Shown here in pieces: positions 1-32,548 of a DNA stretch of 32,548 nt. The position numbers were made by a program, and so were the translations under genes. The notes below the pieces were generated by a model, which saw only the letters and a program-made list of their open reading frames with translations, did no database searches and had not been told where the DNA came from. The stretch lies in assembly GCA_020431405.1 (NCBI GenBank), contig JAGQIK010000453.1, forward strand, positions 1-32,548, given 5' to 3'. This stretch comes from Myxococcales bacterium. Lineage in GTDB: Bacteria; Myxococcota_A; Polyangia; GCA-2747355. Positions within the stretch are counted from its first letter, which is position 1, and every line of letters begins with the position of its first letter.

Positions 1-13
1 ACGTTCAAAGGGA

Positions 14-88
14 GGGGCTGTCCACTTGTCCACAGGCGACTGGGCTTTCGAAACAGCCCTCCGCGCCTGTGGAAAAGTGGGCAGCCCC
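14..88. repeat. 25-bp inverted repeat with two DnaA-box-like 9-mers
   Basis: Arms at 14-38 and 64-88 are reverse complements at 23 of 25 positions, around a 25-nt centre. The left arm holds TTGTCCACA (26-34) and the right arm holds TTTTCCACA on the minus strand (68-76). Both fit the DnaA-box consensus TTNTNCACA, and the first is the form preferred in high-GC Streptomyces. The centre has its own small stem, GGGCT at 42-46 with AGCCC at 55-59. The repeat lies 82 nt past the kinase stop codon, so it may also act as a terminator, although there is no T-tract. No dnaA, dnaN or gyrB lies nearby, so an origin is not supported. Confidence 0.6.
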
Positions 89-169
89 GGTGCCCATCAC
101 CAGCTTCCATCTCGTGCAGTGCTGTAGAACGCTGCACATCAGCGATACGGGTGACCGCCGCCGAGGGCG

Positions 170-2845
170 CTAGCGCGCGAGGGCTTCGAGGCGCGTGTAG
201 TGCTGCTGCAGCTTGGCGGCTTCGTCCTGCCACTTGGCCTCGGATGCGCTGCGCACGGCGCCGCGCACGATCTCGAAGGCGGCGTGGGGGTCGCCGGCGT
301 CGACGAGCGAGCTGGCGAGCCCTGCCACCGCTGACGCCCACGCTTTGCCGCTGCCACCGAAGCGCTTGGGCGGCGAGGGCACGACCTCGAGCACGTGCTG
401 GAAGTGCTGGGTCGCTTGGCCGTGGTCGAGCTGGCGCAGCGCGTCCCAGCCGCCGCGCAGCAGGTAGGGCACGGCCTGCTCGCGGTCGCCGGCTTCCATC
501 AAGTGATAGGCGACCTGCCCCGGCGACTCGCCGTCTTTGATCGACATGCGCGCCGCTTCGCGATGCAGCGAGACGCGCACCGCGCGCGGTGTCGACGCGT
601 ACGCGACCTGCTGGTGCACCTGGTGCGACGGCATCCAGCCGCGGTCGCTGACGCGCAGAAAGCCTTGCTCGGCGAGCAGCGTCAGCGTGCCGGGGTCAGC
701 TTGTGTCTCGGAGATCACCGACGAGATCGTGTCGGGGCTGGTGGCTCGCCCCACCACCGCCATCGCGTGCAGCACGATGCGCGCGCGCGGCGGCAGCTGG
801 CTGATGCGGCGGTTGATCACCTCGGCGAGGCTGCGCGGCAGGCGCGCGAAGGGATCGAGGTTCAGCAGGCGCGTCAGCTCGATGATCATCAGCGGCGAGC
901 CCGAGCTGGCCGAGGCGATGGCGTCGGGATCGGCCTCGAGGCCGATGCTGGCGAGCAGCTGGCCGGCGAGCTCGCTCGCGCCACTGGCGCTCAGCGGCTC
1001 GACGTTGATGCGCTCGCTCTCGGGCCACAGCTGCGGCATGTCCGGCGAGTGCGTGACGAGCACCACCACGCGGCCCGGCATGCCCATGCCATCGCTGCCC
1101 GACAGCGCGCGCACTAGCGCCATCACCAGCTCGCGCGACGGCGTGTCCATCTCCTGCACGTCGTGAAACGCCAGCAGCAGCGGCGTGCGCCGGGCAGCGC
1201 AACGCACCACCTCGACGAAGGCCGCGTCGCGGCGCGCGCGACGTGTCGGCGCGGCGTCCTTGGAGCGCGAGCTGCTGAAGATCTCGAGCAGCCCCTCGGC
1301 GTGCCGCATGTCGAGGCCGGCGTTCTCTCGCGCGCGCTTGAGCAGCTCGTCGCGCTCGAGCGGCGCGTCGTGGATACGCAACAGGCGCAGCGTCAGGCGC
1401 TGGATCGGACGCAGGCTGGCCGTCGCAGGCCGCAGCTCGGGCGAGACCCAGTACGTGGCGAGCCCGATCTGCTCGCCGCGTCGTGTGCCCTCGCGCGCGA
1501 GCCGCCCCTTACCGGCGCCCGCACGGCCGACGATGCGGATCACGCCGCCCGCCTGCGACTGTACCAGCGCCTCGAGGCGCTCGATCTCGCGCTGCAGGCC
1601 GACCAGCGGCGGATCCCAGCCGATGGCGGGGTTCGCCGTGACGGTGGAGGTCGGCGAGAGGCTCAGCTCCACCTCGGGCGAGCTTCCGTCTTCCGTCTCT
1701 TCGAGCGCCGTGATCAGCTCCGGCGAGAGCAGCTCCGAGAGCGCCTCGCGCCCGAGCACCGGCTTGCCCAGCGCCGTGCCGCAGCCACCGCAGCGCGTGT
1801 CGCCGAGCGACAGCGCGCGCCCGCACTCGGGGCAGGTGCTGATCGAGCGCTGCTCGCGCGTCTTGTCGCTCTTCTTGTCGCCGTCAGCCGGCACGTGCCG
1901 CGCCAGCACCAGGCCTTCGAGCACACGCCGAAACTCGGCGGCCGAAGCGAAGCGGTCTACCGGGTCCTTGCGCAGCGCGCGCATCACCAGCGCGTCGAGA
2001 TACGGCGGGATGCGCGCCTCCTTGCAAACCTTCGAGGGCATCGGCGGCGAGACGGTGAGCTGCTTGAGCAGCGCGTCGGTGGCCGTACCGCCCGCGAACG
2101 GGTTGTTCCCCGTCAGGCACTCGTAGAGCACGATCGCTGCCGAGTAGAGATCGCTGCGGTGATCGAGGTCGAGCCCGCGCGCCTGCTCGGGCGACATGTA
2201 GGCCGGCGTGCCGACAACCTTATCCCCGCCGGTGATGCGCGACGAGGCGGGACCGGGGATCGTCGCCATGCCGAAGTCGAGGATCTTTACATCGTCGAGC
2301 TCGTTGCCGCGAAACAGCAGGAAGATGTTCTCGGGCTTGAGGTCGCGGTGCAGCACGTCGCGCGCGTGCGCAGCCTCGAGCGCCGAGAGGATCTGCCTGA
2401 CGATGTGGATCGCGCGCCGCACCTCGATGCGGCCTTCGGTGCCGAGCACGTCGGCCAGCGAGCGGCCGCGCAGGTACTCCATCACCAGATACGAAAGGTC
2501 CGCCGACGAGCTGAAGTCGAGGATCGAGACGATGTTGGGGTGGTCGATGCTGCTCGCCAGCCGCGCCTCGTTTTCCAGCCGGCGGCGGCACTCGTCGTCG
2601 GCCGACAGCGTCGGGTGCAGCACCTTGACCGCCACCGAGTGGCCGAGACCGAGCACTTCGGCGCGGAAGACGGCGCCCATGCCGCCCATGCCGATCAAGT
2701 AGCGAAGCCGGTACTTGTTATCGAGCACCTGGCCGACGGCGGTCAGCGCCGCGGCGTCGCTGTGCTCGTCGAGAGGTGAACCGCATTGGTCGCAGAACTT
2801 GGCCGCCTCGGCGACCTCGGCATGGCAACGGGAGCACGCGGGCAT
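170..2845 (-). CDS. Zinc-ribbon Ser/Thr protein kinase fused to an AAA-type ATPase
   Basis: This 891-residue multidomain signalling protein starts with a zinc ribbon (C4, C7, C18, C21). A complete Hanks-type kinase follows: glycine loop GMGGMG 52-57, K74 in VAVKVL, HRDLKPEN 166-173, DFG 190-192, activation segment GTPAYMSPE 212-220. A second zinc ribbon (C338, C341, C352, C355) separates it from an AAA_16-like ATPase with a Walker-A-like GRAGAGKG at 440-447 and a Walker-B-like LLLAFHDVQ near 557-564. The C-terminal 300 residues look helical, as in STAND-type regulators. The Walker A Lys is followed by Gly rather than Ser or Thr, so nucleotide binding may be weakened. It has no transmembrane segment and is probably cytoplasmic. 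It phosphorylates Ser/Thr; the substrate is unknown. A CATACT hexamer lies 8 nt before the ATG. Confidence 0.93.
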   Translation of the reverse strand: MPACSRCHAEVAEAAKFCDQCGSPLDEHSDAAALTAVGQVLDNKYRLRYLIGMGGMGAVFRAEVLGLGHSVAVKVLHPTLSADDECRRRLENEARLASSIDHPNIVSILDFSSSADLSYLVMEYLRGRSLADVLGTEGRIEVRRAIHIVRQILSALEAAHARDVLHRDLKPENIFLLFRGNELDDVKILDFGMATIPGPASSRITGGDKVVGTPAYMSPEQARGLDLDHRSDLYSAAIVLYECLTGNNPFAGGTATDALLKQLTVSPPMPSKVCKEARIPPYLDALVMRALRKDPVDRFASAAEFRRVLEGLVLARHVPADGDKKSDKTREQRSISTCPECGRALSLGDTRCGGCGTALGKPVLGREALSELLSPELITALEETEDGSSPEVELSLSPTSTVTANPAIGWDPPLVGLQREIERLEALVQSQAGGVIRIVGRAGAGKGRLAREGTRRGEQIGLATYWVSPELRPATASLRPIQRLTLRLLRIHDAPLERDELLKRARENAGLDMRHAEGLLEIFSSSRSKDAAPTRRARRDAAFVEVVRCAARRTPLLLAFHDVQEMDTPSRELVMALVRALSGSDGMGMPGRVVVLVTHSPDMPQLWPESERINVEPLSASGASELAGQLLASIGLEADPDAIASASSGSPLMIIELTRLLNLDPFARLPRSLAEVINRRISQLPPRARIVLHAMAVVGRATSPDTISSVISETQADPGTLTLLAEQGFLRVSDRGWMPSHQVHQQVAYASTPRAVRVSLHREAARMSIKDGESPGQVAYHLMEAGDREQAVPYLLRGGWDALRQLDHGQATQHFQHVLEVVPSPPKRFGGSGKAWASAVAGLASSLVDAGDPHAAFEIVRGAVRSASEAKWQDEAAKLQQHYTRLEALAR

Positions 2846-2880
2846 CTATGTCGAGTATGCCCGAAAAGAGCGCGACAGCT

Positions 2881-4584
2881 CTACGGCCGAAAGTAGCGCA
2901 CCAGCAAGAGCGCGCCGACGGCGGCGAGCGCGAGCAGCGTCGCGCCGACCACGCCGCTTCCGAGCAGCGCCGAGCCGATACCGAAGTTGAGCGCCAGAAT
3001 CGCCGCCAGACCGCCGATCCACATCAGCACGCTGCGTCCAAGCTGCGCGCTCCACTCGATGTCGGGGAAGCGCTCGCGCACCGGTCCCCAGCCGAGCGGA
3101 TAGGGCCGCACCTTGCGGCAGAAGCGCGCGAGCGGCTCGAGGGGCGGCGGCGCGCTGACAAGCGTCACGACCACCCACATGACCGTCGAGATCGCCGCGA
3201 CGAGCGCGAAACGCGCACCGTAGCTGGGGAGCTGCGGCTTGAGCGCCGCCGCGATGATCGAACCGAGGCCCGAGCCGACCAGCGCCGCGATCTCGGCGCG
3301 CGCGCTGATGCGCCACCAGAACCAGCGCGCCACCGCGATGAAGCCGTAGCCCGCCGTCAGCGTGGCCAGATACTCCCACGCCGCCTTGACCGAGCTCATG
3401 TTGTAGGCGACGACCACCGACAGCGCGAGCATGATCACCGTCGCCACCTGGCTGGCTCGCACGTAGTGCTTGCTGTCGGCCTCGCGGCGAATGAAGCGCC
3501 GATAGATGTCATTGATCATGAACGACGCGCCGGTGTTGGCCTGCGTGTCCACCGTCGACATGAAGGCCGCGGTCAGCGACGCCAGCATCAGCCCCAACAT
3601 GCCCGTGGGCAGCACGTTGACGAGCAGCAGCGCGTAGCCCTGCTCGGCCTTGGCCAGCGGCAGCTGCGGATAGCGACCGATGGCCACCAGCGCGACGAGG
3701 ATCATCGGCCAGTAGTTGATGCCGAAGTGCACCGCCGCGAAGAGCGTCTGGCTGAAGGTGGCGTGCCGCTCGTCGCGCGTCGACATGATGCGCTGGTTGA
3801 CCGACGACGGCGGGTTGCCCCACCACTTGAGCGTGATGAAGACGAGGAACGTCTTGAAGAAGCCGTCGTCGGGGCGCGGCACGAAGCGCAGCCGCCGCTC
3901 GGCCTCCGCGGCGCCGAGGCGCTTGACCAGACCGGCGCGCACGCCGCCGAGCCCGCCGGCCGAGCGTACCGCGTAGATCGCCAGCGCCAACGAGCCGAAG
4001 CCGCCGATAAAAAACTGCGCGAAGTCGGTGACCGCCACGCCCCAGAAACCCGAAGCCGTCGTGTAGATGATCGTCAGGGCGATGATCGCCGCCAGCGTCG
4101 GCGTCGCGTCCCAGCCAAACGCCTCCTGCGCCAGCACGAGCACCGAGCGGATGACCCAGCCCATCTGGATCGCGATGGCGATCACGCCGAAGTAGACGCC
4201 CTTGAAGCCGCGCAGGATCGCCGCGTCACGCCCGCTGTAGCGCAGCTCCACCAGCTCGGCCGTGGTAATGATGTCCGAGCGACGCAGCAGCGGCGCGAAG
4301 ACGAAGGCGCCGAAAGCGCCGGCGCCGCCGATGGCGTAGGCCCAGGCGAACCACACGCCCTGCACGCCGTTTTTGCCGACGAAGCCGGCGATGCCGAGCG
4401 GCGTGTCGATGGCGAAGGCCGAAGCGATCATCGAGGTGCCGGCGAGCCACCAGGGCAGCGTGCGTCCGCCAACGAAGTAATCCTCGACGCTCTTGGTGGC
4501 GCGCCGCGAGAGGTACAGCCCGGCGATCAACGTCAGCAGGACGTAGCCGACGACGATGCTGATATCTAGCGGGGCGAGCTTCAC
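2881..4584 (-). CDS. Sodium:solute symporter family transporter
   Basis: This is a 567-residue inner-membrane protein of the SSS family (PF00474; SglT/PutP type), which couples Na+ entry to uptake of a small solute. It shows about 13-14 hydrophobic segments, an early VEDYFVGGRTLPWW motif typical of the family after TM1, and AAFMSTVDTQANTGASFMIND, where conserved Ser/Thr residues form the Na2 site. The GTG at 4584 was chosen because the hydrophobic family start follows it at once; the open frame continues upstream to 5865 only as an antisense shadow of the next gene. The substrate cannot be read from sequence; sugars, amino acids and carboxylates are all possible. The kinase gene lies 35 nt downstream on the same strand, so the two may be cotranscribed. 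The 207 nt between this start and the next gene hold no other gene. Confidence 0.9.
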   Translation of the reverse strand: MKLAPLDISIVVGYVLLTLIAGLYLSRRATKSVEDYFVGGRTLPWWLAGTSMIASAFAIDTPLGIAGFVGKNGVQGVWFAWAYAIGGAGAFGAFVFAPLLRRSDIITTAELVELRYSGRDAAILRGFKGVYFGVIAIAIQMGWVIRSVLVLAQEAFGWDATPTLAAIIALTIIYTTASGFWGVAVTDFAQFFIGGFGSLALAIYAVRSAGGLGGVRAGLVKRLGAAEAERRLRFVPRPDDGFFKTFLVFITLKWWGNPPSSVNQRIMSTRDERHATFSQTLFAAVHFGINYWPMILVALVAIGRYPQLPLAKAEQGYALLLVNVLPTGMLGLMLASLTAAFMSTVDTQANTGASFMINDIYRRFIRREADSKHYVRASQVATVIMLALSVVVAYNMSSVKAAWEYLATLTAGYGFIAVARWFWWRISARAEIAALVGSGLGSIIAAALKPQLPSYGARFALVAAISTVMWVVVTLVSAPPPLEPLARFCRKVRPYPLGWGPVRERFPDIEWSAQLGRSVLMWIGGLAAILALNFGIGSALLGSGVVGATLLALAAVGALLLVRYFRP

Positions 4585-4791
4585 GGTGCAGGAATCATAG
4601 GGCCAGCGGGCCCGCACCCGAAGAAACCCGCGCCACCGCCGCAGATCTCGGGCTACGCCCGTAGCCGCGAAGCCACAGCATTCAATCTGGATTTCTTCGG
4701 CTTCGGCGGAAGGATCCGCCTCCGACCCCGTATTCAGCCAGCGCCGACCGAGACGCGTCGGCCAAATCGGAGACCTAAAAAGGAGACTGTC

Positions 4792-6063
4792 GTGGGAACC
4801 CTCGGACTTGTGGGCGTTCTCGTGGGCGCGCTCGGCGTGGTCGCGATCATTTACGCCGTGATGCAGAAGCTCAAAGCTGGACGCCTCGCCAAAACCCCGT
4901 TCGCCAAAACCGGTGACGTCGCCAACAACGGCGCCGCCGTCAGCGACCCCAAGGGCGCCGTATCCGTCGAAGGACAGGTCAACTGTCCGCAGCCGCTGAT
5001 CGCGCCGGCCTCGGGCCGCGAGTGCCTGTACTACGAGCTCAAGGTCGTGGGCGAGTGGAAGGACGGCGACGAGAAGAAGAAGAAGGACTACGTCGACGAG
5101 AAGTGCGCCGCCGGCTTCACCCTCGACGACGGCAGCGGCGCCGTGTTGATCGACGCGCGCGAGGGCGGCGACTTCGACGAGGAGACCAGCTACGACGAGA
5201 CCAAGAAGGAAGGCTTCTTCTCGGATCTGCGCGCCGCCGTCGGCAGAGAGAAGCCGATCATGTTCGGCAACTACGAGTTCTACTCGGGCGTCAGCAAGGC
5301 CAACAAGTTCACCTGCACCGAGACGATCGTGCCCGTGCAGCCGAAGCTGTTCGCGCTCGGCGTGCATCGCGAAGGCGTGATCACCGCGCCCAAGTGGCGT
5401 TCGCTGATCCTGTCCACCAAGGGCCGCGACGCGCTGATGGGCTCGACGGCGAAGGCGGCGAAGTTCTCGTTCATCGGCGGCGGCTCGGCCGTCGGCGTGG
5501 GTGCGATCCTCGCGGTCATCGGCCTTCTGATCACGCCGGCCAAGGCCGACATGCCCGCCAAGGACGCTCCGCCCCCCACGGCGGCGATCGGCGCGGCCAA
5601 GGCCACCGAGAAAGCCGCCGCCAAGGAAGCCGACTCGGAAGAGCGCAACGAGAAGCGCGCCAACGCGCCCGCGATGCGCCTGCACCGCCTCAGCAAGTGG
5701 CACCTCTCGGTGCGCGCGCCGCTCAGCGCCACCATCACCACCAGCGGCTCGCGCTCGGCCAGGATCAGCGCCGGCGGCTGCGACGTGCAGTTCCACCGCA
5801 TGCCGCGCTTCATGCGCACGCGCATGTACAAGACCTACAAGGGCGTCTCGGAGCGCGACTCGCACCTGGTCAAGTGGAACGACAAGGAGCTGACCAGCCG
5901 CGGCTTCGTGCTGAGCTCGAAGCTCGACTACTCGAGCATGAAGGTCACGCGCCTCTACACGGGTCGCGTCATCGGCCGCAAGCTGTTCGTCTGCTCGGCC
6001 TTCGCGCGCAACGCCTCGCAGGCGGCCTGCCAGCGCTCGGTCTGTGACTCGCTGAGCCGCTGA
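4792..6063 (+). CDS. GIDE/BAM-domain membrane protein (MUL1-like, no RING)
   Basis: The GTG start has a clear AGGAG at 4781-4785. The 423-residue product has a first membrane helix (4-24), then a GIDE/BAM domain (PF12483) at about 50-215. The family signature is visible: EGQVNCPQPLIAPASGREC followed by YYELKV (60-85). A second helix lies at about 225-247. This helix-BAM-helix layout matches the mitochondrial ligase MUL1/MAPL, but the C-terminal RING of MUL1 is absent. In its place is an Ala/Lys/Glu-rich linker (250-295) and a basic C-terminal region of about 130 residues with five Cys (330, 400, 410, 415, 420 approximately) that I do not recognise. Database labels of 'E3 ubiquitin ligase' for such proteins rest on the BAM domain alone, so ligase activity should not be assumed. 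It likely forms a unit with the next gene, 17 nt on. Confidence 0.82.
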   Translation: MGTLGLVGVLVGALGVVAIIYAVMQKLKAGRLAKTPFAKTGDVANNGAAVSDPKGAVSVEGQVNCPQPLIAPASGRECLYYELKVVGEWKDGDEKKKKDYVDEKCAAGFTLDDGSGAVLIDAREGGDFDEETSYDETKKEGFFSDLRAAVGREKPIMFGNYEFYSGVSKANKFTCTETIVPVQPKLFALGVHREGVITAPKWRSLILSTKGRDALMGSTAKAAKFSFIGGGSAVGVGAILAVIGLLITPAKADMPAKDAPPPTAAIGAAKATEKAAAKEADSEERNEKRANAPAMRLHRLSKWHLSVRAPLSATITTSGSRSARISAGGCDVQFHRMPRFMRTRMYKTYKGVSERDSHLVKWNDKELTSRGFVLSSKLDYSSMKVTRLYTGRVIGRKLFVCSAFARNASQAACQRSVCDSLSR

Positions 6064-6080
6064 CGTTAGACTGCCAAGCG

Positions 6081-6785
6081 ATGGACGCTTGGCAGTTTCT
6101 GAGCGAAGCCTTCGGCGAGCTGCCGTGGCAACAACAACCGCCGACCGAACGCGTACGCGAGGATCATCGCGCCACGCTGCTGGTCGGCGGTTTGGTTTTT
6201 CAGATCCGGCGCACCTACCAGCTCGTCACGAGCGGCACCGGGCGTGGCAGCAGCTATCTACGCTGGCGCACCGAGATCACCTACCCCTACGCGCCGCGCC
6301 CGCTGCTGCTGATACTGCCGCGCAACCACATCGCCTACGCGCGCATCCCCACCGGCGACGCCGAGTTCGACAAGCGCTTCCGTCTCTCGGGCGCGCCGCC
6401 CGAGATCTTGCGGCGCGCCTTCGACGAGCCGCTGCGCAAGCGGCTGCTGGCCGGGGCCGGGCGCTGGCGTCTGGTGCCGACGGCCGAGGGCAAGGCCTTC
6501 AGCATCGACGTCGAGTCGATCATCGAGCAAGGCGCGACGCCGGCCGAGCTGCGCGAGGTGCTCGACCTGTTCGCGCTCGTCTGTCAGCGCATCGTCGGCG
6601 AGTACGACAGGGCCCACGCCGAGGCCAAAGCGGCGGGGCCGCAAGCCGAGGCCGCCTGGGTCGAAGCGCAGAAGCTGGCAGCCGCCAACGCCAAGCGCGG
6701 CGCCATGGGGCTCAAGCTCGCGATCCTCGGCGCCGGGGCGCTTTTGATCATCGGCCTCGTCGCGCTGATGGCGCTGATGTTCTAG
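6081..6785 (+). CDS. Tail-anchored membrane protein of unknown function
   Basis: I do not recognise a family for this 234-residue protein. Its first 130 residues are predicted mixed alpha/beta and soluble, with runs such as FQIRRTYQLVTSG and PRPLLLILPRNH. Residues about 150-205 are helical and rich in Ala and Glu, and the last 22 residues are one hydrophobic helix ending at the stop. This suggests C-terminal anchoring with the bulk in the cytoplasm. It starts 17 nt after the GIDE-domain gene and ends 3 nt before the stop of the convergent glycosidase gene. A TAGACT hexamer at 6067-6072 could allow separate transcription with a very short leader. Partnership with the GIDE protein is inferred from position only. 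Confidence 0.72.
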   Translation: MDAWQFLSEAFGELPWQQQPPTERVREDHRATLLVGGLVFQIRRTYQLVTSGTGRGSSYLRWRTEITYPYAPRPLLLILPRNHIAYARIPTGDAEFDKRFRLSGAPPEILRRAFDEPLRKRLLAGAGRWRLVPTAEGKAFSIDVESIIEQGATPAELREVLDLFALVCQRIVGEYDRAHAEAKAAGPQAEAAWVEAQKLAAANAKRGAMGLKLAILGAGALLIIGLVALMALMF

Positions 6786-6788
6786 CGC

Positions 6789-8639
6789 CTACTCGAGTGG
6801 GATCGGCGGCAGGAACGAAAGCGGCGCCGAGCCTTTGATCTCGGCGTCGGGCAGCAACAGCAGCCCGCCCCAGCTGTAGAACGGACAGCTTCGCGCGTAG
6901 TGACCCGGCTGCGGCTCGCCGCGGCCCGTCTCGCCCGAGTAGTTTTCGTGCACGTGCCCCTCGCGTTCCCACTCGCCATCGAACAGGTCGCGAGACATCT
7001 GGGCGAAGGGCGTGGCTCGCTCGGGGCCGAGCGCGCGCAGGCCGCTCCACACCAAGAAGTTCATCGGCGGCCAGATGCGGCCGCGCCAATAGTCACCGTC
7101 ACCGTCGTAGGCGTTCGAGCTGCGCGGAACCGACGGCAGCACCGGTGGATGGCCGAAGTGCTGGCGATTGACCATGTAGGCGCGCACGGTGGCCTGCGCC
7201 TGCTCGCGCGTGGCGATGCCCGCGGTGAGCGGGTAGAACGATGTCGGCGAGATCTCGCCCGCCTGGGTGCCATCGACGCGAAGGTTGCGATAGACGGCGT
7301 CGCCGCTCCACATGCGCTCGTTGACGGCACGCGCGATGCGGCGGTAGTCCGCGACGAACGGTGCGCCGTCGCGCCCGAGGCGCTCGGCCAGCGCGGCGAG
7401 GATGCGCGCCGAGAGCGCCGCCAGCGAGCTCAAGTCGACGCAGCCCTGCCCCAACGAACCGGTGTCGTGATCGAAGCCGAGCTCCTCCCACATCGGCGAA
7501 TCGTCGAGCCCCGACTCGTAGGCGGCGCCAACCCAGCCCTCGATGTTGAAGTCGCCGCCGTCGTTGTCCCGCGAGCCGTCGCTCCAGCACAACAGCCCGT
7601 CGTGGCGCGGCTCGCGGTGCTCCATCATCCAGCGATGGCTGCGCGCGACAGCGTCGAAGACCTGCTCGGCGTAGTCGACGCGGCCATCGTAGCTGAGATA
7701 CCACAGCGCCAGCGGCAGCAGCGGCGGCGCCATGCGCGTCGAGACGTGCGAGCCGAGCGCGAAGAACGGGATCCGTCCGCTGGGCTGCTGGATGCGCAGC
7801 AGTGATCGCACGATGGCGCGCGCCAGCGGAGGCGTGGAGCCTGCGACCAAAAGCGCCGACAGCGCCGAGTCCCACGAGAAGATCAGTGGGCCATCGCGTA
7901 GCTCGGGCTTGCCCACGGCGGTGGCGATCATCTCGACCCAGCTGCGGTTGACCGCGAGGTAGACGTCCTTCGCCTCGGGGTCCCAGCAGGTGTTCCAGCG
8001 CACCGCGTGCCCCATACGCTGCGGGCCGCTCAGCTGATCGGGCCCGTAGTAGCGCACGAACGACGTCATGCGGCGGATGCGCTTGTCGGCCTTGCCGACG
8101 TTGATCACCGGCGGCATACGCCCGAACGCGATGGCGCTCTTGCCGCTGCCGAGAAACGCCGCGCCTTCGCGCACGCGCGCGTGGCCGTCGAGCGCGATCG
8201 CGCGCAGGGGCTCTCCTCGCGAGAGCGCGAAGCTGAGCTCGTAGCCCGACTCGAGCCGCAGCACGTCGACGCTGGCGAGCAGCACACCCTGGCGCATGAT
8301 CGGGTCGTCGCTCGGGCCGCAAGCGACGCTGCGCGAGTCCGCGAGCATGATACGCGCGTGCACCTCCGGCCGCTCGAGCTCGAGCTCGTAGCAGCCGTCG
8401 AGCGACCAGCAGCCGAGGCGCAGGCCATCACCCATCGACGCGAGGTCGCGGTGCGCGTGGTGGCGTGGCGGCGCTGGGTTGGCTTGGCCAACGTTGGGCC
8501 CGAAGCGGTCGTAGACGACCTCCCCGCCGCGCCGGGTCAGCTGCAGCCAGACCTTATCGCCAGTTCGCGTGTCGATCGCTTCCGCGTAGCTGCGCGGAGA
8601 CCACATCCGCCAGCCGAGCTTCCACTCTTTGCGTTCCAC
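6789..8639 (-). CDS. GH63/MGH1-like glycoside hydrolase (alpha-glucosidase or mannosylglycerate hydrolase type)
   Basis: A 616-residue protein with the (alpha/alpha)6-barrel signatures of the GH63/GH37 superfamily: SWDSAL at 255-260, ESGLDDSP at 375-382 holding the likely acid Asp, YWRGRIWP at 517-524, and HENYSGETG at 564-572 holding the likely base Glu. The N-terminal 190 residues would be the beta-sandwich domain of this family. No signal peptide is seen, so it is probably cytoplasmic and acts on glucosides such as mannosyl- or glucosylglycerate or trehalose-like compounds. The GTG at 8639 was chosen because AAAGG lies 9 nt upstream and the gene then follows pmbA by 14 nt; the longer frame to 9179 overlaps pmbA and reads as shadow. 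It may be the third gene of the tldD-pmbA transcript. Confidence 0.85.
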   Translation of the reverse strand: MERKEWKLGWRMWSPRSYAEAIDTRTGDKVWLQLTRRGGEVVYDRFGPNVGQANPAPPRHHAHRDLASMGDGLRLGCWSLDGCYELELERPEVHARIMLADSRSVACGPSDDPIMRQGVLLASVDVLRLESGYELSFALSRGEPLRAIALDGHARVREGAAFLGSGKSAIAFGRMPPVINVGKADKRIRRMTSFVRYYGPDQLSGPQRMGHAVRWNTCWDPEAKDVYLAVNRSWVEMIATAVGKPELRDGPLIFSWDSALSALLVAGSTPPLARAIVRSLLRIQQPSGRIPFFALGSHVSTRMAPPLLPLALWYLSYDGRVDYAEQVFDAVARSHRWMMEHREPRHDGLLCWSDGSRDNDGGDFNIEGWVGAAYESGLDDSPMWEELGFDHDTGSLGQGCVDLSSLAALSARILAALAERLGRDGAPFVADYRRIARAVNERMWSGDAVYRNLRVDGTQAGEISPTSFYPLTAGIATREQAQATVRAYMVNRQHFGHPPVLPSVPRSSNAYDGDGDYWRGRIWPPMNFLVWSGLRALGPERATPFAQMSRDLFDGEWEREGHVHENYSGETGRGEPQPGHYARSCPFYSWGGLLLLPDAEIKGSAPLSFLPPIPLE

Positions 8640-8653
8640 GCAGCGAAGCCTTT

Positions 8654-9991
8654 CTAGCTTCCAGAGAACTGCACGTCGTCGAAGACCAGCGTCGGCAGGC
8701 GCCAGGCGCTGAACGGGTACGGGTCGTTGCCAACGGCCGAGAGGCGCTTCCACAGCTCGGTGTGGTTGTCGGCGATGTTCATCTCGCTGACGGGCTGCGT
8801 CAGCTGGCCGCCCTCGATCAGAAAGCCGCCCACGCCGAAGGAAAAGTCGCCCGTGGCGGGGTTGGCGTTGCCGCCGAGAAACGACGTCACCAGCACGCCA
8901 CGCTCGACGCCGCCGACGAGCTCGTCCATCGAGCGCTCGCCAGGGGTCAGCAGCAGGTTGCTCGCCGAGCCGCTGGTGGGCGCCATCTCGAGCTTGCGGC
9001 CGTAGTAGACGTTGATGAAGTAGCGATCGAGCACGCCTTTGGTCAGCACCGAGCGCTTGGTCGCCGGCAGCCCGTCGCCGTCGTAGAGGCGCGAGGCGAG
9101 CCCGCGCGGGATCAGCGGATCGTCGACCACGTCGAGCAGATCGGAGCCGAGCTTCTCGCCGAGCATCCCTTCGAAGCAAGAGCGCCCCTGCTGCAGTGCG
9201 GAGCCGCCCAGCGGCGCCAGCAGCGAACCGAGCAGCCGCGACGCGATGCGGTTTTCCACGACGAGGGTCATGCGTGCGCTCGGCGCCTTGGACGCGCCGC
9301 GCCGCTGGGTGGCGCGCCGGGTGGCCTCGGCGCCGATCTCGGGCGGCGGCGGGAGATCGGCGAAGTGGCGCGCGCCGACCCAGCAGTAGTCCTCCGGGCG
9401 GCGGCCGTCGTCGTCCCTGACGGTCACCGAAGCGCCGAGAAAGAACGTCGTCGACTCGTTGTGACCGCGAAAGCCGTTGGAGTGCACGCGCAGCGACATC
9501 GAGTCTTGCGTCGTCATCTCGGCGGTGGCCGAGATCACGTGCTCGCCGGCGCGCGCGGCGTCCTCGAGCGCCGCGATGCGTCCCTTGCGCGCGTCCATGT
9601 CGCCGTCGCCGCGCTCGTCGAACATCTCGAGATCGACGTCGGGAAGCTCGCCGTAGAGCTCTGGCTCGGGCAGGCGGCGATTAGGATCGGGCGCGAGGCG
9701 CCGCGTCATCTCGAGCGACTCGGCGACAAAACGCGAAAGCGCGTCGTGCTCGAGAAAGCTGGTGCTGTTGCTCGAATAGCGGCCGTCGACGAACAACGAC
9801 ACGCTCAGCCCGCGGCTCTTGGACGACTGCAGCGTCTCGATCTCGCCATCGCGCTGCTTGAGGCTGACGAAGCTGGCGCTGCCGTAGCGCGCGGCGACCT
9901 CTTCCGCGCCGGCGTCGCGCGCCATGCCCATCACGTCGTCGATGATCTTCTGTGCGCGCTCGAGCTCGCGCTTTCTGTCTTCGAGGCTCAT
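8654..9991 (-). CDS. pmbA: TldE/PmbA-type metalloprotease subunit
   Basis: A 445-residue protein of the TldD/PmbA family (PF01523 and related). In Escherichia coli TldD and TldE form a heterodimeric metalloprotease that processes peptides such as microcin B17 and degrades unfolded peptides. This copy has no HExxxH motif, as expected for the TldE subunit, which lines the chamber but binds no metal. Family stretches include SSKSRGLSVSLF near 57-68 and ATGDFSFGVGGFLIEGG near 385-401. Its ATG overlaps the TldD stop by one base (TGATG, 9989-9993), indicating translational coupling and equal stoichiometry. No peptide precursor of the microcin B17 type is visible nearby, so a role in general peptide turnover or in a distant RiPP pathway remains open. 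Confidence 0.92.
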   Translation of the reverse strand: MSLEDRKRELERAQKIIDDVMGMARDAGAEEVAARYGSASFVSLKQRDGEIETLQSSKSRGLSVSLFVDGRYSSNSTSFLEHDALSRFVAESLEMTRRLAPDPNRRLPEPELYGELPDVDLEMFDERGDGDMDARKGRIAALEDAARAGEHVISATAEMTTQDSMSLRVHSNGFRGHNESTTFFLGASVTVRDDDGRRPEDYCWVGARHFADLPPPPEIGAEATRRATQRRGASKAPSARMTLVVENRIASRLLGSLLAPLGGSALQQGRSCFEGMLGEKLGSDLLDVVDDPLIPRGLASRLYDGDGLPATKRSVLTKGVLDRYFINVYYGRKLEMAPTSGSASNLLLTPGERSMDELVGGVERGVLVTSFLGGNANPATGDFSFGVGGFLIEGGQLTQPVSEMNIADNHTELWKRLSAVGNDPYPFSAWRLPTLVFDDVQFSGS

Positions 9992-11406
9992 CAGCTCACG
10001 CCTCCGACGGTGACCGAGCCGACCTTGACGGTGGGCATGCCGAGCGAGACCGGCACGCTCTGGCCGTCCTTGCCGCAGGTCCAGCCGCCTTCGTCGATGA
10101 CCATGTCGTCGGCCACCATCGTCACGTCGGCGAGGACCTTGGGTCCGTTGCCGATGATGTTGACGTCTTTGATCGGCGCGGTGATGCGGCCGTCCTCGAT
10201 GAGATAGCCGCACTTGATATAGAAGGTGAAGTCGCCGGCGCCGATCTGCACCTGGCCGTTGGTGAAGCTCTCGGCGAGGATGCCTTGCTTGACCGAGCGG
10301 ATGATCTCCTCGCGATCGTGGGGGCCCGGCAGCATGTAGGTCGCGCGCATGCGTGGCATCGGCACGTGGCGAAACGACTGCCGCCTGCCGTTGCCGGTGG
10401 GCTTGACTCCGTAGTGCCGCGCGCTGATGCGATCGTGCAGGTACGTGCGCAGCACGCCGTTCTCGACGAGCACCGTGCGCTGGGTTTCGTTGCCTTCGTC
10501 GTCGACGTTGATCGCCCCGCGCGAGGCGGGCAGCGTGCCGTCGTCGACGATGCTGACGATGGGCTCGGCGATGAGCTTGCCCAGCCGATCGCTGTAGATC
10601 GAGGTGCCCTTGCGGTTGAAGTCGGCCTCCATGCCGTGCCCGATGGCCTCGTGCAGCAGGATGCCGGAGCTGCCGGCAGCGAGCACCACCGGCATTTCGC
10701 CCGCCGGCGGGCGCCGCGCGTCGAAGAGCAGCAGCGTGCGGCGCACGGCCTCGTCGGCGACGTGGTCGAGCTTGTCGTCGGTGTAGAGCTCGAGGCCCTG
10801 GCGGCCGCCGATATTGTGATAGCTCTCCTCGCGGCGTTCGCCATCACGCGCGACGCACGCGACGTAGAGCGTCGTCATCGGCTGGTAGTCGTATGACTTG
10901 CGGCCCTCGGCGTCGACGACCAAGACGCGTGACTCCGAGTCGGAGAGGTGCACGCGCACCTTGCTGATGCGATCGTCGCCGCCGGCGGCGCGCGCGTTGA
11001 CGCGCCCGAGCAGCGGCAGGCGCTCTACGGTGCTGACCTCGCCCCACGGACGCTCGACCGGGTAGAGATCGGGGTGCGTGCGCGAGACGATCTTCTGCGG
11101 CGGCTCGCTCTGGCCGCCGCTGGCGATGGCCGCCGCGACGCGCGCCGCGGCGTGCATGCTCGCCTCCTCGAGGTCCTCGGAGAAGGCGTAGCCCGTCGCG
11201 TCTCCGCGCACGACGCGAATACCGACGCCGAGATCGTCGCTGCGGAAGGCGCGATTGATCTCTTCGTCCTCGAGGCCGAGCACGGTGCTCGAGCGCTGCT
11301 GGAAATAGAGGTCGCAGTACTCGCCGCCGCGCTCGAGCGCGGTCGCCATCACGCGGCGGTAGACGCCGTCGTCGAGACCGAAGCGTTCTTCGAAGAAGTT
11401 GCTCAT
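9991..11406 (-). CDS. tldD: TldD metalloprotease catalytic subunit
   Basis: A 471-residue protein, close to the 481 of E. coli TldD. It carries the metal-binding HEAIGHGMEADFN (HExxxH) near residue 243, followed by the family stretch RKGTSIYSDRLG. Near the C-terminus the Cys in GWTCGKDGQSVPV corresponds to the third metal ligand described for TldD. The active heterodimer with PmbA threads short unfolded peptides into a closed chamber. It is the first gene of the minus-strand group tldD-pmbA-glycosidase. The ATG at 11406 has no good ribosome binding site, but an extended -10 element ends 9 nt upstream, which fits a leaderless mRNA. It diverges from the small lipoprotein gene across 122 nt. Confidence 0.95.
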   Translation of the reverse strand: MSNFFEERFGLDDGVYRRVMATALERGGEYCDLYFQQRSSTVLGLEDEEINRAFRSDDLGVGIRVVRGDATGYAFSEDLEEASMHAAARVAAAIASGGQSEPPQKIVSRTHPDLYPVERPWGEVSTVERLPLLGRVNARAAGGDDRISKVRVHLSDSESRVLVVDAEGRKSYDYQPMTTLYVACVARDGERREESYHNIGGRQGLELYTDDKLDHVADEAVRRTLLLFDARRPPAGEMPVVLAAGSSGILLHEAIGHGMEADFNRKGTSIYSDRLGKLIAEPIVSIVDDGTLPASRGAINVDDEGNETQRTVLVENGVLRTYLHDRISARHYGVKPTGNGRRQSFRHVPMPRMRATYMLPGPHDREEIIRSVKQGILAESFTNGQVQIGAGDFTFYIKCGYLIEDGRITAPIKDVNIIGNGPKVLADVTMVADDMVIDEGGWTCGKDGQSVPVSLGMPTVKVGSVTVGGVS

Positions 11407-11415
11407 GAGGCGCTA

Positions 11416-11424
11416 ATCGTAGCA
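11416..11424 (-). promoter_or_regulatory. Extended -10 promoter element of tldD
   Basis: On the minus strand the sequence reads TGCTACGAT: the TG of an extended -10 followed by TACGAT (4 of 6 matches to TATAAT). It ends 9 nt before the tldD ATG, so transcription would begin at or next to the start codon. No convincing -35 hexamer is visible, as is common for extended -10 promoters. Confidence 0.4.
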
Positions 11425-11445
11425 CCGCAGCCGAGCGGCCTGGCG

Positions 11446-11454
11446 TGCTATCCT
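11446..11454 (+). promoter_or_regulatory. Extended -10 promoter element of the small lipoprotein gene
   Basis: TG at 11446-11447, one base, then TATCCT at 11449-11454 (4 of 6 to TATAAT). Transcription from about 11461 would give a leader of roughly 68 nt that includes the hairpin at 11483-11502. No clear -35 is present. It lies back to back with the tldD element, and the two are 21 bp apart. Confidence 0.35.
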
Positions 11455-11478
11455 GCGGCCTCGAAACCGGACAATCAG

Positions 11479-11504
11479 CTCGCCGCGGACGACGCTCCGC
11501 GGCC
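11479..11504 (+). repeat. Hairpin element, copy 1 (in the leader of a lipoprotein gene)
   Basis: A perfect 7-bp inverted repeat, CCGCGGA at 11483-11489 and TCCGCGG at 11496-11502, with loop CGACGC. The 26-nt segment matches 19065-19091 along its entire length apart from one inserted G in the loop. It sits 25 nt before the start codon of the small lipoprotein gene, inside the presumed 5' leader, just upstream of the GAGGA ribosome binding site at 11516-11520. Confidence 0.55.
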
Positions 11505-11528
11505 ATCCAACACGCGAGGAATCCTGCG

Positions 11529-11750
11529 ATGAAGAAGCTCCAGCTCCATCTTTTTGCGCTGATCGCCGCCCTGATGCTCGTGCTCGGCGGCATGGCGAGC
11601 TGCACCAAGGCCGGCCCGAAGGCGGACCCCAAGGCGGCCGAGGCGTGCAAGACCAGCGCGAAGAAGGCCGACGCCTGCAAAGCCTGCTGCAAAGCGGCCG
11701 GCATGTCGGGCCACATGTGGATGATGGGCAAGGGCTGCAGCTGCCTGTAG
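11529..11750 (+). CDS. Small Cys/Met-rich lipoprotein, putative metal binder
   Basis: The product is 73 residues long. MKK plus a hydrophobic stretch ends in GGMASC, a lipobox with Met at -3, so Cys25 would be lipidated. The mature 49 residues contain six more Cys, arranged as single Cys, DAC, KACC and GCSC, and a GMSGHMWMMGKGCSC tail with one His and several Met. Such a set of soft ligands suggests copper or other thiophilic metal binding, but this is inference; disulfide-based structure is the alternative. Start chosen at 11529 because GAGGA lies 8 nt upstream; an earlier ATG at 11445 would put 28 non-signal residues in front. Similar tiny Cys-rich lipoproteins are usually unannotated. Confidence 0.72.
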   Translation: MKKLQLHLFALIAALMLVLGGMASCTKAGPKADPKAAEACKTSAKKADACKACCKAAGMSGHMWMMGKGCSCL

Positions 11751-12259
11751 TCCTCGAAACCGAGCGCCTGTTGGTGCGCACCTGGAGCCTCGACGACGCC
11801 CCCGCCGCGTTCCGGTTGTGGGGCGACGCCGAGGTGATGCGTTACGTCGGCGATCCCCACGCCGATCTGGCCCGCACGCGCGCCGCCCTCGCGCGGGCGC
11901 GCGCCGCTCAAGACGCGAGCGGCTACTGTGTCTGGGCGCTGCAAGCAAAGGACGATGGTGAGCTGGTCGGCGCCTGTGGGTTTCACCCCGCCGGCATCGA
12001 CAGCGGCCTGACGCTCGAGCTTGTCTTTCATATCCGCCGCGAGCACTGGGGCACGGGCTTCGCGAGCGAGGCCGCGCGCGCCTGCGTCGATCACGCCTTC
12101 GGCGAGCTCGGCGCCACGCGCATCATCGCGGGCGTACGGCACGGCAACGAGCCGTCGATGCACATCCTGGCCAGCCTCGGCTTCGACGACGTCGGCGAGG
12201 ACGGAGACGAGCGCCTCTTCGCGCTCAGCGCGCCGTTTCGACCGGTAGACATCCAATGA
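11717..12259 (+). CDS. GNAT-family N-acetyltransferase
   Basis: A RimJ/RimL-like Acetyltransf_3 (PF13302) enzyme that transfers acetyl from acetyl-CoA to an amine. The family start LETERLLVRTWSLDD is at the N-terminus, and the CoA-binding region is seen in the stretch HWGTGFASEAARACVDHAF, followed by GATRIIAGVRHGNEPSMHIL and LGFDDVGE. The start is uncertain. The ATG at 11645 would read through the preceding lipoprotein gene in another frame, so GTG 11717 is used here (180 residues); a CTG at 11741 is also possible. Either choice overlaps the end of the lipoprotein gene. Its stop overlaps the next ATG (ATGA), so it is cotranslated with the spermidine-synthase-like gene. The substrate is unknown. 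Confidence 0.83.
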   Translation: MDDGQGLQLPVVLETERLLVRTWSLDDAPAAFRLWGDAEVMRYVGDPHADLARTRAALARARAAQDASGYCVWALQAKDDGELVGACGFHPAGIDSGLTLELVFHIRREHWGTGFASEAARACVDHAFGELGATRIIAGVRHGNEPSMHILASLGFDDVGEDGDERLFALSAPFRPVDIQ

Positions 12260-14202
12260 CCTCGGCCAAGGCGCAGCGCTCCTTCTACCTGCTGCTGGCC
12301 TTTCTCGGCGGCTTCCACGTGATGCTGCTCGAGATGTGCGCCTTTCGCGTGCTGTCGACCAACTACGGCTCGTCGATCTTCACCTCGGGCGTGCTGCTGT
12401 CGTTGATCATGGTCGCGCTGTCGGCTGGCTACTATCTCGGCGGGCGCTTCTCCGAGCGCAACGAGACGCTGCGCTTTCTGCTGCTGGTGCTGCTCGGCGC
12501 GGTGATCTACGTCGAGCTGTTCGACGTGCTGCTCGCCAAGCGTCTGCTCGACTGGGCCTTCGCCTGGCGCGTGAGCCTGGTCAAGAGCGGCTCGGACGTG
12601 GCCGTGCGCAGCGCGCTGCCCGCCGGGCTCGCCACGGTGCTGCTCTATGCCGCGCCGATGATCGGCCTGAGCCAGATCACGCCGTATCTGATCAAGCGCA
12701 CCAGCTCCGCCTCGAGCGACGCCGAGAGCGAGCACGTGGGCAAGATCTCGGGGCGGCTGATGGCCGTCTCGACGGTGGGTAGCATCGTCGGCACGCTCGC
12801 GACGACCTTCGTCTTCGTACCCAAGCTCGGCGTGCGCGGCACGCTGGCGGTGTTTTCGATCTCCACCATCGGCGTCGTGCTGGTGGGGCTATTGCTCGAG
12901 CGCTCGCTCGACACCACGGTCAAGGTCGCGCTGCTGCTCGCCGCCGTCTGCGGCGCCGCGTTCTTCTCGTCGGATCCGCGCGAAGAGGGGCTTATCGCCG
13001 AGCGCGAGTCGTACTACGGCAACATCAAGGTCTTTCGCAAGAAGGACGAGCACGGGCGCCCGTATCTGGTCTACCAGCAGACGCGCGTCACGTTTCAGAC
13101 CAAGTCGTACGTCACGCAGCCGCTGCGCAACCACTACATCATGCAGTCGATGAGCCCTGGCGTGGTCTTCGACGCCAAGTCGTGGCTCGTGCTCGGCGTT
13201 GCCGGCGGCAGCATGATCAACACGCTCGACGCGTGGCGGCCCGGACGCGCCGTGACGGCGGTGGACATCGACCGCGCCTCGCTCGACATCGCGCGCGAGC
13301 ACTTTCGCGTCAGCCCGCGCGTCAAGATGGTCGCCGCCGACGCGCGCATGTTTCTGCGCGACACGCAGAAGCGCTACGACTTCATCTTCGTCGACGTGTT
13401 CCTCGGCGAGCAGGTGCCAACGCACTGCGCCACCAAGGAGTTCTTCGCGCTGGTGCGCGAGCGGCTCAGCGAAAACGGCGTGCTGAGCATCAACTCGCAC
13501 ATGGTCAACCTGCCGCGGCTGCCCAAGCTCTCGCGCCAACCGAGCGTCGCCTCGTGGCACCTGCACTCGACGCTCTACGCGGCCGGCTTCGCGTCCGTGT
13601 TTCACAACGACATCTTCGTCTCGGGCAACGTCTACGCCTTCAAGCGCCCGACGACGGCGGCGCAGCTGCAGCAGCGCTACTACCGCGCGCTGAGCGACAG
13701 CAAGCTCGGCGACGACGTGCGCGCCTCGCTGGCCGCCACCATGGTCAGCACGCTCGCCGTGCCGCGAAAACCCGAGGCCAAGCCCTTCACCGACAACTGG
13801 GTCCCCGAGACGGTGCTGCAGCGCAAACAGCCGGTGGACGGCTACAGCCGCGTGGTCAGCGCCGCCCCGCGCGCCGAAGCGCTCGGCGCCAGCAAACGGC
13901 CGCTGCACCAGGCCTTCGCCAGCGGCCTGCACGAAAACGGTCCCGCCTTCTGGCGCCAGGGCAAAGGGCGTCAACCGATGTGCCTCGCAGCGGTGGCCGG
14001 CTTTCGCCGCGCCGACGTCACCGTACACGAGCTGGCGCGCCATCACGTGAGCCACTTCTGCGGACCAGGGCCCAAGACGGGCGGCGTCGCGCGCTATCGC
14101 GACTACATCGTCGGGCTGCGCGCGGTGCGGGCGTGGGACGGAAAACGCGCGCTGCCGCCGCTGCTGCGCACGGTGGAGTTCTTCCGGCACCACTCGAGCT
14201 AG
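12256..14202 (+). CDS. Membrane protein with spermidine-synthase-like methyltransferase fold
   Basis: This 648-residue protein has an N-terminal half with about seven membrane helices (11-30, 42-63, 72-95, 118-140, 168-190, 195-215, 222-238). A Rossmann domain of the spermidine synthase family follows: LVLGVAGGSM 311-320 as the nucleotide loop, D337 in AVDIDR, VAADARMF 359-366, and IFVD with D380. It lacks the full 12-helix MFS-like half of longer relatives. The motifs support SAM or decarboxylated-SAM binding, but residues specific for putrescine cannot be confirmed. The C-terminal 120 residues, after DNWVPETVL, do not resemble the family and are unexplained. ATGA coupling with the acetyltransferase gene hints at joint modification of a polyamine or other amine, which is inference. 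Confidence 0.82.
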   Translation: MTSAKAQRSFYLLLAFLGGFHVMLLEMCAFRVLSTNYGSSIFTSGVLLSLIMVALSAGYYLGGRFSERNETLRFLLLVLLGAVIYVELFDVLLAKRLLDWAFAWRVSLVKSGSDVAVRSALPAGLATVLLYAAPMIGLSQITPYLIKRTSSASSDAESEHVGKISGRLMAVSTVGSIVGTLATTFVFVPKLGVRGTLAVFSISTIGVVLVGLLLERSLDTTVKVALLLAAVCGAAFFSSDPREEGLIAERESYYGNIKVFRKKDEHGRPYLVYQQTRVTFQTKSYVTQPLRNHYIMQSMSPGVVFDAKSWLVLGVAGGSMINTLDAWRPGRAVTAVDIDRASLDIAREHFRVSPRVKMVAADARMFLRDTQKRYDFIFVDVFLGEQVPTHCATKEFFALVRERLSENGVLSINSHMVNLPRLPKLSRQPSVASWHLHSTLYAAGFASVFHNDIFVSGNVYAFKRPTTAAQLQQRYYRALSDSKLGDDVRASLAATMVSTLAVPRKPEAKPFTDNWVPETVLQRKQPVDGYSRVVSAAPRAEALGASKRPLHQAFASGLHENGPAFWRQGKGRQPMCLAAVAGFRRADVTVHELARHHVSHFCGPGPKTGGVARYRDYIVGLRAVRAWDGKRALPPLLRTVEFFRHHSS

Positions 14203-14252
14203 TCGCCGAACGCCGATTGCCGACTGCCTGTCGGCGCTCGGCCGTCGGCGAC
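14202..14252 (+). terminator. Large hairpin after the spermidine-synthase-like gene
   Basis: Arms 14202-14224 and 14230-14252 pair at 19 of 23 positions around a 5-nt loop (TGCCT). The first base overlaps the stop codon. There is no T-tract, so it could be a Rho-assisted terminator, a transcript stabiliser or an operator. It separates the preceding operon from the sigma-factor operon. Confidence 0.5.
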
Positions 14253-14272
14253 CTCCGCCCCCGCGAAAGCAT

Positions 14273-14301
14273 TTGACCCGACCGCGTTCTCATTTTCTGC
14301 T
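14273..14301 (+). promoter_or_regulatory. Possible promoter of the sigma/anti-sigma/caspase operon
   Basis: TTGACC at 14273-14278 is 5 of 6 to the sigma-70 -35 box. A 17-bp spacer puts TCTGCT at 14296-14301, a poor -10 lying only 3 nt before the GTG. Group-specific ECF promoters differ from this consensus, so autoregulation by the encoded sigma factor through this site is possible but not shown. Confidence 0.25.
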
Positions 14302-14304
14302 GCG

Positions 14305-14835
14305 GTGGTGTCTACCGGTGGAGAGCGTGGTGAGCGGCAGCGCCTGACGCGGGAGCTGTTCGACAAGCACTCTGCGCTCATCTACAGCAAGTGCCTGAGA
14401 ATGCTGGGCAACCGAGAGGACGCCGCCGACGCGGTGCAGGAGACGTTTACCAAGGCCTTTCGTGCGCTGGAGCAGGCGCGCGAGGTCGAGAGCCAGCTGG
14501 CGTGGCTATTTCGAATCGCCACCACGACGTGTCTGAACATGATCCGTACGCGTGAACGCAAGGGCGCGGTGCTGCTCGACGAGGTCTCGAGCGTCGTCGC
14601 CCACGGCCAGCAGCATCCGCTCGACGCGATGCAGCGGCAGCGCGTGTTCGACGCGCTCTCGGCGCAGTGCGACGAGCGTACGCTCGAGATCTTTGTCGCG
14701 CACTTCGTCGATGGCATGGACCAGGGGCAGATCGCGGCGCAGCTCGGCATCTCGCGCCGCGCGGTGGTCAAGCGCCTGACGCGCCTGCGCGAGCTGGCCA
14801 AGGCGATCTATCGCAGCGAGGTCGGTGAGCCGTGA
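14305..14835 (+). CDS. ECF-type RNA polymerase sigma factor
   Basis: A 176-residue sigma-70 family protein with only regions 2 and 4, as in ECF factors. Region 2 spans about 19-83 with the RMLGNREDAADAVQETFTKAF core; region 4 spans about 112-170 with the helix-turn-helix QIAAQLGISRRAVVKRLTRL. It directs RNA polymerase to a small regulon, which commonly includes its own operon. GTG at 14305 and GTG at 14308 are both possible starts. It overlaps the anti-sigma gene by four bases (GTGA), the usual coupling that lets sigma and inhibitor be made together. Region 4 has Arg-Arg-Ala-Val-Val-Lys where typical ECFs have Glu-Gly-Thr-Val-Lys, so its promoter specificity is probably unusual. Confidence 0.9.
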   Translation: MVSTGGERGERQRLTRELFDKHSALIYSKCLRMLGNREDAADAVQETFTKAFRALEQAREVESQLAWLFRIATTTCLNMIRTRERKGAVLLDEVSSVVAHGQQHPLDAMQRQRVFDALSAQCDERTLEIFVAHFVDGMDQGQIAAQLGISRRAVVKRLTRLRELAKAIYRSEVGEP

Positions 14836-15698
14836 CGGACCGCGAGCAGCACATCGGCTTCTTCGGCCTCGGGCAGTATCTCGCCGGCGAGCTGTCCGAA
14901 ACGCAGGCGCAGCGCGTGGCGGCGCACCTCGAGACCTGCGAGGCGTGCGCGGCGCAGCTCGCGCAGATCGAGGCCGAAGGCGCGGCCTTTAGCGCGCTGG
15001 CAGAAAAGACGTTCGAGGCAGCCTTCGAAGCGGCGAGCGTCGAACAGCAGCCGGCAAAGCCCTCCTCGCGCGCGCGCCAGCCGTGGCGCTGGCCGAGCTG
15101 GCTCAAGATCATGGTGCCCGTCGCCGCGGCCGCGCTCGTCGCCGCGATCGTGATCCCGCGCCTCGTCGCGCCACCTCCGCGCAACGGCGGCGCTGGCGGC
15201 GCGGGGCCTGGCTCGACCTACGTCGCCTACAAGGGCACGCTGGCGCTGCAGGTCGTCGCCAAGCGCGGAGAGCGACAGTTCATCGTCAAGCCCGCGCAGC
15301 GCATGTGCCCGGGCGACGCGCTGCGCTTCAGCATCACCGCCGCGTGGCCGACCACGCACGTGCTGATCGTCTCGTTCGACGCAGCCGACGCGCTGTCGAC
15401 CTTCTATCCCAACGCCTCCACCCCGCGCGACGCGCTCTCACCCGCGGGCAAGACCATCGCGCTCGACGGCAAGGGGCGGCACGTGCTGCCCGGCAGCATC
15501 GTGCTCGACAACACCGAGGGGCGCGAAGTGATCGTCCTGCTCGCCGCGCCTAGGCCCTTCGAGACCGAGGCGCCGCGCGCGCGCATCAAGCAGCTGCTGC
15601 TGCGCGATCGCGGCGCCGCCGCCACGCTGAGCGCCGCCAAGCTGGGCTTTGGCGGCGTGGTGCGCGCGCTGGCGATCAGCAAGGCGTCGTGCAAGTGA
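14832..15698 (+). CDS. Transmembrane zinc-finger anti-sigma factor with DUF4384-like sensor domain
   Basis: This 288-residue anti-sigma factor starts with the ZAS/zf-HC2 motif: His32, Cys36 and Cys39 in AAHLETCEACAAQ (HxxxCxxC). One membrane helix lies at about 92-112. The outer 170 residues contain GDALRFSITAAWPTTHVLIV and FYPNAS with VLPGS further on, a pattern like DUF4384, a beta-sandwich often found beside caspase-like proteins. The N-terminal domain would hold the ECF sigma factor inactive at the inner membrane, and the outer domain would sense a signal outside the cytoplasm. It overlaps both neighbours by GTGA, so sigma, anti-sigma and caspase form one translationally coupled unit. The DUF4384 assignment is by eye and needs a profile search. 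Confidence 0.87.
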   Translation: MTDREQHIGFFGLGQYLAGELSETQAQRVAAHLETCEACAAQLAQIEAEGAAFSALAEKTFEAAFEAASVEQQPAKPSSRARQPWRWPSWLKIMVPVAAAALVAAIVIPRLVAPPPRNGGAGGAGPGSTYVAYKGTLALQVVAKRGERQFIVKPAQRMCPGDALRFSITAAWPTTHVLIVSFDAADALSTFYPNASTPRDALSPAGKTIALDGKGRHVLPGSIVLDNTEGREVIVLLAAPRPFETEAPRARIKQLLLRDRGAAATLSAAKLGFGGVVRALAISKASCK

Positions 15699-17254
15699 AG
15701 CGCTTCGCGCTCGCCCTGCTCGTCCTCGCGGTCCTCGCGACGCCCGCGCGCGCCGAGGTGCAGCGCTACGCGATCATCATCGGCAACAACATCGGCAGCA
15801 AGCGCCGCACCCCGCTGCGTTTCGCCGAGTCCGACGCCAAGAAGATGTTCGCCGTGCTCACCGCAGCTGGGCATTTTTCGCAGCGCGATACCGTGCTTCA
15901 CCTCGGCGCATCGGCCAACGAGGTCTGGCAGAGCCTACAGCGCACCGAGCGCACGCTCGAGCGGCGCGCGGCCAAGGGAGCTGCCCGCTCGCTGCTGCTG
16001 ATCTACTACTCGGGGCACGCCAGCCGCACCGCCCTCGAGCTCGGCGCGAGCACGCTGCCCTTCGCCAAGCTGCGCGCGTTCATCAAGCGCTGCAAGGCCA
16101 CCGTGCGCGTAGCGGTGATCGACGCCTGCCAGAGCGGCCAGCTCGTCGCGTCCAAGGGCGGCACACCCGGGCCGGGCTATCGCATCTCGTTGGCCGATCA
16201 CATGTCGTCCAAGGGCTACGCGATCATCACCTCGAGCACCGAGAGCGAGCTCAGCCAAGAATCGGCCGCCGTGCGCGGCTCGACGTTCACGCACCACTTT
16301 GTCTCGGCACTGCGCGGCGCCGCCGACGACTCGGGCGACGACAAGGTCACCCTCGACGAAGCTTATCGCTACGCCTACTCGCGCACGGTGGCACACACCG
16401 CCGCGCAGCTCGGCGGCGGACAGCACCCGATGTACGACTTCAAGCTTTCCGGCCGCGGCGACATCGTGCTCACGCAGCCCAAGACGCTGCGCTCCGGTCT
16501 GCGCTTTCGCGCGCGCCGCGGCGGCCGGCTGCTGGTGCTCTCGAAGGACCGCGAGCGGGTCATCGGCGAGTTCGCGGCGCGAAGCGGCGCGGCGCTGCGC
16601 GTGGCGCTGCGACCGGGCGACTACTGGGTCTATCTCGTCGCACGCCGCAACGTGCTGCGCGGGAAGGTCTCCGTGCGCGCCGACCAGCTGCAGGACCTCG
16701 GCGAAGCCGCGCTCTCGCGCTTCACGCCGCGCACCAGCGTCGCCAAGGGCGGCCTCTTCGCGCCAGCGCCGATGCATCGTGTCTCGGGCGGCTTTCTCGT
16801 GCGCCGCATGCCCCTCGACGGCGCCGTGCTGGCCTTCGGCGGCGCGCTCTCGTACGGCATCGAGTTTCCCAACGACCTGCAGCCGGCGATCACCATCACC
16901 GCCGCGACGGCGCCCGACGCGGGCCTCTCCGAAGGCTACTTCGAGGTCGGCGCGCATCTCGGCGCCAGCTACACCTGGCTGCGCGCGTGGCGCCAGCGTC
17001 TCGCCTTCTACGTCGAGCTTCGCGCCGGCTACGAGCTGCTCGGCCAGGCCAAACGCGACGACCAAGCGCGCTACACCTCGAGCTTCAGCTACTTCGGCGG
17101 CGCCGGCGTGCGCTTTCCCATCGCCTCGCGCCTCGGCGCGCAGATCGGCGGCGGCGCCGGCGGCAGGCTCTTCGAGCTGCGCGGTCAGGGATGGCAGCAC
17201 CGCCTCGATCTGCAGGCCGTCGCCAGCCTGCTGTGGCAGTGGAGTTTTCGCTAG
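15695..17254 (+). CDS. Secreted caspase-like (C14) protein with barrel-like C-terminus
   Basis: The 519-residue product has a signal peptide (1-21, ending ATPARA), then a caspase-fold domain to about residue 255. The dyad is visible: His108 in YYSGHAS and Cys145 in VIDACQSGQ, followed by TSSTESELSQES and TFTHHFVSALRG. Residues 260-360 form a small beta-rich region with LRPGDYWVYLV. Residues about 370-519 alternate polar and hydrophobic in short strands rich in Gly and Tyr, suggesting an outer-membrane or periplasmic beta-barrel. Arg/Lys-directed cleavage is the family norm. It starts by GTGA overlap with the anti-sigma gene; GTG at 15689 is an alternative. The stop shares CTAG with the stop of the convergent gene. 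Such proteins usually act in the cytoplasm, so an exported one is odd. Confidence 0.87.
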   Translation: MKRFALALLVLAVLATPARAEVQRYAIIIGNNIGSKRRTPLRFAESDAKKMFAVLTAAGHFSQRDTVLHLGASANEVWQSLQRTERTLERRAAKGAARSLLLIYYSGHASRTALELGASTLPFAKLRAFIKRCKATVRVAVIDACQSGQLVASKGGTPGPGYRISLADHMSSKGYAIITSSTESELSQESAAVRGSTFTHHFVSALRGAADDSGDDKVTLDEAYRYAYSRTVAHTAAQLGGGQHPMYDFKLSGRGDIVLTQPKTLRSGLRFRARRGGRLLVLSKDRERVIGEFAARSGAALRVALRPGDYWVYLVARRNVLRGKVSVRADQLQDLGEAALSRFTPRTSVAKGGLFAPAPMHRVSGGFLVRRMPLDGAVLAFGGALSYGIEFPNDLQPAITITAATAPDAGLSEGYFEVGAHLGASYTWLRAWRQRLAFYVELRAGYELLGQAKRDDQARYTSSFSYFGGAGVRFPIASRLGAQIGGGAGGRLFELRGQGWQHRLDLQAVASLLWQWSFR

Positions 17255-19047
17255 CGGTACGAGACGCTCCACAGGTCGAGATCGAAGTACTGCAGCGTCA
17301 CGCCGCCCACGTCGATCGTGCGGCGAACGCGCTCGGTCCACCACAGCATCACCTCGCCGCTGGGCTGCGTCGCGATGTTGCTCGCGGGAAAGCTCACCGT
17401 GCCCACTGGGTGACGCGAGACATCGCGCGGGTTGGACCAGCTCGCGCTGCCGTCTGGCCGCTCGCGCAGGCTCACGACGTCCTCGCTGCCGCGCGCCTCG
17501 ACACTCGCCAACAGCGGCGCGCCGGCCGGCCTGACGGCCGAGGCGTGCGCCGCGCCCGTGCCGATCAGCGGCAGCTGCTCGGGCGCCTGCCACTGCTTGG
17601 TCTCGGCGCGGTAGCTCGCCGCGAACACGCCCCCCTGCTCGTGCCAGCTGGCAAACGCATCGCCCGAGCTGGCCACCGCGATGTGCGCGCGGTCGAGCGC
17701 GGCGGTGCCGGCGCGCTGCACGATCTGCTGCGGTGACGACCAGCCCTCCTTTTCGGAGCTGCGCGCGAGCGCCCAGAGCGTCGTCTCTCGGCTGCCGCTC
17801 TCGATCCAGACGAAGAACGTCGCGCCGCTGTGATCGGTCGCCAGCTGCAGCGCCTCGACCGAAGGTGAAAGCTCGGAGACGGCCGTGTCGTCGCGCACCG
17901 CGTCGCCGTCGAGAATCGCCACGCGCAGAAAGACCGTCGAGAGCATCGACGTGGCGTAGTAGACGCGCGTCTCGCCGCTCGCCCGTGCGAGCGCCACCAC
18001 CGCGAGCACCGTGCGCTTGTCGTCGCTGCGCAGCACCGCCGCGCCGTCGCCGCTGAAGCGATGCGCGCGCAGGTCATAGCGCCGGTGCGTCACGACGTTG
18101 TTCGAGGGCGTCTGCACGTCGCGCTCGAGCCACGTCACGTCGAGCCCCTGCGCCGGATCGATCGCACAGCGCGCCTGCGAGAGCTCGCGCGTCGTGCTGT
18201 GCGCCAGCGCCTCGGCCTCGCCCCACGCCTGCGCCTTGGCGTCGAAGCGCGCCAGCAGCAGCTGGTCGTCGCCGCCGAGGTCGCGCTGCTGCCAGACGAG
18301 ATAGCCGTCGCCGCCGCGCTCGAAGGCCAAACACCAGATCGCCAGCCCGTGCTCGACCTTGGGCGCCGCCACGCGATGGCTGCGCTTCCACGTCTTGCCG
18401 TCGTCACCTTGCACCGCCACGACGATGGCTTGCGGCTGCAGCGTCTTGACCTGTCCGCTGAAGGTCTGCGTGTCCTCGAGCCACGCCGTCCAGCTGCGCC
18501 CCTGGTAGTCGGCGGCGACCTGCATCTGAAAGCCGTCGGCGTGCGACTCGATGCGGCCGAGCTTCTGCGCCACGCCCAGCGTGGCGCTCGCCGTGCTGAA
18601 CGACCAGACGACCGCCGCCTCGAGCGTGGCACCGTTGACGCCGCGGATCGCCTCGCTGATCGTCACCTCGTAGCGCTGGTCGAGCCTCAGCGGAAGCTCG
18701 GGCTCGAAGTGCACGGTGCGGCCGTCGATCGTGAACGTGCCGGCCACGTCGTGTCCCGCCGTGTCGCGCAGCGCGAAGCCGAGGCCAAGCGACGCGCGCG
18801 CGATGGCCTCGTTGAACGTCATCGACAGCGGCGCCGTGGGCGACGCCTTGTCGCTGTCGCGCGCCGGCCGCGCCTCGAGCAGCTCCAACGTGGCCGTGCC
18901 CTCGTCGATCCCCGGGTTATTGCAGGCGCTTAGCGCCACCACCAACAGCAGCGCCGCGGCGCGGCGAAAAAAGCGCGCGGCCCGGTTCTCACCGACAGGT
19001 GCGCCGGTGTCTGTGTCAGCAACCTCGGGACGCAAGGAGTACCCCAT
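17251..19047 (-). CDS. Lipoprotein with bacterial Ig-like domain and sialidase-like repeats
   Basis: A 598-residue surface lipoprotein. ALLLVVALSAC gives a good lipobox (LSAC, Cys42). Residues about 50-150 resemble the Big_5 (SbsA Ig-like) domain: SPTAPLSMTFNEAI, then LRLDQRYEVTISEAI and VVWSFSTA. The rest looks like a beta-propeller with an Asp-box-type DDGKTW near residue 216 and repeated tryptophan-centred strands such as SWTAWLED, GYLVWQQ and ATFFVWIES. That is the fold of sialidase and BNR-repeat proteins, but no catalytic set could be confirmed. The ATG at 19047 overlaps the start codon of the divergent gene (CATG) and has only a poor ribosome site; a TTG 12 nt downstream is an alternative, so the start is uncertain. 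Its stop overlaps the caspase gene stop. Confidence 0.8.
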   Translation of the reverse strand: MGYSLRPEVADTDTGAPVGENRAARFFRRAAALLLVVALSACNNPGIDEGTATLELLEARPARDSDKASPTAPLSMTFNEAIARASLGLGFALRDTAGHDVAGTFTIDGRTVHFEPELPLRLDQRYEVTISEAIRGVNGATLEAAVVWSFSTASATLGVAQKLGRIESHADGFQMQVAADYQGRSWTAWLEDTQTFSGQVKTLQPQAIVVAVQGDDGKTWKRSHRVAAPKVEHGLAIWCLAFERGGDGYLVWQQRDLGGDDQLLLARFDAKAQAWGEAEALAHSTTRELSQARCAIDPAQGLDVTWLERDVQTPSNNVVTHRRYDLRAHRFSGDGAAVLRSDDKRTVLAVVALARASGETRVYYATSMLSTVFLRVAILDGDAVRDDTAVSELSPSVEALQLATDHSGATFFVWIESGSRETTLWALARSSEKEGWSSPQQIVQRAGTAALDRAHIAVASSGDAFASWHEQGGVFAASYRAETKQWQAPEQLPLIGTGAAHASAVRPAGAPLLASVEARGSEDVVSLRERPDGSASWSNPRDVSRHPVGTVSFPASNIATQPSGEVMLWWTERVRRTIDVGGVTLQYFDLDLWSVSYR

Positions 19048-19756
19048 GACCCTACGCTCTACAACTCGCCGCGGACGACGGCTCCGCGGCCTGGCAATTG
19101 TTCTCGCCGCGGTGCTCCTCGCCAGCGGCTGTGGCACTGATGGTGACACGAAGCCGGCGACAGATGCGGCGATAGCCGACAGCACGACGCGCGCTGACGC
19201 GGCGCCCGCGCGAGACACGTCGTCGACGGGCGACAGCGCCGTCGACAACGACGCCGCACCGCCGCCCAAACAGGATGCGGCGCCCACGCCCGACAAGGGC
19301 GTCACAGCCGACAAGGGCATCACGCCCGACACGCAGAAGCCCGACACCGCACCGCCCTGCAACAGCGCGCTCGAAGGCGCCTACTCGGCGTCGTTTTCGC
19401 TCGAGGCCGTGGAGAAGGTCGGCAGCATCGTCGTCAACAAGATGGCCTGCAGCGGCACGCTCAGCGCGACGCACGCGTGCAGTCAGCAGCCCGTGCTGCA
19501 GGGCACCTACACCTGCGTCTACCCCAAAGGCCTGACGCTCTTCGACAAGAACCAGAGCGGCACCATCAGCGCCACCATCGCCGCCGACGGCACGCTCAGC
19601 GGCACCATCAAGCACGCCTACGCGAGCTCGCTGACGCGCAGCTACAAGGTCACCGGCAGCGTCGCCGCGGGCGGCGCGATCACGGGCTCCGGCAGCGGCT
19701 CGTTGCTGCCCAACCCACAGTCCGCCGTGCCCTGGAAAGTGACCTTCTCGTTCTAG
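19046..19756 (+). CDS. Lipoprotein with Asp/Ala/Pro-rich linker and beta-rich C-terminus
   Basis: A 236-residue lipoprotein; LLASGC gives Cys at about 29. An arginine-rich N-region (RSTTRRGRRLRG) precedes the hydrophobic core. Residues 30-108 are a disordered linker of repeated Asp-Ala-Ala-Pro and Pro-Asp-Lys-Gly units, typical of myxobacterial surface lipoproteins. The C-terminal 125 residues have four Cys and repeated GTISATI, GTLSGTIKH and SYKVTGSV strands, suggesting a small beta-sandwich or half barrel. No function is recognised. AAGGAG ends 6 nt before the ATG, so the start is secure. The start overlaps that of the minus-strand gene, meaning each promoter must lie inside the other gene or its 5' end. 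Confidence 0.78.
   Translation: MTLRSTTRRGRRLRGLAIVLAAVLLASGCGTDGDTKPATDAAIADSTTRADAAPARDTSSTGDSAVDNDAAPPPKQDAAPTPDKGVTADKGITPDTQKPDTAPPCNSALEGAYSASFSLEAVEKVGSIVVNKMACSGTLSATHACSQQPVLQGTYTCVYPKGLTLFDKNQSGTISATIAADGTLSGTIKHAYASSLTRSYKVTGSVAAGGAITGSGSGSLLPNPQSAVPWKVTFSF
19065..19091 (+). repeat. Hairpin element, copy 2 (inside the start of a lipoprotein gene)
   Basis: CCGCGGA at 19069-19075 pairs with TCCGCGG at 19083-19089 around a 7-nt loop, CGACGGC. The 27-nt segment differs from 11479-11504 only by one extra G. Here it lies in codons 7-16 of the lipoprotein gene and encodes the Arg-rich N-region, so a purely coding origin of the similarity cannot be excluded. Confidence 0.5.
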
Positions 19757-19778
19757 CAGCCAAGCGAGGAATACGACG

Positions 19779-19814
19779 ATGACGATCAGAACGACGATCA
19801 GAATGACGATCCTG
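19779..19814 (+). repeat. Three 12-nt tandem units at the start of a lipoprotein gene
   Basis: Units ATGACGATCAGA, ACGACGATCAGA and ATGACGATCCTG follow without a gap and encode Met-Thr-Ile-Arg, Thr-Thr-Ile-Arg and Met-Thr-Ile-Leu. Because the unit is four codons, copy changes would lengthen or shorten the charged N-region of the signal peptide without a frameshift. Two in-frame ATG codons (19779 and 19803) result. Confidence 0.7.
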
Positions 19815-20546
19815 CTCGCGGCCGTGCTGGCGCTGGCCAGCGCGTGCGGCGAAGACAACAACAACACGCCGAGCACGACGCAAGACGGCAGCGTCGCGAA
19901 CGCCGACGGCACGCCGCCGCCGACACCCGACACCGGCAGCAGCGACAGCACCGCCGACAGCGGGCCGCCGCCGCTCACGTCCAAGTACACCGTCGCCGTG
20001 CTGCGCTTCGCCAGCGCGCACAAGGCGGGCCTCAGCTGCAGCTCGCTGTGCGCCGTCGAGAAAGGCAAGTGCGCCGACGCCAGCTCCGAGGTGCAGGGCG
20101 AGTACGCCACCTGCTACGGCAAGGCGCCCTACTACATCCCACGCGCCTGGTACGAGATCGGCAACAGCAGCACCAGCGATCAGCTCGAGTGCAACGACAT
20201 CGTGCCGCCGACCAAGAAGGGCGGCCTCTTCGGCACCACCGTGCACGAGTTCGTGCAGTTCGACTGCTGCTGCCTGCTTCGCGAGACGCAGTGGCTGGCC
20301 AACGACATCAAGAGCCCCAAGAGCTGCAGCGAGGTGTGCAAGGCGCGCGGGCTCGAGTGCGGCTCGCACGACCGCTGTCGCGACATCCCCTCGTTGTGCA
20401 GCAAGTCGTTCCCCGAGTTCTTCGTGCAGAGCATGGCCACTTATGGCGAAGACCCCAAGACCGGCAAGGGCATGCTGACCTTCCCCACCTGCGACGAGGT
20501 CCCCGCCACCAACCGCCTCGAGTCACACCGCTGCGTCTGTCTCTGA
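19779..20546 (+). CDS. Cys-rich lipoprotein of unknown function
   Basis: The product is 255 residues, with lipobox LASAC (Cys23) after a signal peptide whose N-region is the tandem MTIR-TTIR-MTIL repeat. A linker rich in Asp, Thr and Pro (25-66) leads to a domain of about 185 residues with around 19 Cys, including CSSLC, CCCLL, CSEVC and CVCL. It would be stabilised by disulfides outside the cytoplasm. I recognise no family; WYEIGNSST and TTVHEFVQFDCCC are visible anchors for a search. GAGGA lies 8 nt before the ATG at 19779; the ATG at 19803 is possible but lacks a site. It follows the previous lipoprotein by 22 nt and may be in one operon with it. Confidence 0.78.
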   Translation: MTIRTTIRMTILLAAVLALASACGEDNNNTPSTTQDGSVANADGTPPPTPDTGSSDSTADSGPPPLTSKYTVAVLRFASAHKAGLSCSSLCAVEKGKCADASSEVQGEYATCYGKAPYYIPRAWYEIGNSSTSDQLECNDIVPPTKKGGLFGTTVHEFVQFDCCCLLRETQWLANDIKSPKSCSEVCKARGLECGSHDRCRDIPSLCSKSFPEFFVQSMATYGEDPKTGKGMLTFPTCDEVPATNRLESHRCVCL

Positions 20547-20560
20547 GCATCGCCGCGAGC

Positions 20561-20569
20561 TGCTAAGAT
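20561..20569 (+). promoter_or_regulatory. Extended -10 promoter element of the toxin-remnant operon
   Basis: TG at 20561-20562, one base, then TAAGAT at 20564-20569 (4 of 6 to TATAAT). It ends 6 nt before GTG 20576, so the mRNA would be nearly leaderless. It lies just after the stop of the preceding lipoprotein gene. Confidence 0.4.
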
Positions 20570-20575
20570 CGGCGC

Positions 20576-20737
20576 GTGGACCTCAGCGAAGAGTTCGGCC
20601 GCATCATCGGCGCGCTCAACGACGCGCACATCGAGTACGCGGTGATCAGCCGCGACGCATTGATCGCCATGAAGGTCTGGGCCGGCCGACCACAAGACGC
20701 CGCGGACGTGCAGCGCCTGCAAGAGAGCGATCGATGA
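20576..20737 (+). pseudogene. Internally deleted nucleotidyltransferase (MNT/AbiEii-type toxin) remnant
   Basis: The 53-codon frame joins two ends of a much longer family. The first part, DLSEEFGRIIGALNDAHIEYAV, matches the N-terminal helix and first strand of MNT/AbiEii-type nucleotidyltransferases. The second, ISRDALIAMKVWAGRPQDAADV, matches their C-terminal segment (usually LIAMKRAAGRPKDLADV). The catalytic GSx(n)DxD region, about 100-150 residues, is missing, and the frame remains open across the junction near codon 23-24. An active toxin is therefore not expected. A short translated product is possible because the frame is intact and its stop overlaps the next ATG (ATGA). It could instead be a genuine minimal protein, but the exact family ends argue for deletion. 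Confidence 0.62.
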
Positions 20738-20970
20738 GCGTCGACATGTCAGCCGCGGCGATCTCGGCGCGCATTCGCGAGGTCGCCGATCGATCGGACT
20801 TGCACCTCGAGCGTATGGGCGAGGCGAAGGTGGACTACTCGCCGGCGGCGATCAGCGCGCGCATCCGCGAGGCCGCGCAGCTTCTGCGGCTCTGCCAGTC
20901 GCTGGGAAAAGCGAAGCTAGCGGCGGCCGCTGCGGCGATGACGACGGCCGACGAGCGCGAGCAGCCCTAG
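20734..20970 (+). CDS. Small partner (putative antitoxin) of the nucleotidyltransferase remnant
   Basis: The 78-residue protein contains the segment AAISARIRE twice, at 8-16 and 38-46, exactly 30 residues apart, with AKVDYSP between them. Short proteins of this type (two helical repeats, an AKVDxSP core, then an LRLCxxL segment) occur next to AbiEii-type nucleotidyltransferase genes in related genomes, as I recall it; they are candidate antitoxins. The ATGA overlap with the preceding frame supports an original two-gene operon. The last 54 nt overlap the 3' end of the convergent protease gene, so its Ala-rich tail may be a late extension. A retained antitoxin without toxin could protect against a toxin elsewhere in the genome. 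Confidence 0.62.
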   Translation: MSVDMSAAAISARIREVADRSDLHLERMGEAKVDYSPAAISARIREAAQLLRLCQSLGKAKLAAAAAAMTTADEREQP

Positions 20971-22401
20971 GGCGAGCAGCCCGAGCAGCAGCGAGGCGTC
21001 GGGGGCGGCGTTGGCGCCGACGGCGCAGCCGGCAGCTTGCGAGCCGTCGAAGGCGGCCATCACGCACACGCTGCGACCGTCACGCTGCTCGCAGCGCGCG
21101 CCGTCAGCGCAGGGGCGCTGCGCGTCGCAGGTGCGCGTGCAGACCGAGTCGTTTCCGAGGCCGCGCGCGCACAGGCCGCTAGCGCAGGCGTCGGCGCTGG
21201 TGCAGCTCGCGCCGTAGCCGAGCATCTCGGGGCCGAGCTTGCACATGCTGTCGCGGCACTCGTAGCCAGCGGGGCAGACGGCGTCGCCGCCCGCGTCGCA
21301 GCGACGGGTGCAGAAGCGACCGTCGAGGCCGCCGTGGGCGCAAAGCTGCGTGCCGCAGTGCGCGTCGGCCGTGCAGGCGCCGCCGAACGGAACGGCCGCG
21401 CTGGCGTCCGACGTCTCGAACTTGACCGTGACGGTGGCGACGTTGCCGGCGCCATCCTCGGCGCTGATGCGCAGCGTGTGCGGGCCGGGGCCGAGCCCGA
21501 CGATGCCTACCTCGTAAGGCGGCGCCGTCGCGGCCGCCACGACCTCGTCGTCGACGCGGAAGATGACGCGCTTGACGCCCGTGCCCTCGTCGCGCGCGGC
21601 GACGGCGGCGTTGACCGCGTCGCGTGTCTGCGCGCCGACGGTGGGCGTGATGACCAGCAGCGAAGGCGCCGTGACGTCGGATGCGGGCGCCTGGCCGAGG
21701 TTGGCGTCGATCCAGCCGCTGAAGACGTCGACGCGCATGTCGTTGCCCTCGACGCCGCAGCCGCCGGCCTTGGTCGAGTGCACGCCGACGACGACGTTCT
21801 CGCCGCCGCGCTGCGCCAGGCTCGGACCACCGGAGTCGCCGTCACAGACGTTGCTGTTGCCGTAGACGGTGAACGTCTCGGCGCGTACCTTGCCGACCGT
21901 GTTCTCGCTCTTGCGTCGCACGCCGAAGCCGCCCGCGGCCTCGCCGACCTCGCCGAAGCCGACGAGCATGATCGGCTCGCCCTCGGTGAGCGGGTCGCGC
22001 GCGATGTCGATCGGGGTGACGTTGGTGACGGGCTTCTCGAGCTTGATCAGCGCGATGTCGGCGCGATTGCCGCCCGCGTAGTCGGGGTGGACGATCAGCT
22101 GCTCGGCGCGGTAGCGCGGCCCTTCGAGGCTGCCGATGTAGAAGGTGGCGTCGCTGCGATCGGCGACGCAGTGGCCGGCGGTAAGCACCACCGACGGGGC
22201 GATCAGCGTGCCGGAGCAACCCGAGGACGCGCCCGCAACGATGATGCCGACGGCGTCGAGGCCCGCAGCGCTGGAGCCGCCGACGATGGCCTGCTGGCTG
22301 CGCCCTACCTTCTCACTGGCCGCCTTCTCGGCGTCCAAACCGCATGCTGACAGCAGCAGCAGCGACGCGAGGACGGCGGTGAAGGCAGTGAAACGACGCA
22401 C
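20917..22401 (-). CDS. Trypsin-like serine protease lipoprotein with MYXO-CTERM-like tail
   Basis: This 494-residue S1-family protease has a lipobox LLSAC (Cys20) and an IVGG activation site at 39-42. The full triad is visible: His77 in LTAGHC, Asp115 in ADIALIKL, Ser190 in CDGDSGGP. An Ig-like domain at about 235-330 (DVTAPSLLVITP, then GPGPHTLRISAEDGAGN) and two Cys-rich modules (about 340-440) follow. The end has GCAVGANAA, a hydrophobic helix and RRHRRSGRR, like the MYXO-CTERM signal cut by myxosortase. A lipobox plus a sorting tail would give two anchors, so one is probably not used. The start is GTG with AAAGG 8 nt upstream. The 174 nt before it, towards lgt, hold a tandem repeat but no gene. 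Confidence 0.9.
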   Translation of the reverse strand: MRRFTAFTAVLASLLLLSACGLDAEKAASEKVGRSQQAIVGGSSAAGLDAVGIIVAGASSGCSGTLIAPSVVLTAGHCVADRSDATFYIGSLEGPRYRAEQLIVHPDYAGGNRADIALIKLEKPVTNVTPIDIARDPLTEGEPIMLVGFGEVGEAAGGFGVRRKSENTVGKVRAETFTVYGNSNVCDGDSGGPSLAQRGGENVVVGVHSTKAGGCGVEGNDMRVDVFSGWIDANLGQAPASDVTAPSLLVITPTVGAQTRDAVNAAVAARDEGTGVKRVIFRVDDEVVAAATAPPYEVGIVGLGPGPHTLRISAEDGAGNVATVTVKFETSDASAAVPFGGACTADAHCGTQLCAHGGLDGRFCTRRCDAGGDAVCPAGYECRDSMCKLGPEMLGYGASCTSADACASGLCARGLGNDSVCTRTCDAQRPCADGARCEQRDGRSVCVMAAFDGSQAAGCAVGANAAPDASLLLGLLALGLLALVGRRHRRSGRR

Positions 22402-22525
22402 AAACCTGGCCTTTGCAAGCAGCTGTCCAAAAACAAAGCGCCATCCTTACAACACTTTGTACCGAATGCCCAGCACTGTTTGCTGGCGGCGAGAGTTGCC
22501 GCTTCTTGCAATCTCGGCGGGTGGG

Positions 22526-22558
22526 CGGCCGTGCGGCGGCCGTGCGGCGGTCGCGCGG
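22526..22558 (+). repeat. 11-bp GC-rich tandem repeat
   Basis: CGGCCGTGCGG occurs at 22526-22536 and 22537-22547, and with two changes at 22548-22558. It lies 17 nt past the lgt stop codon, in the 174-nt gap upstream of the protease gene on the same strand. It may be slippage-prone; a role in expression is not shown. Confidence 0.6.
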
Positions 22559-22575
22559 CGGGGGCGGGAGGGCCG

Positions 22576-23433
22576 TTACTTCTTCTTCTTGTTTTTGGCC
22601 TTGGCGTCGGCTTTGGGCTCGGGCGCCTGGTCGCGCTTGCGCTCCACCGGCTTGAAGGTCGCCGGCGAGTCGCCCTTCTTCTTGAGCTTCATGCCGTAGC
22701 CCCACAGCGCGAAGCCGCCGAGGAACAGCGCGATAGCGAGGTACTGGCCCGGCGTGAGGCCGAGGTACTTCTTGTCGGCGGTGCGCAGGAAGTCGAAGCC
22801 GAAGCGCACGGGGGCGTAGAGGATCAGCATCAGACCACAGTGAAAGCCCCAGAACGGCCGCACGTTCTTAACGGCGTAGATCACAGCCGTGAGGAACACC
22901 GTATAAATCAGCTCGTAAAAGCCGAGGTCGTGGCGCACGACGCCGCCCGGGTAGAGCACGCCGAGGAAGAAGTCCGTCGGCAAGCCCGGGTGATCCTTGA
23001 CGATCGTGCAGCCCATGCGGCCGAATATCCAGCCCGGCATCAGCCCGAAGATGATCGCCTCGGCGTAGTAGAGCAGCGGCACCTTCTGCTTTCGGAAGTA
23101 CAGGAAGGCGCCCAGCGCGCCGCCGATGAAGCCGCCGAAGGACGAGATGCCGCTCCAGAAGGCCAGCAGCACGAGCGGGTTCTGAGCCACGCGCTCGGGG
23201 AAGTAGAAGATCACCGACACGAGGTGCGCGAGGATGAAGCCCACCACCACGGTCCAGACCATGCCGTCGGCGCAGATGTCGGGATCGAGCCCCATCTTGT
23301 CGGCGCGCCGGCGTCCGAGCAGATAGCCGACCACCAGTCCGGTGCCGACGAGGATACCGAACGGTTGGATCGGCACCGCGAGACCGAAGGCCTTGACGGT
23401 GTACGTGCCCAGATGCGGGATGTCTACGACCAT
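22576..23433 (-). CDS. lgt: Prolipoprotein diacylglyceryl transferase-like enzyme (divergent)
   Basis: A 285-residue multipass inner-membrane protein of the Lgt family, which adds diacylglycerol from phosphatidylglycerol to lipobox Cys. Landmarks are SSFGGFIGG (98-106), GRMGC (138-142), RHDLGFYELIY (167-177) and APVRFGFDFLR (207-217), giving counterparts of E. coli Arg143 and Arg239. Two E. coli residues are changed: His103 aligns with Phe99 and Asn146 with Cys142. Such variants occur in related bacteria, so the protein may still work by a modified mechanism or be a paralogue. The tail (250-285) is Lys/Pro/Ala-rich and cytoplasmic. Six neighbours carry lipoboxes. A promoter ends 6 nt before the ATG, so the mRNA would be leaderless. 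Confidence 0.85.
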   Translation of the reverse strand: MVVDIPHLGTYTVKAFGLAVPIQPFGILVGTGLVVGYLLGRRRADKMGLDPDICADGMVWTVVVGFILAHLVSVIFYFPERVAQNPLVLLAFWSGISSFGGFIGGALGAFLYFRKQKVPLLYYAEAIIFGLMPGWIFGRMGCTIVKDHPGLPTDFFLGVLYPGGVVRHDLGFYELIYTVFLTAVIYAVKNVRPFWGFHCGLMLILYAPVRFGFDFLRTADKKYLGLTPGQYLAIALFLGGFALWGYGMKLKKKGDSPATFKPVERKRDQAPEPKADAKAKNKKKK

Positions 23434-23439
23434 GGGCGG

Positions 23440-23468
23440 AACCTACTCGCAGGGGGTGCGCGGGTCAA
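23440..23468 (-). promoter_or_regulatory. Sigma-70-type promoter of lgt
   Basis: Minus strand: TTGACC (23463-23468) as -35, a 17-bp spacer, then TAGGTT (23440-23445) as -10. Only 6 nt separate the -10 from the ATG, so transcription would start at or beside the start codon. No ribosome binding site is visible, consistent with a leaderless transcript. Confidence 0.5.
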
Positions 23469-23551
23469 ACAGCCGTGCGCCGGGTTTGATTTCCGCCTCG
23501 CGGCAGAGACATCGTGGCGACGGTCGGTGTGCGAGCGTAAGATAAGGTAGC

Positions 23552-25036
23552 ATGCGCATCCTTGCATTCTGCGCCGCGCTCCTCGCCGTGCCTTCGCCGG
23601 CGCTGGCAGCGCGAACGATCGCCGTCTTGACCTTCGGCGGCGACGACGGCGCCTCGGCGCGCACGCGTATCGTCAGCGCGCTCAGTCGCCGCTACACGGT
23701 GCTCGACGGCGACAAGATCCTCGACGCCTGCGACGAGCTCGGCATCAAGATGAGCCGCGGCCGCAACCTCGCGCGCGCCGCGCAGCACGTGGGCGCCGTG
23801 GCCGTCATCGGCGGGCGCGCCGCGGACGGCCGGCTCGCGCTCGCCATCTACAGCGGCGCCGACGGCGAGCCCATCGTGGCCAAGGCGATCCCGTGGGGCT
23901 CGTCGGTGCGCTACCTGCGCAAGGCGCTGAGCGTGATCCTGGTGGCGCTCGCCAAGGCGCCCAAGCGCGTGGGCAAGGCGCGCACGAAGCCCAAGCCCGT
24001 GCCCACGCCGCTGCCTCCGGATGACCCCAAGCCCGCGGTGGCCGTCAAGAGCGGCAAGGACGACCCCGATCCGATCAGCTTCGATCCCGATCCGGTCGGC
24101 AAGAGCCCGCCCAAGAAGAGCAACGGCGGCGGCTCGCAGAGCGGCGACCCCGACGAAGACCCGCTCTCGCTGGCGCCCGCCAACAAGATCGCCGCCAAGT
24201 CCAACAACAAGGCCGGCTCGGGCGACGCCGCCGCCAAGACCGACGCCAAGGTCGAAAAGAAGAAGAAGGACGACGATCGCCGCACGCGCGTCGTCGGCAC
24301 CGTCGGGCTCGGCACCTGGATGCGCAGCTTCGCGCTCAACGACCCCGTCCCCGGCCGCACGCATCCCGAGTACGGCAGCGGCGCGGCCTTCGCGCTGCGC
24401 GTCGCCGCCGAAGGACGCCCGCTGTCGTTCTTCACCAGCGGCATCCCAGCCAACTTCTACGCGCGCTTTCGCTTCACCACCACGCTCGGCCTCAGCTCCA
24501 AGGTCGCCGACCCCAACCAGGGCGGCGCGCAGGTCGCGCTCAGCACCTCGATGAACGAGTGGCTGCTCGACTTCGGCTACGACTTTCTGTTCGGCGACAA
24601 GGAGACGTCGCCCGACCTGTCGATCGGCATCGGCTACGGCGGCCTCGGCTTCGGCATCGACTGGACCAACATCGCGCCGTCGCTGCCCAACAGCGCCTAC
24701 GGCTTCGTGCTCATCACCGCCGACTTCCGCTGGCCGTTCCTCGGCTGGCTCGGCCTGCACGTGCACTTCGACTACCGCGTGGTCACCGGCTCCGGCGAGA
24801 TCGAAAACACCGATCCCGATCGCTGGTACGGCCCAGCCAGCGCCGGCGGCATCGCCTTCGGCGGCGGGCTGCAGGCGCGGCTCAAGGGCTTCGTCATCAC
24901 CCTCGACTACACCTACACGCGCTTCTTCTACGCGTTCACCGACGCAGCCAATCGCCAAGCCGCCAACCAGCGCGCTGCTGGCGGCGCGCTCGACGTCTAC
25001 AACGCGATCGTTGTGAGCGGCGGCTACTCTTTTTAG
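23552..25036 (+). CDS. Outer-membrane beta-barrel protein with N-terminal periplasmic domain
   Basis: The product is 494 residues. A signal peptide (1-20, ending PALA) precedes a 120-residue alpha/beta domain that opens ARTIAVLTFGGDD, like the FlgT/TolB-N-like fold in many myxobacterial proteins. Residues about 140-240 are a disordered linker rich in Lys, Pro, Asp and Asn. The C-terminal 250 residues alternate in strands (for example FYARFRFTTTLGLSS and LHVHFDYRVVTG) and end GGYSF, a barrel C-terminal signature with terminal Phe for BAM recognition. The ATG at 23552 has AAGG 5 nt upstream; TAAGAT at 23538-23543 lies close enough for a very short leader. It diverges from lgt and is convergent with the lipase gene. 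Confidence 0.82.
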   Translation: MRILAFCAALLAVPSPALAARTIAVLTFGGDDGASARTRIVSALSRRYTVLDGDKILDACDELGIKMSRGRNLARAAQHVGAVAVIGGRAADGRLALAIYSGADGEPIVAKAIPWGSSVRYLRKALSVILVALAKAPKRVGKARTKPKPVPTPLPPDDPKPAVAVKSGKDDPDPISFDPDPVGKSPPKKSNGGGSQSGDPDEDPLSLAPANKIAAKSNNKAGSGDAAAKTDAKVEKKKKDDDRRTRVVGTVGLGTWMRSFALNDPVPGRTHPEYGSGAAFALRVAAEGRPLSFFTSGIPANFYARFRFTTTLGLSSKVADPNQGGAQVALSTSMNEWLLDFGYDFLFGDKETSPDLSIGIGYGGLGFGIDWTNIAPSLPNSAYGFVLITADFRWPFLGWLGLHVHFDYRVVTGSGEIENTDPDRWYGPASAGGIAFGGGLQARLKGFVITLDYTYTRFFYAFTDAANRQAANQRAAGGALDVYNAIVVSGGYSF

Positions 25037-25220
25037 GCCACGGGCTACAGGCCACGGGCCACAGGGGTGCTAGGCGAGCGCTGCGCACGCTGCGCGACAA
25101 CGTCGGCCGTGTCGCCGCAGCGCAGGGCGGTGCACGGCACGGGCGAGCGACACGGCCGCAGCGAAGCGTGCAACCAGCCCGCGCCACGAGCCTGTGGCCC
25201 GTGGCCCTGAGCCTGTGGCC
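25036..25220. repeat. Nested long inverted repeat between convergent genes
   Basis: Three sets of arms nest: 25050-25065 with 25191-25206 (16 of 16), 25085-25091 with 25165-25171 (7 of 7), and 25104-25115 with 25147-25158 (12 of 12). The loop is 25116-25146. A second, diverged copy of the outer arm lies at 25036-25051, and a further part at 25212-25220. The whole space between the two stop codons is thus one hairpin of about 157 nt. It probably ends transcription from both sides, though a mobile or phase-variable origin is possible. Confidence 0.65.
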
Positions 25221-25225
25221 TCGCT

Positions 25226-27754
25226 CTACTGCGCCGGGATCGTCGGCGCCGCGTCCTTCGCCGCGCTGCCGAGGAAGTGCACCGACTGCTGGCGCGCGGC
25301 CGGGTTCTGAAACAGCACCTGGTGTGCGTCGTAGCTGCCGTCGCTGACGTAGGGGCAGATCGCCGCGGTGCGCTGGCCTGACGGCGTGTTGACGTTGTTC
25401 ATCGCCGGCGCCGTATCGGTGGCGAAGGGCCACTTGACCGGGCCGCAGCTGTCGGTGGGGCAGTCCTTCGCGCAGCTGTTGCAGTCCTCGTCGCCGCTGC
25501 ACACGCCGTCGCCGCAAAGCGCCGCGGGCTGGTCGATGATCTTGAGGCCCATCACGCGCCCGAGCGCCTCGATGGTGACCTGCGGCGTGAAGCTGTCGGC
25601 GACGCCGTAGCTGAGGAAGGTGTGCTTGGACTCGACGCCGGTGACCGGCGCGGCCATCACGGCGCGACCGTAGTTGATCGTGTCGATCTCTTCGAAGTAG
25701 AGCTGCACCAGGTTGAGCAGCGGGTGGGTCGAGCCGACGTCGTTTTCGGTGAGCACGAACTTGATGCCCGCCGAGACGTTGACCGGCTTGGTCTTGAAGA
25801 GCAGCGAGCCGAGCAGATAGCCGCCCGCGCCGCTGAGCACCACCGCCTTGACCTGCGGCTCGTAGGCGACAAACGGCACGCCGACGATCGTGCCTTGGGA
25901 GTGGCCGAGGAAGTAGATCTTGGTGAGGTCGAACTTGATCGCCTCGCCCGTGGGCGACGCCGCGTTGTCGAGGTCCACCGACTCGACGAGCCGCATCAGC
26001 TCGAACAGATCGGCCACACCCTGGTAGGTGTTGTCGCGCGCGGCGACGGGGTTGCGCAGGTTGAAGAACAGCTCGGCGGGGTCGCCGTCGCTGCCGCGCC
26101 GCGGCCCGTGCATGGCGCCGTCGGTGCTGATGACGGCCATGTTGGCGAGCGTGACCTGGTTTTTGTCCTTGGCGTCGGCGAGCGCCGCGGCGGTGCCGTT
26201 GTCGATGAACGAGCGGTAGTAGCCGCCGGTGCCGTGCGCGTAGATCAACAGCGGCCAGCCCTCGGCCGGCATCGTGGCGCCCTTGGGGATCGTCAGCGCG
26301 AAGCACGAGTCCTCGGTGCCCTGCACGATGGGCAGGCCCTGCGCGTCGTACTTGATGTCGCCGCCGTCGGCAGGCGTCAGATACGGCTTCGTGCCCGACT
26401 GCAGCACGGCCGTCTTGTAGATGCCGTGAAGCTCGTGGAAGGCGCTGTCAGGCGACGACGGGCAGGCGCGCGCGGCCTCTTTGGGATCGGCGCACGGCGA
26501 CGTAGTGGCGCCGTCGCAGAGCACGACGTTTTCGATCTTGGCTGCCGGGCGGCTCGCCGAGCGCACCGCGTCGCGCACGTTGGCCATCTTGCGCCGCGGG
26601 TCCATCGTCGTGAAGACCGCCGCGCTGAGGATCGTCGAGCCATCGATCTGCTGGTCTGCGATGTAGTCGCGCAGCGGCTGGTACTTGTCCCACGCCGCCT
26701 TGAGGTCGGCGTCGGCCGGCCCCGCGGAGGCGAGCATCGGCGCGAAGTCGTCGTCCTGCTGCGCGGCGGCACCCTGGTTGTCCTTGATGCCCTTGCGCAG
26801 CAGCACCGCGTAGGTCGTGTTGGGCGATAGCGGCGAGCCGATGCCGGGACGCACGCCGATCCAGTTCGAGCAGATGTATTTGCCCTGCCCCGTGCTGGCG
26901 AACATGAAGAGGCTCACGCCCTGTCCAAAGCGCGGCGAGCTCTTGTCGATGTCGACGAACTGCACGGTGGGGTTCTGGCCCGAGACGGTGACCGTATCGA
27001 GGTCCATCGTCTTGCTCATGCGCAGCAGCACCGCCGTGTTGAGACCGAAGCCGTCGACGTCCTGATTGATCTGCTTGAGGAAGTTGCCGACCACGTCGCC
27101 GTAGTTCGCCGGCAGGTTGATCTGCGGGTTGGGATGCGCGCTGACGTCGACCTTGCCGTTGACGATGCGGATGTCGTTGGGGAACGGCAGGCGATACCAC
27201 TCTGACAGCGGCTTGCCCGTGCGCGGCACCTCGAAGTAGGCGCGGTAGGGACCGTTGTCCGGCGTGCACGTGGCGCCGGGCCAGAACTCGAGGGGCGTGC
27301 ATTTCTGCTCGAGGCAAACCAGACCGAGCGCGCAATCTTCGGGCGAGCTGCAGGCCTCGTCTTTGCCCTTGGTGCCGGGTGATCCCGGCGTGGCGCACTT
27401 GAGCAGCGCCGAGCAGAGCAGGTCCTTGGTGCAGTCCTCGTTGCCGCGGCAGCGATCACCCTCGCCGCCGTTGCCCGGCTCGTTGCACTTGCCGAACGAG
27501 GCGCAGATGTACTCGACCTGGCAGTCGCCGCTCGACGCGCAGCCGTCGCCCTTGTCACCGGTGCCGGGCTGACCTGGCCGCGCGCACTTGCCTTCGCCCG
27601 AGCAGACCAAGCTCGTGGCGCAGTTGCTCGTGCGCTGGCAGTCCTCGCCTTCCTTCTTGCCGACGCCGCCGTCGCCAGAGGGTGGGTCGTCGTTCTCGCA
27701 GCCGAAGAACACGAGGGCAAGGGCGAGCAGGCTCGTCGTAACAAGTCGCGACAT
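25226..27754 (-). CDS. Lipase/esterase-like lipoprotein with Cys-rich repeats
   Basis: This 842-residue surface lipoprotein has lipobox FFGC (Cys19). Four modules of Cx5Cx5Cx5C follow, at 39-57, 72-90, 102-120 and 135-152 (the last with x4), joined by Gly/Pro/Lys linkers. The region 180-470 resembles the N-terminal domain of VolA/Pla-1-type lipases (LPFPNDIRI, DGFGLNTAVLLRMS, LSPNTTYAVLL). An alpha/beta-hydrolase domain shows YAHGTGG as oxyanion loop and GHSQGT with Ser619 as likely nucleophile. Near 745-768 is a Cys motif of the form CGDGVCSGDEDCNSC. It likely cleaves lipids or esters outside the cell; the substrate is unknown. AAGGAG lies 8 nt before the ATG. Confidence 0.85.
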   Translation of the reverse strand: MSRLVTTSLLALALVFFGCENDDPPSGDGGVGKKEGEDCQRTSNCATSLVCSGEGKCARPGQPGTGDKGDGCASSGDCQVEYICASFGKCNEPGNGGEGDRCRGNEDCTKDLLCSALLKCATPGSPGTKGKDEACSSPEDCALGLVCLEQKCTPLEFWPGATCTPDNGPYRAYFEVPRTGKPLSEWYRLPFPNDIRIVNGKVDVSAHPNPQINLPANYGDVVGNFLKQINQDVDGFGLNTAVLLRMSKTMDLDTVTVSGQNPTVQFVDIDKSSPRFGQGVSLFMFASTGQGKYICSNWIGVRPGIGSPLSPNTTYAVLLRKGIKDNQGAAAQQDDDFAPMLASAGPADADLKAAWDKYQPLRDYIADQQIDGSTILSAAVFTTMDPRRKMANVRDAVRSASRPAAKIENVVLCDGATTSPCADPKEAARACPSSPDSAFHELHGIYKTAVLQSGTKPYLTPADGGDIKYDAQGLPIVQGTEDSCFALTIPKGATMPAEGWPLLIYAHGTGGYYRSFIDNGTAAALADAKDKNQVTLANMAVISTDGAMHGPRRGSDGDPAELFFNLRNPVAARDNTYQGVADLFELMRLVESVDLDNAASPTGEAIKFDLTKIYFLGHSQGTIVGVPFVAYEPQVKAVVLSGAGGYLLGSLLFKTKPVNVSAGIKFVLTENDVGSTHPLLNLVQLYFEEIDTINYGRAVMAAPVTGVESKHTFLSYGVADSFTPQVTIEALGRVMGLKIIDQPAALCGDGVCSGDEDCNSCAKDCPTDSCGPVKWPFATDTAPAMNNVNTPSGQRTAAICPYVSDGSYDAHQVLFQNPAARQQSVHFLGSAAKDAAPTIPAQ

Positions 27755-27783
27755 CGCTTGGGCTCCTTAAGCGCGGTAACGGT

Positions 27784-27855
27784 GCATTCTACCGCATACG
27801 CTCTTCGGGCGACCGGGGCAAGAACTGGACAGCGATCGAAGCGGTGGTAGAATGC
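27784..27855. promoter_or_regulatory. Symmetric divergent promoter region
   Basis: A perfect 10-bp inverted repeat, GCATTCTACC (27784-27793) and GGTAGAATGC (27846-27855), places a TAGAAT -10 box on each strand, facing outward. Plus strand: TGGACA (27826-27831), 16-bp spacer, extended TGG-TAGAAT (27845-27853), a strong match. Minus strand: TAGAAT at 27786-27791 without a clear -35. Leaders would be about 20-25 nt. The dyad could also be an operator shared by both genes. Confidence 0.62.
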
Positions 27856-27879
27856 CCCTCGGATTAGCAGGAATTTCAA

Positions 27880-28797
27880 ATGGTTACGATGAAGACTCGC
27901 AGCGCCGCCCTCCTCCTCGCGCTCGTCCTGTGCTCGCCGACGGCCGCCGCCGCGCGCGACCTGACCGGCGCACGCTCGATGGCGCTCGGCGGCGCGCTGC
28001 GCGCTCAACCTGCAGGCGTGGCCGGTCCGCTGCTCAACCCCGCCGGCCTGTCGATGGCGCGCATGTACAGCATCAGCGCCATCTACCAGTACCGCGGCTC
28101 GGATCAGGCGAGCCAAATGAACGCCGCCGTCATCGACTCGGTGACCGCCAAGCTCGCCGCCGGCCTGTTCTACTCGTTCACCCACGCCTCGCCCGAGCGC
28201 ACGCTCGCGCTGCCCAACGGCGCCTACAAGCTCGAAGAGACGCTCAACACGCACGAGGTCGGCCTCTCGCTGGCCTACCCCCTCGGCAACATCGCGATGA
28301 TCGGCGTCACCGGCCGCTACGTGAACAAGCAGGGCACGCTGCCCGACGACGCGCCCACCGGCCTGTCCACTGCCGACGTCAGCCGCTTCACGATGGACGT
28401 CGGCGGCCTCGTGCGCCTCGGCCAGCTCTTCTCGGTGGCCGTCGTCGGCTACAACCTCATCGCCGTCGGCGACCGCGACTTTCCTCGCTCCCTCGGCCTC
28501 GGCGCCGCCTTCACGCCGGCGCCCGTGCTGAGCCTGATGTTCGACTCGGTGATCGACTTTTCGTCCGACCCCGAGAAGGCCAAGGCGAGCTTTCACGGTG
28601 GCGCGGAGGTCTTCCTCGCCAAGATGTACGCCATCCGCGGCGGCGCCATGCACGACATGCTGCGCCGCGCGAGCTACGTCACCGGCGGCCTCGGCCTGGT
28701 CAGCCGCCGCATCGGCGTCGAGTTCGGCCTGCGCCAGATGGTCGACGGCGGCAGCGAGACGCTCGTCAGCTTCCAGCTGCAGCTATTCCTGCAGTAA
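27880..28797 (+). CDS. Outer-membrane protein, PorV/FadL-like
   Basis: The 305-residue product has a signal peptide (to about 25, ending AAAA), then ARSMALGGALRAQ followed by LLNPAGLSMA. This pairing is the signature of PorV/PorQ and FadL-like barrel proteins. The rest shows short amphipathic strands (AGLFYSFTHASP, GVTGRYVNK, SFQLQLFLQ). It ends LQ rather than Phe. It probably sits in the outer membrane, for lipid or protein transport, or as a structural partner. AGGAA lies 6 nt before ATG 27880; the next ATG (27889) would suit the signal peptide better but is too close to that site. The gene diverges from the lipase gene. Its 70-nt gap to the sigma gene holds CACGCG (28819-28824) and CGCGTG (28835-28840), a small hairpin. 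Confidence 0.78.
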   Translation: MVTMKTRSAALLLALVLCSPTAAAARDLTGARSMALGGALRAQPAGVAGPLLNPAGLSMARMYSISAIYQYRGSDQASQMNAAVIDSVTAKLAAGLFYSFTHASPERTLALPNGAYKLEETLNTHEVGLSLAYPLGNIAMIGVTGRYVNKQGTLPDDAPTGLSTADVSRFTMDVGGLVRLGQLFSVAVVGYNLIAVGDRDFPRSLGLGAAFTPAPVLSLMFDSVIDFSSDPEKAKASFHGGAEVFLAKMYAIRGGAMHDMLRRASYVTGGLGLVSRRIGVEFGLRQMVDGGSETLVSFQLQLFLQ

Positions 28798-28867
28798 GGT
28801 CCTGGAACGACCACGACCCACGCGTGTCCAACAACGCGTGACCAGGCGTGGCTAGACGGGACTTGGA

Positions 28868-29458
28868 ATGAGCTTGCGCGAGCGGCGGCTGGTTCGCCGG
28901 CTCAAAGAGCGGGACGAGGACGCGTTCCGCGAGATGGTGCGGACCTACCAAACGCAGGTCTACAACCTCGTCTTTCGCATGCTCGGCAATCGCGAAGAGG
29001 CAGAGGACCTCTCGCAGGAAGTCTTCGTCACCGTCTTCAAGTCCATCGAGAGCTTCCGCGGCGACAGCAAGTTCTCCACCTGGCTTTACCGCATCACCGC
29101 CAACCACTGTAAGAACCGCTTCAAGTACCTCGCGCGGCGCCGCTTCCACGCCGCCGCGCCGCTCGACGACCTCACCGAGCGCGACGCCGCCGGGCGCGAC
29201 GGCGGCCCCGCGATGGCGCTGCAGGCGCGCATCAGCGAGCCCGACAAGCTGCTCGAAGCCAAGCGCCTCGAGGACGCGATCCAGCGCGCCATCGCCGACC
29301 TCGAGGAAGACCACCGCCTGCTCATCGTCCTGCGCGACGTGCAGGGGCTCAGCTACAACGAGATCTCGGACATCACCAGCCTGGCCGAGGGCACCGTCAA
29401 GTCGCGCCTGCACCGCGCGCGCATGGCGCTCAAGGACAAGTTGAAGAAACATATATAG
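28868..29458 (+). CDS. ECF-type RNA polymerase sigma factor (RpoE-like)
   Basis: The protein has 196 residues with regions 2 (about 20-90) and 4 (about 134-190). Region 2 holds RMLGNREEAEDLSQEVFVTVF and SFRGDSKFSTWLYRITANHCKNR, and region 4 has LSYNEISDITSLAEGTVKSRLHRAR, a standard ECF helix-turn-helix. It resembles the classical RpoE group more closely than the sigma factor at 14305 does. GGGA lies about 7 nt before the ATG. It is followed 17 nt on by a membrane anti-sigma gene, so its activity is probably released by an envelope signal. The regulon is unknown; the flanking outer-membrane and lipoprotein genes are candidates. Confidence 0.93.
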   Translation: MSLRERRLVRRLKERDEDAFREMVRTYQTQVYNLVFRMLGNREEAEDLSQEVFVTVFKSIESFRGDSKFSTWLYRITANHCKNRFKYLARRRFHAAAPLDDLTERDAAGRDGGPAMALQARISEPDKLLEAKRLEDAIQRAIADLEEDHRLLIVLRDVQGLSYNEISDITSLAEGTVKSRLHRARMALKDKLKKHI

Positions 29459-29475
29459 ACGCGATCAGGATGACG

Positions 29476-29904
29476 ATGGACCACGACCGCGTACGCGAGC
29501 TGCTCAGCGACTACCTCGAAGGCAACCTGCCCGACGAGCAAGCCGCCGAAGTGCGCGCGGCCATCGAGGCGTCGGCCGAGCTGAAGGCCGAGACCGCCGC
29601 GCTGCGCGAGACCATGTCGGCGCTCTCGGGGCTGCACCAGCTCGACCAGGCGCCCGATATCGCCGCCAAGGTCGAAAAGAAGATTCACCGCCGCTCGCGC
29701 GGCCGCTTCTTCAGCGAAGAGCCGACCTGGCGCAAGCTGCCCTTCGAGTGGATCTCGCTGGTGGTGATCATGCTGCTGCTGGCGACCTATCTGTACTTCG
29801 TGATGAAGACGGATCAGCCAGTGAGCATTCGGCCGGGGAGCGTGGGCTCGGTCGGAAAACCCGAGCCCAAGGCGAAGACGCCGAGGAAGGGCGCGGCGGA
29901 CTAG
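29476..29904 (+). CDS. Membrane anti-sigma factor lacking the zinc motif
   Basis: 142 residues from ATG 29476, which has AGGA 5 nt upstream; ATG 29470 is the alternative but would overlap that site. The N-terminal helical part, DRVRELLSDYLEGNLPDEQAAEVRAAIEA, matches the anti-sigma fold where zf-HC2 normally has HxxxCxxC. Here those positions hold Glu, Ala and Ser with no Cys, so zinc is not bound. A membrane helix spans about 91-110 (EWISLVVIMLLLATYLYFVM). The short outer tail is basic and rich in Lys and Pro, too small for an enzyme or sensor domain. It would bind the sigma factor encoded upstream. The stop lies 11 nt before that of the convergent lipoprotein gene. Confidence 0.85.
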   Translation: MDHDRVRELLSDYLEGNLPDEQAAEVRAAIEASAELKAETAALRETMSALSGLHQLDQAPDIAAKVEKKIHRRSRGRFFSEEPTWRKLPFEWISLVVIMLLLATYLYFVMKTDQPVSIRPGSVGSVGKPEPKAKTPRKGAAD

Positions 29905-29915
29905 AGAGGCTAGGA

Positions 29916-31724
29916 TTACGGCGCGACGCTGAAGCCGTAGATCTGCGCCGTGTCGAGCTTCTCGAGCTCTTTGACCGTGACCATGTGCGGCGTGTTGGTG
30001 TGGCCGATGACGTCGAGGCCGTCGATGCCGATGTCGTAGTAACCGTCGCGACCCATGTCGTAGATGATGTCGAACTTGAGCAGGCCGACCGAATCGACGG
30101 GCAGCGCCTGCGGGTTGATGATCGCCACGGGCGGCGCGTTGGTGCAGCTGTTCTGCAGCTGGCCACCGCTGTACTGCACCATGATGTCCTTGTAGGGGAT
30201 GCGGCCGATGCCGCCGGGGCCGCCCGGGATGACGTTCTTCGGGTTCATCCAGAACTTGAAGAAGTCCTGGTGCTTCACGACCACCTTGTTGATGAAGGTG
30301 TGGTCGCGCAGGCCCTGCACGTCGGGGTTGGTGTAGCTGTAGATCTTCGAGGTGCGCGTGAAGTCGTTCTGCCACTGACCGCTGCGGCTGCTCGAGTTGA
30401 AGGCGAGGTTCATCAGCTTGTGCGAGGCACGCATCTTGGCGACGATGATGTTCTCCCACGCCTTCTGCGCCTGCTCGGCGAGCGCGGAGTCCGCGGTGGC
30501 CTGCTGCGCGAGCTGAGCTGCGCTCTTGGCCGCCGCCTCGGCATCGGCGAACGACTTGGCGCACAGCGGCGCGTCGGCGAAGTCGGTGCTGAACGCCGCT
30601 TCGCAATCCTTGGCGGCCTTCTCGGCGACAGCGACTTGCGCGGCGGCGTCGTCGGCGGCCTTGCGCGCGGCGTTGGCCTTGGCGACGGCGTCGGGCGCGC
30701 TGGCCTTGGCGAGGGCGTCCTTGGCAGCCTGGTCGGCGGCGGTGGCGGCCTTGGCGGCCTCGTCGGCGCTGATGCGGGCGGCGAGCTTGTCCTTCTTGGC
30801 GCGGAACCAGGCCTTGCTGTACTGGATCGTCAGGCCGACCTTGTCCTCGCCGTCGGAGGCGTCTTTCTCGGAGAGGCTGTAGTCGTAGACGCCGTCGCGG
30901 TCGACGTCGACGATGAGGTCGTAGGGTCCGATGTCCTTACCGGTCGGGCGCCAGCCGAGGTCGACCGGCTTGAGCTCGCCATTGACGACGGTGGCGACGA
31001 TGGGACCGAGGATGTGTTTGTCGTCGCCCTGCTGCGGGATCTTCTTGCCCTGCCACTTGTCGCCGTCCTTGACGAGGTAGAGGTCGACGGTGGTGATGCC
31101 ATCGGGGAAGCCCTTACCCGCGGCGTAGACGGGGGCGGGGATCTCGTCGTTGTCCGGCGTGGCGCCGACGACGTAGGCGTTGATCGGCGAGCCATCGGCC
31201 AGCGCGCTGAAGATGTGCGGCGGCTGGACCTCGTCGATCTGGAAGCCGTGGCCGACCAGGTCGGGGCGGTGCGGCAGCAGCGGGATGTCGATCTTGGCGA
31301 TGACGTCGCCCTTGGCCTTGGGATCGGCGCCGACGCCGGCTCCAGGGGTGCCGTCGGGGTTCTGCTCGATGCTGATCGAGAGCGTGTGGCGCTCCTTGAC
31401 CCCATCGAACTCGCCGATGTCGTGCGCGACGGTGGACAGCTCGAGCTTGCCAGCCATGTCGGTGAGCAGGTCAGCCTGCGCGACCTCGGTGCCCGTGTTG
31501 ATGTTGGTCACGCGCACGCGATAGACATGGTTGGGCTGCAGCGCCAGGTCTTCGCTGGTGGTCACGTTGATCGACGTGCCTGTACGCAGGGTTGCCGCCT
31601 CGCCCTCGGCGTTGGTGATGGCGAGCTTCTCGCTGCCCGTCTTCTGCTTGCCGTAGGTCGTGTCGTTGGTGAAGCCGCAGCCCACGAACCCGACAACCAC
31701 GATGATGCTCAACGCGCTACGCAT
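29916..31724 (-). CDS. Large lipoprotein with Ala-rich helical segment
   Basis: A 602-residue lipoprotein; IIVVVGFVGC gives Cys16. The ATG at 31724 was chosen because GAGGAG lies 7 nt upstream and the signal peptide then starts at once; two earlier ATGs (31745 and 31802) only add a non-signal leader. Residues about 20-300 look beta-rich, with calcium-loop-like DVDRDGVYDY and DMGRDGYYDIGIDG later on. Residues about 311-428 are an Ala/Lys/Asp-rich helix, probably a coiled coil. I recognise no family. It may be a structural or surface protein facing the medium. Its promoter is not clear in the 291-nt gap upstream. Confidence 0.75.
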   Translation of the reverse strand: MRSALSIIVVVGFVGCGFTNDTTYGKQKTGSEKLAITNAEGEAATLRTGTSINVTTSEDLALQPNHVYRVRVTNINTGTEVAQADLLTDMAGKLELSTVAHDIGEFDGVKERHTLSISIEQNPDGTPGAGVGADPKAKGDVIAKIDIPLLPHRPDLVGHGFQIDEVQPPHIFSALADGSPINAYVVGATPDNDEIPAPVYAAGKGFPDGITTVDLYLVKDGDKWQGKKIPQQGDDKHILGPIVATVVNGELKPVDLGWRPTGKDIGPYDLIVDVDRDGVYDYSLSEKDASDGEDKVGLTIQYSKAWFRAKKDKLAARISADEAAKAATAADQAAKDALAKASAPDAVAKANAARKAADDAAAQVAVAEKAAKDCEAAFSTDFADAPLCAKSFADAEAAAKSAAQLAQQATADSALAEQAQKAWENIIVAKMRASHKLMNLAFNSSSRSGQWQNDFTRTSKIYSYTNPDVQGLRDHTFINKVVVKHQDFFKFWMNPKNVIPGGPGGIGRIPYKDIMVQYSGGQLQNSCTNAPPVAIINPQALPVDSVGLLKFDIIYDMGRDGYYDIGIDGLDVIGHTNTPHMVTVKELEKLDTAQIYGFSVAP

Positions 31725-32015
31725 GGCCTTGCTCCTCGTCGTCATGGCCGCTGACCAGTGCATATGCCGCGCCATCTCTCGCCCAGGAGGGGGACGATCC
31801 ACCCCAGAGCGGATCCAGCGAAATCACGAGGCTGAGCGCGGGTAGCGCGCATGCACGCTGATCGACCCAGGTCTGACTACATGGAGAGGACTCCCCCATC
31901 CCTCCGGTCAGTTGTCCCCGTTAAAAGCCTCGAAGATGACAGGGATCATCGCCGATCGGGAGCGATCGCACGGGATCTGGCTTAGAATGGAACTTGCATT
32001 GCCCCCCTTCGCACC
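31725..32015. other. Divergent intergenic region
   Basis: These 291 nt lie between the minus-strand lipoprotein gene and the final plus-strand gene. TAGAAT at 31983-31988 is a plausible plus-strand -10 box, giving a leader of about 20 nt, but no -35 is clear. Three GATCG copies occur near 31946-31967. No gene, RNA motif or strong hairpin was recognised. Confidence 0.4.
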
Positions 32016-32548
32016 ATGAAGAGCACGCTTACCTCTCTCACGCTGTTGATCGCGGCTGGCTGCGCCGGCGACCTCGACGTCCGCACCGACTCGGGCGGCA
32101 ATCCTGTGCCCGTGCGCCTCGACTCGGGCGTCCCGCCGGTGACATACGACACCGGCGCGCCGCTGCCCGACACGGGCCCGCCCGCCGACTCGACGCCGAC
32201 CTCTACAGACGTCGGCGTCGCGGACATGCCGCCGCCACAGCCCGATACCGCGCCCGGCCAGTCGGGCCCCGGCGGCCCCTGCCCCTGCGCCAACGGCGCG
32301 CTCTGCATCTCGGGCACCTGCCGCGCGACGTGCACGCCGACGGGTACCTGCGACGTAAACTCCGGCTGCGCCGCCGCCGAGTCGTGCGTGCCGACGACCA
32401 AAGGCACGCACATCTGCATGCCCGCCGTGGCCCCCGGCGCGGCCTGCGACGCGTCGACCTTCTGCCCCAACGGCTACCTCTGCGCCTCGTTCAACAACGG
32501 CGCGTATGCCTGCCGCAAGACGTGCACGAACCCGGGCGGCGCCTGCGG
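32016..32548 (+). CDS. Cys-rich lipoprotein, truncated by the window end
   Basis: A partial gene with 177 codons in the window and no stop. MKSTLTSLTLLIAAGC gives a signal peptide with Cys16 in AAGC. A linker of about 65 residues rich in Asp, Pro, Thr and Ser follows (DTGAPLPDTGPPADSTPTS). From about residue 88 it is Cys-rich, with spacings typical of disulfide-stabilised myxobacterial repeat modules (CPCANGALC, CISGTC, CAAAESC, CPNGYLC). It likely continues with more repeats or a catalytic or binding domain beyond the window. No good ribosome binding site precedes the ATG. No function can be given. Confidence 0.72.
   Translation, partial: MKSTLTSLTLLIAAGCAGDLDVRTDSGGNPVPVRLDSGVPPVTYDTGAPLPDTGPPADSTPTSTDVGVADMPPPQPDTAPGQSGPGGPCPCANGALCISGTCRATCTPTGTCDVNSGCAAAESCVPTTKGTHICMPAVAPGAACDASTFCPNGYLCASFNNGAYACRKTCTNPGGAC

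Follow-up and report, generated by a model that had tools for sequence, protein, structure and literature searches.

The locus studied here raises the question of why a bacterial gene for a protein with the core of a eukaryotic mitochondrial ligase should stand 17 nt ahead of a gene for a tail-anchored protein, and whether the two belong together. The window, that is, the whole stretch of 32,548 nucleotides that was analysed, is contig C242 of a host genome of 11.2 Mb that is 95.7% complete. On its forward strand ORF A (4792..6063; 423 aa, GTG start) is followed by ORF B (6081..6785; 234 aa, ATG start), and each comes from a family of bacterial membrane proteins about which little is understood. 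Both appear to be genuine genes; their coding scores were 139 and 58, respectively, with our own codon-usage gene caller, which was also used for the genes outside the window, and by eye a purine-rich, Shine-Dalgarno-like AAGGAG precedes the GTG of ORF A. A sodium:solute symporter gene lies upstream of ORF A in divergent orientation, and a glycoside hydrolase gene and a PmbA/TldD peptidase gene lie downstream of ORF B in convergent orientation; the pairing of ORF A and ORF B is not explained by any of these neighbours. The genomes sampled were 377 of the phylum, 240 of the class and four of the order (the host's own included), and transmembrane (TM) segments were located by a hydropathy scan.

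ORF A had been described beforehand as a MUL1-like GIDE/BAM protein that lacks a RING and has a helix-BAM-helix layout, and both points were borne out. Residues 107-237 matched PF12483 (GIDE) with an E-value of 4e-8 and 33.3 bits, above the cut-off of 23.6, and Pfam scans detected a RING neither in the whole of ORF A nor in its C-terminal part, the latter being free of other Pfam domains too. The predicted BAM domain (about residues 50-210; 4939..5421, forward strand) lies between two predicted TM segments, TM1 (about residues 6-24; 4807..4863), which is followed by a K/R-rich stretch, and TM2 (about residues 232-250; 5485..5541); their hydrophobic stretches start at residues 6 and 232, and the structure model has helices at 3-34 and 212-247. 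That model, made with 20 sequences in the alignment, reached a mean pLDDT of 73, confident over the TM1-BAM-TM2 core and poor in the tail, and within the BAM block pLDDT was mostly above 90 with dips at residues 91-100 and 141-150. Many of the fold matches of the core were to OB-fold proteins, such as CcmE (Z 6.7, 107 residues aligned, 3.8 Å) and rows for RPA/PolD (Z 5.8-7.0); all of these stayed below Z 8, and unlike membrane proteins ranked higher (top 8.5). An OB fold for the BAM domain is suggestive only, and a PDB sequence search with the BAM profile gave no hits.

We class ORF A with the RING-less BAM/GIDE membrane proteins of prokaryotes. It shares the TM-BAM-TM core and PF12483 with MUL1/MAPL/GIDE, the eukaryotic mitochondrial E3 ligase, and differs from it in lacking the RING and in carrying at its C-terminus a variable, probably extracytoplasmic tail. 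RING-less BAM proteins are the rule in prokaryotes, in bacteria as well as archaea, according to PMC4457424, which also cites Andrade-Navarro et al. Because the BAM protein of ORF A is RING-less, there is no sign of a ubiquitin function; to this extent the earlier suggestion that its BAM domain works outside the ubiquitin machinery holds, and the membrane partner then proposed is plausible from BAM-LemA fusions elsewhere in the phylum. At E 0.001, matches were found in 52 of the 377 phylum genomes, the host's own counted, and 21 relatives from 20 loci aligned to the first 250 or so residues of ORF A with 31-56% identity. The host genome holds a second, short GIDE-like protein (L189 3390-4037; 215 aa, one TM).

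The side of the membrane taken by the BAM domain was approached through charge and Cys counts. In each of the 22 proteins counted, the 15 residues after TM1 include 3-6 K/R and no more than one acidic residue; the 15 residues before TM2 contain 2-5 K/R and 0-3 acidic residues, being without net positive charge in three of the 22 (L047_8, L050, L051). No charge is present ahead of TM1, but with only a few residues there this says little. Tails longer than 30 aa (n=23) all hold an even number of Cys, namely none in four, two in twelve, four in two and six in five, and the cores of 13 of these 23 hold an odd number, although the sequences are related, so that they do not make 23 independent cases, and the L052 tail looks frame-shifted. 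This sample consisted of ORF A, the first set of GIDE loci and eight proteins selected from the named set, and covered only tails above 30 aa. By the positive-inside rule and disulfide logic, the charge bias and the even Cys counts of the tails suggest that BAM faces the cytoplasm and that the variable tail is extracytoplasmic. Human MUL1 is different in this respect, its BAM domain lying in the intermembrane space (PMC4457424), on the side opposite to that predicted for ORF A.

The Cys-containing C-terminus, pointed out in the preliminary description, is indeed present: four Cys (330, 401, 413, 418) fall in the C-terminal part of ORF A. A RING-like role for this tail was rejected, as no RING match was obtained by Pfam for either ORF A or the tail. 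Nor is the Cys-containing end a fixed feature of the family, for it is one of several unlike tails. The tail domain (residues 307-423; 5710..6060, forward strand) is predicted to be extracytoplasmic and may tentatively be called PsbP/Mog1-like from low-confidence fold matches: PsbP, DcrB, CyanoP, Tsi3, PA94 and EagT6/SciW, which we take to share one Mog1/PsbP-like fold, appeared at Z 4.0-5.3 together with a few other rows, with 71-104 residues aligned in a region where the model has a pLDDT of 36-67 by block. Homology to the tails of other GIDE proteins was considered and rejected (phmmer without filters, best E 0.17). Kinship elsewhere in the phylum was likewise discarded; matches at E 0.01 occurred in 11 of 377 genomes, the host's own counted, and the best foreign one (E 2.3e-4) crosses four stop codons. 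Thus the tail, for which a PDB sequence search also returned no hits, has no convincing sequence homologue among the 377 phylum genomes, and in this domain ORF A differs from the other prokaryotic BAM/GIDE proteins, which are RING-less like it.

The same can be seen among the 21 relatives, in which the core is common and the tails are dissimilar. Judged by eye, six of them stop right after TM2 (L044, L045, L046, L047_8, L049, L051), the tail is rich in Pro/Ala in three (L050, L053, L054), beta-rich and with two Cys in six (L047_7, L056, L057, L058, L060, L062) and rich in Cys in three (L059, L061, L063); the tail of L048 looks OB-like, with no such Pfam match for its copy L157, and those of L052 and L055 are of other kinds. 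In the GIDE protein of L161 (6001-7548), the tail gave a weak PPC match (17.1 bits, cut-off 25.9) followed by a tRNA_anti-like one (22.7 bits, cut-off 23.5), both below threshold.

The second gene, ORF B, was confirmed as a tail-anchored neighbour whose start lies 17 nt past the ORF A stop: its only hydrophobic segment by hydropathy begins at residue 215, and the predicted C-terminal anchor covers residues 215-233 (6723..6779, forward strand). No Pfam or NCBIfam match was obtained for it; Pfam returned no family at E up to 10, hence not PF11335 either. A search with the single sequence reached seven of 377 phylum genomes, its own included, and a four-sequence profile reached 55 of 240 class genomes. 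From 20 loci of this family, 18 of 21 profile-matching proteins were aligned with ORF B, the weakest (L147, L149, L150) being omitted. All 18 have a C-terminal TM, some with an N-terminal TM too, and the three omitted proteins are without a C-terminal TM; in L148 no profile-matching gene was called. Three genes of the family stand in tandem in one genome (L134 5880-8392).

Kinship of this family was traced through intermediates. The conserved block of ORF B (GDxxFD....; residues 89-164; 6345..6572, forward strand) aligns with residues 299-374 of L039, an ORF B homologue without a C-terminal anchor, of which residues 293-367 match PF11335 (DUF3137) with E 1.9e-5 and 25.0 bits, below the cut-off of 26.1. 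Comparison of the ORF B family with DUF3137 by hhalign gave a probability of 83.8 (P 7.9e-6) over 56 columns, a short match that stays under 95%. A nine-sequence DUF3137 profile matched seven proteins of the ORF B-family loci, all of which are also matched by the ORF B profile and five of which are tail-anchored; L084 and L093 score above the DUF3137 cut-off and match the ORF B profile as well. ORF B and DUF3137 are alike in a D-x-x-F-D/E-x-x-F block, after which R and L occur at corresponding positions. They differ in that ORF B is anchored at its C-terminus and DUF3137 has hydrophobic segments close to the N-terminus; ORF B also lacks a LemA neighbour and by itself matches nothing in Pfam. 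Of six further tail-anchored members that were scanned, five likewise gave no PF11335 match and one (L135) reached 18.2 bits against the cut-off of 26.1. The host genome itself gave no DUF3137 match at E 0.001. It is likely from these profile comparisons that the mostly tail-anchored ORF B family is remotely akin to DUF3137, and the idea of a family without any known kin was dropped, since the intermediates link it to DUF3137. A structure model of ORF B made without an alignment had a mean pLDDT of 58.5, and its fold matches, none of them at E 0.001, are uninterpretable; the ORF B profile gave two hits in a PDB sequence search (E 0.23 and 0.95).

The pair was then judged by how often the two families meet. 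The two family counts were made on 240 class genomes each, which are assumed to be one sample since group and number agree; GIDE was present in 80, the ORF B family in 55 and both in 23, against 18.3 expected, a weak co-occurrence that is not significant (one-sided Fisher p 0.09). Among these 23, the window alone has the two families side by side, and a single contig carries both in just two genomes, that of the window and G105, the distance in the latter being about 0.5 Mb; many of the sampled genomes are fragmented, which bears on these adjacency counts. No ORF B-family or DUF3137 protein was found in the 20 first-set GIDE loci, the 18 named ones (of which L153, L154 and L156-L160 are the same contigs as seven of the first 20) or 21 further ones, the host's second GIDE gene included; some GIDE loci end at contig ends, as in L045 with 201 bases below the GIDE gene. 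The named loci are mostly labelled Myxococcales, Myxococcaceae, Polyangia, Polyangiaceae, Sandaracinaceae or Sandaracinus. Conversely, no GIDE gene was found in 20 ORF B-family loci.

These counts show that the A-B pair is not conserved in the sampled genomes, in which close relatives are few (four of the order). The preliminary description had suggested that the two genes, if conserved as a pair, may form an envelope-stress or signalling unit, and this part of it did not survive the neighbourhood check; tight spacing and the membrane nature of both proteins speak for such a unit, but adjacency in one of the 23 class genomes with both families makes it very improbable. The same counts lend weight to a rival explanation, in which ORF A has no relation to ORF B, the two came to lie together by accident and each acts alone. 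Their adjacency recurs in no other locus examined, both families are patchy with changing neighbours and the co-occurrence is not significant; we give accidental neighbourhood a considerable probability, if one below even.

The junction itself speaks against accident. The genes lie on the same strand with a gap of 17 nt from stop to start, and folding of the junction revealed a perfect 11-bp hairpin (6070..6096, forward strand) that begins 6 nt after the ORF A stop codon and has a 5-nt loop, AUGGA, beginning with the ORF B start codon. The folding of the junction beat all of 200 shuffles (z -3.41), and a perfect stem of at least 9 bp around the start codon was found for ORF B only out of the 848 genes called across the loci analysed (next best 8 bp), a hairpin of this size thus being absent in the 847 others. 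By eye, ORF B has no obvious Shine-Dalgarno sequence. From these features of the sequence we infer that translation of ORF B may be coupled to that of ORF A through the hairpin. Alternatively the hairpin might serve as a weak terminator, but the terminator scan does not list the site.

A different partner for BAM might lie further downstream, where a cassette of an ECF sigma factor, a zf-HC2 anti-sigma factor and a caspase (14305-17254) stands 8.2 kb from ORF A and could make a cell-fate or stress module with it. Homologues of the three genes (BLAST identity 36%, 25-28% and 37-41%) are found directly beside GIDE in L161 (2984-5768), L162 (7538-10295) and L165 (2939-5852), in two arrangements, and the caspase domain was confirmed by Pfam in these three and in the window. 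Such placement is confined to three of the 18 named loci, however, and the anti-sigma gene of L161 has no Pfam match. In 29 chosen genomes, a subset of the GIDE-positive ones (the host's own, 19 others and nine more), a caspase at E 1e-10 was present in 11 and lay less than 10 kb from GIDE in the window only, the next being about 59 kb away (G503); the host genome alone has ten caspase matches. The link of the cassette to GIDE reflects few lineages or chance, and the cassette is in our estimate unlikely to be the true partner of BAM.

Links were also found with LemA (PF04011). In the order of G153, GIDE is present in 11 of 26 genomes, and nine of these 11, from three genera, have GIDE in one frame with LemA (G153, G016, G036, G026, G148, G210, G195, G098, G075); with the LemA profile no fusion was detected in the other two, G021 and G186. 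Some of the fusions have two BAM stretches with a partial LemA match between them. Six fusion proteins of this order were scanned (L169, L172, L202, L204, L208, L215, with L172 and L202 being one locus), and all passed both Pfam cut-offs. In Lujinxingia vulgaris, one protein combines a BAM-like region with LemA (LemA 112.5 bits; GIDE 14.2 bits, below the cut-off). Coordinates of BAM-LemA fusion proteins include 5809-7056 in L168, 2706-4163 and 4212-5582 in L172, and 5474-7807 in L169. No anti-phage family was matched by ORF A, ORF B or the L172 and L161 proteins at E 0.01 with the PADLOC models.

LemA is tied to the other family as well. It lies directly upstream of DUF3137 in four of nine strong DUF3137 loci (L075, L077, L078, L079; Pfam LemA 147-176 bits); in L076, another of the nine, the contig ends shortly before the gene. 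The LemA profile was built from four of the loci in which it is counted, and their LemA identity was then confirmed by Pfam. BAM-LemA fusions and LemA-DUF3137 adjacency both exist, and BAM, LemA and DUF3137 seem to be connected. Given these two links, a BAM gene beside a DUF3137-like gene fits, here without LemA and in one genome only; that both families are independently linked to LemA also weighs against their being neighbours by accident. The 95.7% complete host genome gave no LemA match at E 0.01. As for the literature, no paper with both terms of a BAM/GIDE-LemA fusion was found among the matches listed for the open-licence PMC literature, a weak negative; in the accessible part of PMC10434189, LemA and DUF3137 stand in separate table rows, and that of PMC11237479 has no mention of LemA, GIDE or DUF3137.

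Taken together, we read ORF A as a transmembrane scaffold or sensor and ORF B as a tail-anchored DUF3137-type protein that is locally paired with it and translationally coupled to it, a reading as a whole to which we give only a shade under an even chance. ORF A would have a very short outside N-terminus, TM1, a cytoplasmic BAM domain, TM2 and a lineage-specific outside tail. A scaffold or sensor would be its most likely role; at a guess, the tail may read an envelope condition or a ligand, and BAM could relay its signal to a membrane partner on the cytoplasmic side, this contact being suggested by the fusions, for in certain genomes elsewhere in the phylum the partner would be LemA, fused to BAM. 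The divergent DUF3137-type domain of ORF B would face the cytoplasm, as BAM would. ORF A and ORF B are probably transcribed as one unit, the latter being translated through coupling at the start-codon hairpin, and their pairing would be local rather than a conserved system. Against this whole reading, it was in three genera within a single order that the fusions were found, and in one genome that the pair was.

A wider and more doubtful proposal, which we would put at well below even, is that BAM, LemA and DUF3137 belong to a single membrane module of bacteria. Its two-TM protein, with a cytoplasmic BAM and an exchangeable extracytoplasmic sensor tail, would cooperate with LemA or, in its absence, with a DUF3137-like protein that is tail-anchored; the BAM domain of mitochondrial MUL1 would then have descended from the module with its orientation reversed.

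What is new here is the likely, remote kinship of the ORF B family with DUF3137, the GIDE-LemA fusions, the predicted topology and the start-codon hairpin. The A-B pair itself is of lesser importance, as the sampled genomes do not conserve it, and the part worth following is the connection of BAM with LemA and DUF3137: the BAM-LemA fusions, the LemA-DUF3137 adjacency and a testable topology offer bacterial partners to study.

Follow-up and report, generated by a model that had tools for sequence, protein, structure and literature searches.

A three-gene switch in which an exported caspase probably cleaves both its own chain and a membrane-bound anti-sigma factor at corresponding lysine-glycine sites

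Sequence evidence suggests that many myxobacteria-type bacteria possess a three-gene switch built around a caspase targeted to the outer membrane, which would cleave its own chain as well as a membrane-bound inhibitor at lysine-glycine sites of the same kind and so release a transcription factor. The example described here is an operon for an ECF sigma factor, an anti-sigma factor, and a caspase in a 32,548-nucleotide stretch of DNA (hereafter, the window) from a Myxococcales bacterium. We think it likely that the caspase, predicted to be a Lys/Arg-specific enzyme tethered to the outer membrane, processes itself and makes the site-1 cut in the anti-sigma factor. A first-pass annotation of this DNA had proposed that the caspase could cleave the anti-sigma factor, and the proposal now draws support from a [K/R]-G motif common to the two proteins and from conserved acidic residues in the predicted S1 pocket of the enzyme, from which we infer cleavage.

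The three genes lie on the forward strand and, as had been noted earlier, overlap in two GTGA junctions (14832–14835 and 15695–15698). The first gene (14305–14835) encodes a 176-residue ECF sigma factor having regions 2 and 4 only, both above the profile cut-off (Pfam Sigma70_r2, 9.5e-16, and Sigma70_r4_2, 7e-8; TIGR02937, 2.3e-22). The second (14832–15698) encodes a membrane anti-sigma factor of 288 residues with a zinc finger (zf-HC2, 9.1e-9), one transmembrane helix, a disordered linker, and a periplasmic DUF4384-like domain (AlphaFold pLDDT 84.8). The third (15695–17254) encodes an exported caspase of 519 residues with a C-terminal β-barrel; GTG 15689 is a possible alternative start, and 15695 is the start that fits the overlap. 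A search of 136 upstream regions for a sigma promoter common to such operons found nothing above shuffled sequence. Elsewhere in the window, the gene upstream of the operon (12256–14202, forward strand), whose product resembles fused MFS/spermidine synthase proteins (NF037959, 136.9 bits), is likely to be unrelated to it. A second ECF sigma/anti-sigma pair (28868–29458 and 29470–29904, forward strand) has no adjoining caspase gene, and its anti-sigma factor is short and lacks a DUF4384-like domain.

The linkage of the caspase gene to the sigma-factor genes is conserved and exceeds chance. We scored a locus as linked when an anti-sigma gene lay directly upstream of the caspase gene or when a sigma gene, with or without an anti-sigma gene, lay on the same strand. 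Within the class, where 159 of 318 genomes contained a caspase match, 76 of 81 loci (80 plus the window) were beside an ECF sigma gene, an anti-sigma gene, or both; because the loci were the best hits per genome, this rate describes close relatives and should not be extended to bacterial caspases at large. The order was sigma, anti-sigma, caspase at 64 of these loci and caspase, one gene, sigma, anti-sigma at 10; two were partial, and five had no such neighbor within the set limits. Four of these five (L093, L133, L150, and L161) have a contig end close by on one side or both; in the fifth (L164), a sigma/anti-sigma pair of the same orientation lies upstream at a distance of about 2.8 kb. When GTDB contigs were scanned separately, 80 loci were recovered, of which 57 were new and 49 of the 57 showed the same linkage; the scan recovered Myxococcus, Archangium, and Anaeromyxobacter along with genomes labeled Fibrobacter, Chitinivibrionales, Acidobacteria, and Vicinamibacteria, many of the genomes being MAGs. 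The source genome itself (11.2 Mb in 733 contigs) contains ten loci of this caspase type, and at all ten an anti-sigma gene, a sigma gene, or both adjoin the caspase gene or the contig end falls after the anti-sigma gene (one of these anti-sigma factors was recognized by its zinc motif only).

For a few caspases, the sigma and anti-sigma genes were distant, divergent, or not found. At one locus (L050:1157-4179) the caspase gene is convergent to the sigma/anti-sigma pair, and so the linkage survives inversion. Another (L253:6028-8456) has two caspase genes in tandem behind a single pair, with KG hinges in both products. In the caspase-first loci, the gene between caspase and sigma encodes a conserved, exported, Cys-rich protein with the motif FDLWCGDxLCxW (L131:7559-8698, L152:4229-5368, L157:4202-5434, L266:4540-5775, and L141:7634-8170), which is a candidate ligand, sensor, or substrate.

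The anti-sigma factor is predicted to belong to class I of the zinc anti-sigma factors: its N-terminal region contains the HxxxCxxC motif (H32-x3-C36-x2-C39; 14925–14948), which is invariant in 46 aligned homologues, and a helical part (helices 10–71) that would bind sigma. In the AlphaFold model this zinc-helical part is followed by a transmembrane helix at residues 90–112 (15099–15167), also evident from hydrophobicity, a disordered stretch at residues 114–132, and a β domain beginning at residue 138 (residues 138–284; 15243–15683). The match of this domain to DUF4384 falls below the profile cut-off in the window protein (4.9e-5), but 32 of the 46 homologues match DUF4384, the best at 8e-10, and this secures the call. 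A PDB fold search with the model returned only weak β-sandwich matches, none at E ≤ 0.001, and we therefore claim no sensory ligand for it. Besides the zinc ligands, four alignment columns exceed 90% conservation: Arg82, Lys134, Gly135, and Gly230.

The caspase begins with a short basic segment and a hydrophobic stretch ending in A-R-A (15695–15754). By a hydrophobicity rule of thumb rather than a trained predictor, this signal-peptide-like N-terminus, which the earlier annotation had called a signal peptide, recurs in 96 of 97 homologues, with Ala-x-Ala after the hydrophobic stretch in 82. The accompanying remark that caspases usually work in the cytoplasm calls for correction, as exported ones are not unheard of: a 2012 caspase survey counts 46 sequences with an N-terminal helix, possibly a signal peptide (PMC3501461). 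An AlphaFold model of the protein, run on an alignment of 69 sequences (mean pLDDT 91.1, pTM 0.84), consists of a caspase domain (15764–16438), a β-sandwich (residues 258–343; 16466–16723), and an eight-stranded barrel of the outer-membrane type (residues 360–517; 16772–17245) with strands of 12–19 residues. The front part matches Peptidase_C14 (PF00656, 5.8e-12; 46.2 bits against a gathering cut-off of 21.4) and, in Foldseek, caspase-7 and metacaspases, and the last part matches NspA, Ail, and OmpA in the PDB (TMt 0.66–0.71). The Pfam OMP_b-brl profile gave no match for the window protein and matched six of 84 homologues. The hallmarks of such a barrel are all present, namely a signal peptide, eight amphipathic strands, and a terminal aromatic residue (F, W, or Y among the last three residues in 71 of 94 homologues; the window protein ends in W-S-F-R). 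Thus, the three features on which the original proposal hung, a barrel at the C-terminus of the model, a signal-peptide-like N-terminus, and conserved linkage, are all in place. EF-hand profile matches (EF-hand_5) in five of 84 caspase homologues suggest that calcium may matter in some members.

The His/Cys dyad of the first-pass annotation is borne out as well: His108 (16016–16018) is conserved in 98 of 98 homologues and Cys145 (16127–16129) in 99 of 99, which indicates that the caspase is under selection for activity. In TbMCA2, Asp95 and Asp211 coordinate basic P1 residues (PMC6426788). By motif alignment, which relied on the region around LRxAExD and on the aspartate two residues before the catalytic cysteine, their equivalents are Asp47 (15833–15835; D in 87 and E in 11 of 98) and Asp143 (16121–16123; 99 of 99). 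Meta- and orthocaspases cleave after Arg or Lys (PMC8283722, PMC7475262), and the Microcystis orthocaspase MaOC1 activates itself at Arg219 (PMC7475262). The conserved acids of the caspase would thus favor a basic P1 residue, which is what a [K/R]-G motif demands.

Such a motif, which went unremarked in the first-pass annotation and is the strongest evidence for the proposal, is found at three places: the loop after the catalytic cysteine of the caspase (K154-G155; 16154–16159), the hinge between its protease and barrel (K351-G352; 16745–16750), and the linker of the anti-sigma factor just outside the membrane (K134-G135; 15231–15236). At all three it is near-invariant within otherwise variable sequence. 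The loop after the catalytic cysteine is the classical place of processing in caspases; here, position 154 is K in 90 and R in nine homologues, the next residue is G in 95 of 99, and the loop (residues 151–170) is modeled with low confidence. At the hinge, K is found in 82 and R in 15 of 97 homologues, G follows in 92, and the pair falls in the sole segment of the model with pLDDT < 50 (residues 350–353). In the anti-sigma factor, where P1 is K in 80 and R in nine and P1′ is G in 88 of 89, the pair lies where the disordered linker ends. Only the P1–P1′ pair is common to the caspase and anti-sigma sites; the flanking positions differ.

Composition does not account for these counts. [K/R]G was present in 88 of 89 anti-sigma linkers (55.7 in shuffled sequences) and in 94 of 97 caspase hinges (63.7 in shuffles). 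Counted without an alignment, KG alone occurred within 45 residues after the transmembrane helix in 79 of 89 anti-sigma factors (22.2 ± 3.9 in shuffles) and in the hinge region of 82 of 97 caspases (19.3 ± 3.7 in shuffles); K is strongly preferred at the motif, even though those regions contain two to four times as many R as K. Among the 57 further loci, [K/R]G was found in 53 of 58 caspases and 48 of 54 anti-sigma factors, some of the misses being alignment slips. At one locus (L209) both partners seemed to have Glu at P1, but inspection showed this likewise to be an alignment slip. By comparison, KG was present in just one of 16 unlinked zinc-finger membrane proteins from the same genomes. 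At one locus (L039:2479-3657) a gene downstream of the caspase gene encodes a further anti-sigma-like protein with a transmembrane helix and a VRLRG linker motif, and the hinge of the caspase there is also R-G.

The motifs might instead be structural, marking where domains start or end rather than where they are cut. The anti-sigma motif does lie four residues before the first β strand, and Gly is common at such turns. We nevertheless hold this to be very improbable, as the motif recurs in three unrelated structural contexts, two of them segments of very low confidence and the third a low-confidence loop, and as the basic residue, which can be either K or R but must be one of them, is part of a solvent-side linker in the models.

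Correlated changes between K and R at the three sites are supportive, though not conclusive, of matched cleavage. R154 occurred only together with R351 (nine of nine, against six of 88 for K154; Fisher 3.5e-9), and the K/R state of the anti-sigma factor was associated with that of the caspase hinge in linked pairs (Fisher 1.3e-4, ignoring phylogeny). We mapped the changes by the Fitch method on a midpoint-rooted FastTree tree of 156 caspase domains, a caspase gene tree from which columns 153–156 had been removed. Caspase positions 154 and 351 changed on three shared branches (null 0.17, p 2e-4), caspase 154 and anti-sigma 134 on two (p 0.003), and caspase 351 and anti-sigma 134 on three (p 0.004), tests that are not independent because one or two branches recur across the pairs of sites. 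In all, the correlation rests on about three events, in one of which (L045) two of the sites read K-P and K-R instead of K-G, and an R at the hinge accompanied a K in the anti-sigma factor in 15 sampled loci.

These observations bear on the second alternative offered by the first-pass annotation, that the caspase is an output of the regulon. In that case it would be an envelope or extracellular protease switched on by the sigma factor, with some other protease cutting the anti-sigma factor. ECF operons often encode their own outputs, and the existence of two arrangements, in one of which the caspase gene comes first and is separated from the sigma pair by an additional gene, would suit such a role. 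Left unexplained, however, would be the near-invariant basic-Gly motif common to the anti-sigma factor and the caspase, its rarity in unlinked anti-sigma factors, and the correlated K/R changes, and so we judge this alternative unlikely and less probable than cleavage of the anti-sigma factor by the caspase.

How might cleavage by the caspase operate? The enzyme would be exported to the periplasm as a zymogen tethered to the outer membrane by its eight-stranded barrel. Upon a signal, for which the barrel, the β-sandwich, and the DUF4384 domain are candidate sensors, it would cleave its own chain at two points, one following Lys154 in the loop behind its active site and the other following Lys351 in the hinge that leads to the barrel; this self-processing would both activate it and release it from the outer membrane. 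Since the barrel would reside in the outer membrane, putatively either such release or close contact across the periplasm is required for the caspase to reach the inner membrane. The next target of the freed caspase would be the inner-membrane anti-sigma factor, cleaved on the C-terminal side of Lys134, within the disordered linker that adjoins the membrane on its periplasmic face. This would be the site-1 step of regulated intramembrane proteolysis, after which a site-2 protease would free the ECF sigma factor; M50 homologues, possible site-2 proteases, are present in the genome, but they are near-universal.

DegS is a serine protease of the inner membrane, whereas the operon of the window encodes a cysteine protease of clan CD carried on an outer-membrane barrel. 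The likeness to the DegS/RseA/sigma-E system lies in a membrane anti-sigma factor that receives its site-1 cut in the periplasm (PMC10028731), as is proposed for the operon of the window. MaOC1 and the eukaryotic metacaspases resemble the window caspase in having the caspase fold, and metacaspases are among its structural matches; the Lys or Arg at P1 and the autocatalytic activation described for them (PMC7475262, PMC8283722) are what we propose for it. Unlike it, they are neither tied to an anti-sigma factor nor fused to an outer-membrane barrel. Cleavage of an ECF sigma inhibitor by a caspase-family protease is itself already known from the type III-E CRISPR system Csx29/Csx30/CASP-sigma (Strecker et al. 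2022; PMC10028731). Csx29 differs in being a cytoplasmic, RNA-guided TPR-CHAT protease, and Csx30 is not a zinc-containing, membrane-spanning anti-sigma factor; the window caspase is exported, belongs to PF00656 rather than CHAT, and had no Cas gene among the neighbors scanned, in keeping with its not being a type III-E CASP (Cas7-11 plus TPR-CHAT). PADLOC returned only weak, generic caspase hits, for which reason we make no claim of a role in defense, and PHROGs returned no hits.

The association of caspases with sigma factors in operons is likewise already known. The first-pass annotation had drawn the sigma link from gene order, and the link has held up as conserved linkage; a second correction is that the 2012 survey already records operons of sigma factors and metacaspases in Myxococcus, Anaeromyxobacter, Haliangium, Sorangium, Ralstonia, and Fibrobacter (Asplund-Samuelsson et al. 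2012; PMC3501461). Our locus set includes loci from Myxococcus, Archangium, Anaeromyxobacter, Sorangium, Nannocystis, and Fibrobacter, and the operon of the window very probably belongs to the same family as the sigma-70/metacaspase operons of myxobacteria and Fibrobacter described there. In its passages on these operons, the survey names sigma factors only and proposes a possible cell-death role; the anti-sigma factor, barrel, motif, and cleavage mechanism come from the present analysis. A search of the open-access literature, with subscription journals largely outside its reach, found no report joining a caspase or metacaspase to cleavage of an envelope anti-sigma factor or describing the motif or mechanism.

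The role in death suggested for the Myxococcus operons (PMC3501461) raises the alternative that the module serves killing or autolysis rather than transcription as its main outcome, the DUF4384 domain of the anti-sigma factor docking or restraining the caspase. DUF4384 is an accessory domain inside cyanobacterial orthocaspases (19 true and four pseudo; PMC8283722), which makes a physical partnership between it and the caspase plausible. Export to the periplasm would be odd for a cytoplasmic death protease, however, and about ten paralogous modules in one genome, each accompanied by a sigma pair of its own wherever the contig extends far enough to show it, suit signaling better; we therefore regard a death module as distinctly improbable, a little more so than a role as output alone.

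We lean, on balance, toward a class of signaling systems in which a barrel-caspase zymogen, released by its own action, is the site-1 protease of an anti-sigma factor, with the specificities of enzyme and substrate coevolving and about ten such modules in single genomes. Predictions now exist for the substrate, the scissile bond, and the catalytic residue alike, so that experiments can address directly what the exported caspases of bacteria cut, a long-standing question. If the proposal is true, bacterial caspases would have a defined job beyond death or defense, that of carrying a signal from the outer membrane to RNA polymerase. The many paralogous modules within a genome, which raise the question of how cross-talk is avoided, would then offer a natural model of how a protease and its substrate keep their specificities matched in many copies.
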